Below, in pieces: positions 1-58,834 of a stretch of 58,834 nucleotides of DNA (the stretch's first letter is position 1; each line of letters starts with the position of its first letter). A model generated the notes under the pieces. It made no database searches. It was not told where the DNA came from and worked only from the letters and a program-made list of their open reading frames with translations. Source of the DNA: Oscillospiraceae bacterium (lineage in GTDB: Bacteria; Bacillota; Clostridia; Oscillospirales; Oscillospiraceae); NCBI GenBank assembly GCA_017412765.1, contig JAFPWN010000062.1, positions 1 to 58,834 on the forward strand, given 5' to 3'. The position numbers and the translations under genes were made by a program.

Positions 1-80
1 AACTTTTCCCGTATCATGGTCTCTACGACTTTTTGCTTAAATTCGCCTGTGTATTTCTTGTTCGGTATTCCTTTCAGCAT
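1..80 (-). CDS. IS3-family-like transposase OrfA, N-terminal end (cut by window edge)
   Basis: The minus strand opens with an ATG at position 80 and reads MLKGIPNKKYTGEFKQKVVE and onward to the window edge. This is the typical start of the small HTH_Tnp_1 protein (OrfA) of IS3-family elements, with the 'Y-x-x-EFK-x-x-V' pattern that leads into the helix-turn-helix. A GGGGTG ribosome site lies upstream. Only 26 codons are visible, so intactness cannot be judged. An inverted repeat sits immediately 5' of the gene. Confidence 0.6.
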   Translation of the reverse strand, partial: MLKGIPNKKYTGEFKQKVVETMIREK

Positions 81-82
81 AT

Positions 83-139
83 AACAACACCCCACTTGTT
101 AGTAGTATACCATACTTGTCTAACAAATGGGGTGCTGTT
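83..139. repeat. Inverted repeat in front of the transposase
   Basis: Two 20-bp arms (83-102 and 120-139) are reverse complements at 18 of 20 positions and are separated by 17 bp. The arms contain the transposase ribosome site. The structure could be an element end, a leader hairpin that limits transposase translation, or both. IS3-type ends normally start near such repeats, but the far end is outside the window. Confidence 0.55.
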
Positions 140-225
140 CATTATTGGCCACGCCGGTTTCATGTCCCTTTAGGCGGTGATTGCTTCCTCAAAGCACCTT
201 CCTTACGGAGGGCGCCCCAAGACCG

Positions 226-1257
226 TCAGCTTTTTTGTTCTCTGCGGTATTTGATCGGCGTTACGCCAAAGCGCTCCTTGAAGCTGTGGATAAACTGAGC
301 CGTGTCTGAATAGCCCACCTCGGCGCAGAGATCGGAGAGCTTCAGATCGGTGCGGTGCAGGAGCTCCGCCGCACGATCGAGCTTGTACGCCTTCAGCAGC
401 GTGGAGAAGTTAGTGTGGAGCGCTTCGGAGATAAGGCGTGACATATAGGCGTCGGAGTAATGAAACTGTTCCGCCAGCGAATGCAGGGTCACGGTGCGGT
501 AGTTCTCCATCATATAGCCGACTATCGAGATGATCTTCTCGTTCTGAGAGGTCCCGCTGGTGAGATACTGCACGGTGTCCTGATAATTCTGCATGATGTA
601 GAGAAACAGCACCTCAAAAAGCCGCTCCATAAGCTGGTCACAATAGGGAGGCTTCTCGCGCTGCTGCCTCGCAAGCGAGAGGATAAGCTCGCCGAAGAGC
701 GGATCGTCACCGCAGGTGAACATGACCGGACTTATGAAGTGTATCATATTCGGCAGCCGAAGGCTCTGAAAGTAGTCGGCGCGGAGCTTCATAGTGACGC
801 AGAAGGAATCCCCCACGGCGTCAAGCTTGTGCAGCGTTCCCACGGTGACGAATGCCAGACTTCCTGCCTGCTGAACGTATTCAACGCCGTTTATCGTATG
901 CCTGCACTCTCCGGAAATGACGGCGGCACACTCTACAAAGTCGTGGCGGTGAGGCGGAATGTCAATGTAGCGCTGAAGATACTCCACCTCAATGGGGCAG
1001 TCATCATTTATAAAGTCCTCGGCGCTGAGCTTTTCCGTGCCGTAGCGCTCTCGAAACTGACTTCTGAGCTTTGCCGCCTCCGCCTGCACCCATGGCGAAA
1101 GGAGCTCCGGAACCGTCGGCAGCGGATCCGGGTGTGTCAGAACGTAGAGGTATTCCTCGTAGGTCATGACCTTGCCGGTGGAGGCGTATTTCTCACGCGC
1201 CAGAATCTCGATCTTATTAAGCCCCTGCATTTCCGGAACAAGCTCACGGTTTTTCAT
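226..1257 (-). CDS. AraC-family transcriptional regulator
   Basis: This 343-residue protein has an N-terminal cupin-like sensing half (a PPHRHDFVE metal/ligand-type motif near residue 100 and a following beta-rich stretch). Its C-terminal half is a double helix-turn-helix of about 95 residues ending in the AraC signature (SDLCAEVGYSD, then F-x-R-FGVTPIKYR). Such proteins bind a small molecule through the cupin and activate or repress nearby genes. It starts at ATG 1257 behind GGGGTG. It is divergent from the two esterase genes at 1423-3398 with 165 bp between, so these are its likeliest targets. The ligand cannot be told from sequence. Confidence 0.9.
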   Translation of the reverse strand: MKNRELVPEMQGLNKIEILAREKYASTGKVMTYEEYLYVLTHPDPLPTVPELLSPWVQAEAAKLRSQFRERYGTEKLSAEDFINDDCPIEVEYLQRYIDIPPHRHDFVECAAVISGECRHTINGVEYVQQAGSLAFVTVGTLHKLDAVGDSFCVTMKLRADYFQSLRLPNMIHFISPVMFTCGDDPLFGELILSLARQQREKPPYCDQLMERLFEVLFLYIMQNYQDTVQYLTSGTSQNEKIISIVGYMMENYRTVTLHSLAEQFHYSDAYMSRLISEALHTNFSTLLKAYKLDRAAELLHRTDLKLSDLCAEVGYSDTAQFIHSFKERFGVTPIKYRREQKS

Positions 1258-1367
1258 CAGAACACCCCCATTTTTCTTTCGTCACTTTATACAGTATCAC
1301 ACGCACAGTTAAAAATCAACCAATTTATCAGGACAAAAAGAGGGATACTATTTTATTCCGTTTGTGC

Positions 1368-1373
1368 TATAAT
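1368..1373 (+). promoter_or_regulatory. Putative -10 box of the esterase operon
   Basis: A TATAAT lies 49 bp before the ATG at 1423. There is no good -35 box 17 bp upstream (ATACTA). This fits a promoter that needs an activator such as the divergent AraC protein, which is an inference. Confidence 0.45.
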
Positions 1374-1422
1374 GTGATAGTCGATAGTGGTATTTTATAA
1401 AATATGAAAAGTGAGGACTATA

Positions 1423-2520
1423 ATGGCAAAGCTGCCGCTGATAATCAGATTTCTTGGAAAGCTCGTATTGGGAAGGAAGAACCCGCCGCTTCCCGCTTTG
1501 CCGCAAAAGGGCAGGTGGTACCGGGTGAATATGCCGGGCCACGTCGCATCTGACGGGTCTGAATACGGCTTTGATATGCGTTTCGGCTCGGAAAACAGGC
1601 TTATCGTGTATCTTCACGGCGGAGGCATGAGCTGGGATGAGCACATGGCCGCACACCCGTCCTCTCTCGACGGCGATACTGACGATATGTACTATACGCC
1701 GCGCGCCGGACACTGCAAAGGAACAAAGGGGCTTTTCTCCCTCGGAAAGGAAAATCCGTTCCGCAATTGGAGCATAATATCTCTCCCGTACTGCACCGGT
1801 GATTTTCACTGCGGAAGAGCTGATTTCCCATACACCGCTTCGGACGGCATCCGGAAAACGCTGTATCACCACGGCTATGACAACACCGTTGACGCCATAG
1901 CGGAGGCTGTGCGTCATCTCCCAACACCTGAGAAGCTTATGATATGCGGCAACTCCGCCGGAGGCTTCGGAGCCTCGTTCATGGCGGATACCATAATCGA
2001 TCTCTTTCCGGAGTGCGGCGATATAACGGTTTACAATGACAGCGCGTTCTTTATAAGAAAAGACTGGGTGCATATTGTGCGTGACGTCTGGAATGCGCCT
2101 GAGGCTGTCTGGAACAACGTAAAGACTGAAAACGCCGTTCTCGACAGTCTCCTTGCTCTTAAGGAAAAGCGCCCGCAGGTGAAGCTGATGTTCTCCTGCT
2201 CAACGAGAGATTATAACATCTCAATCATCGAAGGCTATGATGAGGTGGGAAAACTCATACCGAAGCGGGAATACGGCGACCACATGGAGCGCAATCTTGC
2301 CGCTATGTGCGATGGGCTTGCCGATGCGGGCATATTCATCTTCGACATACCCGCCTCGGGACGGGAGGGAGAGCTGGGCTTTACAAAGCACTGCATCGCA
2401 ATAGACAGTGAGGCGGCTGCGGCAGCGGTGGACGGCGCGAACACCCTCCAATGGCTATGGGACGGAGTAAACGGCAGACAAAAGAAATACGGGCTCGATA
2501 AGCTCGGGGAGACAAATTGA
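1423..2520 (+). CDS. Alpha/beta-hydrolase esterase, pectin-acetylesterase-like
   Basis: This 365-residue protein carries an HGGG oxyanion-hole motif near residue 64 followed by W, and a CGNSAGG nucleophile elbow with the serine at about residue 178. The order and the long spacing resemble the pectinacetylesterase/Notum type of serine esterase rather than classical lipases. No signal peptide is obvious. I chose ATG 1423 because GTGAGGA (1411-1417) is its ribosome site; an in-frame GTG inside that site is therefore unlikely to be the start. The gene overlaps the next esterase by one base, so the two are translated together. The substrate (an acetylated or other ester) is unknown. Confidence 0.75.
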   Translation: MAKLPLIIRFLGKLVLGRKNPPLPALPQKGRWYRVNMPGHVASDGSEYGFDMRFGSENRLIVYLHGGGMSWDEHMAAHPSSLDGDTDDMYYTPRAGHCKGTKGLFSLGKENPFRNWSIISLPYCTGDFHCGRADFPYTASDGIRKTLYHHGYDNTVDAIAEAVRHLPTPEKLMICGNSAGGFGASFMADTIIDLFPECGDITVYNDSAFFIRKDWVHIVRDVWNAPEAVWNNVKTENAVLDSLLALKEKRPQVKLMFSCSTRDYNISIIEGYDEVGKLIPKREYGDHMERNLAAMCDGLADAGIFIFDIPASGREGELGFTKHCIAIDSEAAAAAVDGANTLQWLWDGVNGRQKKYGLDKLGETN

Positions 2521-3398
2521 TGAGCGTGAAGCTGTTTTTTATGAAGCTGGCGGCGAAAAAGGGCAGGCGCGACTGCGTTAAATACGCAAAAAGCGTCGGC
2601 GCACCTACGGGGGAGCGTTTTATGGTGCCCAGAGAGGGCAAAAAGCCGGTGGAAGTGTATATCTACCGACCGGAAAAGTCCGGTGCGCTGCCCTGCGTTT
2701 TCAACGTGCACGGCGGAGCGTGGGTAGGTAACGACGCACTGTACCTCGACACCCAGAGCCGCCTGATGGCTAAGAGGCTGGGCGCCGTGGTGGTGAACAT
2801 TAACTACACCAAGGCGGATGTGAAGCCATTTCCATATCAGCAGTATGAGGTAACGGACACGGTAAAGTACTTTATACGCAGCGCGGCGAGATTCAACGTG
2901 GACGTTGACCGCCTTGCGATCATGGGCTATTCCGCCGGAGGTCACCTCTGCGCGGCAGCGGGACAAATTCTGAACAGGGAGGGCGTGAAGCTCTCGGCGC
3001 AGGTGCTTTGCTACCCGTTTCTGGACTTTACCTTCGGTGGCGGCGATGAGCTGGCAAAGCTGCTGGCGCCGGTATTCTTCAAGGAGCTGCCCGCGGATGA
3101 TCCGATTTGCTCCCCCGGTGCGGAGACGGCCGAGAACCTTCGCGGCATGGCGCCGGTCATAATCGTCTCCTGCGGCACCGACGATCTGCGCCATCAGGCT
3201 GCGGAATATATCGAGAAGCTGCGTGAGGCAGGGGTTCCGGTCGAGGAATTATTCTACGAAAAGGCCATTCACGGCTATCTGGAGACGAATTATCCCGAGA
3301 CGAAGGAGTACCCAGCCAAAAACCCGGAGCAGGAGACAATCATGCACGAGACCGAGCGGGATATTGCTGAAAGGCTTACCAAGATTTGGACTTGCTAA
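2520..3398 (+). CDS. Alpha/beta-hydrolase of the hormone-sensitive-lipase family
   Basis: This 292-residue protein has the HGGA(W) oxyanion motif near residue 64 and GYSAGG with the catalytic serine at about residue 138, the hallmarks of the HSL/Aes type carboxylesterase. Late Asp and His candidates occur in GTDDLRHQ and AIHGY. The ATG is at 2520, sharing bases with the preceding TGA, and GGGGA serves as the ribosome site. It forms a two-gene operon with the upstream esterase, under likely control of the AraC protein. Together the pair looks like a deacylation module for small or oligosaccharide esters (inference). Confidence 0.85.
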   Translation: MSVKLFFMKLAAKKGRRDCVKYAKSVGAPTGERFMVPREGKKPVEVYIYRPEKSGALPCVFNVHGGAWVGNDALYLDTQSRLMAKRLGAVVVNINYTKADVKPFPYQQYEVTDTVKYFIRSAARFNVDVDRLAIMGYSAGGHLCAAAGQILNREGVKLSAQVLCYPFLDFTFGGGDELAKLLAPVFFKELPADDPICSPGAETAENLRGMAPVIIVSCGTDDLRHQAAEYIEKLREAGVPVEELFYEKAIHGYLETNYPETKEYPAKNPEQETIMHETERDIAERLTKIWTC

Positions 3399-3454
3399 AT
3401 GTAGCTTATAGACATTATAATATGCTGAGAAGGGAAGGAAAGGGATGATACTAT

Positions 3455-3832
3455 ATGCGGGTAAGTACAGTACTATTCGATCTGGACGGGACTTTGCTCC
3501 CGATGGATCAGAATGCATTCACCAAAGGCTATTTCAAGCTCCTCGCCAAAAAGCTTCTCCCGCGCGGTTATGCGCCGGATGCGCTGGTAAAGGCTGTCTG
3601 GCACGGAACGGGGGCAATGGTAAAATGACGGTTCCTGTACCAATGAGGAAGCATTCTGGAATGATTTTGCCGCCACATTCGGAGAGGCGGTAAGAAAGGT
3701 TGCCGGACAGCTCGCATAGAGCCCTTCCTTTTGACCGGCTGCGTCATCAATCCGAAAGGTCTGCCCATCGAACAGTGGCCTCACGGAGATTTTGCCGCTC
3801 TGCAGAATTATCTGAAGGAACGGATTAGTTGA
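3455..3832 (+). pseudogene. Decayed HAD-family hydrolase
   Basis: The reading frame starts at ATG 3455 with the HAD motif I signature (TVLFDLDGTLLP, DxDGT) and runs to TGA 3626-3628. The same protein continues in another frame (3627-3719: NDGSCTNEEAFWNDFAA), showing a small indel in an A-run. It then stops, and a third frame (3719-3832) encodes a tail ending in LQNYLKERIS. At least two frame breaks mean no functional enzyme is made. HAD proteins are phosphatases or phosphomutases; which kind cannot be said. Confidence 0.75.
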
Positions 3833-4124
3833 CTTAAGCAATGACCTGTTCGGAGAAAATGCACATAAAGCGACAAGTATTCATTCCAGAGCAAAAATAG
3901 ATGGACTGCTTAATAACCTCGGGACGGATTCGACCATATTCGTAAGGAATGAAAATGAGCTTAACAAAATGCTGCCCGGCACAGGAATTCGATCTTCCCA
4001 GCTGCTTGCATCAGTTAAGCTCAAGGACAGAATAACAGGTAAATGGCAAGATGTCAAGGATAACGTATTGGCTGCGGAATACGCAGATAAAGCTCCGGAG
4101 TCTGTCAATGATAACATTGATTAA
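3819..4124 (+). pseudogene. Unrecognised fragment of a mobile-element-type protein
   Basis: An open stretch of 101 codons has no start codon in frame and no ribosome site. It encodes a polar protein tail (contains AKIDGLLNNLGTDSTIFV and ends in ESVNDNID). I do not recognise a domain. Its last codons lie inside the first copy of an 88-bp direct repeat whose second copy encodes a matching ending (EGVNTNVDYA). It looks like the C-terminal remnant of one copy of a duplicated gene. Confidence 0.45.
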
Positions 4125-4184
4125 GTTCAGATAAACCGTTCGGAGAACGCTTTAGTTCTCATAACGAGGGCAATAATATCAATA
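4097..4184. repeat. Direct repeat, copy 1
   Basis: About 88 bp that recur imperfectly at 4352-4440. The strongest shared core ends in an identical run through ATAACGAG, then CAATAATATCAATA. The copy contains a stop codon (4122-4124) where the second copy is open. Confidence 0.7.
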
Positions 4185-4351
4185 TATATGCAAAGAAAGC
4201 GCGGAAGCAGTTCTCAAGTGCTGAACATGGAAGAACAATCTTCCCCGCAGCTAACGCCTGAAACGCCACTTGAGCCAACTGATTCCGCTGAAACAAATAT
4301 ATCACGCTCCGCTGAAAGCCGTCAAGAGGAAAATTTCACAGAAGCGGCGCA

Positions 4352-4440
4352 GGAGGGGGTCAACACAAACGTTGATTATGCTCCGATAAACCAAACAGAT
4401 AACGCCTTTAGTTCTCATAACGAGAGCAATAATATCAATA
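4352..4440. repeat. Direct repeat, copy 2
   Basis: Second copy of the repeat at 4097-4184, about 255 bp downstream. It lies in an open frame (ATG 4188 to 4472) that encodes a low-complexity, Ser/Asn/Glu-rich peptide without a recognisable domain or ribosome site. That frame is best read as part of a decayed, disordered linker rather than a free-standing gene. Confidence 0.7.
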
Positions 4441-4455
4441 ACGGAGGTAATGAAA

Positions 4456-4587
4456 ATGGCACAGCAGAATAGAGAACGGATCTATCTGCTGGAGAGCCCG
4501 ACGGGAGAAACGGTGTCGGTGCCGGAGTCCAGACTTGGGGAGTGGCTCAGAATGTACGTAACGCCGTCTATGACAGACGAGAGGTAA
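4456..4587 (+). CDS. Small protein of 43 residues, function unknown
   Basis: ATG 4456 follows a clear GGAGG ribosome site (4443-4447). The product reads RIYLLESPTGETVSVPESRL in its middle, a compact amphipathic protein. Short proteins of this style are common next to phage or conjugative-element structural genes. It overlaps the start of the next frame (4542) in a different phase, so either it is a genuine small gene or it is the original N-terminus of that neighbour separated by a frameshift. Confidence 0.45.
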   Translation: MAQQNRERIYLLESPTGETVSVPESRLGEWLRMYVTPSMTDER

Positions 4588-5462
4588 CTATTCCGAGGGA
4601 AACGCACCCCTACGTCAGCGCCGCCGATATCCTTGAACGCGCCGCGGGGGAGGGGGGAGCGAGGGAAAACCGCGGCGTGAAGTATTCCACAAAAGAAGAC
4701 GCCCTCAATCTCGAGGGCGTGGACTGGATGGACAATTATTCGAGCATTAAGGAACAGCTGAGCAAACATCAGAGTGAAATAAACGCGATGACACCTGTTG
4801 CTGAGGTTGAATATAATCCTAGATCTGCAAAGAATTTAGTTGATATTATTTTAAACGAGGTTTCAAAAGTCGGCGGTTCTTATATGAAACGTGGGACAAT
4901 CGGCTTTGAATTTGACAGAGCGGGAGCCGGCAAAATAAATGCCCATGCCAGAAGCGATGAATTGAGGGCCACTGCTATGGTATCACCATATGTTGCGAAA
5001 TATGGTAAACTGATAGCAGGACAGAAAAACCATGAGGGGACCGGTGTTACAACATTAACATTCGCAGCTCCTGCAATACTTAATGGTGATATAACTAATG
5101 TCGGGGTAGCTGTTCAGTTTGACAAAGAGAGTAGACCGAGGGCTGTAAATGTTGAGCTGCAGAACGGAGATAAATTTAAGCTTGATATGACAAAAGCACC
5201 CTCAGGTCATAACAGTCGTGTTCACCGAGTAGGTGAAGGGACGGCTCTGTCCACTAAGGATGCTTCTACAGATATTATATCCGACGATAAGCCGGGTGTC
5301 AATGGCAAATTCTCCGTAGCAGCGGTACATATTGGTTCAGCGAATCAGAAGATTATGCTGAAGCAATGCGAGAGAAACGAAACGGAGATCGCATTATCCA
5401 ACCATCGACCTGACTTTGTACAGACACTCCGGATAATTCACTATTCCAAAAAGCGAAGGTAG
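4542..5462 (+). CDS. Phage/ICE polyvalent-protein-type domain (LPD/BECR-like), probably a remnant
   Basis: A 306-codon frame with no ribosome site at its ATG. After a linker of the 'VKYSTKED' kind, typical of joints in large phage/ICE polyvalent proteins, residues 85-210 form a regular alpha-then-beta pattern (AKNLVDIILNEVSKVGG; GTGVTTLTFAAPAILNGD; ITNVGVAVQFDKE). This pattern resembles the large-polyvalent-protein-associated domains or BECR-fold nuclease-like domains found in MuF-type phage head proteins. The tail (residues 270-306) is unrelated and may be fused debris. The likely true N-terminus was upstream, out of frame. Domain naming is a pattern-based guess. Confidence 0.4.
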   Translation: MAQNVRNAVYDRREVTIPRETHPYVSAADILERAAGEGGARENRGVKYSTKEDALNLEGVDWMDNYSSIKEQLSKHQSEINAMTPVAEVEYNPRSAKNLVDIILNEVSKVGGSYMKRGTIGFEFDRAGAGKINAHARSDELRATAMVSPYVAKYGKLIAGQKNHEGTGVTTLTFAAPAILNGDITNVGVAVQFDKESRPRAVNVELQNGDKFKLDMTKAPSGHNSRVHRVGEGTALSTKDASTDIISDDKPGVNGKFSVAAVHIGSANQKIMLKQCERNETEIALSNHRPDFVQTLRIIHYSKKRR

Positions 5463-5469
5463 GAAAAAT

Positions 5470-6756
5470 ATGTATTTCCCATGGTATCAGATATTATTCT
5501 TCTTTTTAGTATATTCATTTCTCGGATGGACGATTGAGGTGGCGGTTTACGCTGTCACGAAGCGGAAATTCTATAATATTGGTTTTCTCTCCCTGCCGTT
5601 CATCCTTACATACGGCTTTACTATGTGCTCGCTCGTTGTGCTATTACCGACCTTCGGGGACAATCTCGTCGGGCAGTACATTATGACGCTCTTACAGGCG
5701 GCGGCGTGGGAGAGCATAGTCAATTTCGCCATAAGAAAGCTGTGCCCGAATATTGTCTGGACGGAGCGCAAACGCATTTTCGGAGGCAGTCTGACCGGCT
5801 TTGCGGCAAGTGCGGTCATTGCACTGGCATACCTGCTTGTTTACCATATTCTGCACCCGCTTATTCTCGTTTTGACGCAGCTTGTTCCGGCATTGGTACT
5901 CAAAATCGCCATGCCGATTGCGATGGCGCTGATAGCTTTGGATATAGCGACGGTTACTGTGGCATTCAGACAAAGAGGCAAAAAGGGCTTTAACAAAAAG
6001 CAGAAGGACTCCGCCCAGCGCAGGCTCGCCAACCGTATCGCAGACAGGATATGGAGCCGTGTACAAAAGACCTATCCCGGCGTAAAGCAGACGAAGGACG
6101 GCGGAGCTGCAAAATATACCTTTGCAAAGGGTCTTGGCTTTGATAAGCTCTTTTGGGTGTTCCTGCTGTCCGCGCTTCTGGGCGACCTCATCGAAACGCT
6201 TTACTGCGGTTTTGTTGACGGAGAGTGGATGAGCCGCTCCAGCCTGCTCTACGGGCCGTTCAGCCTTGTATGGGGCGTCGGAGCCGTTGTGCTGACGATC
6301 ACGCTCCTGCCGCTCTCGAAGAAAAACGACCGCTGGGTTTTTATGGGAGGCTTCTTTATAGGCGGCGCTTACGAATATATGTGCAGCGTTTTTACCGAGA
6401 TCATGTTCGGCACAGTATTCTGGGATTACAGCTATATGCCTCTCAATATCGGCGGCAGAACCAATGTGCTGTTTATGTTTTTCTGGGGTATTCTCAGCGT
6501 GGTATGGGTCAAGACGATATTCCCCCGCATGGAACAGATCATTGAGAAGGTGCCGCCCCTTTGGGGAAAGATCGCCACTTGGGTCGTACTGCTGTTCATG
6601 GTTCTTAATACTCTTCTGACCGGCTCGGCAATGCTCCGATACAATGTTCGCAAAACGGCGCCTGAGACGTATTCCGACTTTGACAGGTTCATAGATATGC
6701 AGTACCCGGACAGCCGTATCGAGGCCCGCTGGCCGAATATGATAATTACAGAATGA
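5470..6756 (+). CDS. Multi-pass membrane protein with two CmpB-like (putative ABC-transporter type IV) domains
   Basis: This 428-residue protein has many hydrophobic segments in two blocks. Residues 1-150 open with YSFLGWTIEV and residues 218-370 contain LLYGPFSLVWGVGAVV, then GGAYEYMCSVF and FWDYS, the recurring features of the CmpB/PF06541 family (FLGW, GPxxxxxG, E-Y, WDYS). The family is named a putative ABC permease but its function is not established. The charged segment between the blocks (about 165-215) is probably cytoplasmic. AGGA precedes ATG 5470 closely. It is a single gene, with a weak hairpin after it. Confidence 0.7.
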   Translation: MYFPWYQILFFFLVYSFLGWTIEVAVYAVTKRKFYNIGFLSLPFILTYGFTMCSLVVLLPTFGDNLVGQYIMTLLQAAAWESIVNFAIRKLCPNIVWTERKRIFGGSLTGFAASAVIALAYLLVYHILHPLILVLTQLVPALVLKIAMPIAMALIALDIATVTVAFRQRGKKGFNKKQKDSAQRRLANRIADRIWSRVQKTYPGVKQTKDGGAAKYTFAKGLGFDKLFWVFLLSALLGDLIETLYCGFVDGEWMSRSSLLYGPFSLVWGVGAVVLTITLLPLSKKNDRWVFMGGFFIGGAYEYMCSVFTEIMFGTVFWDYSYMPLNIGGRTNVLFMFFWGILSVVWVKTIFPRMEQIIEKVPPLWGKIATWVVLLFMVLNTLLTGSAMLRYNVRKTAPETYSDFDRFIDMQYPDSRIEARWPNMIITE

Positions 6757-6842
6757 ATAGTCTTTCAAACACTGTTTTTCCGAGGAAGATGGGGCTGTTG
6801 AGCATGAAGAACCCGACTGTAATTGAGGATGGTGTTTTCACA

Positions 6843-6871
6843 ACAAGCCATCAAAATGAATGACGGCTTGT
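6843..6871 (+). terminator. Weak hairpin after the CmpB-like gene
   Basis: An 11-bp stem (ACAAGCCATCA with TGACGGCTTGT, one mismatch) is followed by TTTAATT. It lies 87 bp past the stop at 6756. Confidence 0.4.
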
Positions 6872-6905
6872 TTAATTCATTGTTAAGTGAGAATGCAGGA
6901 ATATG

Positions 6906-6934
6906 TTGCAATCCCCGCTTTTCTATGCTATTAT
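6906..6934 (+). promoter_or_regulatory. Promoter of the MATE gene
   Basis: TTGCAA (6906-6911), 17 bp, TATTAT (6929-6934). Transcription would start near 6941, giving a leader of about 135 bases before the MATE start codon. The leader contains a short open frame and a terminator hairpin. Confidence 0.6.
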
Positions 6935-6966
6935 ACGTTTACAAGGTGAACTGAAAGAATATCCTT

Positions 6967-7038
6967 ATGAACAAGCAGATGCTGCGCGACGTGTCGCATC
7001 ACCTGCTGCCAAATAAAAAAGTCACCCGAATCGGGTGA
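6967..7038 (+). CDS. Putative leader peptide of the MATE gene (23 residues)
   Basis: The frame MNKQMLRDVSHHLLPNKK continues with VTRIG and ends with a TGA inside the right arm of the terminator hairpin at 7021-7039. A ribosome that reaches the end of this frame would cover the hairpin and stop it forming. This arrangement is known from translation-dependent attenuators in front of Gram-positive antibiotic-resistance genes. Its own ribosome site is weak (GAAAG), so translation is inferred, not certain. Confidence 0.45.
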   Translation: MNKQMLRDVSHHLLPNKKVTRIG

Positions 7039-7045
7039 CTTTTTT
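7015..7045 (+). terminator. Intrinsic terminator inside the MATE leader (possible attenuator)
   Basis: A perfect 9-bp stem, GTCACCCGA and TCGGGTGAC with one loop base, is extended by a run of A on the left and of T on the right (7040-7045). It lies between the promoter at 6906-6934 and the MATE start at 7078, only 32 bp before the ATG. Most transcripts would therefore end here unless it is prevented from forming. Confidence 0.7.
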
Positions 7046-7077
7046 GATACGAAAGATCAGAATGCGGAGGACGGATA

Positions 7078-8802
7078 ATGAAAGGATTCTGTGAGAAAAA
7101 GTTTGGCTCGATGTTTCTCTCCGGCACTTTTACAAAGGCGGTCATGTACCTTATGCTCCTTTGTGACAGCATCGTTGCCGGATACTTCATCGGAGAGTCG
7201 GGCGTTGCGGCGATAAACGCTATAACGCCGGTAACGGGCATCGTGACCTTTTTCGGAGATCTCGTTTCGACGGGAGTGGGTATAGTCTTTACAAGAGAGG
7301 TCGGCGCGATGAGGAAAAAGCGCGCTGACGAGATATACAGCCAGGGACTTATCGTCAGCATCGGCATCGGACTTATCTCGGCTATCACCATTTTTCTCAT
7401 TCAGAGCGTCTATTTCAGCGCGAACGGCATAACGGGAGAGATACTCACGAATGCTCTTGAATACTACCGCCTTGTTCCGGTAAACGCGTTTCTCACAATC
7501 GTAATCTTCTATCTTGAGCAGATGGTGTACTCCGACGGCGACGAGCTGTGCAACAACATATGCTACGGCTTTCAGATCGGCGGAAACGTCATTCTCTCCA
7601 TCGTTCTGACTCGCTTTTTCGGCATGACCGGCATAATACTCGGCTCGGTAATCGGCAACGCGCTCGGCATTCTCGTCTGCTGCTGGCATTACTTCCGCAA
7701 GGGCAACACGCTCCGCTTTGTGTGGCATCTGAAATTCAGCGACTTCCTGCTCACGTCGCGTTACAGCATCGTGGACTCCTCGGTCTATCTCTGCTGGGCG
7801 CTTATGGACTACGTTATGATAGGCTTCGTTTCAAGTCATTTCGGAGAGCCGGGACTCGTCACGCTCGCCGTCGTGGTCAGCCTGATCGAATTCGGCGTAG
7901 TTCTGGACGGCGTCGGCATGGCGATGCAGCCGCTTGTCGGAACTTACTTCGGTGAGAAAAATCACCGGCTCATCAAGAGAGTGATGAAGTCCGCGCTGAA
8001 GGCGGCGCTTATCGAGGGCGTTATAGCGACGGCGCTTATCTGGATATTCCCGGCGCAGTTCTGCGCTCTGTTCGGCATATCCGGCGGAAATACGCTCGCG
8101 CCGTCGATAACCGCCATCCGCATCGTATCGCTTGGCTTTACGTTCTGCAGCGCGGTGTCGCTCATGACCTCGTACTATATGCTCATTGACCGCATCGGCA
8201 TGGCGACGTGCTTTGCCTGCCTCCAGAACGGGCTTCTCTACATACTCCTGCCGACGCTCGGCGGAACGCTGTTCGGCATAAACGGAATGTGGGCGGGCTT
8301 CGCGCTTTCGCCGGTACTGACGATCGTCTGCTCGCTCTGCTTTGTACGCCTGAGATTCGGCAAGGAAAGCTTCCCGTTCTTACTCAGGGGCATGGACTCG
8401 GAGATCGAAGTCATGAACGAAACGCTGTCTGCCGAGAGCGCGGCTGCCCTCTCCCGAAAGGTCGAGGAGAGCCTTATTTCGCACGGCTATCCGAAGGCGC
8501 AGGCGAGCCGCGCGGCGCTCTTTGTCGAGGAGATCGGTATGACCGTTCTTGAGAGGAACAGGAACTTGAAGAAGCCGGTGCTTATAGAGCTTTCGCTGAT
8601 ATATGAGGACGGCTCGGTGCTCGTAATCGAGCGCGACTCGGGCGAGCTGTTCGACCTCACCGACCCCGATGCGAAGGTAACCGGACTCAGCAGCTTCCTT
8701 CTGAGCGGTCTTATGGAGGCGCACAAGGAGAAGGCTTATCTCGTCACGACCGGCTACAACAGAAATATGATCCGCTTTTCGCAGAATGAACCACTGCAAT
8801 AA
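7078..8802 (+). CDS. MATE-family efflux protein with C-terminal kinase-like ATPase-type domain
   Basis: Residues 1 to about 430 form the twelve-helix MATE fold (VAAINAITPV near the start; many hydrophobic segments), a sodium- or proton-driven exporter of drugs or metabolites. The remaining 140 residues are soluble. They read like the small GHKL/RsbW-type ATPase fold (ALFVEEIGMTVLERNRN in the N-box position, IERDSGELFDLTD, then GLSSFLLSGLMEA), but the ATP-binding asparagine and glycine motifs are degenerate. A usual MATE protein ends near residue 450, so the tail is a fusion. A GGAGG site precedes ATG 7078. The tail may sense a nucleotide or partner; that is inference. Confidence 0.85.
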   Translation: MKGFCEKKFGSMFLSGTFTKAVMYLMLLCDSIVAGYFIGESGVAAINAITPVTGIVTFFGDLVSTGVGIVFTREVGAMRKKRADEIYSQGLIVSIGIGLISAITIFLIQSVYFSANGITGEILTNALEYYRLVPVNAFLTIVIFYLEQMVYSDGDELCNNICYGFQIGGNVILSIVLTRFFGMTGIILGSVIGNALGILVCCWHYFRKGNTLRFVWHLKFSDFLLTSRYSIVDSSVYLCWALMDYVMIGFVSSHFGEPGLVTLAVVVSLIEFGVVLDGVGMAMQPLVGTYFGEKNHRLIKRVMKSALKAALIEGVIATALIWIFPAQFCALFGISGGNTLAPSITAIRIVSLGFTFCSAVSLMTSYYMLIDRIGMATCFACLQNGLLYILLPTLGGTLFGINGMWAGFALSPVLTIVCSLCFVRLRFGKESFPFLLRGMDSEIEVMNETLSAESAAALSRKVEESLISHGYPKAQASRAALFVEEIGMTVLERNRNLKKPVLIELSLIYEDGSVLVIERDSGELFDLTDPDAKVTGLSSFLLSGLMEAHKEKAYLVTTGYNRNMIRFSQNEPLQ

Positions 8803-8807
8803 CTTGA

Positions 8808-9821
8808 TCACAACGGCAGCGTTACCGCAAAGGTGCTGCCGTTATTTTTTTCGCTCTTGACGAATATGCTCCCGCTGTGGATATCGACGATGCGCCGAAC
8901 GAGGGCGAGACCGAGACCGTTGCCCTCGGTGGCGTGGCTCGCGTCGCCCTGATAGAACTTCCTGAATATGCTTTTTATCGTCTCTTCATCCATGCCGCAG
9001 CCCGTGTCGGCAACTGAAACGACAGCTTTTTCACCGTTCTTCTTGACTGAAAGCGTTATTTTGCCGTTATCCGGCGTGAACTTCACGGCGTTGGATATGA
9101 GGTTATTCCACACTATGCCGAGCATTTCGCGGTCAGCCTCGATAAAAACTCCGTCGTCAAGGTCGGTTTCTATTTCGAGATTCTTTTCCTCCCAGCGCGG
9201 CTCGAACTCGAGCATACTCTCGCAGACCTGCTCCGTGAGATCGAAGCGCGTTTTCTCGGGAAAGATCTGCTGATTTTCGAGCTTGTTGAGCTTCAGAATA
9301 TTCGTTATAAGAGCGCTGAGACGATGGGTTTCGGCGCTTATTTTTTTTGCGTACTCAATGCGCGTTTTATCATCAAGGTCGGCGCTCTGCAGGAGAGTGG
9401 CGTAGTTCTGCAAAACCGAGATCGGCGTTTTCATCTCGTGCGAGACGTTGGAGATAAAGTCGGTGCGCAGCGTTTCGACGCTGCCCAGCTCCTCGGTCAT
9501 CTTGTTTATGCCGTCGATTATGCTGCCGTATTCGTAGGCGTTGCCGACGCCCTTTTTGTCGATGCGGGAGGTGAGATCGCCGGCGGTCACGCGGTCGATG
9601 CCGTCCTGAATCTTCTTCACCGGCTCGTCGATCATCTTTTTGCGGCGGTGATTGTCGATAAACCAGAGAAGAAGCGTCATCGCGACGGCGTTCGCGCCGG
9701 TTATGAGCGCGGCGAAGCGAATGTCCCCGATGTGCATAAAGAGCAGAACATTCACCGTCAGAAACGCCGCGACGATGAAGAGATACAGCAGAAGTCTGCC
9801 CAGATCGCGCAGCTTTCTCAT
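8808..9821 (-). CDS. Sensor histidine kinase (two-component system)
   Basis: This 337-residue kinase has two N-terminal membrane helices (residues 10-52) with only a very short external loop. A HAMP-like linker follows (VKKIQDGIDRVTAGDLTSRI), then the HisKA box with the phosphorylated histidine in SNVSHEMKTP, and a HATPase domain with N (NNLISNAVKFTP), G1 (VADTGCGMD) and G2 (GNGLGLALV) boxes. All catalytic boxes look intact. The short loop suggests it senses the membrane itself or a partner protein. It overlaps the truncated response regulator by ATGA, so the pair was once a normal operon. Confidence 0.92.
   Translation of the reverse strand: MRKLRDLGRLLLYLFIVAAFLTVNVLLFMHIGDIRFAALITGANAVAMTLLLWFIDNHRRKKMIDEPVKKIQDGIDRVTAGDLTSRIDKKGVGNAYEYGSIIDGINKMTEELGSVETLRTDFISNVSHEMKTPISVLQNYATLLQSADLDDKTRIEYAKKISAETHRLSALITNILKLNKLENQQIFPEKTRFDLTEQVCESMLEFEPRWEEKNLEIETDLDDGVFIEADREMLGIVWNNLISNAVKFTPDNGKITLSVKKNGEKAVVSVADTGCGMDEETIKSIFRKFYQGDASHATEGNGLGLALVRRIVDIHSGSIFVKSEKNNGSTFAVTLPL
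8812..8851 (+). terminator. Terminator of the MATE gene, inside the 3' end of the kinase gene
   Basis: The stem AACGGCAGC / GCTGCCGTT is followed on the plus strand by ATTTTTTT. Its DNA doubles as the last codons of the converging sensor kinase (stop 8808-8810). Confidence 0.65.
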
Positions 9822-10120
9822 TTTATCACCGCCTTGTAGCCGAGACCGTGGACGGTCTGGATCTCAAAATCATCGCGCGCGGTCATAAAGAGAATGGGAA
9901 TGTCGCTGTTCAGCTCGCGCACGGTTTTTGCAAACTCAAAGCCGTCGATACCCGGCATCATGATGTCGGAGATGATGAGGTCGAACATATTGGCGTACAT
10001 CTCGTTATAGGCTTCGTTCGCTCCGGGCACGCCGACTGCTTCAAAGCCGTTCTGAGTGAGATAGGCGCAGACGGTGCGGTTTAGCTCCGCGTTATCCTCG
10101 ACGACAAGTATCTTGAACAT
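9818..10120 (-). pseudogene. OmpR-type response regulator with internal deletion
   Basis: Starting at ATG 10120 behind GGAGG, the protein opens with a normal receiver (ILVVEDNAELN; phospho-acceptor Asp in DLIISDIMMPG; LFMTARDD). After residue 86 or so it jumps directly to IQTVHGLGYKAVIK, the very end of an OmpR winged-helix domain. It has 100 residues instead of about 225. The missing part includes the conserved receiver lysine and nearly all of the DNA-binding domain. The reading frame is kept across the joint, and the overlap with the kinase start is intact. It may still be phosphorylated poorly or not at all; it cannot bind DNA in the normal way. Confidence 0.85.
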
Positions 10121-10135
10121 AAAGAATCCTCCGTA

Positions 10136-10150
10136 CTGACACTGTGTCAG
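10136..10150. promoter_or_regulatory. Perfect palindrome, probable TetR operator
   Basis: CTGACAC-T-GTGTCAG is a 7-bp perfect inverted repeat. It sits between the response regulator (start 10120, minus) and tetR (start 10174, plus), the usual place for an autoregulatory TetR operator that may also control the divergent two-component genes. Confidence 0.6.
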
Positions 10151-10173
10151 CAATAAACGTATGAGGTACTGCT

Positions 10174-10800
10174 ATGATTAAAGGAACGCCGGAGCTGATA
10201 GCCGGCCGCAGGGAGGAGATCGTCAACGCCTGCGAGGAGCTGTATAAAACGAGGAGCTTCAAGGAGATAACGCTCAAGGACATCGGAAACGCCGTGCCGT
10301 TCTCGCGCCCCACGATATACAATTACTTTCAGACTAAGGAAGAGATATTCCTCGCGCTCTTCGAGCGGGAGTACGACCGCTGGAACGATGAGCTGTCTGA
10401 GATACTCGAACGCGGCGGCGAGGTGAAGCTCGCTGAGGCGATAGCGGGGTCGCTCGCAAGGCGCGGTCAGCTGCTGAAGCTTCTCAGCATGAATAACTAC
10501 GATATGGAGGCCTCAAGCAGAGAAGAAAACCTCGTCTCCTTCAAAAAAGCCTACGGCCGGTCGATGGAGCTTGTGACGGAGCTTCTCAGAAAGTACCGCC
10601 CGGAGATGGGGGAGGGCGAGCGAGCGGGCTTCATTTATATGTTTTTCCCGTTTATGTTCGGCATCTACCCCTACACCGCCGTGACGGACAAGCAGAAAAC
10701 GGCGATGGATAACGCCGGAATCGACTACGTTTATCAATCGACATATGAGCTGACGCTCAGCTTTCTTAACAGACTATTATCTGAAAAGGAGAGTTCATAA
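10174..10800 (+). CDS. TetR-family transcriptional regulator
   Basis: This 208-residue protein has a classic N-terminal TetR helix-turn-helix (residues 12-58: REEIVNACEELY, ITLKDIGNAV, RPTIYNYFQTKEEIF). A helical ligand-binding half without strong family identity follows. GAGG precedes ATG 10174. A perfect palindrome 24 bp upstream is its likely operator. Downstream, its stop overlaps the start of an aldo/keto-reductase remnant, so the original regulated enzyme has probably been lost by deletion. Confidence 0.9.
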   Translation: MIKGTPELIAGRREEIVNACEELYKTRSFKEITLKDIGNAVPFSRPTIYNYFQTKEEIFLALFEREYDRWNDELSEILERGGEVKLAEAIAGSLARRGQLLKLLSMNNYDMEASSREENLVSFKKAYGRSMELVTELLRKYRPEMGEGERAGFIYMFFPFMFGIYPYTAVTDKQKTAMDNAGIDYVYQSTYELTLSFLNRLLSEKESS

Positions 10801-10890
10801 TGAAAAATTTACCGAAAATCGCGCTTGGCGCATGGGCGTGGGGAAACGACGGCACCTTCGGCGGCGACCTTACAGCCGACTCACTGCGCG
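10800..10890 (+). pseudogene. Aldo/keto reductase, N-terminal stub
   Basis: The first 30 codons after ATG 10800 (KIALGAWAWGNDGTFGG) match the start of the longer aldo/keto-reductase fragment at 51899 almost word for word. At about 10890 homology ends abruptly and another open frame begins. Everything of the (beta/alpha)8 barrel beyond the first strand is missing. The start codon shares its A with the TetR stop, so it was the second gene of that operon. Confidence 0.75.
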
Positions 10891-11136
10891 ATGACGGCAA
10901 AGCTTGGCGGCAAAATAAAAACCGCCCTTGCGGCGGTGGCAGCGGTGATCTCGTGCGCGGGGATGTGGCTCTTTATAAGAAGCGGGATAGCGGATTATAT
11001 GCTGTTCCGCACGCCGTTCGCATTATTCGACTATGATAAGCCGGCGGCGCTCGTTTTTGCCGAAAATCTCGCAATTCTGACGTTTTTTGCGTTTATCGGC
11101 GGCGCGTGCGCTCGCGTCTTGCGCAAAAGCCGCTGA
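10891..11136 (+). CDS. Small two-helix membrane protein, unknown
   Basis: An 81-residue protein with two likely membrane helices (residues 10-28 and 55-75) and a basic C-terminus (ARVLRKSR). I do not recognise it. No ribosome site precedes ATG 10891, which lies exactly at the joint with the aldo/keto-reductase stub. The frame could thus be a gene that lost its own 5' signal, translated by coupling, or the tail of a longer lost membrane protein. Confidence 0.45.
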   Translation: MTAKLGGKIKTALAAVAAVISCAGMWLFIRSGIADYMLFRTPFALFDYDKPAALVFAENLAILTFFAFIGGACARVLRKSR

Positions 11137-11184
11137 TGTGCTAATATAAATTAAAAAGACATTTAGCGAAGGAGAAAACTCTAT

Positions 11185-12510
11185 ATGAAAAGAAAGCTTA
11201 TTGCACTTTTGCTGACGCTGATACTTTGCCTGTCGCTGACGGCGCCTGCATTCGCCGCGCAGGGAGAATGGTACTCTGAAGCCGTACAGTGGGCGCAGGA
11301 GCGCGGCATGATCGCGGCTGATGCGGACGTTAACGAAACCGTGACAGAGAGCGAGCTTTCCTCGATGCTCTCCGTTCTTACCGGCGGCGAAAAGACCGGT
11401 GACAGCGAGGCTTTGACGCGCATTGAGGCTATAAATATGCTTTGTGACGCGCTGAGCGCGCAGCTGCCTTCGGTCGATTGGCACCCGTTTACGGACGCGC
11501 CCGAGTCCGGCGCGGCTCTCTCGTGGGCATGGATGGACGGGATCGTTATCGGCGTGGGCGGCAGCGACTTCGCGCCGGAGGCGCCCTGCACCCTCGCACA
11601 GGCGGCGACGATGCTATATCGCTGGGCGCAGAGGCACCCGGACTACGCACTCTCGTCGGTATATACGATCGGTTCTCAGAGCATCGGCCTTACGGGTATA
11701 GGCAACGCGCGCGAGCTTGGCGGCTACGTCATGGAGGACGGCAGAGCTGTAAAGCGCGGCGTTCTCCTTCGCACCGCGAAGCCCTCGGACGGCACCGGGG
11801 AGGATCTTAATAAGCTTCTGGAAACCTATCGCCTTTATGAGCTTGCCGACTTCCGCATGGAGAGCGAGGTCGCGCAGGCTCCGGAGCCGGAGCTTGAGGG
11901 CGTTATAAACCGGTATCTGCCCATTATGGATATGGAGCTGCTCGCGCAGCGCAGCGCGGAAATGATGAAGAGCCTTGCCGAGAAGGGCGTGGACTACAAA
12001 ACCGCCGACTCTATGACGCTGCTGCTTGCCGCCGTGGACTCCGGCATTGTGAGCGAAAATATGTACGTCGAATTTCTCGTGGGAAAGACCGGAAAAGAGA
12101 ATTACCGCAAATTATTTGAGGATCTTCTGGCGCTTCCCGAGGGACAGAGCCTTCTTTTCCACTGCACGCAGGGCAAGGATCGCACCGGGGTCGCCTCGAT
12201 GCTGATACTTTCAGCCCTCGGCGCCGACGAGGAGACGATCATGCGCGACTATCTCCTAACAAATGACTTCAACTCCCGCAAGATCGCAGGCGAGCGGAAG
12301 ATGCTTGCTGAGAGCGGGATCCCGGCAGAAAAGCTCGACCGCTATCTCATTGCGATGGACGGGGTAAATCCTGTTCTTATGCAGAACGCGCTCCGGTGGC
12401 TCGAAGAGAATTACGGCGGCGCGGAGGGCTATCTCGCTCAGGAGCTGGGTATTGACGAGGCGAAGATAACGCTGCTGCGCGATAAATTTCTTGAAGCGCC
12501 GGCGGCGTGA
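11185..12510 (+). CDS. Secreted SLH-domain tyrosine-protein phosphatase
   Basis: This 441-residue protein begins with a signal peptide (MKRKLIALLLTLILCLS, cleavage near AFA). It has about 130 residues that resemble two partial S-layer-homology repeats (AWMDGIVIGVGGSDFAPEA, then TLAQAATMLYRW). A Y_phosphatase3-type phosphatase follows, with GNARELGGY and the catalytic P-loop HCTQGKDRTG (Cys-x5-Arg intact) near residue 330. Such enzymes remove phosphate from tyrosine, serine or phosphoinositides. Here the active site would be outside the cell, attached to the wall by the SLH part. GGAG precedes ATG 11185. Confidence 0.88.
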   Translation: MKRKLIALLLTLILCLSLTAPAFAAQGEWYSEAVQWAQERGMIAADADVNETVTESELSSMLSVLTGGEKTGDSEALTRIEAINMLCDALSAQLPSVDWHPFTDAPESGAALSWAWMDGIVIGVGGSDFAPEAPCTLAQAATMLYRWAQRHPDYALSSVYTIGSQSIGLTGIGNARELGGYVMEDGRAVKRGVLLRTAKPSDGTGEDLNKLLETYRLYELADFRMESEVAQAPEPELEGVINRYLPIMDMELLAQRSAEMMKSLAEKGVDYKTADSMTLLLAAVDSGIVSENMYVEFLVGKTGKENYRKLFEDLLALPEGQSLLFHCTQGKDRTGVASMLILSALGADEETIMRDYLLTNDFNSRKIAGERKMLAESGIPAEKLDRYLIAMDGVNPVLMQNALRWLEENYGGAEGYLAQELGIDEAKITLLRDKFLEAPAA

Positions 12511-12515
12511 AAAAA

Positions 12516-12665
12516 GGGCTGTTGCAAAAAGCCCGTACTGTGTCATTGCGAGGCTCCGCAAGGAGCCGTGGCAATCCGTTTGCCTTAATAAACGGGTATT
12601 ACGGATTCCCACGCCAGCGTGCGCGCTGGCTCGGAATGACACTTTTTGCTTTTTGCAACAGTCCC
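12516..12665. mobile_element. MITE-like element, 150 bp
   Basis: The two ends are inverted copies (GGGCTGTTGCAAAAAGC at 12516 and its near reverse complement ending at 12665), continuing inward through GTGTCATTGCGAGG / CCGAGCCAGCG-type arms. There is no coding capacity. The 'GTCATTGCGAGG...GGCAATCCG' theme is a known dispersed repeat type in many bacteria. It separates two converging genes and its long hairpin can act as a terminator for both. Confidence 0.7.
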
Positions 12666-12670
12666 ATTGT

Positions 12671-13084
12671 TTATTCGTCTTTTCCGACCCAGGTGTGCTC
12701 GTAGTCCTCGATTATCCAGTCCTCGACCCTGACCGCGACCTGATAGTGATCCTCGTAGACTATCTCGCCGGGGGTGTTGGTGTAGACAACGTAGTAGGGG
12801 TGATTGTATCTGTCGAGCAGCCACAGAGCCGGTCGGATCCACTTCATCATCTCGCTCGAGTTCTCGGTCTTGAAAAAGCAGACTACCTTCTCCCTGTTCA
12901 TGCACTGAGGCGGGAAGGGGAGATTCTCGGCAAACCAGGCGTCGATCTCCTTGAAGAGATCAGCGTCCTCGCCGTCCATAACGTCGTCCTGAATAAGCTT
13001 CCAGCACATACTGAAAACGCCTTTTGCGTACATCGTAGAGGCGGCAAGCTCGCGCCCCTGAATGCGAACGTATTTGTAATCCAT
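12671..13084 (-). CDS. Conserved-looking hypothetical protein, 137 residues
   Basis: Soluble, acidic, aromatic-rich protein (contains WLLDRYNHPYYVVYTNTPGE). No signal peptide or membrane helix, and no domain that I recognise. A strong AAGGAGG site precedes ATG 13084. It is a single gene whose 3' end touches one MITE-like element and whose 5' side faces another (13102-13263). Confidence 0.6.
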   Translation of the reverse strand: MDYKYVRIQGRELAASTMYAKGVFSMCWKLIQDDVMDGEDADLFKEIDAWFAENLPFPPQCMNREKVVCFFKTENSSEMMKWIRPALWLLDRYNHPYYVVYTNTPGEIVYEDHYQVAVRVEDWIIEDYEHTWVGKDE

Positions 13085-13101
13085 CGAAACGCCTCCTTTT
13101 C

Positions 13102-13263
13102 ATACTAATCCCTGATTAAAAGCTTTAACCGAGCGCGCAGAATTTTTTTGCGTCATACAAGGCGTCCGGTGCAGATAATACTTTGTGTATTATCAAGCCG
13201 GATAACGAAGTATGACGCGAAAAGGGCAAGCGCGAATTGAAGATTTTGATTAGGGATTAGTAT
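13102..13263. mobile_element. MITE-like element, 162 bp
   Basis: Terminal inverted repeats ATACTAATCCCT / AGGGATTAGTAT bound a 162-bp stretch. Its arms stay complementary inward (TTTTGCGTCATAC with GTATGACGCGAAA) and meet at an inner hairpin (GATAATAC-TTTGT-GTATTATC). There is no reading frame of note. The ends fit a TA-target insertion. Its sequence differs from the 12516 element. Confidence 0.75.
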
Positions 13264-13313
13264 AAGATATTATATTTGAAAAACGCAGTAAATTCAAGGG
13301 CTTTCCGAGGCTC

Positions 13314-13342
13314 TTGCTATGGGAAAATATTTGGAGTATAAT
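13314..13342 (+). promoter_or_regulatory. Promoter of the hydrolase at 13364
   Basis: TTGCTA (13314-13319), 17 bp, TATAAT (13337-13342), ending 21 bp before the start codon. Confidence 0.6.
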
Positions 13343-13363
13343 CAGGAATACGGAGGTGGAGCG

Positions 13364-14188
13364 ATGACAGGAACAGTTAATACCGCGCGCTTTTCGATGG
13401 ACTATCTGAAATTCGGAAAGGGTACAGAAGCGCTTGTGATAATCCCGGGACTTGGTGTAAAGAGCGTTATGCTCTCGGCAAAGGCGGTCGAGGCGGCGTA
13501 CTCTCTCTTTGCGGAGGAGTACACGGTGTATCTCTTTGACCGGAGGAGAGAGCTACCGGAGAAGTACACAATCGCGGATATGGCGCAGGATACCTTTGAA
13601 GCTATGTGCGCGCTCGGGCTGCGCTCAGCGAGCGCTTTCGGAGCAAGTCAGGGCGGCATGACAGCGCTCGCGCTTGCAATCGCGCACCCGGAGGCGGCAG
13701 ATAAGCTCGTTCTCGGATCCACGACGGCGAGAGTCACCGCTGAGCGCTTCCGCGTGATCGCGGAGTGGATAGCTCTTGCGGATAAGGGCGACGCCGAGGC
13801 GCTGTATCTCGACTTCGGAAGGAGTGTCTATCCCGAAAAAATATTTGAAGCCTCGCGCTCCTTCCTAAGAGAGCTTGCAAAGGGCGTTACGGATAAGGAG
13901 CTTGCGCGGTTTGCTAAGCTTGCAGAAACGATGGAGGGCTTCGACGTTACCGATGAGCTGGGCAAGATCGCCTGCCCGGTGCTGTGCCTAAGCTCGCGCG
14001 ACGACGGCGTGTTTGGAGAGGGCGCGGAGAGCGAGATCGCCGAAGCGCTCGGCGGCAGGGACGATTTTGAGCAGTACGTTTACGATGGCTTCGGCCACGC
14101 CGCCTACGATACCGCGCCGGACTACAAGGCGCGGATATCAGCATTCTTAAAAGGGAACGCGGGCGTTAAGCTTGTAAGTAAGGTGTGA
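13364..14188 (+). CDS. Alpha/beta hydrolase
   Basis: A 274-residue protein of the alpha/beta-hydrolase fold: oxyanion region IIPGLGVKS near residue 30, nucleophile elbow GASQGG near residue 92, acid in SRDDGVFG near 212, and catalytic His in DGFGHAAYD near 245. The full triad is present. I chose ATG 13364, which has GGAGGTGG at the right distance, over an in-frame ATG 45 bp upstream that overlaps the promoter. It stands alone in its operon and its substrate is unknown. Confidence 0.85.
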   Translation: MTGTVNTARFSMDYLKFGKGTEALVIIPGLGVKSVMLSAKAVEAAYSLFAEEYTVYLFDRRRELPEKYTIADMAQDTFEAMCALGLRSASAFGASQGGMTALALAIAHPEAADKLVLGSTTARVTAERFRVIAEWIALADKGDAEALYLDFGRSVYPEKIFEASRSFLRELAKGVTDKELARFAKLAETMEGFDVTDELGKIACPVLCLSSRDDGVFGEGAESEIAEALGGRDDFEQYVYDGFGHAAYDTAPDYKARISAFLKGNAGVKLVSKV

Positions 14189-14570
14189 GCAAAGGTCATA
14201 CGCACGAAAACACCTGAAACACCTGAAAGACCTTAATCTTATTATATTATATATTAAGTATTATTATGTAGTGTGTTTCGGGAGTTTAAGGAGTTTAAGG
14301 AGATTAAGGTGTTTTTACACTCTTACAGACATTCGGGCGGGTACGCTCACCGCCCCTACGGGATGTATGGGTAAGGAAAAGGGCGGGCGCGGAGACCCGC
14401 CCTTTGCTGTCACCACTGCGGCGCCGTAACTTCCCTCCTCGCGGCGCAGCCGCTGCGGCCTACGCTAAAAATGTGCCACCGGCACATTTTCTTCACGCTG
14501 CGGCCCCTACTCTCGTCTTGCCACTCCCGGTAGTCGCACAAGAGGGCTCGAATTTGTATAGTCGACGCAT
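14189..14570. other. Non-coding stretch with short tandem repeats and hairpins
   Basis: No credible gene. It holds a tandem of ACACCTGA-like units (about 14205-14230), an A/T-rich centre, and tandem GAGTTTAAG-like units (about 14282-14305) that are roughly the reverse complement of the first block. Next comes a stem GGGCGGG / CCCGCCC (14378-14405) followed by TTT, and a hairpin AAAATGTGCC / GGCACATTTT (about 14466-14489). The block separates a plus-strand gene from the end of the hydrogenase operon. Confidence 0.6.
14378..14405 (+). terminator. Possible terminator of the 13364 hydrolase
   Basis: A 10-bp stem (AAAGGGCGGG / CCCGCCCTTT) with an 8-base loop. The T-run is short, so termination may be modest. 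Confidence 0.45.
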
Positions 14571-14605
14571 TAAAAAGCAGCCGGTTCGTTTTGAACCGGC
14601 TGCTT
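14571..14605 (-). terminator. Terminator of the hydrogenase operon
   Basis: A perfect 13-bp stem (AAGCAGCCGGTTC / GAACCGGCTGCTT) with a 5-base loop, followed on the minus strand by TTTTT. It lies 14 bp beyond the stop codon of hydA. Confidence 0.85.
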
Positions 14606-14618
14606 GCGTTTAATATTT

Positions 14619-16388
14619 TCAGCTCTTGAAGCCCTCGCGCGCGGCGTAGGAGGTGTGGAGCAGCTCGTGGGCAAGGTGTGAGTTCGGCTCGCCGAGGAAC
14701 TTCTCGTATAGCTCGATGATCTGCGGGTTATTGTGCGACTGGCGAACGGCCTGACGCTCATCCTCGGAATAGAGGGCGCCGGCGCGCTTTTCCTTGTAGG
14801 TGTCGAGAATATCGTCGGCCTCGTTCGGCAGGAAGCAGGAGCGGACGTACGGCTGACCGCCGCCGTTGATGCAGCCGCCGGGGCAGCCCATGATCTCGAT
14901 GAACTGATACTTCGAGGTGCCGGCGCGGATCTCGTCGAGCAGCACCTTCGCGCTCTTCATGCCGGAGGCGATGGCTACGTTCACAACGGTGCCGTTAATA
15001 TCGATGGAAGCCTCGCGTATGCCTGCGTCGTGACCGCGGACAGCCTCAAAGACGATCTTGTCATGCTCGACGCCGGTGAGCTTGAAGTAGACGGTGCGGA
15101 GCGCCGCCTCCATAACGCCGCCGGTAACGCCGAAGATAACGCCGGCGCCGGAGTAATCGCCCATGATATCCTGATCCCAATCCTCCTCGGGCAGGCGGTT
15201 GAAGAGAATACCTGCGCGGCGGATCATGCGGGCAAGCTCGCGGGTGGTGATAACGGCGTCAACGTCGGGAATGCCGTTTACCTTCTCCTGCTCGCGCTCC
15301 TTTTCAAACTTCTTCGCTACGCAGGGCATGACGGAAACAACGAAGATATCCTTCGGATCGACTCCGTGCTCCTTTGCCCAGTAGCTCTTGATGATCGCGC
15401 CCTGCATCTGATGGGGCGACTTGCAGCTTGAAAGGTGCGGCAGAAGGTCGCTGTAATTCATCTCGGCGTAGTTTACCCAGCCGGGGGAGCAGGAGGTGAT
15501 CATCGGCAGAACGCCGCCGTTTGTGAGGCGGCCGAGAAGCTCGGTGCCCTCCTCCATAATGGTGAGGTCTGCGCCGAAGTTGACGTCGTAAACTCTCTCG
15601 AAGCCGAGCCTTCTGAGCGCGGCGATCATCTTTCCGGTCACGGGCGTGCCGACGGGATAGTCAAACTCCTCGCCGAGCGCGGCGCGGACGGCGGGCGCGA
15701 CCTGCACGATAACGTGCTTGCCGGCCTTTACGGCCTCGTCGATCTTGCCGATCTCGCTCTTTTCCATAAGCGCGCCGGTCGGGCAGACGGTGATGCACTG
15801 ACCGCACTGGATGCAGGGAGAATTCGCAAAGCTGCGGTTCTCAGCGGGGGAAACGAAGGTGCGGAAGCCGCGGTTCTCAAAGCCGAGTATGCCGAGACCG
15901 TGGGCATTCTGGCAGCGAGCGATGCAGCGGCCGCAGAGGATGCACTTGGAGGTGTCTCTGACGATCGCGGGAGCGACGTCGTCGTAATGAGTTTCGCTGT
16001 GCTCGCCGGTAAAGGCGCCCTCGCGCGCTCCGGTGAGCTTGGCGACGTGCAGAAGCTCGCACTTGCCGTTTTTATCGCACTGCTGGCAGTTCTGATTGTG
16101 GTTGGAGAGCAGAAGCTCGACGCTTCTTCTGCGCGCCTCGGTAGCCTTCGGGGTGGAGATGCGGATCTCCATGCCCTCGCTGACGGGGTAGACGCAGCTT
16201 GCGACGAGGCCGCGCGCGCCGGTCGCCTCAACGAGGCAGACGCGGCAGGAGCCGGGGTTGCACTCGCCGTGGTTAAAGGCGCAGAGCGACGGGATCTCAT
16301 AGCCGCACGCCTTGGCAGCTTCAAGTATTGTAAGGCCGGACTCTACCTCGTAGGGAACGCCCTCGATTTTTATGTTGACTTTACTCAT
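14619..16388 (-). CDS. hydA: [FeFe]-hydrogenase catalytic subunit of a trimeric NAD(P)-linked complex
   Basis: This 589-residue protein contains, in order, a 2Fe-2S domain (CAFNHGECNPGSCRVC), a His-ligated 4Fe-4S site (HNQNCQQCDKNGKC), two 4Fe-4S motifs (CILCGRCIARC, CIQCGQCITVC), and the H-cluster domain with signatures TSCSPGW, MPCVAKKFE and IMGCPGGCINGG. All cysteines are present. The small-subunit-like tail follows (PNEADDILDTYKEKRAGALYS). It makes or consumes H2 in the cytoplasm. The start at 16388 has AAGGAGG; the frame is open further upstream but overlaps hydB. Third gene of hydCBA. The maturases HydE, HydF and HydG are not in the window. Confidence 0.95.
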   Translation of the reverse strand: MSKVNIKIEGVPYEVESGLTILEAAKACGYEIPSLCAFNHGECNPGSCRVCLVEATGARGLVASCVYPVSEGMEIRISTPKATEARRRSVELLLSNHNQNCQQCDKNGKCELLHVAKLTGAREGAFTGEHSETHYDDVAPAIVRDTSKCILCGRCIARCQNAHGLGILGFENRGFRTFVSPAENRSFANSPCIQCGQCITVCPTGALMEKSEIGKIDEAVKAGKHVIVQVAPAVRAALGEEFDYPVGTPVTGKMIAALRRLGFERVYDVNFGADLTIMEEGTELLGRLTNGGVLPMITSCSPGWVNYAEMNYSDLLPHLSSCKSPHQMQGAIIKSYWAKEHGVDPKDIFVVSVMPCVAKKFEKEREQEKVNGIPDVDAVITTRELARMIRRAGILFNRLPEEDWDQDIMGDYSGAGVIFGVTGGVMEAALRTVYFKLTGVEHDKIVFEAVRGHDAGIREASIDINGTVVNVAIASGMKSAKVLLDEIRAGTSKYQFIEIMGCPGGCINGGGQPYVRSCFLPNEADDILDTYKEKRAGALYSEDERQAVRQSHNNPQIIELYEKFLGEPNSHLAHELLHTSYAAREGFKS

Positions 16389-16401
16389 GACTGTTCCCTC
16401 C

Positions 16402-18285
16402 TTATCGCTTCTCGATCGCGCCGAAGCGGCAGACGCTGAGGCAGGAGCCGCACTTTGCGCATACGGTGGAGTCGATTGCCCAGGAAGCGAGCTTGTGACC
16501 GGGCGCGACGTATTCTGTCTTGTGGATGCAGTCCACCGGGCAGCCTCTGTGGCACATACCGCAGCCGATGCACTTGTCCGGGTCGATGTGGTACTCCATG
16601 AGGCTCTTGCAGACGTGAGCCGGGCATTTCTTGTCAACGATATGGGCTATATACTCATCGCGGAAGTGCGTGAGAGTGGAAACGACGGGGTTTGCGGCGG
16701 TCTGACCGAGAGCGCAGAGAGAGTTGTTCTTGACGGTGTCGGCAAGTACCTCAAGCTCATCGAGATCCGCCATCGTGCCCTTGCCCTCGGTGATCTTCGT
16801 GAGGATCTCGAGGATGCGCTTCGTGCCGATGCGGCAGGGCGAGCACTTTCCGCAGGACTCGTCGCAGATGAATTCCATATAGAACTTCGCAACGTCTACC
16901 ATGCAGTTGTCCTCGTCCATGACGATAGCGCCGCCGGAGCCCATCATCGAGCCCTTGGCAACGAGATTGTCAAAGTCGATAGGCTCGTCGAGGAATTCCT
17001 CGGTAAGACAGCCGCCGGAGGGGCCGCCGGTCTGGATGGCCTTGAACTTCTTGCCGTTCGGGATGCCGCCGCCGATGTCGTAGATAAGCTCGCGGAGGGT
17101 GGTGCCCATCGGGACCTCGACAAGACCGACGTTGTTGACCTTGCCGCCGAGAGCGAACACCTTGGTGCCCTTGCTCTTCTCAGTGCCGACGGAGGCAAAC
17201 TCGGCGGCGCCGTTGCGGAGAATGTAGGGTACGCAGGCGAGCGTTTCGACGTTGTTTACGATGGTGGGCTTGCCCCAGAGTCCGCTGACAGCGGGGAACG
17301 GGGGACGCGGACGCGGCATGCCGCGCTTGCCCTCAATGGAGTTAAGGAGCGCCGTCTCCTCGCCGCAGACGAAGGCGCCCGCGCCGAGACGGATGTGGCA
17401 GCTGAAGGAGAAATCGGTGCCGAAGATGTGCTCGCCGAGAAGCCCCTGCTCGGTAGCCTGAGCGATGGCGATGCGAAGACGCTTTACGGCGATGGGGTAC
17501 TCGGCGCGGACGTAGAAGTATCCGTCGTGAGCGCCGATGGCGTAGCCTGCTATGACCATGCCCTCGATGACCGCGAGAGGGTTGCCCTCGAGAATGGAGC
17601 GGTCCATGAACGCGCCGGGGTCGCCCTCGTCGCCGTTGCAGACTACGTACTTCTCGTCGTTCTGCTGGTTGAGAGCGAACTGCCACTTTCTGCCGGAGGG
17701 GAATCCACCGCCGCCGCGGCCGCGAAGTCCGGAGGCGAGAACCTCGTCAACGACCTCCTGCGGGGTCATGGTGAGAGCGCGCTTCAGACCCTGGAAAGCG
17801 CCGAAGCCGAGAGCCTCGTTGATGTCCTCGGGGTTTATGACGCCGCAGCCGTGAAGAGCGACGCGGCGCTGCTTTTTGTAGAAGTTGATATCGTCCTGTT
17901 TTGCGACCTTTACGTCTGTGCCTGGCTCAACGTAGAGCAGGCGCTCTACGACCTTGCCGCCGATGATATCGGACTCGACAATCTCCTCAACGTCCTCGAT
18001 GTGAACGAGGCGATAGAGAGTGTCCTCGGGGTAGATTTTTACGAAGGGACCCTGCGAGCAGAAGCCGAAGCAGCCTACATGGTTGACTGTCGCCTTGTCA
18101 GCTGCGCCCTTTTCCGCGAGGACTTCTTCAAACCTCTTCATTATCTCGTCGGAGCGGCTGGAGAGACAGCCCGTACCGCCGCAGAGAACGATGTGGCGCT
18201 TGCCGTCAAGACCCTTGAGCTTATCGTCAAGGCACTTCGTGCAGGATGCGGTTTTTGCGTTGAGCTCTTCAACGGAGTTTATCAT
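16402..18285 (-). CDS. hydB: Hydrogenase NADH-binding flavoprotein subunit (NuoF-like)
   Basis: This 627-residue protein has an N-terminal thioredoxin-like 2Fe-2S domain (CGGTGCLSS, VGCFGFCSQGP) and the NuoF core with NADH/FMN loops (GLRGRGGGGFPSGRKW, CNGDEGDPGAFMDR, GAGAFVCGEETALLNSIEG). The NuoF 4Fe-4S site is ESCGKCSPCR, and there is a C-terminal double 4Fe-4S ferredoxin (CIGCGMCHRGCPVDC, CAKCGSCLSVC). This is the layout of the electron-bifurcating enzyme, which couples NADH and reduced ferredoxin to H2. It overlaps hydC by ATGA and ends 13 bp before hydA. Confidence 0.95.
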   Translation of the reverse strand: MINSVEELNAKTASCTKCLDDKLKGLDGKRHIVLCGGTGCLSSRSDEIMKRFEEVLAEKGAADKATVNHVGCFGFCSQGPFVKIYPEDTLYRLVHIEDVEEIVESDIIGGKVVERLLYVEPGTDVKVAKQDDINFYKKQRRVALHGCGVINPEDINEALGFGAFQGLKRALTMTPQEVVDEVLASGLRGRGGGGFPSGRKWQFALNQQNDEKYVVCNGDEGDPGAFMDRSILEGNPLAVIEGMVIAGYAIGAHDGYFYVRAEYPIAVKRLRIAIAQATEQGLLGEHIFGTDFSFSCHIRLGAGAFVCGEETALLNSIEGKRGMPRPRPPFPAVSGLWGKPTIVNNVETLACVPYILRNGAAEFASVGTEKSKGTKVFALGGKVNNVGLVEVPMGTTLRELIYDIGGGIPNGKKFKAIQTGGPSGGCLTEEFLDEPIDFDNLVAKGSMMGSGGAIVMDEDNCMVDVAKFYMEFICDESCGKCSPCRIGTKRILEILTKITEGKGTMADLDELEVLADTVKNNSLCALGQTAANPVVSTLTHFRDEYIAHIVDKKCPAHVCKSLMEYHIDPDKCIGCGMCHRGCPVDCIHKTEYVAPGHKLASWAIDSTVCAKCGSCLSVCRFGAIEKR

Positions 18286-18776
18286 TTCGGCATCTCCTTC
18301 CCCTCGTTAAGATACTGCTGAGCTATGACCTCGCGCACCTGCGCGCCGGTCATCTTGGGATAGACCTTTCCGTTTACGCTGACAGCCGGAGCGATACCGC
18401 AGGCGCCGATGCAGCGGAGCGCGTCGAGCGTGAACATACCGTCGTCGGTCGTCTGGCCCGGCTGGATACCCAGCTCCTCGGAGAAAACGTCGATGACCTT
18501 CTGCGCGCCCTTGACGTAGCAGGCGGTGCCGAGGCAGCAGCCGATAATGTATTTTCCCTTCGGGGTGAGGGAGAAGAAGGAATAGAATGTGACAACGCCG
18601 TAAATTTCGGCGACGGAGATGCCGGTCTTTTCGCTGACAAGCTCCTGCACCTCAAGCGGAATATAGCCGTATTCATTCTGAATATCGCTCAGGATCATCA
18701 TAAGCGGCGTTTTTTCGTTTTTGTAACGCTCGCAGATCGCTGTGATCTGAGCTACGGCAGATTCTTGGAGTTTCAT
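18282..18776 (-). CDS. hydC: Hydrogenase small 2Fe-2S subunit (NuoE-like)
   Basis: This 164-residue thioredoxin-like 2Fe-2S protein has the four cysteines in CCLGTACYVKG and CIGACGIAP. The helical N-terminus (LMMILSDIQNEYGYIP, VVTFYSFF) is the NuoE type. It is the first gene of the operon and accepts or passes electrons beside HydB. AAAGG precedes ATG 18776, and a strong promoter lies just upstream. Confidence 0.95.
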   Translation of the reverse strand: MKLQESAVAQITAICERYKNEKTPLMMILSDIQNEYGYIPLEVQELVSEKTGISVAEIYGVVTFYSFFSLTPKGKYIIGCCLGTACYVKGAQKVIDVFSEELGIQPGQTTDDGMFTLDALRCIGACGIAPAVSVNGKVYPKMTGAQVREVIAQQYLNEGKEMPK

Positions 18777-18804
18777 AAAGTATCATCCAGCCTTTCTGCG
18801 GAAG

Positions 18805-18833
18805 ATTATTTCGGCTTGCCATTTTTTTGTCAA
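18805..18833 (-). promoter_or_regulatory. Promoter of the hydCBA operon
   Basis: On the minus strand: TTGACA (18833-18828), 17 bp, AATAAT (18810-18805). It ends 28 bp before the hydC start. The consensus -35 box predicts strong expression. Confidence 0.7.
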
Positions 18834-18997
18834 ACCTTTAAAGGTATCATAACACAGAGGATACGGATTAGTCACTGCTAACTTGCAGGAAATCCGCCGT
18901 TTTTCGCCTATATTTTTCGCCGAGGCTTTGCTTCCTGCACGCAAAGCCGTCACAGACGGCGATAACAACGCGGCAGCCTTGGGGGAATGAAAAACTC

Positions 18998-19026
18998 TTG
19001 ACATTTTTGCCGAAGGTAGTTATCCT
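18998..19026 (+). promoter_or_regulatory. Promoter of the 19063 gene
   Basis: TTGACA (18998-19003), 17 bp, TATCCT (19021-19026). The -10 box runs into the palindrome CTTAATTAAG (19025-19034), which could be an operator. Confidence 0.6.
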
Positions 19027-19062
19027 TAATTAAGTTAAAGACGGCTAACAGAGAGGCGAGAA

Positions 19063-19695
19063 ATGAAAAACTACACACCTGAAAAGCTCGCTGCGGCGAG
19101 CAGGTATCAGAACTATTATCCGACTCTTCCGCAGAACGTGCAGGCTGACGTTTTAGCGCGTATGGCGGAGCTTATAGAGGAGGAAAAAGCATACTGCGAC
19201 AAGGGCAATTACAAGCATATGGCGCAGATAGTGACCTCGATAGCGCTCTATGAGGTGCTCATAAAGCACGGCGCGAGCGAGGATGAGGCTTACAGGGAAG
19301 TGTCTGAGGAAATGTGGAAATTTCTCGACCCATCGGGGATGCAGAAGCTTGCGAAGCTGAGCTTTTTCCTGCCGCTTATGAAAAAGATCGTGCCGCTCGG
19401 GTTCAAAAAGGGCTCCGGCACGGGCTGGCGATATACCTGGTATGAGGATGATAAAAAGGATGAATTTCACTTCGAGTGCAACGAGTGCATCTACGCGAAG
19501 ATCCTCGGCAGGCGCGGACTGATGAAGCTCGGCGCAATGTGCTGTCAGGCGGACGTAATAAACTACGGAAACCTGCCGTACACCGACTTTATCCGCACCG
19601 AGACGCTGTGCCGAGGCGGAGAGAGGTGCGATTTTCGCTTCGTGCGCCACGACAGCGACGCAGGCGACGGCTGGGAGAGAACCGAGAGCGTCTGA
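19063..19695 (+). CDS. L-2-amino-thiazoline-4-carboxylate hydrolase-like protein
   Basis: This 210-residue protein matches the ATC-hydrolase family: an all-helical first half, then the conserved cysteine-rich core (FECNECIYAKILGRRG, LGAMCCQADVINYG) and the terminal TLCRGGERCDFRF. The founding member opens the thiazoline ring on the way to L-cysteine. Clostridial homologues are abundant and their true substrate is mostly unknown. It starts at 19063 behind GAGG and its own consensus promoter. A second, damaged member follows. Confidence 0.8.
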   Translation: MKNYTPEKLAAASRYQNYYPTLPQNVQADVLARMAELIEEEKAYCDKGNYKHMAQIVTSIALYEVLIKHGASEDEAYREVSEEMWKFLDPSGMQKLAKLSFFLPLMKKIVPLGFKKGSGTGWRYTWYEDDKKDEFHFECNECIYAKILGRRGLMKLGAMCCQADVINYGNLPYTDFIRTETLCRGGERCDFRFVRHDSDAGDGWERTESV

Positions 19696-19710
19696 AAAGG
19701 AGAAAACTGT

Positions 19711-20062
19711 ATGAAATACGGTATCATCGGTACTTTACCGCACCGCACAGGCTCAGTGGTCGCGCGAGCATATAAAAGAGTACCCGATGAACTGGTATTA
19801 TTACTTCAAGACCGTTCCGGGAAAGGATGAATACTACATAACGCACAAGGAGTGCGGAATATGCAAGCTAACCCGGCAGGAGGGCTGCGAGGAGATAACG
19901 AAATACCTCTGCATGATGGGCTACTACACCTTTGAGATGCAGGGCGCGGTGCTCGACCGCACGAAAACGCTCGGCTGCGGCGACGATGAGTGCAACTTCC
20001 ACCTTATGAGCCGCGAGAGAGCCGATGAGATCGGGTTTGTGAAGAGCGGGAACGCGAAATAA
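19711..20062 (+). pseudogene. Damaged second ATC-hydrolase-like gene
   Basis: ATG 19711 has a good AAGGAGA site but its frame (MKYGIIGTLPHRTGS) stops after about 40 codons. In the next frame, the family's C-terminal half is intact (ECGICKLTRQEGCEE, KTLGCGDDECNFHLM), running from about 19733, with an internal ATG at 19787. A frameshift plus loss of the N-terminal half is the simplest reading. The remaining 91-codon frame could still be translated from 19787. Confidence 0.65.
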
Positions 20063-20108
20063 AAAAGCGCCGCAGATGCTGAGAAAACTCCAGCGTCTGC
20101 GGTTTTTT
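20062..20108. terminator. Bidirectional terminator
   Basis: The stem CCGCAGATGCTG / CAGCGTCTGCGG is flanked by A-run (20062-20066) and T-run (20103-20108), so it works for the plus gene ending at 20062 and the minus gene ending at 20107. Confidence 0.8.
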
Positions 20109-21597
20109 ACAGCAAAATTAAAAGAATGGCGAGGATCGCAGCCGGAACGGTTACGGTATCCCATTCGCTCGGGCTGAGAAGCTCCGCCGCAGTTCCGACA
20201 AGCGCGGCGAGGAGAGCGGAGATAAGAGAGGTCGGAAAATCGTACCCGCGCCAGAAAAGGAACGCCGAGCCGACGAGAAATGCCGCGCAGAGCATCGCGC
20301 ACGAGCCTTCGGCGGTTTTCCCGCCGCGCAGGAGCTTGTGACGCCCGAACGGGATCCCGACAAGCGCCGCCGAAGCGTCCCCGACGCCCCACATAAGTAT
20401 TGCCGCGGCTGCCGCGTAGGGATTGCCGAAGCCGCCGCAGGCGACGAAGATCACTGCCGCGAACATGAAAAACAGCATAATAAGACTGCGCTTTATCTCG
20501 CCCTTTGACTTCTGAACGAACAGCCTTTCGTACCAGCTCTCGTTTTCAAGGAGCGCGAGTATCGGATAGATCGCAAGGGCGATGACTATGCTCGTGAGCG
20601 CCGCTGACTGCCACGAATTTGCCCCGAGCAGCATAATTACGAAGCAGGTGAACGCGACCATGTGCAGGAGCTTTCTGAATACGAACGAAGGCACCTTTGT
20701 GAGAAAGCGTATCGGCAGCAGAATAAGCACGCAGGGGATAATGTAGGCGACAAGGCGCCCGAGGCAGAGGAGCGTATCGACGAAAAGAGGGATCCCGGAA
20801 AGAACGCCCCAAAAGTTCAGTATAAGCATCGCCGCGCCGAGAAGTGTCAGCACCGCGCCGGTCACAAGCCCGACGGTGCGGCTTTTTACGTGGTTGGCAA
20901 ACCGCGCCGAAGCGAGGCTCGCCGTCGTTGCGACGGAGATACATAAAAGCATCACGTCCCACTTTTCGAGAACTATCGCCGGATGGATGAGAACGTGGCT
21001 TATTGAGGCAATGAGCGCTGTGAAGGTCATTATGAACGTGCTCGTTCCGACCGCGGTCTTAAGCTCCATGCCGAGAAAAGCGGTGAAAACGACGAGCATC
21101 ATCATACCGCCGCCGGTGCCTACAAAGCCGGTGCCGAAGCCTATCGTCAGACCGAAAAAAACCGAGATAACTGCGCCTTTTATATCGAGCTTCTCGCCCT
21201 TTAAGGCGGTATCGCGGCGCGTTGTGTCCGGCTTTATGAGAAAGCGAATGCCGATAAATAACGTCAGAAAGAGCGTGAAGCTTCCGAGCACTGCGTTTCC
21301 GACGATGAACGCGACCCAGCTGCCGACAGCGCACATCGCAATTATGCAGACGAGCATTATCCAGCCGCGCCGCAGGTCGATATTTTTGTGCTTCGCGTAG
21401 GTGTACGCGGTGACGGCGGAGCCGAGAATATCAGAGGCGAGCGCTATCGCGGTCGCCTGATACGCGCCGGTCTCACCGGAGAAGGATGGACAGAGGACTA
21501 TCAGAATGGGAACCATGACGGTTGCGGCTGAAAGTCCCGCAAGCCCTGTGCCGATCCCGGCTCCCAGCGAGGCTACGACGTACCATATCCACTCCAT
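20107..21597 (-). CDS. TSUP (TauE/SafE) permease fused to a SEC59/phytol-kinase-like membrane domain
   Basis: This 496-residue, multi-helix protein has a first half (residues 1-270) that is a TSUP anion permease with two related blocks (GIGTGLAGLSAA and GFGTGFVGTGGGMMML). The second half (about 280-496) has the pattern of CTP-dependent polyprenol/phytol kinases: RKLLHMVAF, then WGVGDASAALVGIPFGRHKL, KTAEGS and a final E-LLSPSEWDT. TSUP proteins carry sulfite, sulfonates or organic anions; the kinase part would act on a lipid alcohol. ATG 21597 follows the pepT stop by one base. The two are probably co-transcribed. Confidence 0.8.
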   Translation of the reverse strand: MEWIWYVVASLGAGIGTGLAGLSAATVMVPILIVLCPSFSGETGAYQATAIALASDILGSAVTAYTYAKHKNIDLRRGWIMLVCIIAMCAVGSWVAFIVGNAVLGSFTLFLTLFIGIRFLIKPDTTRRDTALKGEKLDIKGAVISVFFGLTIGFGTGFVGTGGGMMMLVVFTAFLGMELKTAVGTSTFIMTFTALIASISHVLIHPAIVLEKWDVMLLCISVATTASLASARFANHVKSRTVGLVTGAVLTLLGAAMLILNFWGVLSGIPLFVDTLLCLGRLVAYIIPCVLILLPIRFLTKVPSFVFRKLLHMVAFTCFVIMLLGANSWQSAALTSIVIALAIYPILALLENESWYERLFVQKSKGEIKRSLIMLFFMFAAVIFVACGGFGNPYAAAAAILMWGVGDASAALVGIPFGRHKLLRGGKTAEGSCAMLCAAFLVGSAFLFWRGYDFPTSLISALLAALVGTAAELLSPSEWDTVTVPAAILAILLILL

Positions 21598-21598
21598 A

Positions 21599-22810
21599 TT
21601 ATTTTGCGTAGAGCTCCACAAGGTTCAGAATTATCTCGGTGGACTTGTCCATGCCCTCGACGGTGTTCAGCTCGGCGCAGCCGTGGAAGTTGTAGCCGCC
21701 GGTGCCGAGGTTGGGGCAGGGAAGTCCGTCCCAGCTGAGGCGCGCGCCGTCTGTGCCGCCGCGGACGGGGTTCTCCTTCGGAGTAAGACCGGCTTTTTCG
21801 ATCGCCAAACGCGCGTTTTCGATGAGGTGAAAGTGCGGCTTGATCTTCTCAAGCATATTGTAGTAGCTGTCCTTTACGGCAACTGTCACCGTTCCTTCGC
21901 CGTACTCTTTGTTGAGACGCTCTGCGATGCGCTCAAAGCGCGCCTTTTTCTCGTTGAAAAGCGCCGCGTCGTGGTCGCGGATGATGTAATGGAGCTTTGT
22001 TTCCGTGACGTCACCCTCCATATAGGTAAGGTGGCAAAAGCCCTCTCGCAGCTCGGTGTGCTCGGGGCGCTCGTAGCGCGGCAGAGCAGTGTGAAAGTCG
22101 ATCGCTACGTTCGCGGCGTTGATCATCGTGTCCTTGGCGCTTCCCGGGTGAACGGAAAAGCCCTTGACTGTCACGACAGCGCTCGCGGCGTTGAAGTTTT
22201 CGTACTCAATCTCGCCCTCCTCGCCGCCGTCAACGGTATAGGCAAAGTCGGCGCCGAAGCCGGGAATGTCGAATCTGTCCGCGCCGCGGCCGATCTCCTC
22301 GTCGGGCGTGAAGGCGATAGAGAGCTTCGGATGGGGGAGTCCCTTTGCGATTATCTCCTCGCAGGCGGTGAGTATCTCCGCGATGCCCGCCTTATCATCG
22401 GAGCCGAGGAGCGTAGTGCCGTCCGAGGTGATTACTGTGCGGCCCCTGAGCGAAGAAAGAAACGGAAAACGCGCGGTATCTATCACAGTTCCGTTCAGAA
22501 CGATGTCGCCGCCGTCATAGTTTTCGTGAAGCACCGGCTTTACGTTCTCGCCGGATGCGTCGGGCGCGGTGTCCATGTGCGCGATAAAGCCGAGCGCGGG
22601 TCTGTCCTCAAGCCCTGCTGAGGCTGGAATATAACCGTAGACGTAGCCGTTTTCGTCCATTCTCGCGCCCTCGATGCCGAGAGAAGTCATCTCATCGACG
22701 AGCGCCGCGCCGAGAAGCTTCTGCCTCGCGGTAGAGGGGCAGGTCTCGCTCTCCTCATCGGAGGTCGTCCAGAATGTGACGTATTTAAGTAATCTTTCGT
22801 ATGCTTTCAT
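21599..22810 (-). CDS. pepT: Peptidase T (aminotripeptidase)
   Basis: This 403-residue M20B metallopeptidase has GFIAHMDTAPD (first zinc ligand His and catalytic Asp), TLLGSDDKAG (bridging Asp), AFTPDEEIGRGAD (catalytic Glu pair) and the late NFHG histidine. Length and order are those of PepT, which removes the N-terminal residue from tripeptides in the cytoplasm. Translation follows the upstream pyrophosphatase by 3 bp, so the three minus-strand genes 24490-20107 form one operon. Confidence 0.93.
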   Translation of the reverse strand: MKAYERLLKYVTFWTTSDEESETCPSTARQKLLGAALVDEMTSLGIEGARMDENGYVYGYIPASAGLEDRPALGFIAHMDTAPDASGENVKPVLHENYDGGDIVLNGTVIDTARFPFLSSLRGRTVITSDGTTLLGSDDKAGIAEILTACEEIIAKGLPHPKLSIAFTPDEEIGRGADRFDIPGFGADFAYTVDGGEEGEIEYENFNAASAVVTVKGFSVHPGSAKDTMINAANVAIDFHTALPRYERPEHTELREGFCHLTYMEGDVTETKLHYIIRDHDAALFNEKKARFERIAERLNKEYGEGTVTVAVKDSYYNMLEKIKPHFHLIENARLAIEKAGLTPKENPVRGGTDGARLSWDGLPCPNLGTGGYNFHGCAELNTVEGMDKSTEIILNLVELYAK

Positions 22811-22813
22811 CTG

Positions 22814-24490
22814 TTACTCCATATAGACGTCGTCCTCGTCGGTGGCAAGAGCCTTCATAACGGCGGGGATGAACTGTTTTTTCCTTGAAACTACGCCGGG
22901 AAGAACGGCGCTTTCGCCATCGATCTCGATGCCGAAGCCCTTTTGCAGAGCATCAGGCGCGGCGGCGCCCGCCCAGATCGTCTCGGTGGACTCGTCCAGA
23001 ACGCTCGTGAGCATATAGAACACCATGTCGAGGCGCTGCTTTTTCTGCATCTCCGGAAGATACGGCAGTATCAGCTCCTTCGCCTTTTTGAGAGAGTCCT
23101 TGCTCATGAAGCTGAGCTGACCGACGCCGAACTGCGTATCGCCGTGGGCGAAGATCTTGTAGTCGGTCTTGACTATATCCTCTGCGGTCTTGCCGTCAAG
23201 CCGCTCGCCCGCCTCGAACATCTCCTTCGCGGTCTCCATCGGGTCGATGCCCGCGATCTTAGCAAGGGCGTGGGCGGTGTCAATGTCGAGCTGAGTGCAG
23301 GTCGGAGAGCGGAACGCGAGCGTGTCCGAGAGGATCGCGCAGCACATGATCCCGGCGATCGCGGGCTCTATCTCAACGCCCTGCTCGCGGAACATACTGT
23401 AAATTATCGTGTTCGTGCAGCCAACGGGCTGGTTGCGGAAGTACACGGGGCCGTTCGTCTCAAGCGTTCCGATGCGGTGGTGGTCGATTATCTCGAGTAT
23501 CTCCGCCTCCTCGTAGCCGTCAACGCACTGAGTGCGCTCGTTGTGATCGACGAGGATGAGCTTTTTGCGCTTGAAGTTGAGAAGATTTCGCTTGGATATA
23601 AGACCGCAGTATTTTCCGTCGCCGTTTACGATGGGGAAGTAGTTGTACCTGACCTGACCCATAAGCTTGCGCGCGTCCTCAACCGTCGTGAGAAGCGAGA
23701 AGGACTTGATATTCCGCTGCATAAAATGCTCGACGGGTATGGACTGGTTGAGCAGGAACGACGCCTGATAAGTATCGTAGGGAGTGGTGATGATGGCGCA
23801 GCTGTTCATCGTAGCGAGCTTGACGATCGTCTTTGCAACGTCGGGCGCGCCGCAGATTATGATGAGCGCGGCGTTCATCTCTATGGCGCAGAGCTGAGTA
23901 TCGTAGCGGTTTGCGAGAAGGACGATGTCGCCCTCGTCCATGCTCTGCTCGAGCACGTCCGGGCTCCCGGCGCCGATGACGACCTTGCCGCCGGACAGAC
24001 GCGTTTCCGGGTCGCCGACCACGAGATTGCCGTCGAGCGTGTCGATCACGTTTCTGAGGCTCGTTCCGGCGTTTGAGATGGTGCGAGGGTCGAGAGAGTC
24101 CATATTCGCCATGGCGATATCCTGCAAGGTGACAAGCCCGAGAAGATGCTCGTCCTCATTGAGGATCGGCAGGCTCGTCACGTCCTTGTCGCGCATAGTC
24201 TCCCACGCGGCGCGCATCGTAGTGCCGCCGGCTACGCCCTCGACCTCGCGGATGTCGATGTCGCGCACCTGAGGCGAGACGTTCTCGCACAGCCTCGGGG
24301 TCGGCATACCGAACTTCTGAAGCACGAACGCCGTCTCCTGGTTTATCTCACCGGCTCTGCGCGGCTCGTGATACGTGTCGGAGATCTTGTTTTTGAGATA
24401 TGAGTATGAAATTGCGGCGCAGATGGAGTCGGTATCGGGGTTTTTGTGACCGATCACCATTATCTTGCGCTTGCGTGTGTTCTTTTCCAT
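22814..24490 (-). CDS. ppaC: Manganese-dependent (family II) inorganic pyrophosphatase with CBS and DRTGG domains
   Basis: About 558 residues. The DHH-type catalytic domain is split: motif GHKNPDTDSICAA at the N-terminus and, after an insert, LVDHNERTQ and IDHHRIG. The insert of about 240 residues holds a CBS pair (TTMRAAWETMRDKDVTSLPI; SLLTTVEDARKLM) around a DRTGG-type domain. The DHHA2 part ends the protein (FSCL-free, RKKQFIPAVM). CBS inserts bind adenine nucleotides and tune the enzyme. I chose the internal ATG at 24490; an ATG four codons earlier abuts the AAGGGA site too closely. Confidence 0.92.
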   Translation of the reverse strand: MEKNTRKRKIMVIGHKNPDTDSICAAISYSYLKNKISDTYHEPRRAGEINQETAFVLQKFGMPTPRLCENVSPQVRDIDIREVEGVAGGTTMRAAWETMRDKDVTSLPILNEDEHLLGLVTLQDIAMANMDSLDPRTISNAGTSLRNVIDTLDGNLVVGDPETRLSGGKVVIGAGSPDVLEQSMDEGDIVLLANRYDTQLCAIEMNAALIIICGAPDVAKTIVKLATMNSCAIITTPYDTYQASFLLNQSIPVEHFMQRNIKSFSLLTTVEDARKLMGQVRYNYFPIVNGDGKYCGLISKRNLLNFKRKKLILVDHNERTQCVDGYEEAEILEIIDHHRIGTLETNGPVYFRNQPVGCTNTIIYSMFREQGVEIEPAIAGIMCCAILSDTLAFRSPTCTQLDIDTAHALAKIAGIDPMETAKEMFEAGERLDGKTAEDIVKTDYKIFAHGDTQFGVGQLSFMSKDSLKKAKELILPYLPEMQKKQRLDMVFYMLTSVLDESTETIWAGAAAPDALQKGFGIEIDGESAVLPGVVSRKKQFIPAVMKALATDEDDVYME

Positions 24491-24502
24491 AGTTATGACC
24501 AT

Positions 24503-24822
24503 TCCCTTCGCATTTACTCAAGGCGCAAAATGACCATTAGACGGAATGGCCATAAACTGCCGCGCTTTTCGGCTGCCCGGTCAGGGACGAGAAAACGGCT
24601 TTGATCTGATGAAGGCTGAAGCCTGTTTCAACATTTTCACCGTCCGGGGACATATTTTTTATATGATAGCACACTTTGAAAAAAATAACTATATGTTTTC
24701 AAAATAAATCTGACTCCGTAAAAAATTTTATACTCTACTGTATTGAAAATCTTGAAAGTTACGGAACCAAGTGGTATAATATTCGATGATTTTTTATAAA
24801 ATCTTAATCGGGAGATGAGTGA
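24503..24822. other. Intergenic region between divergent operons
   Basis: No gene. It is A/T-rich towards the right half, with the promoter for 24823 at 24752-24780. The left half (to about 24640) is G/C-richer and holds no clear promoter for the pyrophosphatase operon, which must start here. Confidence 0.6.
24752..24780 (+). promoter_or_regulatory. Promoter of the beta-helix/glmM operon
   Basis: TTGAAA (24752-24757), 17 bp, perfect TATAAT (24775-24780), 42 bp before the start codon at 24823. Confidence 0.75.
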
Positions 24823-25485
24823 ATGTACACCATCAGGGAAATGTACGACCTCGACCACACTCTGGCGAAGGACTATTTAAGTCAGTTCACCTATCCGTGG
24901 GAGGCGCTCAAGGGCATTAAGGAAATGATAGTCGCCCTTGGCGAAAAGCTCGACAAGAATGAGTATGAGGAGAGAAGCGAGCACGTCTGGGTACACAAGA
25001 CCGCGAAGGTTTTTCCGTCGGTATATCTCGGCGCGCCCTGCATAATCGGACCCAATACGGAGGTCAGGCACTGTGCCTTTATCCGCGGCTCCGCCCTCGT
25101 CGGCGCGGACTGCGTAGTCGGAAACAGCGTTGAGCTCAAAAACGTGATCCTCTTCGACCACGTTCAGACTCCGCATTACAATTACGTCGGAGACTCGATC
25201 CTCGGCTATTACAGCCACATGGGCGCGGGCTCCATCACGTCAAACGTCCGCTCGGATAAAAAGCTCGTTATCGTCCACGCGCCGGAGGGCGATATTGAAA
25301 CCGGCATGAAGAAGTTCGGCGCAATGCTCGGCGACTACGTAGAGTGCGGCTGCAACTCTGTCTGCAACCCGGGAACTGTCATCGGCCGCCACTCAAACGT
25401 ATATCCGACAAGCTGCGTTCGCGGCGTTGTGCCGGAGCACAGCATCTATAAAAACTCCGGCGAGATAATCAAGAAGGAGGATTGA
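24823..25485 (+). CDS. Left-handed beta-helix protein, GlmU C-terminal-like (putative sugar acyltransferase)
   Basis: This 220-residue protein has an N-terminal helical cap and then hexapeptide repeats ([IV]G-x-x-x pattern: CIIGPNTEVRHC, AFIRGSALVGADCVVGNSV, GYYSHMGAGSITSNVRSDK, GCNSVCNPGTVIGRHSNVYP). It resembles the acetyltransferase half of GlmU without the uridylyltransferase half. The next gene, 5 bp on, is a GlmM-like mutase, so a role in amino-sugar nucleotide synthesis for wall building is likely. The acyl donor and acceptor remain unproven. Confidence 0.8.
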   Translation: MYTIREMYDLDHTLAKDYLSQFTYPWEALKGIKEMIVALGEKLDKNEYEERSEHVWVHKTAKVFPSVYLGAPCIIGPNTEVRHCAFIRGSALVGADCVVGNSVELKNVILFDHVQTPHYNYVGDSILGYYSHMGAGSITSNVRSDKKLVIVHAPEGDIETGMKKFGAMLGDYVECGCNSVCNPGTVIGRHSNVYPTSCVRGVVPEHSIYKNSGEIIKKED

Positions 25486-25490
25486 CATTT

Positions 25491-26843
25491 ATGGGAAAAT
25501 ATTTCGGAACCGACGGCTTCCGCGGCGAAGCGAACGTCAACCTCACCTTTGACCACGCGGTAAAGATCGGCCGCTTCCTCGGCTGGTACTACGGCGAGAG
25601 AATGGGCAAAAAGGCAAAGATCGTGATCGGCAAGGATACCCGCCGCTCTTCCTATATGTTTGAGTACGGTCTCTGCACCGGACTTACCGCCTCCGGCGCC
25701 GACGCGTACATCATGCACGTCACGACGACCCCGTCCGTCGCGTATATCACCCGCGTTGATAATTTTGACTGCGGCATCATGATATCCGCCTCGCACAATC
25801 CGTACTATGACAACGGAATTAAGCTGCTGAACTCCAACGGCGAGAAGATGGAGGAGGAAACGCTCCTCGAGATCGAGGATTACATCGACGGCAAGACGCC
25901 GGAGATACCGCTTGCCAGGCGCGAGAGGATCGGCTGCACTGTCGATTACGTTGCGGGCAGAAACCGCTACATCGGCTACCTTATCTCCACCTCGAAGTAC
26001 TCCTTCCGCGGTATGAACGTCGGACTTGACTGCGCAAACGGCGCGGCCTGGAATATTGCAAAGGCTGTTTTCGACGCGCTCGGAGCCAAGACCTTCGTTA
26101 TAAACGCCGAGCCGAACGGCATGAACATCAACACCGAGTGCGGCTCCACGCATATTGAAAATCTTCAGAAGTTCGTCGTTGCCAACAAGCTCGACGTAGG
26201 CTTTGCCTTCGACGGAGACGCCGACCGCTGCCTGTGTGTTGACGAGCAGGGAAACGTAGTGACCGGCGACCATATAATGTACGTCTACGGTCTATACATG
26301 AAGGAGCGCGGCAAGCTCCTCAATAACAAGATAGTCACCACTGTTATGTCGAACTTCGGTCTATACAAGGCGCTCGACGCCGTCGGAATCGAGTATGAAA
26401 AGACGAAGGTCGGAGATAAGTACGTTTACGAGAATATGGTGCAGAACGGCCACCGCATAGGCGGAGAGCAGTCCGGTCACATTATCTTCACGAAGTACGC
26501 CACCACCGGCGACGGTATCCTCACCGCGCTCAAGATGATGGAGGTCATCATCGCAAAGGGCAAGCCGCTCAGCGAGCTTGCGGCGCCGTGTAAGTTCTAT
26601 CCGCAGGTGCTCAAAAACGTTCGAGTAAAGAGCAAGCCCGAGGCGCAGAACGATCCCGAGGTGCAGAAGGCTGTCGCGGCCGTTGCGGAGGCGCTCGGCG
26701 ACGACGGAAGGATCCTCGTGCGCGAGAGCGGCACGGAGCCAGTTATCCGCGTTATGGTCGAGGCGAAGAGCGACGAACTTTGCGAGAAGTACGTTGACGG
26801 CGTTATCGACGTCATAAAGGCGCAGGGACACATAGCCGAATAA
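25491..26843 (+). CDS. glmM: Phosphoglucosamine mutase-like phosphohexomutase
   Basis: This 450-residue alpha-D-phosphohexomutase has all four loops: substrate start FGTDGFRGEAN, phosphoserine loop MISASHNPYYDNGIK, metal loop AFDGDADRC, sugar-binding GGEQSGHI, and phosphate-binding RESGTEPVIRVMVE. This set and the GTDGxRG start match GlmM, which interconverts glucosamine-6-P and -1-P. ATG 25491 has AAGGAGG at ten bases. It forms an operon with the beta-helix protein and ends in a strong terminator. Confidence 0.9.
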   Translation: MGKYFGTDGFRGEANVNLTFDHAVKIGRFLGWYYGERMGKKAKIVIGKDTRRSSYMFEYGLCTGLTASGADAYIMHVTTTPSVAYITRVDNFDCGIMISASHNPYYDNGIKLLNSNGEKMEEETLLEIEDYIDGKTPEIPLARRERIGCTVDYVAGRNRYIGYLISTSKYSFRGMNVGLDCANGAAWNIAKAVFDALGAKTFVINAEPNGMNINTECGSTHIENLQKFVVANKLDVGFAFDGDADRCLCVDEQGNVVTGDHIMYVYGLYMKERGKLLNNKIVTTVMSNFGLYKALDAVGIEYEKTKVGDKYVYENMVQNGHRIGGEQSGHIIFTKYATTGDGILTALKMMEVIIAKGKPLSELAAPCKFYPQVLKNVRVKSKPEAQNDPEVQKAVAAVAEALGDDGRILVRESGTEPVIRVMVEAKSDELCEKYVDGVIDVIKAQGHIAE

Positions 26844-26849
26844 AACAAT

Positions 26850-26881
26850 AAGCCGTGAAGCGAAAGCTCCGCGGCTTTTTT
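26850..26881 (+). terminator. Terminator after glmM
   Basis: A 12-bp stem with one mismatch (AAGCCGTGAAGC / GCTCCGCGGCTT), a GAAA tetraloop and a run of T. Confidence 0.8.
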
Positions 26882-26884
26882 ATA

Positions 26885-26913
26885 TTGCCAACGATTCCGG
26901 GATAAACTATAAT
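26885..26913 (+). promoter_or_regulatory. Promoter of the HPr-dehydrogenase gene
   Basis: TTGCCA (26885-26890), 17 bp, TATAAT (26908-26913), immediately behind the glmM terminator. Confidence 0.65.
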
Positions 26914-26943
26914 ACGGTTACCAGAAATGATCAGGAGGTCGAA

Positions 26944-28242
26944 ATGAAAACTGCACGCTTTGAGATAAAGACCGAGGTCGGGATCCACGCGCGCCCCGCA
27001 GCCATGATAGCGCAGATCTGCGTTGCGCTGCCGAGTCAGATCACTTTCAGATGCGGTGAGCGCACTGCCAGCGGCAGCAACCTCATCCAGCTTCTGCGCC
27101 TCGGCGCGAAGAAGGGCTCTGTGCTCGATATTACCGTCGATGGCGGCGATGAGGAAGCCTCGCTTGAAAAGATCCTCGAAATACTGAGCGCAAGATTCTC
27201 GGATAAAAAGCACGAACCGAGGTTCAGAATCGCCTTTTTCGGCACGAAGGACTACGACAGGATATTCTTCTCCGAGCTTATTAAGGACACCGGCGAAGGC
27301 TCGTTCAACTGCGATATCGACTTTTTCTCCGTGCGCCTCACGTCGGAAACTGTTTATCTCGCGCAGGGGCACGACGCTGTCTGCATTTTCGTAAACGATG
27401 AGTGCCCGCAGGAGACGGTCAGAGCGCTCCACAGCTACGGAATAAAGCTCATTCTTCTGCGCTGCGCCGGCTTCAACAACGTCGATCTGCCGGCGGCGAG
27501 GGAGTGCGGCATAACCGTCTGCCGCGTTCCGGCGTACTCTCCCTATGCCGTAGCCGAGCACGCGATGAGCATAATAATGACCGCGAACCGCCGCCTGCAT
27601 AAGGCAGTAAACCGCGTGAAGGAAAATAACTTCGCGCTCTCGGGGCTTATGGGACTCGACCTGCACAACAAGGTCGCGGGGATAGTCGGAACGGGACAGA
27701 TAGGACAGTGCATGGCGCGCATCTGCAAGGGCTTCGGCATGAGCGTCATCGCATGGGACGCGTATCCGAATCATAAGCTCGAGGAGGAGGGGCTTCTCGC
27801 CTACGTTGAAAAGGACGCGCTCTTTGAGAGAGCCGACCTCATCTCGCTCCACGCGCCGCTCGTATACGGCGAAGGAGGGACCTATCACCTAATCGACGAG
27901 GCGGCGATGGCCAAAATGAAGGACACGGCGATGCTCGTCAACACCGCGCGAGGCGGGCTTGTTGATACTGAGGCGCTGATCGACGCGCTCAAAAGGGGCA
28001 AGTTCCACGCAGTCGCGATCGACGTCTATGAGGGCGAGGAGGCGAACGTCTACACCGACCACTCGGACGACTATCTCATCAACGACGTAACGGCGCGGCT
28101 TCAGATGTTCCCGAACGTGGTGCTGACAAGCCATCAGGCGTTTTTCACGCGCGAGGCGCTCCAGGCGATAGCCTCCGTCACGCTCGAGAGCGCGCATAAC
28201 TTCAACGAGGGTCTGCCGCTCGGAGACGCTGAGTGCAAATAA
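26944..28242 (+). CDS. HPr-like phosphocarrier domain fused to a D-lactate/2-hydroxyacid dehydrogenase
   Basis: A 432-residue fusion. Residues 1-86 are an HPr domain with the phosphorylatable His15 in GIHARPA and the LGAKKG loop; the regulatory position 46 reads Asn (preceded by Ser45) instead of Ser. Residues 93-432 are a D-isomer 2-hydroxyacid dehydrogenase of the D-lactate type: NAD-binding GTGQIGQ, active-site Arg in NTARGGLVD, and late His in SHQAFFTREAL. The expected reaction is pyruvate to D-lactate with NADH. The HPr part would receive phosphate from PTS Enzyme I. AGGAGG precedes ATG 26944. It is a single gene with its own promoter and terminator. No other PTS gene lies nearby. Confidence 0.92.
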   Translation: MKTARFEIKTEVGIHARPAAMIAQICVALPSQITFRCGERTASGSNLIQLLRLGAKKGSVLDITVDGGDEEASLEKILEILSARFSDKKHEPRFRIAFFGTKDYDRIFFSELIKDTGEGSFNCDIDFFSVRLTSETVYLAQGHDAVCIFVNDECPQETVRALHSYGIKLILLRCAGFNNVDLPAARECGITVCRVPAYSPYAVAEHAMSIIMTANRRLHKAVNRVKENNFALSGLMGLDLHNKVAGIVGTGQIGQCMARICKGFGMSVIAWDAYPNHKLEEEGLLAYVEKDALFERADLISLHAPLVYGEGGTYHLIDEAAMAKMKDTAMLVNTARGGLVDTEALIDALKRGKFHAVAIDVYEGEEANVYTDHSDDYLINDVTARLQMFPNVVLTSHQAFFTREALQAIASVTLESAHNFNEGLPLGDAECK

Positions 28243-28279
28243 AAAATAGGTGCGAGCTTTGACGGCTCGCACCTATTTT
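28243..28279. terminator. Bidirectional terminator
   Basis: A perfect 15-bp stem (AAAATAGGTGCGAGC / GCTCGCACCTATTTT) between the converging dehydrogenase and Nudix genes. Confidence 0.85.
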
Positions 28280-28290
28280 GCTATGCTCAA

Positions 28291-28815
28291 TTAATCAGAA
28301 TTAAGCGTCGCTGTATCAAAGAAGTAACTGAGGGTATCTACAAACTCCTTTTCATCAAAAAGAGCCTTTATCTCAGCTCTGTCAAGCCAGGCAAATTGCG
28401 CTACTTCCTTTGTAGTCGCTTTTGATAAATCAACAGAACCGTCATACTCAAATAACCAAACGTCAAGAATATCAGAAAAACGGACACCGTTTTTAATTCT
28501 GCCGACTTCTGAAAATACTATCTTCCCATTACTGGGAGATAGTATCAGACCAAGCTCTTCCTGCGTTTCCCTGAGTGCAGCGGCCAAGCTGTCCTCTCCT
28601 TTTAATGCGGAACCGCCGGTACATTCCCACTTTAAGGGGTGCGTGGGTCGATCTGCGCTGCGCTGGGAGATCAGATATTCACCCCTGCTGTTCCTGATCC
28701 ATACATGAACAACGAGATGAAAGCACCCCTGAGGTATTTCTTCCCCCCGTATATGATCACGACCCGTTAATTGACGCTGTTCATTGTACAGATCCCAGAT
28801 TTCCATATTCTGCAT
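28291..28815 (-). CDS. Nudix hydrolase (YfcD/IPP-isomerase-like subgroup)
   Basis: A 174-residue protein with an intact Nudix box (G-x5-E-x7-REx2EE-x-G: GSALKGEDSLAAALRETQEE then LG). The N-terminal YNEQ-x-x-x-G-x and the 'LVVHVWIRNSRGEYLISQRS' block are typical of the isopentenyl-diphosphate-isomerase-like branch. Substrates of this branch are poorly known; ADP-ribose or another nucleoside diphosphate derivative is possible in this context. It starts one base after the stop of the sirtuin gene and has no ribosome site of its own, so it depends on coupled translation. Third gene of the macrodomain-sirtuin operon. Confidence 0.88.
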   Translation of the reverse strand: MQNMEIWDLYNEQRQLTGRDHIRGEEIPQGCFHLVVHVWIRNSRGEYLISQRSADRPTHPLKWECTGGSALKGEDSLAAALRETQEELGLILSPSNGKIVFSEVGRIKNGVRFSDILDVWLFEYDGSVDLSKATTKEVAQFAWLDRAEIKALFDEKEFVDTLSYFFDTATLNSD

Positions 28816-28816
28816 A

Positions 28817-29689
28817 TCAAGCTTTCGCCAGGTCAGAGAGAACGTAGCCTATATCGCCGTCGATGCAGATCGAGCGATTGGCGATCTCCGTCGGCGCGGT
28901 CGCGTCGCCGTAGTTCAGGCAGGCGTAGGTCGCGTCCTCGTCCTGCGCGGTCATGCGCCAGAAGGGGTATTTTATTATCCCCGGGGTGTTATAGCCCACT
29001 CCGAGCTCAAGATAGAGCACCTTGCCCCGGCGGGTGCGCAGGAAATTGGAGTAGCGCTCGGCGGCACTGTGCCAGCCCTCGTCCTCGACGAATCTGTCGT
29101 CCGAGCGGAGATTCAGCGTCATCGGCTTGCCGCAGACAGGGCATTTCGGAATAAGCTCCGTCGGCACGCGCATATTTTCCTGCCGCGAGTACATTTCGCG
29201 GACGGCCGCCTCGTTATCGTAGGTCTTGTCGTGGCAGGGTACTGAGCACTGGAAAAGTCCGTAGTCGCCCTGCGTGTAGAAAAGGCGCTTTTTGTCAAAG
29301 CCCGCCTTCTGAAAGCAGTGATCGACGTTCGTCGTGATGACGAAGTAGTCCTTGTCGCGCACAAGCCGGAAAAGCTCTTCATAGACCCTTTTCGGCGCGT
29401 CCATGTAGCGGTTTACGAAGATATAGCGCGACCAGTACGCCCAGAATTCCTCCTCGGTCGGGTATGGGTAAAAGCCGCCGGAGTACATATCCTTAAAGCC
29501 GTATTTTTTGCCGAAGTCGGAAAAATACTTATCAAACCGCTCGCCGGAGTAGGTAAAGCCCGCGCTTGTCGAAAGTCCCGCTCCGGCGCCTATAACCACA
29601 GCGTCGCAGTCGTCGAGCGCCTTGCGCAGCGCCGCGATCTTATCCGAGTATGCTTCGGTAGATCTCGAGATCCTCGAGCTTGAAAACAT
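28817..29689 (-). CDS. Class M sirtuin (SirTM), protein ADP-ribosyltransferase
   Basis: This 290-residue sirtuin has GAGAGLSTSAGFTYSG (NAD loop), FVITTNVDHCFQKAGF (Asn/Asp of the active centre) and TQGDYGLFQC. Zinc cysteines lie in FQCSVPCHD and CPVCGKP. The terminal LELGVGYNTPGIIKYPFW block is typical of macrodomain-linked SirTM. Characterised SirTMs transfer ADP-ribose to lipoylated GcvH-L in Firmicutes. ATG 29689 has GAGGTG and lies inside the upstream macrodomain gene, giving a 50-bp overlap in another frame. No gcvH-L or lplA2 gene is in the window, unlike the known operons. Confidence 0.92.
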   Translation of the reverse strand: MFSSSRISRSTEAYSDKIAALRKALDDCDAVVIGAGAGLSTSAGFTYSGERFDKYFSDFGKKYGFKDMYSGGFYPYPTEEEFWAYWSRYIFVNRYMDAPKRVYEELFRLVRDKDYFVITTNVDHCFQKAGFDKKRLFYTQGDYGLFQCSVPCHDKTYDNEAAVREMYSRQENMRVPTELIPKCPVCGKPMTLNLRSDDRFVEDEGWHSAAERYSNFLRTRRGKVLYLELGVGYNTPGIIKYPFWRMTAQDEDATYACLNYGDATAPTEIANRSICIDGDIGYVLSDLAKA

Positions 29690-30407
29690 TGAAAATCACC
29701 TCAATATCGCTTGCTTTTCTGAAATTTCTGACCGTTTCGACCGCGATCTCCGCCGCGCGCCTCTGCGGAAATCCGAAAACTCCCGTGGAGATGCAGCAGA
29801 AGGCTATGCTCCCGCAGCCGTTTTCCACAGCGGCTTCGAGGCAGGAGCGGTAAGAGGAGGCGAGCAGCTCACAGTGCTTTTCTGTTAGCCGCCCGTCCAC
29901 GATGGGGCCGACGGTGTGGATGACGAAAGAGCACGGAAGATTGTATGCCGGCGTGATTTTCGCCTCGCCCGTCGGCTCGGGATGACCCTGCCTTTTCATT
30001 ATCTCCGCGCACTTATTGCGAAGCTGGATTCCTGCGTAGGTGTGAATGCAGTTGTCAATGCACCCGTGGCACGGCTGATAGCAGCCGGTCATGCCTGAAT
30101 TCGCGGCATTTACGATGGCGTCGCACTCAAGAGTCGTGATGTCGCCCTGCCAGAGATAGATCCCGGGCTCGACGGGCGCGAGGTCAGCGAGCGCGGTCAC
30201 GCCCTTCTCATGCGCCGCCTCGCGCAGGTATTCATCCTGCACTCTGAGAAATTCGCCGCTGACAGGCGCCGGCATACGGACGTTAAAAAGGCTTCGCAGA
30301 AGCCGCTTCTGATCGTATTCATCGCGCGGTATTTCGATATCGCCGTACCGCGGGTCCTCGTCAAGAAGGCTTTTAATGAGAAAAAGCCGCTTTTCGGTGT
30401 GAGTCAT
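29640..30407 (-). CDS. Zinc-containing macrodomain (ADP-ribosyl hydrolase)
   Basis: This 255-residue protein has an N-terminal helical part (1-85) followed by a macrodomain: WQGDITTLECDAIVNAANSG, ITPAYNLPCSFVIHTVGP, and the phosphate loop FCCISTGVFGFPQ. Between strands lies the zinc motif GCYQPCHGCIDNCIH, the mark of the SirTM-linked Zn-macrodomains that remove ADP-ribose from modified proteins. It is the first gene of the operon and would reverse the action of the next gene. Confidence 0.93.
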   Translation of the reverse strand: MTHTEKRLFLIKSLLDEDPRYGDIEIPRDEYDQKRLLRSLFNVRMPAPVSGEFLRVQDEYLREAAHEKGVTALADLAPVEPGIYLWQGDITTLECDAIVNAANSGMTGCYQPCHGCIDNCIHTYAGIQLRNKCAEIMKRQGHPEPTGEAKITPAYNLPCSFVIHTVGPIVDGRLTEKHCELLASSYRSCLEAAVENGCGSIAFCCISTGVFGFPQRRAAEIAVETVRNFRKASDIEVIFNVFKLEDLEIYRSILG

Positions 30408-30633
30408 AGTTACACCTCGTGAGTAAAAGAATAAAACGGCGGCAAGGGTTTTATACTAAGCGCCAATAAAATCATTTAAATTTTTCCGGTCAGAATTGTG
30501 CCATACTTTGCCCCTTCCTTGACCATATATGTCCATTATGCTCTACGGAAGCCGCCTCGTCTGGCGCAATTCTGCCTCGGAAATCTAATAAAGCATTTTA
30601 TCGGCGATTAGTATTCCTCGCCGCCTTGTTTTT

Positions 30634-32055
30634 TTAAGAGTTGAAGTATCTCTGAAATTCTGCGGGGTGAGGGATATTTGCAATCTCGCGGCACTCCTTG
30701 CGTTTGCGCGAGAGCCACGTTCTGATGAGCTCCTCGGGAAATACCCCGCCGGCGGTGAGATAATCGTGGTCGCGCTCAAGGGCGTCGAGGGCGCTCTCAA
30801 GGCTCGCCGGGAGCTGACGGAGCTTTGCCTGCTCCTCGGGCGGAAGCTTAAAGAGATTCATGTCGTAGGGACCCCAGCCCTCGGCGTGCGGGTCGATCTG
30901 ATTCTTTATGCCGTCAAGACCCGCCATTAGGATGGCGGCGTAGCAGTAATAGGGATTTGCGGTGGCGTCGGGGCTTCTCAGCTCAAAGCGGCGCTCCGCC
31001 GGCTCCTTTGCGTAGGCGGGGATTCGGATGACCGCGCTGCGGTTCGAGGTCGCGTAGCCGACCGTTACAGGCGCCTCAAAGCCGGGCACGAGGCGCTTAA
31101 AGGAGTTTGTGGAGGGATTAGTGAACGCGCAGAGAGAGTCGATATGCTTTAAGAGCCCGCCCATGAACCAGTGCGCCTCGCGGCTTAGGTGCGCGTAGCC
31201 GTTATCGTCGGAGAACACCGGCTCGCCGTTTTTCAGAAGCAGCATGTGGACGTGCATTCCGCTGCCAGCCTCTCCGTAGACCGGCTTCGGCATGAGAGTG
31301 GCGGCAAGTCCGTGCTTCTGCGCGACCTGGCGGATGATCTGCTTTATCTCAACGGTTCCGTCCGCCATACGGCCCATCGGGCAGAGCAGCGGCTCGATCT
31401 CGAACTGACCTGCTGAGCCGACCTCGGGATGGTGGTATTTTACGGGTATGCCCGCCTCCTCAATGCGCAGGCACATCTCGCTGCGGCACTCATAGGTCGC
31501 GTCGAGCGGGGGAGCGACGTGATAGTTGCCCTGAAGCGGGACAACGCGCCCCTGACCCTCGCTTATGCCGTTCCAGTGCGCCTGAGGGGAGTCGATGGAG
31601 TAGCCGACGGCATTGTGCTCGACCTGCCAGATCGCCTCGCTGAAGAGGTAGAATTCAAACTCCGGCAGTATCATCATCGTATCCGCGACGCCGGTCGAGC
31701 GCATATACGCCTCAGCCGCCGCCGTTACGTTTCGCGGGTACTGCGCGAGAGGCCTGTTCGGCGTTCCGATGATCATCGCGTTGCCGATCATCGCAAGCGT
31801 CGGAACTGAGGAGAAGGGGTCGATCCGCGCGGTGTCATAGTCCGGAATGTAGACCATATCGCTCTTCTCGACTACGGCGTAGCCGTAATTCGAGGCGTCG
31901 AAGCCGATGCCGTTTTTCATCATCTCCTCGCCAAACTGCGAAGCGGGGATCGTGACGTGCCTCAGACCGCCGTCAATGTCCACGATGCGGAGGTCAACCA
32001 TCTTAATGCCGTTTTCGTCAATGAGTCTGCGAATATCTGCGGAAGTGAGTGACAT
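30634..32055 (-). CDS. glnA: Glutamine synthetase, type I
   Basis: This 473-residue enzyme has a beta-grasp N-terminal domain (MVDLRIVDIDGGLRHVTIP) and a catalytic domain with EFEFYLF (metal Glu), EVGSAGQFEIE, GSGMHVHMLL (ammonia/glutamate site), NPSTNSFKRLVPGFEAP and RSAVIRIPAY, RRFELRSPDATANPY (Arg and Glu ligands). It ligates ammonia to glutamate with ATP. No adenylylation-type tyrosine loop is obvious. It lies 32 bp after the ABC ATPase gene, so uptake and assimilation of nitrogen are probably co-expressed. Confidence 0.95.
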   Translation of the reverse strand: MSLTSADIRRLIDENGIKMVDLRIVDIDGGLRHVTIPASQFGEEMMKNGIGFDASNYGYAVVEKSDMVYIPDYDTARIDPFSSVPTLAMIGNAMIIGTPNRPLAQYPRNVTAAAEAYMRSTGVADTMMILPEFEFYLFSEAIWQVEHNAVGYSIDSPQAHWNGISEGQGRVVPLQGNYHVAPPLDATYECRSEMCLRIEEAGIPVKYHHPEVGSAGQFEIEPLLCPMGRMADGTVEIKQIIRQVAQKHGLAATLMPKPVYGEAGSGMHVHMLLLKNGEPVFSDDNGYAHLSREAHWFMGGLLKHIDSLCAFTNPSTNSFKRLVPGFEAPVTVGYATSNRSAVIRIPAYAKEPAERRFELRSPDATANPYYCYAAILMAGLDGIKNQIDPHAEGWGPYDMNLFKLPPEEQAKLRQLPASLESALDALERDHDYLTAGGVFPEELIRTWLSRKRKECREIANIPHPAEFQRYFNS

Positions 32056-32087
32056 TTTTGCACCGCCCTTTCTGGTTTTTTAATATT

Positions 32088-33176
32088 TTATTTTATCCGT
32101 ATTTCGACGCGGTTAGGCAGAGCCGCGGAGGGGTCAAAGGAGTAGCTCAGCTCGCCGACCGCGCCCCTCAGCACCGCGAGAGATATTTCGTTGCCGCTCT
32201 CTTCGGGGTCGAACTGCGCGCCGGAGTAGGTTACCGTCACCGCCGTGTGCCCGTCCTGAGCGGAGTGCTCTATGAGCACGTTTATGCATATTTCGGAGAG
32301 CGCAGGGAGGAGTATCTGCTGAACGAGCTCCTCGACAGCGAGCCGCACTCGCTCGCGCGATGCCGTGGAAACGTCGTTTTCCATGCAGTAGCGCCCGATC
32401 TCGGAGCCGGCTCCGACGAAATCGAAATCTCTCGACTCAACGGAAAACTCGAGAACTCTGAGGCGCTTTATGAACCTGCGGGTCTTTTCGCGCTTCGGAT
32501 ATTCAAAGATCTCCTCGGGCGTGCCGTCCTCGTAAATTCCGCCCTCGTCCATGTAGAAAACGCGGTTTGAGATCGCGCGGGCAAAGCTCATTTCGTGCGT
32601 GACTATCATCATCGTTCTGCCGCTGCGGCTGAGATCGCGGATAACGGTCTGCACCTCGCCGACCATTGTCGGGTCGAGCGCGCTCGTAGGCTCGTCGAGG
32701 AGTATGATCTCCGGGTCGAGCGCGAGAGTTCTCGCTATCGCAACGCGCTGCTGCTGACCGCCGGACAGCTCGTCGGGGTAATTGAGCGCCTTGTCAGCCA
32801 TGCCGACGCGCCGCAATAGCTCCATCGCCTTGTCATAGGACTCCTGCTTCGTTCTGCCGAGAAGATCCATCTGAGGGGTCATGAGATTTTCAATGACCGT
32901 GAGATGCCCGAATAGGTTGAAGGACTGGAACACCATTCCCATTCTGCTGCGCGCCTTGCGTATATCATAGCCCGCGGCGGTTATCTCCTCGCCGTTCAGA
33001 AATACCTGCCCGCCGGTCGGCTTTTCGAGGAGGTTAATGCACCGCAGAAGTGTGGATTTACCCGTTCCGGAGGGACCGATTACGGCGATCACGTCGCCGT
33101 CGTTTATAGTCACGGATACGTCCTTCAAGGGCTCTGCGTTATCGTAGATCTTTTTAAGATGTCTAAGCTCAATCAT
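32088..33176 (-). CDS. Amino-acid ABC transporter ATPase (GlnQ-type) with C-terminal kinase-like ATPase-type domain
   Basis: Residues 1-245 are a polar-amino-acid ABC ATPase: Walker A GPSGTGKST, Q-loop MGMVFQSFNLF, signature LSGGQQQR, Walker B ILLDEPTSALD, H-loop VTHE. Normal GlnQ proteins end there. This one has about 115 extra residues that read like a GHKL/anti-sigma-type fold (ESRDFDFVGAGSEIGRYC, RERVRLAVEELVQQILLP in the N-box position, YSGAQFDPEE), with key ATP ligands changed. It overlaps the permease gene by 8 bp (ATGATTGA), so it is made with it. Confidence 0.9.
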   Translation of the reverse strand: MIELRHLKKIYDNAEPLKDVSVTINDGDVIAVIGPSGTGKSTLLRCINLLEKPTGGQVFLNGEEITAAGYDIRKARSRMGMVFQSFNLFGHLTVIENLMTPQMDLLGRTKQESYDKAMELLRRVGMADKALNYPDELSGGQQQRVAIARTLALDPEIILLDEPTSALDPTMVGEVQTVIRDLSRSGRTMMIVTHEMSFARAISNRVFYMDEGGIYEDGTPEEIFEYPKREKTRRFIKRLRVLEFSVESRDFDFVGAGSEIGRYCMENDVSTASRERVRLAVEELVQQILLPALSEICINVLIEHSAQDGHTAVTVTYSGAQFDPEESGNEISLAVLRGAVGELSYSFDPSAALPNRVEIRIK

Positions 33177-36168
33177 GCGTCTGCACCCCCTTCAGAACGT
33201 CCTCTTTTTTGCGGCGCTTCGGATTTATGCCGATCTCGATCTTGTCAACTATAAACGTGAGTATCGCGGCGAGAATAAAGTAGATGACAGCCACCGCGAT
33301 AAGCGGGAAGAACGCCTCGTAGGTGCGCCCGCGGACTATATCGCCCATCTTCGTGAGATCCTGCACCGCGATATAGCCGACTATCGCCGTAGCCTTTATG
33401 AGAGCGGTTATCTCGCCCTTGTAGGCGGGCAGGAAGTGCGGAATTGCCTGCGGCAGAATAATGCGGAAGAACGTGCTTATGCTTCCGTAGCCGAGGGCGT
33501 AAGCCGCCTCGGTCTGACCCTTCGGCACCGCGCCGACGCCGGAGAGCAGCATCCCGTAGACCGACGAGCCGAAGACGAGCGTAAAGCCTGCGATGGCGAC
33601 CACCGTGCCGCTAACGGAGGATCTGGCGAAGATAATGTAATAGAGAATCATCAGAAGCACGACCACCGGCATACCCTGCACGAGCCATACGAAAAAGCGG
33701 GTTATGCGGTTTGCGAACTTGTTTCCGTTTCTGCACGGCATATAGACGGCAAAGCCGAGCGCCGTTCCGAAGATTATGGAAAGCACGGTTATGAGCATCG
33801 TGGTTCCGATGCCCTCCAGAAAGAGCTTCCAGCGGTTTTCGCGGATAAAGGTCTTTTCAAAGCTTGAGCGTATGCTCTCGAAAAACGAGGGAGCCGCGCT
33901 CTCCGCCGCCTTTGCGCGGACAATGAGAACGTAGTAGGCGGGCTGATAATCAACGAAGTCCATCGACTCTCTGCGCTCGTCTGTTATAACGATCGAGCCG
34001 CAGCCGATATCCGCCTTGCCGGAGCCGACCGAAGCGAGAACCGCGGGGAAGTCCATCGCTTCAAACTCAACGCGAACGTCAAGCTCCTTTGCGATGAGGA
34101 GTATCGTTTCAACGTCAAGCCCGAGAAGCGCGCCGTTTTCACCGACGTAGCTCATAGGCTCGAGCGCGTCGCACGCGGCGACCTTCACTGTGCCGTTCAG
34201 ACCCGGCCATGTCTGCTCCGGAACGGTTTTCGCGCTTTCGTCAGCGCCGGTCCATTTGTCGATGAGCGCGCTCTTCACGGCTTCGGGGATCTGATCGTAG
34301 GCTTTCTGCCATTCCGCGCATCGCTCATCGCCCTTTCTGAAGCCGAGTCCGAAGGAGCTTTCACCGAGAGAGATCGGGAAAACGGCGAGGTCCTCTTCGC
34401 GGTTTGCGGCAAGCAGGGCAACGACGTTGTTCATGAAGCCCGCGTCGGTCCTGCCGGTCCTGACGCCGAGCATCATATCCGCCATCGAGGTGTAATAGGT
34501 GAATTCCTTTACGTTTTTGACCTTGGATGAAATAAGCTCCTCAAAGGGCGCGCCCGTCAGCATCGAGATCGTCTTGCCGCTGAGCTCCTCAAAGGTTTTG
34601 AACTCCGGCTCCGAGGAGCCGGAAAAGGTTTTCGGCGCGAGGTCGGAGGATAAAACGGCGAGCACTATGCCGCCGTAGCTCGTGGGATCGGAGAAAAGCA
34701 CCTGCTCCTCGCGCTCCGGAGTGACGTTCATATCCGTCGTAAAATCGTATTTGCCGGACTGAATCGCAGGTATCCTGCCGGAGAAGTCCACGTCGCCAAG
34801 CTCGAGAGCGTAGCCTCTCGCGCGGCAGAAGCGAACTACGAGGTCTATATCGTAGCCGACGTTTTTGCCGTCCTTTATGTAGGAAAACGGCATATCCGTC
34901 GAGGTGGTGACGACCTTTATCGTGCCGTTTTCGCCGGTGAGGTCGGACATATCGACGACCTTTTTCGCCTCGTCAACGCCGAGCCATATATCGTCAAGCT
35001 CCTGCATAGTGCCGTCCGCCCAGCACTGCGCGAGAAACTCGTTCAGCTCATTGCAGAGCGCGGCGCTCTCGGGGTCGTTTTTGCGGAAAGCAAAGCTGTA
35101 ATTGTTCTGGGTGATTCTGTCCTTGATGTAATCTATCTCGGGCTGCTCGGCGTGAACAGCCTTCATGCCCGGCTCGTCGCCGAGATAGGCGTCGATCTTT
35201 CCGGCGAGCAGAGCGGTAATGCAGTCCGGGTAGGAGTTGAAGAGGAGATATTCGCTGTCGGGGAAATATTCCTTCGCCGCGTCCTCCATCAGAGGGCCGA
35301 CGAGAACGCCTATGCGCTTGCCGTTGTAATCGCGCCAGTGAACGGAGCCTGAGTCAGTCGGGGTGGAGGTATCGCGCACCATAATGCCGTTTTCCTCCTC
35401 ATAGAGCACGTCGGAGAAGGTGAGGATCTCGGCTCTCTCGGGGGTTATCTGAAGATTAGTTGCGATTATATCGACCTTGCCGCTCTGCACCGCCTCGACT
35501 ATCGAGTACCAGTCCACTATCTCGAACCTCAGATCAGCGCCGAGCCATGCGGCAAAGCGGTACAGAAGCTCTATATCAAAGCCGGCGAGCTTGTCGCCTA
35601 TAAAGAAGCTGAACGGCTCGACAAGTCCCGTAGTGCCGACCTTGAGGTGATACTGCGGGGAGGAGGGAAGCTCGATCTCGGGCATTTCGTAGTCGCCCTT
35701 GTTTACCCAGCGGTCATACATATCGTCGAGCGTGCCGTCGGCTTTTACCTCCGCTATAAAGCGGTTTACCTTCGACCTCAGCTCCGGAATTTCGGAATTA
35801 TCCGAAAGTCCCAGCGCGATCTGTATCGGGTCGCCTATCGTACTGTCGAGCACCCTGACGCCGCTCAGACCGGACTCTGCGGCAAGCTTCATCTTGTTCT
35901 TTCCGTAGATGAAGGCGTCGATCTTACCCTGCTGAACGGCAATGTATCCATTCAGATGCTCGTAATAGGATATGTCCGCGTCGGGGAACAGCTCGTTTAC
36001 GAGCCGCTCCTGATCCGTTCCGCTCTCAACGCCGATCTTAACGCCCTTGGCGCTGAGGTCAATATCCTCGCCGCTGTCCGCCGCGAGAGCCGCGAAAACG
36101 AGAGGGAGAAGCATAAGCGCAGCGAGCGATATGCCTGCCAGCTTGCTGAATAAGTTTTTTTGCTTCAT
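33169..36168 (-). CDS. Amino-acid ABC transporter: several solute-binding domains fused to the permease
   Basis: A 999-residue protein. After a signal/anchor helix (1-30) come an incomplete type II binding lobe (about 35-145) and two complete binding domains (about 150-395, KVGTTGLVEPFSF; about 415-650, KVVTTSTDMPFSY). A shorter fourth lobe follows (about 668-760, KVAACDALEPMSY). The GlnP-type permease follows (about 780-985) with its EAAYALGYGSISTFFRIILPQA loop. Tethered binding domains are known in GlnPQ, but usually one or two. It probably imports several polar amino acids and forms the transporter with the next gene. AGGAG precedes ATG 36168. Confidence 0.9.
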   Translation of the reverse strand: MKQKNLFSKLAGISLAALMLLPLVFAALAADSGEDIDLSAKGVKIGVESGTDQERLVNELFPDADISYYEHLNGYIAVQQGKIDAFIYGKNKMKLAAESGLSGVRVLDSTIGDPIQIALGLSDNSEIPELRSKVNRFIAEVKADGTLDDMYDRWVNKGDYEMPEIELPSSPQYHLKVGTTGLVEPFSFFIGDKLAGFDIELLYRFAAWLGADLRFEIVDWYSIVEAVQSGKVDIIATNLQITPERAEILTFSDVLYEEENGIMVRDTSTPTDSGSVHWRDYNGKRIGVLVGPLMEDAAKEYFPDSEYLLFNSYPDCITALLAGKIDAYLGDEPGMKAVHAEQPEIDYIKDRITQNNYSFAFRKNDPESAALCNELNEFLAQCWADGTMQELDDIWLGVDEAKKVVDMSDLTGENGTIKVVTTSTDMPFSYIKDGKNVGYDIDLVVRFCRARGYALELGDVDFSGRIPAIQSGKYDFTTDMNVTPEREEQVLFSDPTSYGGIVLAVLSSDLAPKTFSGSSEPEFKTFEELSGKTISMLTGAPFEELISSKVKNVKEFTYYTSMADMMLGVRTGRTDAGFMNNVVALLAANREEDLAVFPISLGESSFGLGFRKGDERCAEWQKAYDQIPEAVKSALIDKWTGADESAKTVPEQTWPGLNGTVKVAACDALEPMSYVGENGALLGLDVETILLIAKELDVRVEFEAMDFPAVLASVGSGKADIGCGSIVITDERRESMDFVDYQPAYYVLIVRAKAAESAAPSFFESIRSSFEKTFIRENRWKLFLEGIGTTMLITVLSIIFGTALGFAVYMPCRNGNKFANRITRFFVWLVQGMPVVVLLMILYYIIFARSSVSGTVVAIAGFTLVFGSSVYGMLLSGVGAVPKGQTEAAYALGYGSISTFFRIILPQAIPHFLPAYKGEITALIKATAIVGYIAVQDLTKMGDIVRGRTYEAFFPLIAVAVIYFILAAILTFIVDKIEIGINPKRRKKEDVLKGVQTHD

Positions 36169-36220
36169 TTTTCACTACTCCTGAAAGCTTTGTTTCTGTT
36201 TAGCTGAATCTATTCAATAT

Positions 36221-36249
36221 ATTTTACTCCAAACAGCCGATTCTTTCAA
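36221..36249 (-). promoter_or_regulatory. Promoter of the nitrogen operon
   Basis: On the minus strand: TTGAAA (36249-36244), 17 bp, TAAAAT (36226-36221), about 53 bp before the start at 36168. Confidence 0.65.
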
Positions 36250-36281
36250 TACCTAAATAACCGGTGTTCTCTTCTTAAGTG

Positions 36282-36310
36282 TTGAGAAAAAAGGAATATG
36301 GTGATATAAT
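36282..36310 (+). promoter_or_regulatory. Promoter of the GAF-ABC operon
   Basis: TTGAGA (36282-36287), 17 bp, TATAAT (36305-36310), 31 bp before ATG 36342. Confidence 0.75.
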
Positions 36311-36341
36311 AAATAAAAATCGGAGCCGGAGGAACGATCAC

Positions 36342-37562
36342 ATGGCTGAGATAAATAAATATACCGAGGCAACATATAAGATCATGGAGGCGCTCCTTGA
36401 GGTGGATAACCTCGAAGAGGCGCTCTCGGGAAGCCTTGAGATAATTGTGGACACACTCAAAAGCGAGGCGGGCGCGATCTGGTTCTTAGATAAGCGTACA
36501 GATCGCCTCACTCCGCTTTTTCACATCGGCCCTGCGGATATCTCAAATATCGTCATCGAAAACGGGATCGGGATCGAGGGACTCGTCAACAAGACCGGCA
36601 AATCGGTAATGATAAGCGACGCGCAGACCGATCCGCGCTTTGAGGGCAGCGTTTTCGATGATAACGGACTGATCACAAGGACGATGATCTGCGTGCCGCT
36701 CTATAATCTGCACGAAACCGTCGGCTGCGTGCAGATAGTAAACAAGCGCGACGGCTCGCTCTACGATGACAGTGAGCTGCACCTTGCCGAGCACATGGCG
36801 TCGCTCGCGGCGATAACGATCGAAGAGAAGGGCCTCGTTGTAGACCTCGCGGAGAAAAAAGAGGTGCTCGCCGTTCTCAGGGACGTGACCAAGGAGTATC
36901 CATCAGGCGACGGAGTTCTTAAGGTGCTCAAGGGGATCAATCTTGAGATATATAAAAATGAGTTCATAGTGGTGCTCGGCGAGTCCGGCTGCGGCAAATC
37001 GACCATGATGAACATCGTCGGCGGCATGGACTTTCTTACCGAGGGGACGCTGACGATCGAGGGGAAGGACTTCTCCCACCCGTCAGACGCCGATCTTACG
37101 GAGTACAGGCGCAACTATATCGGCTTTATATTCCAGGCATACAACCTCATGCCGAACCTCACCGCGCTCGAAAACGTACAGTTTATCGCGGATCTTGTAA
37201 AGGATCCGATGGACTGCGAGGAGGCTATCGCAAAGGTAGGACTGAGCGATCGCGCGCACAACTACCCCGGTCAGATGTCCGGCGGTCAGCAGCAGCGGGT
37301 TTCCATCGCCCGAGCGATAGTCAAGCGGCCGAAGCTGATCCTCGCTGACGAGCCGACGGCAGCGCTGGATTATGCGACGAGCATCGAGGTGCTGAGTGTG
37401 ATCGAGGACATAGTTAAAAACCAGGGAACGACCGTCATGATGGTAACGCACAATGCCGAGATCGCAAAGATGGCGGACAGAGTGATAAAGGTCCGCAACG
37501 GCAGGATAGCGGGTATCAAGCGCAATATGCGCCCGGTACACGCTTCGGAGCTTGTATGGTGA
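36342..37562 (+). CDS. GAF domain fused to a LolD/MacB-type ABC ATPase
   Basis: About 406 residues. Residues 1-165 are a GAF domain (EIIVDTLKSEAGAIWFLD, GIEGLVNKTGKSVMISDAQTD cut here: DPRF, then VPLYNLHETVGCVQIVNKRDG). Residues 180-406 are an ABC ATPase: Walker A GESGCGKST, LSGGQ-like MSGGQQQRV, Walker B LILADEPTAALD, MVTHN. The ATPase belongs with FtsX-like permeases. ATG 36342 follows GGAGG; the open frame extends further up but crosses the promoter. The permease gene follows after 4 bp. GAF commonly binds cyclic nucleotides or senses redox, so transport may be switched by a cytoplasmic signal (inference). Confidence 0.9.
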   Translation: MAEINKYTEATYKIMEALLEVDNLEEALSGSLEIIVDTLKSEAGAIWFLDKRTDRLTPLFHIGPADISNIVIENGIGIEGLVNKTGKSVMISDAQTDPRFEGSVFDDNGLITRTMICVPLYNLHETVGCVQIVNKRDGSLYDDSELHLAEHMASLAAITIEEKGLVVDLAEKKEVLAVLRDVTKEYPSGDGVLKVLKGINLEIYKNEFIVVLGESGCGKSTMMNIVGGMDFLTEGTLTIEGKDFSHPSDADLTEYRRNYIGFIFQAYNLMPNLTALENVQFIADLVKDPMDCEEAIAKVGLSDRAHNYPGQMSGGQQQRVSIARAIVKRPKLILADEPTAALDYATSIEVLSVIEDIVKNQGTTVMMVTHNAEIAKMADRVIKVRNGRIAGIKRNMRPVHASELVW

Positions 37563-37566
37563 AGCG

Positions 37567-40500
37567 ATGAAGAGAACGCAATTAATTGACGCGCTGAGAA
37601 ATATCCGGAAGGAACGGGTATCGTGGATATCCATACTCGTAATCGCCGCGCTCGCGGTAATGGCGTATCTCGGAATTAACTTCGGCGCGGACGCGATCGC
37701 GCACAACGGCGATTTATATTACGAAAAAGCAAACTTCCGCGACGTGGAGATCATCTCGACCAAGCTCATTACGGAGGACGATCTGTCGGCGGTGCGGTCT
37801 GCCGCCGGCATTACCGACGTTGAGGGGATCTACTTCACATCCGGCAGGGCCGTCTGCGGAGAGGTCTCAGAGAATGTTGACGTTATCTCGCTTTCAGAAC
37901 GGATAAACGTGCCGATAATCGTGGAGGGGCGCCTTCCGGAAAACGAGAACGAGTGCGCCGTAGAGCAGGACGTCGCGGCGGCGATGGGCATAGGAACGGG
38001 CGCTGCCGTTTCCGTCCGGAATGACAGCGGCGAGCCGGCGATTTTTCTGAAAACCGGAGAGTTTACGGTCGTAGGCATTGTCTGGCACGCGGATAATCCG
38101 ATCATGCAGAGTGTCGTGACGGGAAACCGATACGTTATAGTCAGGGACAGCGCGTTTGACACAGAGGCGCTCGGCGGCGCATATATGCGCGCTTTTGCCA
38201 AGGCGCAGAGCACAGAGGGGCTTAAGTACGTGACTGACGAGTACATAGCGGCGGCTTCGTCGGCGTCGGAAGCGATCCGGGCGATCGCTGACGTTCGGGA
38301 GAGACTCCGCACGGCTGAGATAAGGGGCGCATATTCCGATGAGATCACAGCCGCTGAGGGGAGAATAGCCGACGCGGAAAAGACCCTCGCAGACGGCAGA
38401 GCCGAGCTTGACGACGGCTGGAGGGAGTACCGCGACGGAGAAAAGAAGCTCGCGGATGCGAAGGTCGAGATAGAGGATAACGAAAAGAAGCTGGCAGAAG
38501 CCGAGGAGGAGCTTGAAAGCGGCCGACAGGAGCTTGACAGCGCGAGGGCACAGCTTGCGGACGCGAAGCGGCAGCTTGACGCAGCGAAGCGCGAGATAGA
38601 TGCCGGCGAAAAGGAATACGAGGACGGCGCAGATAAGCTCGAAGAGGCGAAGAGACAGCTTGAGGACGGCAAAGCACAGCTCGATGAGGGCAGAGCAGAG
38701 CTTGACGAGGCAAAATCGCAGCTTGAAGAAGCGGAGAGCGAGCTTGAGAGCGGAAAGGCCGAGCTCGACGAAGCGCGGGCTGAGATAGAAAAGAATGAAA
38801 AGCTTCTTGAGGACGGCAAAAGAGAGCTGGATAACGGCGAAGCGGAGCTCGACGCCGCATTCCGGGAGCTGGAAGCCGGCAGAGAGGAGCTTGAGGAAGG
38901 CTGGAAGCAGATAGAGGAACTGAAGGAAAACGCCCGCGAGATAATAAAGGACGCGCTGATTACCGTTATCGAAGCGGCTTCTGCGGATCCTTCGCGCAGG
39001 GATGAACTGCTCAACGTGGTGGCTGACATAAAGTGGGCTGAGCCCGAAATAAGGGTCAACGTTTTGAGAAGCGACCTGAGAGCCATGGATTTCAAGGTCA
39101 CGGATTCAGTTACCATAGACCTCGCCGCTGTTTATGACGCAGTGAAAAACGCGGAAGATCTGATACCGGTCATAAGAAACGCGCTTGAAGCTGTAAAAGA
39201 CAATCTTCCGCTGTCCGATGAAGAGGAGAGCGCGGTAAACGACGCGATAACGAACCTTTATATCGCCGAGTTTGCCGCAGAGCCTGTCGGGCAGATCTAC
39301 GATAATCTTGAGGCCTGGGACGCGGGTCACGAAAAGTATCTTTCCGGCGTTTCCGCCTATACAGCAGGACTATGGGATTACAGAAACGCGAAAGCGCTCT
39401 ATGAGGACGGCGTAAGGGCGCTCGAGGAGGGCAAAAAGGCTTACGGCGAGGCGCTTGAGAAGTACGGGCAGGGGCTTGCCGATTACGAGGCGGGCAAGGA
39501 GCAGTACGAAGAGGGCGAGGCGAGCTACGCAGAGAATAACGAAAAGTATGAGGAGGCTCTCTCGGAGTACGAGGCGGGCGAAAAGGCTCTCGCGGAAGCG
39601 CGCGAAGAGCTCGATCGCGGCATCGCGGAGTATGAGGAGGGACTTCGGAAGTACAACGCCTCCCTCAGAGCTTACCGCGACGGGGAACGGGATTACGCCG
39701 ACGGACTTGAAAAATACGACGAAGGCGCGCTCAGACTGTCGGAGGGCAAAGCGGACTACGCAGACGGGACAGCCGAGCTCGCGGAAGCGCTCGAGAAGCT
39801 TGAGAGCGGCGAGCGCGACTACCTCGACGGGGAAAAAGAGCTCGAAGAGGGCATGGAGAAGCTTGCTGCCGCGAAAAGGGAGTACAGCGAGCTGGACGAC
39901 TGCCGCTGGGTAGTTCTCGACTGCGAGGGCAACGCCGGCTATCTCGGCATAAAGGACAGCGCGGACAATATGAAAGCGCTCGGAATAACCTTTGCGCTCC
40001 TTTTCATCTTCGTTGCCGCGCTCGTGATCTATTCGACGGTCGGCAAGATCGTTGAAGAGCAGCGGAAGCTTGTCGGCGCGACTAAGGCGCTCGGACTTTT
40101 TAACTGCGAGATATTCGCAAAGTACCTTTTCTTCGGGATCACCGCAACGCTTATCGGAACGGTGATCGGGATAATCCTCGGATACACGTTGATCCAGTAC
40201 ATCATCCTGAGGGCTTACTCCACGTTTTACGTCTACGGCACAGGTGTTCTGAGCTTCCTGCCGGGGCTTACGGCGGCGGTAACTGCGGCGGGCTGCGCGC
40301 TGACGGCTGTCGCGGTCTGGGCCGCTTCCTCGAACCTGCTTAAATCGACGGCGACTAAGCTGATGCAGGAAAAAACTCCGGAGATAAAGCACAAAAGCAG
40401 CAATAAAAAGAGCCGCTTGCCGCTCTATACGCGGCTTATAATCCTCAATATGCGCACTGATCTCAAGCGCATATCGGTCACTGTGGTCAGCATAGCCGGA

Positions 40501-41505
40501 GTCTGCGCGCTCCTTCTGACGGGCTTTACGATGCGCATGGCTGTCGGCGGCGCGATCACAAATCAGTTCAAGGAGATTTCGCTTTATGACGCGGCAGCGA
40601 CCTTCAACGCCGATATGCTGCCGGAGGTCGAAGAAGAGATTGAGTCTGAGATCGAGCGGGCGGGAGCTGAGTGCCTCGAGTTATATTATGCCCCGGCGAG
40701 CTTTTCTGTGGATGGTAAGCTCTGTGCCGCGAAACTTATCGCAGGCGATCTTGAGAAGGTCCGGGATTACTTCGCCTTCGGCGGAGCGCCGGATGAATAC
40801 GGGCTCATAATCAACGTTCGTACGTCGGAGAAAAGAAATCTCGCTGTCGGAGATACCGTTACGATGTATGACGACGGTATGAAGCCTTTTGAGGCGAAGG
40901 TAGTCAAAACATACGACAACTATATCGGCACCGAGATGCTTATGAGCGAGGAAAGCTACAAGGCGGTGTTCGGAGAATACGCGAAGAAGAACGCCTACTT
41001 CATAAAAGGAGAGAACGTCGCTCAGCTCGGAGAGAAGCTGAAGAATATAGCCGGTTTTGTGAGCTTCACCGACGTAGGAGCGGTGCGTGACGGCTACGAG
41101 AGAATGGCGTCGGTACTTAACGTCGTAGCGGTGCTTCTTACAGTCGTCGCGGGCGCGATGGCGTATTTTATCCTGCTGAACCTCATAAATATGTACATAA
41201 GTCAGAAAAAGCGCGAGCTGACCATTATGCGCGTCAACGGCTTTACGGTCAGAGAGGTCAAAAACTACGTCGCGCGCGAGTCGATAGCGACGACGATCCT
41301 CGGTATTGCCATCGGCTCCGTCGGCGGGGTGATGTTCGCGCAAAGGGTAGTGCTTCTCATAGAAACCGCAACGTCAAGGTTTTTGAGAGAGATACAGTGG
41401 CCCGCCGTAATTGCCGCGATAGTGATAACGGCAGGCTTCATAGCCGCGATAAACGCCTTCGCGCTGAGAAAAATCAGAGATCTCAGGCTGACGGACGTTC
41501 AGTAG
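37567..41505 (+). CDS. Large FtsX-like ABC permease with long coiled-coil extracellular region
   Basis: This 1312-residue protein has a first membrane helix at 15-35 and then a MacB-type extracellular domain (to about 250). Next is an acidic, repetitive coiled coil of nearly 200 residues (units like ADGRAELDDG, DAKRQLDAAK, ESGKAELDEA), a globular stretch, and a second coiled coil (ADYEAGKEQYEEGEASY). Two FtsX membrane blocks follow (about 800-900 and 965-1310; KRELTIMRVNGFTVREVKNY). It probably couples ATP hydrolysis to a force on an extracellular or wall partner, or exports a peptide or lipid. The ATPase upstream is its motor. Confidence 0.9.
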   Translation: MKRTQLIDALRNIRKERVSWISILVIAALAVMAYLGINFGADAIAHNGDLYYEKANFRDVEIISTKLITEDDLSAVRSAAGITDVEGIYFTSGRAVCGEVSENVDVISLSERINVPIIVEGRLPENENECAVEQDVAAAMGIGTGAAVSVRNDSGEPAIFLKTGEFTVVGIVWHADNPIMQSVVTGNRYVIVRDSAFDTEALGGAYMRAFAKAQSTEGLKYVTDEYIAAASSASEAIRAIADVRERLRTAEIRGAYSDEITAAEGRIADAEKTLADGRAELDDGWREYRDGEKKLADAKVEIEDNEKKLAEAEEELESGRQELDSARAQLADAKRQLDAAKREIDAGEKEYEDGADKLEEAKRQLEDGKAQLDEGRAELDEAKSQLEEAESELESGKAELDEARAEIEKNEKLLEDGKRELDNGEAELDAAFRELEAGREELEEGWKQIEELKENAREIIKDALITVIEAASADPSRRDELLNVVADIKWAEPEIRVNVLRSDLRAMDFKVTDSVTIDLAAVYDAVKNAEDLIPVIRNALEAVKDNLPLSDEEESAVNDAITNLYIAEFAAEPVGQIYDNLEAWDAGHEKYLSGVSAYTAGLWDYRNAKALYEDGVRALEEGKKAYGEALEKYGQGLADYEAGKEQYEEGEASYAENNEKYEEALSEYEAGEKALAEAREELDRGIAEYEEGLRKYNASLRAYRDGERDYADGLEKYDEGALRLSEGKADYADGTAELAEALEKLESGERDYLDGEKELEEGMEKLAAAKREYSELDDCRWVVLDCEGNAGYLGIKDSADNMKALGITFALLFIFVAALVIYSTVGKIVEEQRKLVGATKALGLFNCEIFAKYLFFGITATLIGTVIGIILGYTLIQYIILRAYSTFYVYGTGVLSFLPGLTAAVTAAGCALTAVAVWAASSNLLKSTATKLMQEKTPEIKHKSSNKKSRLPLYTRLIILNMRTDLKRISVTVVSIAGVCALLLTGFTMRMAVGGAITNQFKEISLYDAAATFNADMLPEVEEEIESEIERAGAECLELYYAPASFSVDGKLCAAKLIAGDLEKVRDYFAFGGAPDEYGLIINVRTSEKRNLAVGDTVTMYDDGMKPFEAKVVKTYDNYIGTEMLMSEESYKAVFGEYAKKNAYFIKGENVAQLGEKLKNIAGFVSFTDVGAVRDGYERMASVLNVVAVLLTVVAGAMAYFILLNLINMYISQKKRELTIMRVNGFTVREVKNYVARESIATTILGIAIGSVGGVMFAQRVVLLIETATSRFLREIQWPAVIAAIVITAGFIAAINAFALRKIRDLRLTDVQ

Positions 41506-41563
41506 ACAAGGCGTTCGGCGCTGACTGTGCGCGGTCATGCGCGTCAGATATGAATAATAAGCA

Positions 41564-41695
41564 GCGGACGCAATGCGCTGGGCAGTCGGCGCGGGAATCG
41601 TAAACGGCGGCGAAGGAATGCTCGAGCCGAATAACAACGCGACGCGCGCTCAGGTCGCACAGATAGTTCTTAACTGCGAGTCGGTCCGGAAATAA
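41564..41695 (+). pseudogene. C-terminal end of an S-layer-homology domain (fragment A)
   Basis: The frame AMRWAVGAGIVNGGEGMLEP, then NNNATRAQVAQIVLN, is the second half of an SLH domain followed by a stop at 41693-41695. There is no start or upstream part. It is the tail of a lost surface protein placed behind the FtsX gene. Confidence 0.75.
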
Positions 41696-41710
41696 TATGT
41701 TCGCAATAAT

Positions 41711-41740
41711 AACAGCAGCCTTCGAGGATAGGCTGCTGTT
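41711..41740 (+). terminator. Hairpin of repeat A
   Basis: A perfect 11-bp stem (AACAGCAGCCT / AGGCTGCTGTT) with an 8-base loop, 15 bp past the SLH stop. Few T follow; it probably terminated the lost gene and may now serve the FtsX gene. Confidence 0.55.
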
Positions 41741-41780
41741 GATTTATATGGTTGTTATGACGAATATGCGAGCAGACGTT

Positions 41781-41996
41781 ATGATACGCGCAGGGGTCTG
41801 GTCAGGGGTGGAAAACGCGAGAGCAAAGGGGCGGCGCATCGGCAGGCCGCAGATGACCGCCGACGATATTCCCGCCGCGTTCCTTCGCTATTACCCTGCG
41901 AATAAGGCAGGGGCGTTGAATGTGTCGGAACTTGCGAGGGTATGCGATTTGAGCAGAACGACGGTTTATAAGTATATTGGGCTTTTGGAGGAATAA
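41781..41996 (+). pseudogene. Serine recombinase (resolvase) C-terminal fragment
   Basis: The frame from 41781 reads ARAKGRRIGRPQ, the conserved end of the resolvase catalytic domain, followed by a helix-turn-helix (LNVSELARVCDLSRTTVYKY) and a stop. The catalytic serine half is absent; the frame upstream is repeat A. Only the DNA-binding end of the recombinase survives. Confidence 0.75.
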
Positions 41997-42000
41997 TCTG

Positions 42001-42801
42001 TCAATTACAACCACATAGCCAAGATAATATTTCTCTACATTTTTCATAAGAAGGAAACCCCTTCTTTCCTACTTCCCCGCCAGTCAAATAGCCCGACGAT
42101 TTTGCTGTTGCCACATATTCTATCATTTCGCTTGCGGTTAAACTCACTTCATCCACAACCATTATTTGCTTCTTTTCTTCGTTTAAATACTTATTAATTC
42201 TTGATTTCTGAGCAAGTTTGAATTGTTCATCACTTAGTTGAATTTTATATATCGTGTTATCTTTACAAACCAACCTATAGTGTCCTGTTTTTTCCTTGCC
42301 TGCCACATAGTAATTACCGCCTGTTGTATAAGTGCCACCAGTAGTGATGCCTCCAACTGTAACAGCTCCAATATGCAATTTTTCAGGTTCATACTTCACT
42401 ACAGGATTATAATCATCCATGATCGTGACGATTTTACCTACATCCATTTTTCTCTCTTTTACAACCAGTGTTCCTTTTTCTATGAAATAACAACCGATTT
42501 CAGATTCTTTTAAGCCCTTTTGTGCTTTAATACCTATAATGAAGAAAATAATCCCGAAAAGTGTAAGAAAGGCACCTATAGTATTATGCTCCTTTGAAAA
42601 CACCATTATAAATCCAACGACAGCTGCAATCCCCCCCGCCACAATTATTAGCCCATAACTTAGCTCTTCGTTTTTCTCCAGTGTTGCTTTGAATTTCTCT
42701 GACGGGGTTCCTCCAAATGCGCCCAATGCTTTTCGTGCAAAAACAATTAATCCTATTAAAAATACAAGAAGTACAATTATTTCTATTATATCTCCTATCA
42801 T
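42001..42801 (-). CDS. Membrane protein with cytoplasmic/soluble C-terminal domain, unknown
   Basis: About 266 residues. Three or so hydrophobic segments in the first 100 residues (EIIVLLVFLIGLIVFARKA, GLIIVAGGIAAVVGFIMVF, FLTLFGIIFFIIGI) are followed by a soluble part with a Gly/Thr-rich turn region (GGITTGGTYTTGGNYYVAG) and a charged helical end. I recognise no family. ATG 42801 has AAAGGAGA and overlaps the upstream small gene by ATGA. The region is clearly more A/T-rich than the core genes around it, suggesting recent acquisition. Confidence 0.6.
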   Translation of the reverse strand: MIGDIIEIIVLLVFLIGLIVFARKALGAFGGTPSEKFKATLEKNEELSYGLIIVAGGIAAVVGFIMVFSKEHNTIGAFLTLFGIIFFIIGIKAQKGLKESEIGCYFIEKGTLVVKERKMDVGKIVTIMDDYNPVVKYEPEKLHIGAVTVGGITTGGTYTTGGNYYVAGKEKTGHYRLVCKDNTIYKIQLSDEQFKLAQKSRINKYLNEEKKQIMVVDEVSLTASEMIEYVATAKSSGYLTGGEVGKKGFPSYEKCREILSWLCGCN

Positions 42802-43007
42802 TGCGTATTTTTCTCCTTTCCAAGCTTTTCTTCTCTCTTGTTTAGACAATATTTACACAATCCTGCTGACTGATTTCCGAAAAACGCACGAGCGTCTTCT
42901 TCGGTAAAAAACGCTTTCCACTCCTTCGGATGGGGATTTGTAAAATGGCAATAGCCGATAATGTGGATTTTTCCGTTCTGTGGATTTAGCACATAGTTTT
43001 TTCCCAT
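42798..43007 (-). CDS. Small Cys/His protein of 69 residues
   Basis: A small basic protein with GYCHFTNPHPKEWKAFFTEE and a later CKYC motif, giving two Cys pairs that could hold a metal, similar in style to Ada-type metal-binding segments found on surface-exposed or nuclease proteins. AGGGAG precedes ATG 43007. It is translated together with the membrane protein downstream (4-bp overlap). Confidence 0.55.
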   Translation of the reverse strand: MGKNYVLNPQNGKIHIIGYCHFTNPHPKEWKAFFTEEDARAFFGNQSAGLCKYCLNKREEKLGKEKNTQ

Positions 43008-43036
43008 TTGAATCTCCCTCTTTCATCAAATAAAAA

Positions 43037-43062
43037 AGTGGCGCAAGCCGAAGCCGCGCCAC
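43037..43062. terminator. Small hairpin upstream of the 43007 gene
   Basis: GTGGCGC...GCGCCAC forms a 7-bp stem with a short loop just before the minus-strand pair, after a run of A. It could be a terminator for leftward readthrough from the hairpin element at 43088 or part of the leader. Confidence 0.35.
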
Positions 43063-43087
43063 CGAAAAACGCACAGCCTCACTTGCT

Positions 43088-43193
43088 GCCACACAATCAT
43101 TATGGTCATACACAAGGATGCCAAAATGGAGGGTGCGTTTTTACCAAAGGTAAAAACACATCCTTGCTATGACCAAGTATTAGATTGTGTGGC
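43088..43193. repeat. Long imperfect palindrome (106 bp)
   Basis: The outer arms GCCACACAATC (43088-43098) and GATTGTGTGGC (43183-43193) are perfect reverse complements. Further in, TGGTCATA pairs with TATGACCA, CAAGGATG with CATCCTTG, and the apex GTTTTTACC-AAA-GGTAAAAAC is again perfect. One long folded arm with small bulges results. It sits in the 300-bp gap between divergent genes. It may be a non-autonomous element or a structured RNA. Confidence 0.7.
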
Positions 43194-43307
43194 AAAATTA
43201 TTTTATCACATCTTTATTAAGAATACAATCGATAATTAGCAATATTCCTTTTTTTCTGTCTCGCTCTGTGCTACAATAACATCAATCCAACAGCGGAGGG
43301 GCAGACG

Positions 43308-43739
43308 ATGAACAGGAACAACGGAAGAAAGATAGCGGTCAGACTGCTTGCCTTGCGTGATTTTCTCTATGCCAACGCCGACCAAAAGCACGCGGTCACG
43401 ACTGAGGCAATAATGGAATACTACCGAAGCAAGGAATTTGAGAATACGAGCCTCAAAACTGTTTATAACGACCTTCACGCCATACAGGGAGACGACCACA
43501 AGGTAGATGTAGCCTATGACGAAAAAGCGAAGGGCTGGCTTTTGTATAATCCGCCCTTTGAAGCCTATGAGCTGCGCCTTATCGTCGATAGCGTCCAAGC
43601 GTCCAAATTCATCACGCAGACTGAGGCCAAGAGGCTCACGAAGAAGATACAGCAGCATTTCGGCAGCGGACGCAATGCGATGGGCAGTCGGCGCGGGTAT
43701 CGTAAACGGCAGCGGCGAAGGAATGCTCGAGCCGAATAA
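43308..43739 (+). pseudogene. WYL-type regulator, truncated after the N-terminal part
   Basis: ATG 43308 follows GGAGGGG. The first 118 residues match the N-terminus of WYL-domain regulators (RKIAVRLLALRDFLYANAD, TSLKTVYNDLHAIQ, FEAYELRLIVDSVQASKFIT). At 43663 the gene runs into repeat B, and only 25 unrelated residues follow before a stop. The WYL ligand-binding domain (normally to about residue 300) is gone. The helix-turn-helix part could still bind DNA. Confidence 0.75.
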
Positions 43740-43800
43740 TAACGCGACGCGCGCGCAGGTCGCTCAGATAGTTCTGAACTGCGAGTCGGTCCGGAGATAA
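43666..43800 (+). pseudogene. C-terminal end of an S-layer-homology domain (fragment B)
   Basis: The frame AMRWAVGAGIVNGSGEGMLE, then PNNNATRAQVAQIVLN, is the same SLH tail as fragment A with Ser-Gly for Gly at one place, ending at TAA 43798-43800. There is no start. It overlaps the truncated WYL gene in another frame. Confidence 0.75.
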
Positions 43801-43815
43801 TATGTTCGCAATAAT

Positions 43816-43845
43816 AACAGCAGCCTTCGAGGATAGGCTGCTGTT
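43816..43845 (+). terminator. Hairpin of repeat B
   Basis: The same 11-bp perfect stem as in repeat A, here followed by GTTTTAT, so a better terminator than copy A. Confidence 0.6.
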
Positions 43846-43984
43846 GTTTTATATGGTTGTTATGACGAATATGCGAGCAGACGTTAGCGTAAATTTGCAG
43901 GATTGTTTATTTGAAAAGACTGAATATTTGTGATAGAATCAGTATATATCATCTGCAAATCCCTATAAGTTGGAGGGCAGCTTC

Positions 43985-46900
43985 ATGAAAACCGGACTTC
44001 AGAAAACACTTGCAATAATACTCAGCCTTATTATTGTGCTGGGCATAGTCCCGGCACAGGCGTTTGCCGACGGAGAGCCGAACGAGATCGTAATGCTCGA
44101 GGGTGAAGTCATATCGGGCTTTGCTGCGGGCAAAGAGACCTTTTCGAGCGCTCCCGAGATCGCGTGGGTAGACGGCGACGGTAATCTGAACGCACTGAAA
44201 GAGGGCGTCGCCACGGTCACTGTGAACGGAGATGAATACAGTGTAACCGTAAACGACTATTCCGACGGCTCGGAGGTGGTCGGTCAGCTCAAGATCCTTG
44301 CCAGATTCAACGATTCCATGCAGTTTTATGACGGACACGTGTATCTGCTCTTTACGTCCTATCAGGACGGCGTTGAGATAACGGTAGACGATCTCTACGC
44401 GGGATACGATATTTCGGACGCATACTACACGGATATAAGAAAGGACGTCTCAAACGGTTCTCATCGCACCGGGACTGATACTGACAGGTACTTTACGCTC
44501 AGATACGGCAGCAATACAACAGTGCTCGACCGCGGCGAGATAGTAACTATCGGAATGTACCGTGATTTTGGTTTGTCCGTTGCGGATGCAGCCCTCGGAT
44601 GCCTCAAAAACAGCTCGGCTTGGGGAAAGCTGAGCGACGAAGCAAAGACTGTTGCCATTGATACGTTTCTCGAGGTCATAGAGAGCGAAAAGATCGACGA
44701 AGCTGCGCTTTTTGATAGCCTTTTCGGACTGGCGGGCAGCGCGGGAAACCTGAAATTTGAGGACTGGCTGGACGGAAAAGTGAACGGCGGCGTCTGCTTT
44801 AACCGCGAGCTGTATAACCAGAAGCTTGAATACGATCAATTTGAAAACGTCACGTATGAGCTTGATATAACCGAAAATCAGCTTGAAGCTCTTATTGGCA
44901 CGCTCGGCGGAAATCTCAACAACTTCTCAATTTTGAAAAACAGCTGCGTGACCGTCGCCCTCAGAGCCTGGAACGCCGCGGTCGGAATGAGAGACGGCGA
45001 GAGGACGGCGTATTACCTTGAGCCTGAGGGCAGCGGCGTTTTTTCGCTCATCGACGCGCCTAAGACGGTAAAGACTAATATCACCGAGAGGCTTCCGGGC
45101 CATTACCTGAACAGCTCCGATGGAGTTGAGGAGCCTTCCGCCGGATATTATGACGGGCAGGCGGGCGAGTGGGTCTACGTAAGCGCGCCGGAAGAGATGG
45201 AGCTTGAAGCTGAAGAGCCCGCTGAGGAGGACGACAAAAAGCTTACGATAACTGTCAGCGGAGCGCCGGACAGCTATGCAAAAATTTATTATTTTTCCGG
45301 TGAAGACGAGATTGAAATACATAGCGATGAGGATATTCCCGCTGCTGGAACGGAGATATATATAATCGCCGGAGATCATAAGACCGAAGGCCGATATTTA
45401 GATGAGATAACGCTCAACGACGAATTGCTGCTGCCGGAGGAGGACGGAAGCTACAAGCTGACGATCCCTGAGGAGAAGGCGGAGCTTTCAATCAGATATT
45501 CGAGCTATACGGCAAGAGCGAAGGGCGAGCAATCTATTCAGTGCTTTGTGGGAGATACTCTTGACATAGGCGATTACGTAGAGCTGTATGCAGGGGATGA
45601 GCAGATCGATATTTCCGATGGGTCGGCAGTCTGGTTCGGCGCTGAATTCAGCGAGGCTATTGAGTACGGCAACGACGATCATACCGTATTGAGGGCAGCC
45701 TGCGAGGGCGACACAATCGCGTTTGTGAAAATGAAGGACGGCGAATCTGCCATCAGTCTCTTCGCCGTGCATATTTTCCCGGCGGACGGCAGCGTGGTAC
45801 CGTTAACGTGGGAAACGAACGGAAACGGAACGGTCAGCCTTTACAGCAATTATGACGGCTCGCAGTCGGCTGTCAGCTATTCCGGCTATTACGTCAGAAA
45901 AGGCGCGGAAATAACGTACGAAGCTTACGCGCTCGACGACCATCTCCTGACGGAAATAATAGTAAACGGCGTTTCCATCGCCCCCGGCGAGCCGATCGTT
46001 ATCGGCGAGGAAGGCGTGAACGTTGAGTTCGTTTTCTCGCCCGTTTCGGTCTACGGAGTTCCTGAGATGATCGAGCTTCCTTCAGCCGGAGATACCTTCA
46101 GGCTTGAGCCATACGTACTCGGTGAGGACGGAAACAAGCCCTTTGCCGATGTGGAATACAGCTACGAATCATTGGACGGGCTTGTTGAGATAGATGAGGA
46201 CGGCATGGTCAGAATAGCCGGAGAGATACCGAAGGGCGGCAAAGCGGTTCCGGTCATAGTGAATGTAAAATTCGGAAACAGCGGCCTTAAAGTGTACAGC
46301 AAGGTGATCGTCGGCAATTACGACGGAGAAAGAATCGTCGGAAAAGCGACTATTGCGACAAGAAAGTTTACATTGAGCCAGCTTCTCGCTACCCATGCTT
46401 ACGTTTCGTTTACTCCCTACGACTACACCGACCTGTCCGTAAACTACTACCGGTACTACAAGCCCAGTGAGGCGTATCTTGCCCTCATGCGCGACTACGC
46501 CAATAACAGAGATAACTACCCGTCTGACCCGGCGGTCATTTCCGATGAGATATACATTGAAAACCGCGAGGGGTATTTTGATATTCTTGAGGGAGGCAAT
46601 GGACCGGAAGCCGTGAAGCTCTCGCTGAAGCCCGGCGAGACCGTGACCTTCACAAGCTATCCCTACGAAGAATCCAAGTGGCAGATGGTGAGCGACGCTG
46701 TCAAAAACGGACAGATCTCATCGAGCGCGGCTGCGAAAATGTTTGTCGATCAGCTTGAAAAATACCTGAACGATGAAGAATTTGACAGACCGGAACTGTT
46801 TGACAGCCTGATCTCAACGCTTGCGGAAGTTATCATGTCCATCTATTCGACGGGAACAAACCCGGCGGACGGCTTGACCAAAGGAGGCATAACGCTGGGC

Positions 46901-48649
46901 AGAGAGTTTTTTACGCAGTTTGCAAGCACTACGAGGTATTCTTTCTGCGATTACTTCACCGTTGAGATTACCGCTGATGAGCTTGCGGCAATGGAGAATT
47001 ACCTGTCGGTTGAGAGCAGCAACAGCTACTCGCTGCTTATCGGCAACTGCGTTTCCGCGTCAAGGAATATATGGAACGCCGCGATGTACGATCGCCCGGA
47101 GCTTCAGGTAAAAACCTCGCGCTTCGGATTATTCGACGACCCCGAGGTGCTGCGACAGTCGATCTTCAGCCTGAATTCTCCCGACGGAGAGCGCGGGACA
47201 GATTATTATCCGCGTATCGAGTCACACATAGCTTCTTTTGACGCTAACGGCGGCGACGGCGCTATGGAGGACCAGTATTTTGCCGACAGCGTTTTTGCAG
47301 AGCTGAACCGCAATGCTTTTACAAGACGGGGCTATACTTTCGAGGGCTGGAATACCGATCGCTCCGGCAGCGGCGTTTATTACGCGGATGGCGAGAAAAT
47401 AGCGATCACTGCCGATCTCGAACTGTATGCGCAGTGGAGCCGAATCATCAATACGCCGCCGGCGGAATCAATAACCGACGCAGGTGAGGCGGGCGGAGAA
47501 AAAACCGAAGATGAAAACATAATCCCGATCCCACAAACTCAGGTGATTACCGTAAAGGGCAAAGACGGAGAGACCGCTTCCGTAACGATCGACCTCTCGT
47601 CGCTTTCGGAGGATATAACAGGCGTAACGATTCCCAAAGAGAAATTGGACGATCTCAGCGGGACTCTTATTATAAAGCTGCCGCAAAGCTCGGTGACGTT
47701 TGACGCAGCCGCTCTTGCTGAGATCAGAAGCCAGACGGAAGAGGATATTGTCCTGTGCGTCCGCATTGCAGCCGAGCAAAGCCTGAATGCGGCGCAGAAA
47801 AACGCCGTTTCGGATATAGACGTTCAGACCGTTTATGATATAAGCCTTTTATCCGGCGAGAAGCGCATAACTGATTTCGGTGGAGGAAGCGCTGCCGTTA
47901 AGGTCGGCTACGAGCTAAAAGCCGATCAAAAGTCTGAGGGACTCGAGGTCTGGTACGTATCGGATGACGGCAGCACAGAAAGGATCCCTGCGGCAGCAGG
48001 ATCCGGTTTCATAACCTTCAGCGTAAATCATTTTTCAAACTACGTCGTTGCATATAACGCCGACAGCACAGCTCTCTGCGAGAAGAATGGAGCTTGTCCG
48101 GCATCGGCTTTCACAGATCTTGACCTGAACGCCTGGTACCATGACGGAATCCACTGGGCGCTGAAAAACGGCATCGTCAACGGATACGATAACGGCTTGT
48201 TCGGAGCAAACGACGCCGCAAGCAGAGCGATGGTAGTTACGATGCTTTATCGCATAGAGGGCGAGCCTGCGGTCGAAGGCGACGTTCGGTTCTCGGACGT
48301 TTCGGACGGAATGTGGTATACCGATCCTATAAAGTGGGCGGTATCAGCAGGCATCGTAAGAGGATACGGCGACGGAACCTTCGGCGTGTCGGACGATATA
48401 ACGAGAGAGCAGCTTGCCGCGATACTATATCGCTATGCGAAACTGAAAGGAAGAGCGTCCGGCGAGGTCTGGTCATATAAACTTGAATTTTCTGATGCCG
48501 ACGAGGTTTCCGATTGGGCATATGAGGCGATGTGCTGGGTGAGCATGAACGGAGTAATCCGGGGTACGGGGAATAATATGCTCTCGCCAAAGACCGGAGC
48601 GGATCGCGCGCAGACTGTGACCATGCTCAGGAGATATTTTGAAAAATAA
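43985..48649 (+). CDS. Large secreted SLH surface protein with two related His/Cys domains
   Basis: A 1554-residue protein with a signal peptide (residues 1-28, AQAFA). Two long domains each start with a His in a beta-type stretch (DGHVYLLF, H118; THAYVSF, H804) and end with Asn-Cys plus a helix (KNSCVTVALRAWNAA, C321; GNCVSASRNIWNAA, C1022). The order His-then-Cys is that of permuted papain/NlpC-P60-like proteins. Between and after them lie Ig-like segments, one InlB-type repeat (about 1083-1148, GYTFEGWNTD) and three SLH domains (about 1371-1554) that bind wall polysaccharide. A peptidase, amidase or transferase role at the cell surface is inferred. GGAGGG precedes ATG 43985. Confidence 0.85.
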   Translation: MKTGLQKTLAIILSLIIVLGIVPAQAFADGEPNEIVMLEGEVISGFAAGKETFSSAPEIAWVDGDGNLNALKEGVATVTVNGDEYSVTVNDYSDGSEVVGQLKILARFNDSMQFYDGHVYLLFTSYQDGVEITVDDLYAGYDISDAYYTDIRKDVSNGSHRTGTDTDRYFTLRYGSNTTVLDRGEIVTIGMYRDFGLSVADAALGCLKNSSAWGKLSDEAKTVAIDTFLEVIESEKIDEAALFDSLFGLAGSAGNLKFEDWLDGKVNGGVCFNRELYNQKLEYDQFENVTYELDITENQLEALIGTLGGNLNNFSILKNSCVTVALRAWNAAVGMRDGERTAYYLEPEGSGVFSLIDAPKTVKTNITERLPGHYLNSSDGVEEPSAGYYDGQAGEWVYVSAPEEMELEAEEPAEEDDKKLTITVSGAPDSYAKIYYFSGEDEIEIHSDEDIPAAGTEIYIIAGDHKTEGRYLDEITLNDELLLPEEDGSYKLTIPEEKAELSIRYSSYTARAKGEQSIQCFVGDTLDIGDYVELYAGDEQIDISDGSAVWFGAEFSEAIEYGNDDHTVLRAACEGDTIAFVKMKDGESAISLFAVHIFPADGSVVPLTWETNGNGTVSLYSNYDGSQSAVSYSGYYVRKGAEITYEAYALDDHLLTEIIVNGVSIAPGEPIVIGEEGVNVEFVFSPVSVYGVPEMIELPSAGDTFRLEPYVLGEDGNKPFADVEYSYESLDGLVEIDEDGMVRIAGEIPKGGKAVPVIVNVKFGNSGLKVYSKVIVGNYDGERIVGKATIATRKFTLSQLLATHAYVSFTPYDYTDLSVNYYRYYKPSEAYLALMRDYANNRDNYPSDPAVISDEIYIENREGYFDILEGGNGPEAVKLSLKPGETVTFTSYPYEESKWQMVSDAVKNGQISSSAAAKMFVDQLEKYLNDEEFDRPELFDSLISTLAEVIMSIYSTGTNPADGLTKGGITLGREFFTQFASTTRYSFCDYFTVEITADELAAMENYLSVESSNSYSLLIGNCVSASRNIWNAAMYDRPELQVKTSRFGLFDDPEVLRQSIFSLNSPDGERGTDYYPRIESHIASFDANGGDGAMEDQYFADSVFAELNRNAFTRRGYTFEGWNTDRSGSGVYYADGEKIAITADLELYAQWSRIINTPPAESITDAGEAGGEKTEDENIIPIPQTQVITVKGKDGETASVTIDLSSLSEDITGVTIPKEKLDDLSGTLIIKLPQSSVTFDAAALAEIRSQTEEDIVLCVRIAAEQSLNAAQKNAVSDIDVQTVYDISLLSGEKRITDFGGGSAAVKVGYELKADQKSEGLEVWYVSDDGSTERIPAAAGSGFITFSVNHFSNYVVAYNADSTALCEKNGACPASAFTDLDLNAWYHDGIHWALKNGIVNGYDNGLFGANDAASRAMVVTMLYRIEGEPAVEGDVRFSDVSDGMWYTDPIKWAVSAGIVRGYGDGTFGVSDDITREQLAAILYRYAKLKGRASGEVWSYKLEFSDADEVSDWAYEAMCWVSMNGVIRGTGNNMLSPKTGADRAQTVTMLRRYFEK

Positions 48650-48665
48650 GCAAATACAGCTTAAT

Positions 48666-48693
48666 GCCCCTCTCCCGACAGCGGGAGAGGGGC
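48666..48693 (+). terminator. Perfect hairpin after the SLH gene
   Basis: A 12-bp perfect stem (GCCCCTCTCCCG / CGGGAGAGGGGC) with a 4-base loop, 16 bp after the stop codon. There is no T-run; such G/C palindromes are often dispersed repeats that protect mRNA ends. Confidence 0.55.
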
Positions 48694-48738
48694 TGAATAT
48701 TGTTAGCAATATTTCGATGCCTATAACTTTTTGGCACA

Positions 48739-48776
48739 AAAAAGCCCCGAAACCTTACGATTTCGAGGACTTTTAT
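48739..48776 (-). terminator. Terminator downstream of the tRNA fragment
   Basis: On the minus strand a stem AAAAGTCCTCGAAA / TTTCGGGGCTTTT is followed by TT, directly after the CCA end of the tRNA-like fragment. This is the usual place for a tRNA gene terminator. Confidence 0.55.
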
Positions 48777-48821
48777 GGTCCGAGTGACTGGATTCGAACC
48801 AGCGGCCTCTTGAACCCCATC
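48777..48821 (-). tRNA. 3' fragment of a tRNA gene (probable attachment-site remnant)
   Basis: The minus strand reads GCTGGTTCGAATCCAGT (T-arm with the invariant TTCGAAT loop), CACTCGG (3' acceptor strand) and ACCA. The matching 5' acceptor strand, D-arm and anticodon arm are absent; upstream sequence is unrelated. Such 3' tRNA pieces are left where integrases insert elements into tRNA genes. The amino acid cannot be told. It is not a working tRNA. Confidence 0.5.
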
Positions 48822-49014
48822 GGCCCATCCAAAACATTTTAAGGCCAAAAGTGGCCAAAAATACAGTAATTAATGTAAAAGTTATAACTTTTAAGACTTT
48901 AATTTGCGTTCAGTACATTGTTTTTCGAGCTCATTCCAGTCAAAATTCCAGTCGGATTGGAAAAATCTTACAAAGTATACAAGAGGCCAAATTGAAGGCA
49001 TTGGGAGGTAAATA

Positions 49015-49368
49015 ATGGACGCTGCGAAAATCAAGTATCATCAAGCCGGAGACTATCTTTTGCCGAATCTTAAGGCACTGAATAATCTTAATATAGGCAT
49101 ATGGGGAATGCGCAGAAAGGAGCACCTGCAAAAATTTAAAGATCCAGTCTATACAGGTCTCTTTCTCAGCGGAAAACTCAATTCACACCTCGAGGAAACC
49201 GACAGAGCAGCAAACGAGCTATTCGACAGGCTGATAAAAGAGTATGCAGAAGCTGACGGAATTACCGAGGAGCTGAAGGCTCAAAATCAGATGGAATGGA
49301 TCAGACGAATGAACGGCATACGCACAAGAGTGGAAGAGACGATCTATTCCGAATATATCTACAAGTAA
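49015..49368 (+). CDS. tnpV: TnpV family transposon-encoded protein
   Basis: This 117-residue, charged, helical protein has the TnpV pattern: DYLLPNLKALNNLNIGIWGM, RRKEHL, LFLSGKLNSHLEETDRAA, QNQMEWIRRMNGIRTRVEE. Proteins of this family occur in Tn4451-like and other conjugative transposons of Clostridia; the biochemical role is unknown. GGGAGG precedes ATG 49015 and a good terminator follows. It is an accessory gene left in a mosaic region. Confidence 0.85.
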   Translation: MDAAKIKYHQAGDYLLPNLKALNNLNIGIWGMRRKEHLQKFKDPVYTGLFLSGKLNSHLEETDRAANELFDRLIKEYAEADGITEELKAQNQMEWIRRMNGIRTRVEETIYSEYIYK

Positions 49369-49381
49369 ATAATGCACTGTG

Positions 49382-49419
49382 CCTGCGGTGAGAAGTTTCC
49401 CTCACCGCAGGACTTTTTT
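49382..49419 (+). terminator. Terminator after tnpV
   Basis: A perfect 11-bp stem (CCTGCGGTGAG / CTCACCGCAGG) with an 8-base loop and six T. Confidence 0.85.
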
Positions 49420-49463
49420 CAATGGCATAATTTGCTCTTGACAAAGTTATACTATTGTACAGG

Positions 49464-49500
49464 CGGGGGAACCAGACCGATCACCCGGCTGATTCCCCCG
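49464..49500 (-). terminator. Hairpin after the toxin gene
   Basis: The stem CGGGGGAA / TTCCCCCG with a G/C-rich inner loop lies 10 bp past the toxin stop on the minus strand. There is no T-run, so its strength is uncertain. Confidence 0.4.
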
Positions 49501-49510
49501 TTATATGTGG

Positions 49511-49825
49511 TTAAATGATTTCTTTCCAGTTGCGGCGTCCGTATAAGATTCTGCGGACTTCCATCACGTTGTCGATTACAACGTAGAAAATGGTAAAGCT
49601 TTTGACCTGTATGCGATAGTATGGAAACTTGCGCTCTTTTTTACTCTGATACTGATCAAAGGCTTCTGCGTTTGGCAGACGCTCATAGTTTGCCTTTTCG
49701 ACTGCGTCAACAAGATTTTCCGCCGCAATCGGGTTTTTCAAGCGAAACACGATATAGTCAACTATCTCGCTTAAGTCTGACTCAAACAGCGGCAGTATGC
49801 GCAGCTCATAGTGCTTTTCGCTCAC
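49511..49825 (-). CDS. RelE/ParE-family toxin
   Basis: A 104-residue protein of the RelE/ParE fold: YELRILPLFESDLSEIVDYI at the start, VEKANYERLPNAE in the middle, and the terminal beta-strands (FPYYRIQVKSFTIFYVVID, VEVRRI-like VMEVRRILYGRR). Members cleave mRNA on the ribosome or poison gyrase. I chose GTG 49825, which has a perfect AGGAGG seven bases before it; the open frame extends 17 codons further without a ribosome site. It overlaps the antitoxin gene by 20 bp. Confidence 0.88.
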   Translation of the reverse strand: MSEKHYELRILPLFESDLSEIVDYIVFRLKNPIAAENLVDAVEKANYERLPNAEAFDQYQSKKERKFPYYRIQVKSFTIFYVVIDNVMEVRRILYGRRNWKEII

Positions 49826-50078
49826 GGATACGCCTCCTGACTCTGCCGAACACTTCGTCGGCGGCAAAACGCTCATCGCTTAGTTCCGCCGCAAAGTCGG
49901 CCTCGTCGAGCTTCAACTCAATGTCATCCGTAAGCTCGGAATATTTCTCCAGACTCATCACTACCATTGAGCCGTATCCGTTCTTGGTCAGAAAAACGGG
50001 CTCTCCGTTTTTCAGCACGGCTTCTTCAATTTCGGGATACTTATTCCGAAGGTCTGATACTGGCCTGATGTTTAACAT
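49806..50078 (-). CDS. Phd/YefM-family antitoxin
   Basis: A 90-residue protein with the Phd/YefM N-terminal DNA-binding fold (LNIRPVSDLRNKYPEIEEAV, then GEPVFLTKNGYGSMVVMSLE) and a charged, flexible C-terminus that would wrap the toxin. ATG 50078 follows AAAGGGG. It is the first gene of the toxin-antitoxin operon, and the repeated palindromes just upstream are its likely autoregulatory site. Confidence 0.88.
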   Translation of the reverse strand: MLNIRPVSDLRNKYPEIEEAVLKNGEPVFLTKNGYGSMVVMSLEKYSELTDDIELKLDEADFAAELSDERFAADEVFGRVRRRIRERKAL

Positions 50079-50098
50079 AGCGCTCACACCCCTTTATC

Positions 50099-50119
50099 AT
50101 AATATTATCATAATATTAT
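50099..50119. promoter_or_regulatory. Tandem palindromes, probable toxin-antitoxin operator
   Basis: Two copies of the self-complementary ATAATATTAT (50099-50108 and 50110-50119) are spaced 11 bp centre to centre, that is one helical turn, 21 bp upstream of the antitoxin start. This fits cooperative binding by a Phd-type dimer. Confidence 0.6.
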
Positions 50120-50172
50120 CCTCGCGTCAATGATTAATGACCGAATGTTCTATAAGTTGGAGGAATGCCGAT

Positions 50173-50508
50173 ATGATAAGACGTTTTCCCTGTAAACGCA
50201 GTCCTTTTGTGTATGTTAATTTTGGGGCTTCAATGCTTGGAACATTTATAGCTTTTATAATTCGTGGGGCGGATTCTCTTGATATTGAATACATAGCAAC
50301 TCATTTATTCCTGCTCTTCACGCTTTACGGATTATTTCTGTTTCCAATGCTGACGTTATATAGACCGAGAACCTTATGGATATCCCTCAACAATGGGACC
50401 TCTCTTCCGTTTTTATCCAAGGAGCAGGCTGCCTTTGATGCACCCGCCCCTATGATGACCACATGCGGATCTTGTAATCGCTTAACCTATATGATTTTCT
50501 TGACATAA
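50173..50508 (+). pseudogene. Small membrane-protein fragment running into foreign sequence
   Basis: ATG 50173 follows GGAGG. The first 50-60 residues have two membrane segments (NFGASMLGTFIAFIIRG, YIATHLFLLFTLYGLFLFP). From about 50325 on, the frame is merely the antisense of a SIR2-like remnant and has no protein character. The original gene is unknown and has lost its 3' part. Confidence 0.5.
50325..50480 (-). pseudogene. SIR2-like domain fragment
   Basis: The minus-strand frame reads HVVIIGAGASKAACSLDKNG and REVPLLRDIHKVLG before its stop. This is the NAD-binding N-terminus of the SIR2-like family common in anti-phage systems (G-A-G-A-S-K then D-x-NG-x-x-[VL]P). There is no start codon and the frame is cut after about 50 codons. 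It points to a lost defence gene. Confidence 0.6.
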
Positions 50509-50523
50509 ACATTTCACCTTAAG

Positions 50524-50757
50524 TCAATTCAAGAAACTTTGAATAATTTTGCTTCTTTTGTCACTTAATAAATCCAGTTGCATCTGCGCCATCTTGATCG
50601 ATTCCTCCAGTTCAAAAACCTTTTCCACGGTGTCGTTTTGAACCGTAATATCCGGTACAGTGAAAGTAATCCCCTGAACTCTATCAATTGATGCACAATA
50701 TGAGCGAGAGAAGCCGAGCTTTGTCAAGGGGGATTTCAAACTTTTTTGAAAGTTCAT
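50524..50757 (-). pseudogene. Type I restriction specificity subunit (HsdS-like), C-terminal fragment
   Basis: The 77-codon frame ends with VPDITVQNDTVEKVFELEES, then IKMAQMQLDLLSDKRSKIIQ and a stop. This is the terminal recognition/coiled-coil end of HsdS-like or related N-6 methylase accessory proteins. The recognition domains are missing. An adjacent 29-codon frame (50759-50848) may be further debris; it has no ribosome site. Confidence 0.6.
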
Positions 50758-50855
50758 ACTATGCTTCCACGCATACCGCGATATTTTCTATTATCACGCT
50801 CGTCGCTTCATACACGTCCATACTGGGCTCATCATACTTAGGCCGCATAATGAAC

Positions 50856-50900
50856 TATTTACAATAAGCATTTTACATTCCAATTTGCGAGCCGTATAAT
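50856..50900 (+). promoter_or_regulatory. Promoter of the 50928 hydrolase with shared upstream box
   Basis: A 24-bp box (50856-50879) starts TATTTACAATAAGC and ends in TTTTACATT; it overlaps the -35 TTTACA (50872-50877), followed after 17 bp by TATAAT (50895-50900). The box differs by one base from that at 53308-53331. A/T sequence follows the -10 in both. Confidence 0.75.
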
Positions 50901-50927
50901 AAAATAAAAAACGGAAAAGGGGATTTT

Positions 50928-51902
50928 ATGGAACGCTTCAGCTTTAACGAGGGCAAGACCTACGAGGTCTATCCTGAAATCGAAAACAGGCCGGTCTACT
51001 ACCGCAATCGCTACGGGACTCAGCTCGCGGCGGATATTTTTTTTCCGGAGCACTTCGATCCCTCCAAAAATTACCCCGCCGTTATCGTGAGCCACCCTCA
51101 CGGCGGAGTCAAGGAGCAGTCAGGCGGACTATACGCTCAGGAGCTTGCCAAGGCAGGCTTCATCGGCTTTGCCATCGATCTTTCGTCAAACGGCGGCAGC
51201 GGCGGCTCTGCCCGACATATCTCTACGCCGGAGGGACACGTTGAGGACATCCAGGCAGCGGTAGATTACCTCGGGACCCGTCCGTTCGTTCTGCGGGACG
51301 GCATAGGGCTTGTTGGAGTCTGCGCCTCCGGCAGCTTCGCCGTGGCTGCGGCTTCAACCGATATGCGCATAAAGGCAGTAGCTGCTGTGACTATGTACAA
51401 CATCGGCGAGAACTACCGCACTATGTTCGGACTGAGGGACGCCGAAGCTCGCAAGGAGATGCTCCGCCATGCTGGAGAGCAGCGTTGGGCGGAATATGAG
51501 GGTGCGGACACGGAGTTTATGATGGAATTCCCGCGTGTGGTCACTGAGGAGATATATTATTCCCTCGATCCCGTTTCCCGGGAGTTTTTTGACTACTACC
51601 TCAATAATCGGCGCGGACGGCACCAGTATTCAGTGGGTAAAATAGCTCTTAACAGCCTTGCGGCGCTCTTCAATTTCGACCCCTACATCAATATGGACCT
51701 TTTGGGAGGCCGCCCCATACTTGTGGTCTGCGGCACCGATGCCCATAGCCGAGTCTACAGCGAGGAGTGCTACGCGAAGGCCTACGAGCCGAAGGAAATG
51801 TATTGGGTAGAGGGCGCGGGCCATTGCGATCTGTATGACGACAAGACAAAGATACCCTTTACCAAGCTCGCCGACTTCTTCGGCGCTAATTTGAGAAAGT
51901 GA
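50928..51902 (+). CDS. Alpha/beta hydrolase, dienelactone-hydrolase/DUF-type
   Basis: This 324-residue cytoplasmic protein has the alpha/beta-hydrolase plan: VIVSHPHGGVKEQSGG (oxyanion loop), FAIDLSSNGGSGGS, the elbow GLVGVCASGSF near residue 130, an acid candidate in VVCGTDAHSRV and catalytic His in EGAGHCDLYD. The elbow carries Cys-Ala-Ser in place of a simple GxSxG, so whether Cys or Ser is the nucleophile is open (dienelactone hydrolases use Cys). A truncated aldo/keto reductase follows with overlap. It shares a promoter box with the GH3 operon. Confidence 0.82.
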   Translation: MERFSFNEGKTYEVYPEIENRPVYYRNRYGTQLAADIFFPEHFDPSKNYPAVIVSHPHGGVKEQSGGLYAQELAKAGFIGFAIDLSSNGGSGGSARHISTPEGHVEDIQAAVDYLGTRPFVLRDGIGLVGVCASGSFAVAAASTDMRIKAVAAVTMYNIGENYRTMFGLRDAEARKEMLRHAGEQRWAEYEGADTEFMMEFPRVVTEEIYYSLDPVSREFFDYYLNNRRGRHQYSVGKIALNSLAALFNFDPYINMDLLGGRPILVVCGTDAHSRVYSEECYAKAYEPKEMYWVEGAGHCDLYDDKTKIPFTKLADFFGANLRK

Positions 51903-52336
51903 GCAGATATCTGGAAAACGCAAAAATCGCTCTCGGCGCCTGGGCCCGGGGTAACGATGGCACATTCGGGGGCAGTCTCAGCGCAAATGACTTGCGTCCA
52001 GTATTTGACAGGGCTATGGAGCTGGGGCTAACCCTGTGGGACACTGCCTATGTCTATGGGATGGGCGAGTCGGAGATGACGCTTGGAGGCTTTCTCCGAA
52101 CGGTTTCGAGGGAAAGTTATCAGATCTCAGCGAAATTTACGCCTCAATGCGCTTCTCCACGCGCCGAAAACGCCGTTATTGAAATGTACAGGGAGAGCGC
52201 CCACCTTTTGGGCGCCGAGTATATGGACTACTACTGGATCCATAATCCGGTGTGCGCGCCGAGATGGATAAAGGAGCTCATTCCACTTGCAAAAAGCGGG
52301 AAAATAGGCATAAATGGCCTCGGCCGCCATAACTGA
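51899..52336 (+). pseudogene. Aldo/keto reductase, N-terminal half only
   Basis: A GTG at 51899 overlaps the hydrolase stop. The frame (145 residues) has the barrel start KIALGAWARGNDGTFGG, the catalytic pair region LTLWDTAYVYGMGESE (Asp, Tyr) and DYYWIHNP, then ends at GKIGINGLGRHN, just where the fourth or fifth strand would continue. Full proteins have about 300 residues. The C-terminal cofactor-binding half is gone, replaced by a terminator. It is homologous to the stub at 10800. Confidence 0.8.
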
Positions 52337-52344
52337 ATACTATT

Positions 52345-52377
52345 ACAGCCGACTCATTAGAGCCGGCTGTTTTTTTA
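52345..52377 (+). terminator. Terminator after the aldo/keto reductase fragment
   Basis: The stem ACAGCCG / CGGCTGT is followed by seven T. It reaches the stop codon of the converging LysR gene. Confidence 0.75.
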
Positions 52378-53250
52378 TCCAAATCGCTCTCTTATTGCCG
52401 CTAAGTATGCCTCGGTGGCGGCTGAAAAGGTCTGGTATTTTTTCCATATCAGAGATACGCTCGCCGTGAGCGGCGGCTCGCAGGGGCGAAAGACCAAATT
52501 GGTGCCCGCTGTGTTAAAAATCCCGTCAAGCATCAACGCACAGCCCAGGCCACCCTCCACCATCTTCTCCGCGTTCAGGAGCATAGTATAGGTTGCGGAT
52601 ATGTTCAAATCATTCAGCTCACGGCCCAGCCAGCTCTGGAGAAAGCCGGTGTCCGTGGCCTGCTTGGAAATGATAAGTGGGACCTCCCACAGGTCTGAGG
52701 GCGAAACGGTATCCTTTGCCGCCAGAGGCCAGTCCTTCGGCATAAGCACGCCCCACCGATCCGCGGGCTTCAGCTCAAAGCGGCCGTATTTGTTTTCATC
52801 CACAGGGCCAAATACGAAGCCCAGATCCACAAGCCCCTTGTCCAGCCGTTCCTTAACGTCGTCACCATCGCCGCTCATCACTCTGAGACGAATACCGGGA
52901 TGGGCTTTCCTGAGCTCCGCCGCTGTTTCGGAGAGGAACCGGACAACGTCCGTCTCGCCGGAGCCTATATAGATGTCTCCGGAAATACCGCCCACGTCGC
53001 TCGTAAGCTCCGCCTCCGCCTTATCGGCGAGCTCCACGAGCTCGCGGGCGCGCTTTCGCAGAAGGATCCCGTCCGGTGTAAGGGATATTTTGCGCTTTCC
53101 CCGTATTACGAGCTGCTTGCCGAACTCATCCTCAAGCTCCATTATCATCCTCGACAGCGTTGGCTGGGTAACGTGCAGAAATTCTGCTGCGCGGGTGATA
53201 TTCTCCTCCTGCGCCACAGCTAAAAAGTATCTCAGCGTCCGAAGCTCCAT
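52375..53250 (-). CDS. LysR-family transcriptional regulator
   Basis: This 291-residue protein has the winged HTH at residues 1-60 (MELRTLRYFLAVAQEENITR, AAEFLHVTQPTLSRMIMELE) and a periplasmic-binding-fold sensing domain (DIYIGSGETD, LGFVFGP, WGVLMPKDWPLA). LysR proteins usually activate a divergent operon. Here the lipoprotein-GH3-hydrolase operon starts 152 bp away on the other strand, and the hydrolase at 50928 has the same promoter box. AAGGAG precedes ATG 53250. Confidence 0.92.
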   Translation of the reverse strand: MELRTLRYFLAVAQEENITRAAEFLHVTQPTLSRMIMELEDEFGKQLVIRGKRKISLTPDGILLRKRARELVELADKAEAELTSDVGGISGDIYIGSGETDVVRFLSETAAELRKAHPGIRLRVMSGDGDDVKERLDKGLVDLGFVFGPVDENKYGRFELKPADRWGVLMPKDWPLAAKDTVSPSDLWEVPLIISKQATDTGFLQSWLGRELNDLNISATYTMLLNAEKMVEGGLGCALMLDGIFNTAGTNLVFRPCEPPLTASVSLIWKKYQTFSAATEAYLAAIRERFG

Positions 53251-53307
53251 TCGTCACTGCTCCTTCTCTTTTTTGTTATTTTATCATACAAAAACCGTAT
53301 TGTAAAG

Positions 53308-53352
53308 TATTTAGAATAAGCATTTTACATTTTGAAGCTGCCATTTTATAAT
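53308..53352 (+). promoter_or_regulatory. Promoter of the lipoprotein-GH3-hydrolase operon with shared box
   Basis: The 24-bp box (53308-53331: TATTTAGAATAAGC to TTTTACATT), -35 TTTACA (53324-53329), 17 bp, TATAAT (53347-53352). A TGTAAA (53301-53306) forms a dyad with the TTTACA 17 bp on. It is a good candidate LysR site. Confidence 0.75.
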
Positions 53353-53402
53353 AAAACTGCGCTAAAGAAAGCGCGAAAAAAAAACAAAAGGAGAAACGTA
53401 AA

Positions 53403-53993
53403 ATGAAAAAGAACGTCGCGAAAGTATTGGCACTCATCCTTGCAGTCGTGAGCTGCATCGGCCTTATGTCCTCCTGCTCCGCTCCCAGCGTGGCGGGCAC
53501 CTACACCTTCACAGTAGACCCCACCGACGTGGCGGGCAATTCCCAGCACTCCGCATTTCTCGCTGACGCCGTTCCCAGCCAGGTAAACACTCTCGTGCTT
53601 AACGAGGACGGCACCTACTCCCTCACCAAGAAGCTAGATGAGGATAGCATCCACATCAACATCGAGTTTACCGGCACCTACACATTCAAAGACAGCGACG
53701 TGACCCTCGCGGCTCCCACTGACGTCATTTGGGACGTTGACTGGGGTCAGTTCATCGAGATGGGCTTCTTCCCCGGCGTTCTTAAGGGCCAGCTCTCCAA
53801 GGGCGACACCGGCATTATGTGCGGACGCATCATTCAGCCTGACAACAGCATTGGCGGCGGCCACGATCCGAAAAATATGTTCCTCACCCCCTACTATCTC
53901 GACAGCGAGAAGACCGGCACCCAGGATATCACCGTAAACAAGGACTCCAAGACCTTTACATACGCCGTCGAAGCCAGCTCTGAGGACGATTGA
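53403..53993 (+). CDS. Lipoprotein, unknown
   Basis: This 196-residue protein has a lipoprotein signal (KVLALILAVVSCIGLMSSC; the lipid Cys most likely at residue 25). The mature part is beta-rich with short repeats of the 'GTYTFT / GTYSLTKKL / GTYTFKDSD' style, reminiscent of lipocalin-like or copper-resistance-like small barrels. I recognise no family with confidence. AAAGGAG precedes ATG 53403. It is the first gene of the GH3 operon (15 bp before the next start), so a role in binding the enzyme's substrate at the membrane is plausible. Confidence 0.7.
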   Translation: MKKNVAKVLALILAVVSCIGLMSSCSAPSVAGTYTFTVDPTDVAGNSQHSAFLADAVPSQVNTLVLNEDGTYSLTKKLDEDSIHINIEFTGTYTFKDSDVTLAAPTDVIWDVDWGQFIEMGFFPGVLKGQLSKGDTGIMCGRIIQPDNSIGGGHDPKNMFLTPYYLDSEKTGTQDITVNKDSKTFTYAVEASSEDD

Positions 53994-54008
53994 TTCGGGA
54001 GTACGAAG

Positions 54009-57000
54009 ATGAAGAAGCTAAAGAAGAAATCATATATCGCTATATGGTCGGCGGTCTTGGCTGTCATCCTCGTCGCCGTCATAATAGGTAACTTCGCTGC
54101 TGTCGCCTGGGACGGCGCACTCAGCCGCCTTTTGGGCACCGTAGGCGTGACAGATACCGGCTCCGCTTCCGGTTCCAGCGTTTATTATACCACCGGCTTT
54201 GAATCGCAGGAGGCGCTTGAGGCCGCACAGCGGGAGTTTACTGAGCGCACCACGTCGGAATCCATAGTTCTCTTAAAAAACAACGGTGCGCTTCCTCTTT
54301 CCGGCAGTGAGAGCATCTCACTCTTCGGCCTCTCCTCCAAGGGCCTCGTGACAGTGGGCTCCGGCTCCGGCTCATCGGACCTTGACGAAAACTGCACCTG
54401 GGAGAACTCCTTCAAGGAGGCCGGCTTCAAGGTAAACGAGACGCTCCTCAGCTTCTATCGCAATTCCACCCACAAGCACGGCTCAGGCTCCACCACCCGC
54501 GATTGGACGATAGACGAAGTGCCTCTGGCTGAGTACACAGCGGAGGTCAAGGCGAGCTACTCCGGATACAATGACGTGGCTATTATGGTCGTGGGCAGAA
54601 CCGGCGGTGAAAACGGCGATCTTGCCAGAGATATGTCTGAGTTCGGCGGAACGGCAGACCGCAACTATCTGTCCCTGAGCCGCGAGGAGGATGAGCTTCT
54701 GAAGAGCCTTAAAAGTGAGGGCTTCAAGAAGGTAGTCCTTGTAGTAAACTCCGCCTATCCTATGGAGCTTGGCGCCGTGGACAGCGAAGAATACGGCGTT
54801 GACGCCTGCGTATGGGTCGGCAACACGGGCGTAAACGGTCTTATGGCTGTCGGCAAGCTTTTCAGGGGCGACTATAATCCCTCCGGCCGCACCGTTGATA
54901 CTTACTGGTATGACAATATGTCCGCCCCGGCTATGCAGAATATGGGCGACCTTACCGTACTCGACGAGAGCGGCAACCCCACCACCATAAAATACGTGAC
55001 CTACGCCGAGGGTATTTACGTCGGCTACCGCTACGCCGAGACGCGCTACGCTGATCTCGTTATGGGCGCGGAAAACGTGGGTGACTTCGACTACGCCTCA
55101 ACGGTCAAGTATCCCTTCGGCTACGGCCTGAGTTATACCAATTTCACCTGGTCGGGCTTCAGCTTCACCGAGCCTGACGCAAACGGAAACATCACCGCCT
55201 CCGTCACGGTAACCAACACCGGCGACAGAGCCGGAAAAGAGGTCGTCGAGGTCTACTATCAGGCGCCCTATACCGACTACGACAGAGAAAACGGCATTGA
55301 AAAGAGCGCCGTAGCGCTCGCCGCCTACGGTAAGACCTCCGAGCTCCAGCCCGGAGCGAGTGAAACCGTTTCCGTCAGTTTCAATATTTACGTTATGGCA
55401 TCCTACGCTGCTAACGTGGACGGCGGAGCCTACGTCCTTGACGCCGGCGACTATTACGTTGCCGCAGGCAGAAACGCTCACGACGCTTTGAACAATATCC
55501 TCGCCTGTCAGGGCTACTCCGTCGCTGACGGAATGACCGAAGATGGCGACGCGAGCTTTGCCGGTGTCTTCAGCCGCGCCGAGCTCGACAAAACGAGCTA
55601 TGCCACCACCCCCGGCGGCGCCCAGCTCCAGAACCGCTTTGAGGATGCAGACCTTAACTATTACGTCCCCGGCGCAGTAAACTATCTCACCCGTCAGAAC
55701 TGGGCTATGATGGATAATAACGGCCTTATGGTAGGCGAAATAGACGCGAGCGGCAATCAGGTGCTCCGCGGAAATAACGCTCTTATTGCCGCCTTCAACG
55801 CTACGGGCTATGAGGCCAGCGGTGCACCCGCCCTTGCCTCCAGAAACGATCCCAGCTATAACTACGGCGAGGAAAACGGTGTCGAGCTCATCGACCTTAT
55901 GGGCAAGGACTACGATGATCCTCTGTGGGACAGCCTCCTTGACGAGACCAAGCTCTCCGAACAGCACACTATGTACGGCAAATCCGGCTATGGTAACGAC
56001 GAGATAAGCGCCATAAACAAGCCCAAGACCTACGAGTACGACGGCCCGGCATCCATCTCCAACTTCATCACGGGCAGCCACGCCTTCTCCTTCCCCTCGG
56101 AGACCACCTTCGCCTCCACCTGGAATATTGAGCTTCTCTCCGAGTTCGGCTCTCTTGCCGGCTGCGACGCCATAAACTCCAAAACCTCCGGCTGGTATGC
56201 TCCCGGAGCGAACACTCACAGGACGCCCTTCGACGGCAGAAATTTTGAGTATTTTTCCGAGGATCCCGTTCTCTCCGGCACTCTCTGCACAGCTGAGGTG
56301 ATTGGCGCCCAGTCCAAGGGTGTTTACGTCTACGTCAAGCACCTTGCCCTGAACGATCAGGAGACGAACCGTATGGACGTCTGCACCTTTGCAAGCGAGC
56401 AGGCTATACGCGAGATCTATCTCAAGAATTTCGAGAGAGCAGTTATTGACGGCCAGGCGAGAGGCATTATGACCTCCTTTAATCGCATAGGCGTCAGAAA
56501 CGCCGAGGGCCACTATAATCTCATTACCGAGGTGCTCAGAAACGAGTGGGGCTTCAAGGGCGTTTCCATCACCGACTACAAGGGCGTTTTGGATTCCGGC
56601 AAGGTGGACCAGTTCCTCGCCGCCGGAAACGATATGATACTCTCCACCGTTAAAAACGAGCTTTCCGATTCAAAAGCTGCGTGGAGCCGCACAGAGCTTC
56701 GCAGAGCAGCGCATAATATACTTTACGTTCAGGCAAACTCTCTCGCAATGAACGGTATGGAGCACGGAGCGGAATACTCCGCAGGCTTCGCAGTTTATAA
56801 AATACTGCTCATCGCGCTGGACGTTATAGTTGGCCTTTTGATTATCGTCAAGACTATAGACATTGTGAAGAAGGCGAGACTCTCCGAGGTGGAGTACGAC
56901 GCCCTTCCGGGAATGTCGAAGAAGCAGAAGATAACTATGTGGGCAATAATCGGCGTTCTCGTCGTGGCCTTTACAATTTTCTTCTTCGTAACTCTCCTGC

Positions 57001-57035
57001 CGCTTATTCTCAAGGCTACCGGCGCTGTGGTATAA
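54009..57035 (+). CDS. Membrane-anchored glycoside hydrolase family 3 enzyme, domain-permuted
   Basis: A 1008-residue protein. One membrane helix at 9-33, no cleavage site. The usual GH3 order is reversed: the C-terminal-type domain comes first (about 75-370; SIVLLKNNGALPLSG, VVGRTGGENGDLARDM), then a fibronectin-III-like domain (YGLSYTNFTW, VTNTGDRAGKEVVEVYYQAP), then the barrel (about 580-930; VKHLALNDQET, GIMTSFNRIG, nucleophile Asp856 in VSITDYKGV). Two further helices end the protein. GH3 enzymes release beta-linked sugars. The enzyme faces outward, fixed to the membrane. Operon with flanking genes. Confidence 0.9.
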   Translation: MKKLKKKSYIAIWSAVLAVILVAVIIGNFAAVAWDGALSRLLGTVGVTDTGSASGSSVYYTTGFESQEALEAAQREFTERTTSESIVLLKNNGALPLSGSESISLFGLSSKGLVTVGSGSGSSDLDENCTWENSFKEAGFKVNETLLSFYRNSTHKHGSGSTTRDWTIDEVPLAEYTAEVKASYSGYNDVAIMVVGRTGGENGDLARDMSEFGGTADRNYLSLSREEDELLKSLKSEGFKKVVLVVNSAYPMELGAVDSEEYGVDACVWVGNTGVNGLMAVGKLFRGDYNPSGRTVDTYWYDNMSAPAMQNMGDLTVLDESGNPTTIKYVTYAEGIYVGYRYAETRYADLVMGAENVGDFDYASTVKYPFGYGLSYTNFTWSGFSFTEPDANGNITASVTVTNTGDRAGKEVVEVYYQAPYTDYDRENGIEKSAVALAAYGKTSELQPGASETVSVSFNIYVMASYAANVDGGAYVLDAGDYYVAAGRNAHDALNNILACQGYSVADGMTEDGDASFAGVFSRAELDKTSYATTPGGAQLQNRFEDADLNYYVPGAVNYLTRQNWAMMDNNGLMVGEIDASGNQVLRGNNALIAAFNATGYEASGAPALASRNDPSYNYGEENGVELIDLMGKDYDDPLWDSLLDETKLSEQHTMYGKSGYGNDEISAINKPKTYEYDGPASISNFITGSHAFSFPSETTFASTWNIELLSEFGSLAGCDAINSKTSGWYAPGANTHRTPFDGRNFEYFSEDPVLSGTLCTAEVIGAQSKGVYVYVKHLALNDQETNRMDVCTFASEQAIREIYLKNFERAVIDGQARGIMTSFNRIGVRNAEGHYNLITEVLRNEWGFKGVSITDYKGVLDSGKVDQFLAAGNDMILSTVKNELSDSKAAWSRTELRRAAHNILYVQANSLAMNGMEHGAEYSAGFAVYKILLIALDVIVGLLIIVKTIDIVKKARLSEVEYDALPGMSKKQKITMWAIIGVLVVAFTIFFFVTLLPLILKATGAVV

Positions 57036-57039
57036 GAAT

Positions 57040-57900
57040 ATGAAAAAACTTACAGCTGTCCTTTTGACATTACTCCTCATTCTTTCTCTTCCCGGATGCT
57101 CGGAGACTGCCCCCTCCGAGCCCTCCGGTGAGGAAAAAACGCCTGAAATACGCACGGAGGAGAAGCTATATTATAACGGTGACGTCAAAATCTACGGTGT
57201 TCTTTATCTGCCGGAGGAAGTGCGAGATACTTATCCCGTCGTAATTCTCTCACATGGCTTCGGAGTTACCCACGGCGTAGTCGACGAATACGCCCAATAT
57301 TTTGCCCAGCGCGGTTTTGCGGCATACGCCTTCGACTATCCCGGAGGCGGCAGCGCTTCCCAGTCGGACGGCGACCTTCTTCAGATGAGTGTTCTGACCG
57401 AAGCCGGAGACCTGAATGCTGTAATAGACGGCATACTGGGCGAGAGCTTTACTCAAAAGGAAAATCTGTTCCTTATGGGCGAAAGCCAGGGCGGTTTTGT
57501 CTCCTCCTATGTGGCGGCGCAGCGCCCGGAAGATGTCAGGGCCCTTATGCTTCTGTATCCGGCCTACGTCATCTGCGACCAGGCGCTGGAGCGCGACCAC
57601 GATCCGGATACTATGCCGGAGACCGAGACTCTTATGGGCACTACGGTTGGCAAGATTTATACTCTCGACGCTGCCAGCTTTGATATCTATGACGTTATCG
57701 GCTCTTATACCGGCGACGTGCTGATACTCCACGGAACAAAGGACCCATTGGTTCCTCTGAGTTATTCTGAAAAGGCTGTCGAAACCTTCCCCTCCGCAGT
57801 TCTTGAGATTGTTGAAGGCGCCGGACACGGCTTTACCGGCAAGAACAGAAATCAGGCGAAAACCCGTATGGCTGACTTCGCCGAAGAACATTTATCGTAA
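57040..57900 (+). CDS. Lipoprotein alpha/beta hydrolase
   Basis: This 286-residue protein has a lipoprotein signal (LLTLLLILSLPGC, lipid Cys near residue 20). The alpha/beta-hydrolase domain has VVILSHGFGVTHG (oxyanion), FMGESQGGF (Ser nucleophile near residue 150), HGTKDPLVP (acid) and GAGHGFTG (catalytic His). An extracellular, membrane-tethered esterase is expected, which would fit removal of acyl groups from sugar chains cut by the GH3 enzyme. It starts 4 bp after the GH3 stop. Confidence 0.88.
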   Translation: MKKLTAVLLTLLLILSLPGCSETAPSEPSGEEKTPEIRTEEKLYYNGDVKIYGVLYLPEEVRDTYPVVILSHGFGVTHGVVDEYAQYFAQRGFAAYAFDYPGGGSASQSDGDLLQMSVLTEAGDLNAVIDGILGESFTQKENLFLMGESQGGFVSSYVAAQRPEDVRALMLLYPAYVICDQALERDHDPDTMPETETLMGTTVGKIYTLDAASFDIYDVIGSYTGDVLILHGTKDPLVPLSYSEKAVETFPSAVLEIVEGAGHGFTGKNRNQAKTRMADFAEEHLS

Positions 57901-57962
57901 CATAAGGGCTTCCCGCGGTAATTTGCCACTGAGAGCTAGTCAAAGAGGAAAGGACGACGGGT

Positions 57963-58193
57963 ATGGAGCCGGAAATCGCTGAAATCAGGCAAACCCTTAT
58001 AGACGCAGGCTGCAACGAAGAGCTGTGCAGGCATTATCTTGAAAAGCATCTCCAGGGCGAGAGGCAGGACGAGCTGAGACTTCTCCGCCAACGCCGCGCA
58101 GAGATAATGGAGGAAATACACCGTCACAGCCGCGAGCTCGATTGTCTGGACCATCTCATCTACCGCTTTCACGCCGCAAACTACCGCGCCTAA
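57963..58193 (+). CDS. Small helical protein of 76 residues
   Basis: A charged, all-helical protein (ELRLLRQRRAEIMEEIHRHS) with a Cys in CRHYLEKH and another in LDCLDHL. There is no signal or membrane segment. I know similar small proteins only as genes of unknown function in Clostridia. GAGGAAAGG lies upstream of ATG 57963. Last gene of the GH3 operon by spacing (62 bp), followed by a hairpin. Confidence 0.6.
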   Translation: MEPEIAEIRQTLIDAGCNEELCRHYLEKHLQGERQDELRLLRQRRAEIMEEIHRHSRELDCLDHLIYRFHAANYRA

Positions 58194-58202
58194 GTCAAAG
58201 AG

Positions 58203-58238
58203 AACGCCGTCGGAGCATTTTGCTGCTCCGGCGGCGTT
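58203..58238 (+). terminator. Hairpin after the GH3 operon
   Basis: The stem AACGCCGTCGGAGCA / TGCTCCGGCGGCGTT (one mismatch) begins 9 bp after the last stop. The T-run is weak (ATGCTATT). Confidence 0.55.
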
Positions 58239-58264
58239 ATGCTATTCTCCACGATATTCTTCTT

Positions 58265-58410
58265 TCACCGTTTCGTCACCGTAAGCGTCAAAACTGCAGG
58301 CGTATAAGTATACGGCACGCCGAACCTGCGGCCTTCATAATTGATGAAGCCGTCGAAGGATATCTTCCTCTCAGGACATAGGTAAAAACGGATATGCGTT
58401 TATGACATCA
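58265..58410 (-). pseudogene. IS21-family transposase (IstA-like), C-terminal fragment
   Basis: The minus strand encodes PERKISFDGFINYEGRRFGV, then PYTYTPAVL and a stop, the beta-barrel end of IS21/Mu-type transposases. An extra frame just upstream (NAYPFLPM) continues the same protein out of phase, so there is a frameshift as well as truncation. It is a dead element end next to the cut cyclophilin-like gene. Confidence 0.6.
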
Positions 58411-58437
58411 TATTTCTTTACATAACGTTTAGACAGT

Positions 58438-58834
58438 TCAGTTATTGTTTCCGGAATACAGAACGACGTCCCCGGCCTGCGTCGTGATTTGCACATCGTT
58501 TCTCGGAAGACTTGTTTCAAGGGAGCCGACCTGTTCAAATCCACCGTACATAGACATCTGGATCGTTACCGGTGCTTCGGTCACCAGCTCTTTCAGTGCC
58601 TCAACGCTCTCGTTGTCTTCCCACTGTACAGGCACTTCCGAATCGCCGATCATCAGCTTCATCGCGCCGTTCGTCTCCTCATCGGACGGATCGCTCTCCG
58701 GGCTCTCAGAGGGCTGAGAAATCAAATCTTCGGTAGAATCCATTTCGGGATCTTCGGCTGCATGATCAGAAGATGGATTTGTTTGAGATGCTGACTCCGA
58801 CGATCCAGAACTGCCTTCTTCCGACTGTATCCCG
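58438..58834 (-). CDS. Cyclophilin-like-fold protein, partial at window edge and short at the C-terminus
   Basis: The frame is open from the window edge: a Ser/Glu/Asp-rich linker, then MKLMIGDSEVPVQWEDNES, MSMYGGFEQVG and DVVLYSGNNN before the stop at 58438. The pattern matches the cyclophilin-like 2 domain (I-x-G-x-x-x-x-x-W-x-N; YGGFEQVG; LP-x-ND). Family members normally go on for about 20 residues (a FYGSNSW-type strand), which is missing here, next to transposase debris. The acidic linker suggests an exported or lipoprotein form whose signal is outside the window. Confidence 0.7.
   Translation of the reverse strand, partial: GIQSEEGSSGSSESASQTNPSSDHAAEDPEMDSTEDLISQPSESPESDPSDEETNGAMKLMIGDSEVPVQWEDNESVEALKELVTEAPVTIQMSMYGGFEQVGSLETSLPRNDVQITTQAGDVVLYSGNNN

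Follow-up and report, generated by a model that had tools for sequence, protein, structure and literature searches.

Fusion of a PTS domain to a non-PTS target is known from LacS, which carries a IIA domain. HPr itself occurs as one domain of longer proteins in the multiphosphoryl transfer proteins of the FruB/FPr and IIA-Man/HPr types, where the partners named are PTS domains (IIA, EI) (PMC2405797). HPr as a separate protein also influences glycolytic enzymes. Two reports describe stimulation of PykA by unphosphorylated HPr in Vibrio vulnificus and the lack of PykA binding by HPr in E. coli (PMC5987630), and altered kinetics of GapA with HPr variants, effects that were modest and judged insufficient to explain the phenotype (PMC12445079). 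An older finding on GapA of Bacillus subtilis concerned HPr phosphorylated on Ser46. These PykA and GapA precedents are limited. Regulatory domains have also been found fused to 2-hydroxyacid dehydrogenases, namely the ACT/ASB domains of phosphoglycerate dehydrogenase, and relatives of the D-lactate dehydrogenase considered here are tetrameric and allosteric (PMC4230899).

Here we describe an HPr domain joined to a D-lactate-type dehydrogenase. The use of a PTS domain as a built-in regulator is already known; here the domain sits on a fermentation enzyme. A literature search, with subscription papers mostly outside its coverage, found no description of an HPr-D-lactate or HPr-hydroxyacid dehydrogenase fusion, in agreement with the first-pass annotation of this DNA, which knew of no such system.

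The gene lies at 26944..28242 on the plus strand of the window (the whole stretch of DNA analysed, 58,834 nucleotides) and runs from ATG to TAA as one uninterrupted frame of 432 aa. The HPr domain, residues 1-86 (26944..27201, +), is recognised by Pfam (PTS-HPr at residues 4-81 with E 5.7e-19 and 68.4 bits, the cut-off being 23), by NCBIfam (HPr family with 62.3 bits, cut-off 47.9), by its modelled fold and by the conservation of His15 and Arg17. The translation places both residues within GIHARPA (codons 26986-26988 and 26992-26994, +) and reads Asn at the HPr-kinase site, residue 46 (27079-27081, +), as had been pointed out at first reading. A linker of approximately residues 87-93 (27202..27222, +) is variable in sequence and nearly constant in length. 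Among the 66 fusions measured (L072 is the only one left out), 57 have a spacing of 28 from D69 to A97, 8 have 27 or 29 and one has 39.

Residues 94-432 (27223..28239, +) form an LdhA-type D-lactate dehydrogenase with Arg336, Glu363 and His397, whose catalytic roles we assume to be those assigned in the Lactobacillus enzyme. Pfam detects 2-Hacid_dh_C at residues 209-399 (E 6e-48) and 2-Hacid_dh at residues 114-424 (E 4.2e-26). In a PDB sequence search the enzyme part (approximately residues 95-423) matches the solved D-lactate dehydrogenases of E. coli (5z1z), Pseudomonas aeruginosa (5z20) and Fusobacterium nucleatum (5z21) over the whole length of that part, with E from 8e-92 to 6e-91; in a Foldseek comparison it aligns to them at approximately 43-46% identity, and the catalytic residues are shared. 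The best eight PDB matches are named D-lactate or D-isomer specific 2-hydroxyacid dehydrogenases and start at query residues 93-95. The ORF, the Pfam domains and the PDB matches therefore agree on the proposed fusion of HPr to a D-2-hydroxyacid dehydrogenase, and the enzyme is complete, as claimed. The two best NCBIfam dehydrogenase models are D-lactate dehydrogenases, and no dehydrogenase model among the 25 NCBIfam models listed reaches its cut-off (the best scores 210 bits against 540). The protein is thus not assignable to VanH, PRK12480, PRK08605 or the other named D-lactate dehydrogenase groups among them. By homology, the enzyme would reduce pyruvate to D-lactate with NADH. Dehydrogenase domains are all that Pfam detects beside HPr, which sets the protein apart from the multiphosphoryl transfer proteins with their HPr and other PTS domain.

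An AlphaFold2 model was built from 57 aligned sequences (50 fusions and 7 unfused enzymes) and has a mean pLDDT of 85.9 and a pTM of 0.76. Residues 1-83 show the HPr order of elements, E-H-E-E-H-E-H. The pLDDT dips at residues 81-90 (mean 62) and again at 361-380 (59 and 54). Given the low confidence of the modelled linker, no docking pose between HPr and enzyme is supported. The top Foldseek matches are the P. aeruginosa, F. nucleatum and E. coli D-lactate dehydrogenases, with TM to target mostly 0.83-0.9; the 50 best Foldseek rows are all dehydrogenases with approximately 320-347 aligned columns, and none is an HPr fusion by title.

A scan of genome contigs, which reaches only close relatives and may miss more distant fusions, returned 78 related loci. 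These comprise 66 full-length fusions (58-94% identity) and three that are truncated where the contig ends (L064, L069 and L078); the other loci are 8 unfused enzymes and 1 remote relative. The architecture search proposed earlier therefore yields 66 further distinct full-length fusions and the three cut ones, and no homologue was found interrupted by stop codons, a defect that the first-pass annotation had named as fatal to its idea. By record title the fusions belong to Erysipelotrichaceae, Lachnospiraceae, Oscillospiraceae and Eubacterium, mostly as metagenome assemblies and many from ruminants; L035 (NK3D112), L055 (Floccifex porci) and L066 ([Eubacterium] cellulosolvens) have records without a MAG or uncultured mark. 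Plasmid carriage was considered and rejected: 529 plasmid records match, all below 60% identity, and in the best 15 of them the alignment starts no earlier than query residue 73 and so misses the HPr domain. A 297-aa open frame at G067:C227 was rejected as a second HPr fusion; it contains an ordinary HPr ORF of 88 aa.

In a genus sample of 34 genomes, 3 have the fusion, 29 an unfused relative of 45-50% identity, 2 neither and none both. At E 1e-60, matches occur in 53 of 291 genomes of a class sample and 27 of 200 of a family sample, and only that of the window's genome is fused; all the others start at query residue 76 or later. A second match at E 1e-45 is absent from 47 of 50 fusion genomes, and the other 3 carry only a relative of 32-36% identity. 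Ldh_1_C was not found in the window's genome by a search that was positive in 13 of 14 controls, and for this reason the fusion may be the only dedicated lactate dehydrogenase of that genome. In a tree of the enzyme part (67 fusions and 36 unfused enzymes) the fusions form one group with support of 100/100, next to the unfused enzyme of G362, the nearest unfused relative at 59% identity. A split precursor, with an HPr gene just before the G362 enzyme, was not found in the 7 kb of sequence searched. A quick HPr tree, with few columns and long branches, likewise unites the fused domains in a single group (SH-aLRT 97). Members of different named families are interspersed in the enzyme tree, and the neighbours of the fusion loci mostly differ, which suggests horizontal transfer of the fusion, subject to the uncertainty of MAG labels.

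The gene lies outside any PTS operon; at first reading it was said to stand alone. The adjoining ORFs look unrelated: by eye, the upstream one is glmM-like and the downstream one, on the opposite strand, NUDIX-like. Location in a PTS operon or conserved neighbourhood was rejected in a comparison of 67 loci, some on short contigs: by crude ORF clustering no neighbour family occurs in more than 10 of the loci, although groups of up to 10 do share neighbours, and no PTS gene was seen by eye among the recurring families. The gene had been credited with its own promoter and terminator. The promoter stands as a consensus match, a sigma-70-like TTGCCA-17-TATAAT at 26885..26913 (+) with 11/12 consensus bases and a spacer of 17, one of 2 promoter-like sites in the region where 0.8 are expected. 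A ribosome-binding site, AGGAGGT, lies at 26933-26939 (+), just 5' of the ATG at 26944. The terminator is only partly supported. A strong stem-loop between the convergent genes, at 28243..28279 (no strand assigned; -28.3 kcal/mol, z -6.9), is terminator-like on the minus strand, and the terminator scan made no plus-strand call there. Further along, at 28817-30407 (-), two overlapping ORFs encode a macro-domain protein (PF01661) and then, by eye, a Sir2-like ORF, in which no Pfam family matched at 0.001; the pair resembles known sirtuin-macrodomain pairs.

Conservation was counted over 67 distinct fusions (the 66 and the window protein), with the contig-cut loci and the duplicates L003, L083 and L084 excluded. 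Arg336, Glu363 and His397 are identical in 67/67. Like free HPr and Crh, the fusions have a complete HPr domain with His15 and Arg17; these two residues and Ala16 are identical in all 67 and Pro18 in 66. The active-site loop 13-19 holds five of the eight invariant HPr columns (hypergeometric 3e-5 under random placement, indicative only as the sequences are related). Mean pairwise identity is 56% in the HPr part against 79% in the enzyme part, and dN/dS, summed over 18 chosen close pairs with some sequences shared between pairs, is 0.077 against 0.031. The HPr part is therefore under purifying selection, though it evolves faster than the enzyme part.

The fused domain differs from free HPr and Crh in being covalently joined to an enzyme and in the residues of its surface. 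Position 46 is Asn in 62 fusions, Asp in 2 and Lys, Gly and Ser in 1 each, so that 66/67 of the family, the window protein among them, lack the Ser46 of HPr-kinase substrates (regulatory HPr/Crh). Against 32 free HPrs, a biased sample with near-copies (two from the window's genome and the best match from each of 30 fusion genomes), the fused domains have a signature of Ala20, Ala23, Cys26, Val27, Ala42, Asn46, Val47 and Gln49, with further differences at positions 48 and 51; residues 47, 48 and 51 stay hydrophobic. Gly54 is present in 32/32 free HPrs and replaced in 57/67 fusions. The surface around helix 47-54 is part of what free HPr presents to its partners. On the evidence of Ala20, Ala23, Val27, Asn46, Gln49 and the loss of Gly54, this surface is altered across the family, and it would be unsafe to assume that Enzyme I recognises the fused HPr. 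This is the chief evidence against the regulatory idea, although the altered face could also now bind the enzyme part. One report describes Gly54 of HPr as highly conserved and its Asp variant as lying near His15 (PMC12445079).

PTS partners were searched in the genomes of 50 of the 69 fusion loci. Enzyme I, whose absence was to count against the regulatory idea, is present in the window's genome (98% complete), adjoining a free HPr (ptsH) and an ORF in which EIIC and EIIA domains are found, and in 49 of the 50 fusion genomes; one has no match. Each of the 50 has at least two HPr matches (range 2 to 9). HPr kinase was found in 50 of 53 genomes (the 50 fusion genomes with G000, G003 and G004) and had no match in 3, in a count where G003 and G034 share identical coordinates and are probably one genome counted twice; the search was positive in 3 of 14 controls, B. 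subtilis not among them, and may miss some kinases. The kinase is thus usually present while site 46 of the fusion is non-Ser in 66/67. Residue 15 is other than His in 6 of the 32 sampled free HPrs, of which L001 and L132 resemble each other. L001 (G000 contig 13, 50740-50997, -) is the second free HPr of the window's genome, with Arg15 and Ser46, and is somewhat Crh-like; the ptsH beside Enzyme I has His15 and Lys at the position aligned to 46. HPr roles in this genome look divided over three proteins. Elsewhere in the fusion genomes, the free paralogues L137, L139, L142 and L143 have Asp or Glu for His15 and keep Ser46.

We propose that the HPr domain serves this D-lactate dehydrogenase as a covalently joined PTS receiver. 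Phosphate would pass from PEP through Enzyme I to His15 of the HPr domain, which would be unphosphorylated during rapid sugar uptake or at a low PEP:pyruvate ratio. The phosphorylation state may shift the seating of HPr on the enzyme, whose catalytic domain follows directly after the linker, and so alter the response to pyruvate, with an effect comparable to that of ACT domains on phosphoglycerate dehydrogenase. Here the regulatory domain is an N-terminal HPr and would read phosphorylation instead of a small ligand. The sign is a guess by analogy with PykA of V. vulnificus, where, unlike here, HPr and enzyme are separate proteins: the unphosphorylated form would be active, and fast sugar uptake would open D-lactate formation. 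With Asn46, the module would escape control by HPr kinase, and the Ser46-phosphate form of the older GapA finding would be excluded.

We regard as fairly probable the core of this proposal, a PTS-read switch in which Enzyme I would phosphorylate His15 and the state of His15 would set the rate of pyruvate reduction. The wider proposal receives a slight preference from us: a fermentation-enzyme class of single origin across several gut Bacillota families, its activity set by built-in HPr phosphorylation, with lactate controlled by PEP:pyruvate and sugar uptake and uncoupled from HPr kinase by Asn46. The regulatory idea fits the invariance of His15 and Arg17, the retention of Enzyme I, the purifying selection on HPr and the rarity of a second related enzyme in fusion genomes, and as a whole it is partly supported. 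The domains, their conservation, the partner genes and the single clade are shown; phosphorylation, its effect on pyruvate reduction and the sign of that effect are inferences.

It is unlikely that the HPr fold is a structural appendage that aids folding or assembly, with His15 kept by shared descent or structural constraint. The faster evolution of the HPr part and its changed surface would suit such a role; yet residue 15 is Arg, Asp or Glu in some free paralogues, so His15 is probably dispensable for the fold, and the fusions keep it in every case. We think it distinctly unlikely that HPr tethers the dehydrogenase to Enzyme I, with phosphorylation non-regulatory and pyruvate released beside the enzyme that reduces it. 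Enzyme I releases pyruvate on taking phosphate from PEP, and this product is the substrate of the dehydrogenase; the presence of Enzyme I in 49/50 genomes and the kept His15, Arg17 and hydrophobic residues 47, 48 and 51 agree with docking. Pure docking should make an invariant His15 unnecessary, however, and the gain is doubtful for a small molecule that diffuses fast. Invariant His15 and Arg17 and the multiple HPr matches per genome also suit an extra phosphocarrier that hands phosphate to an enzyme II or another partner and regulates the dehydrogenase little or not at all, but with another carrier at hand in 50/50 genomes, helix 47-54 altered and PTS genes unseen among recurring neighbours, we hold this to be very improbable. 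An assembly chimera or pseudogene, a reading encouraged by the metagenome-assembled or uncultured titles of the majority of records, is refuted in practice by the independent genomes, by the other full-length fusions (L035, L055 and L066 included) and by uninterrupted, selected reading frames, and is next to impossible.

Should the regulatory reading be true, HPr would regulate a non-PTS enzyme from within the same chain, and this single protein would allow the metabolic control exerted by HPr to be measured with its partner already given. The residues that occur naturally at positions 46 and 54 offer a test of the roles of those sites. In ruminants, the source of many of these bacteria by title, lactate build-up matters for animal health. 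The fusion would link sugar uptake in gut bacteria directly to lactate production at the post-translational level.
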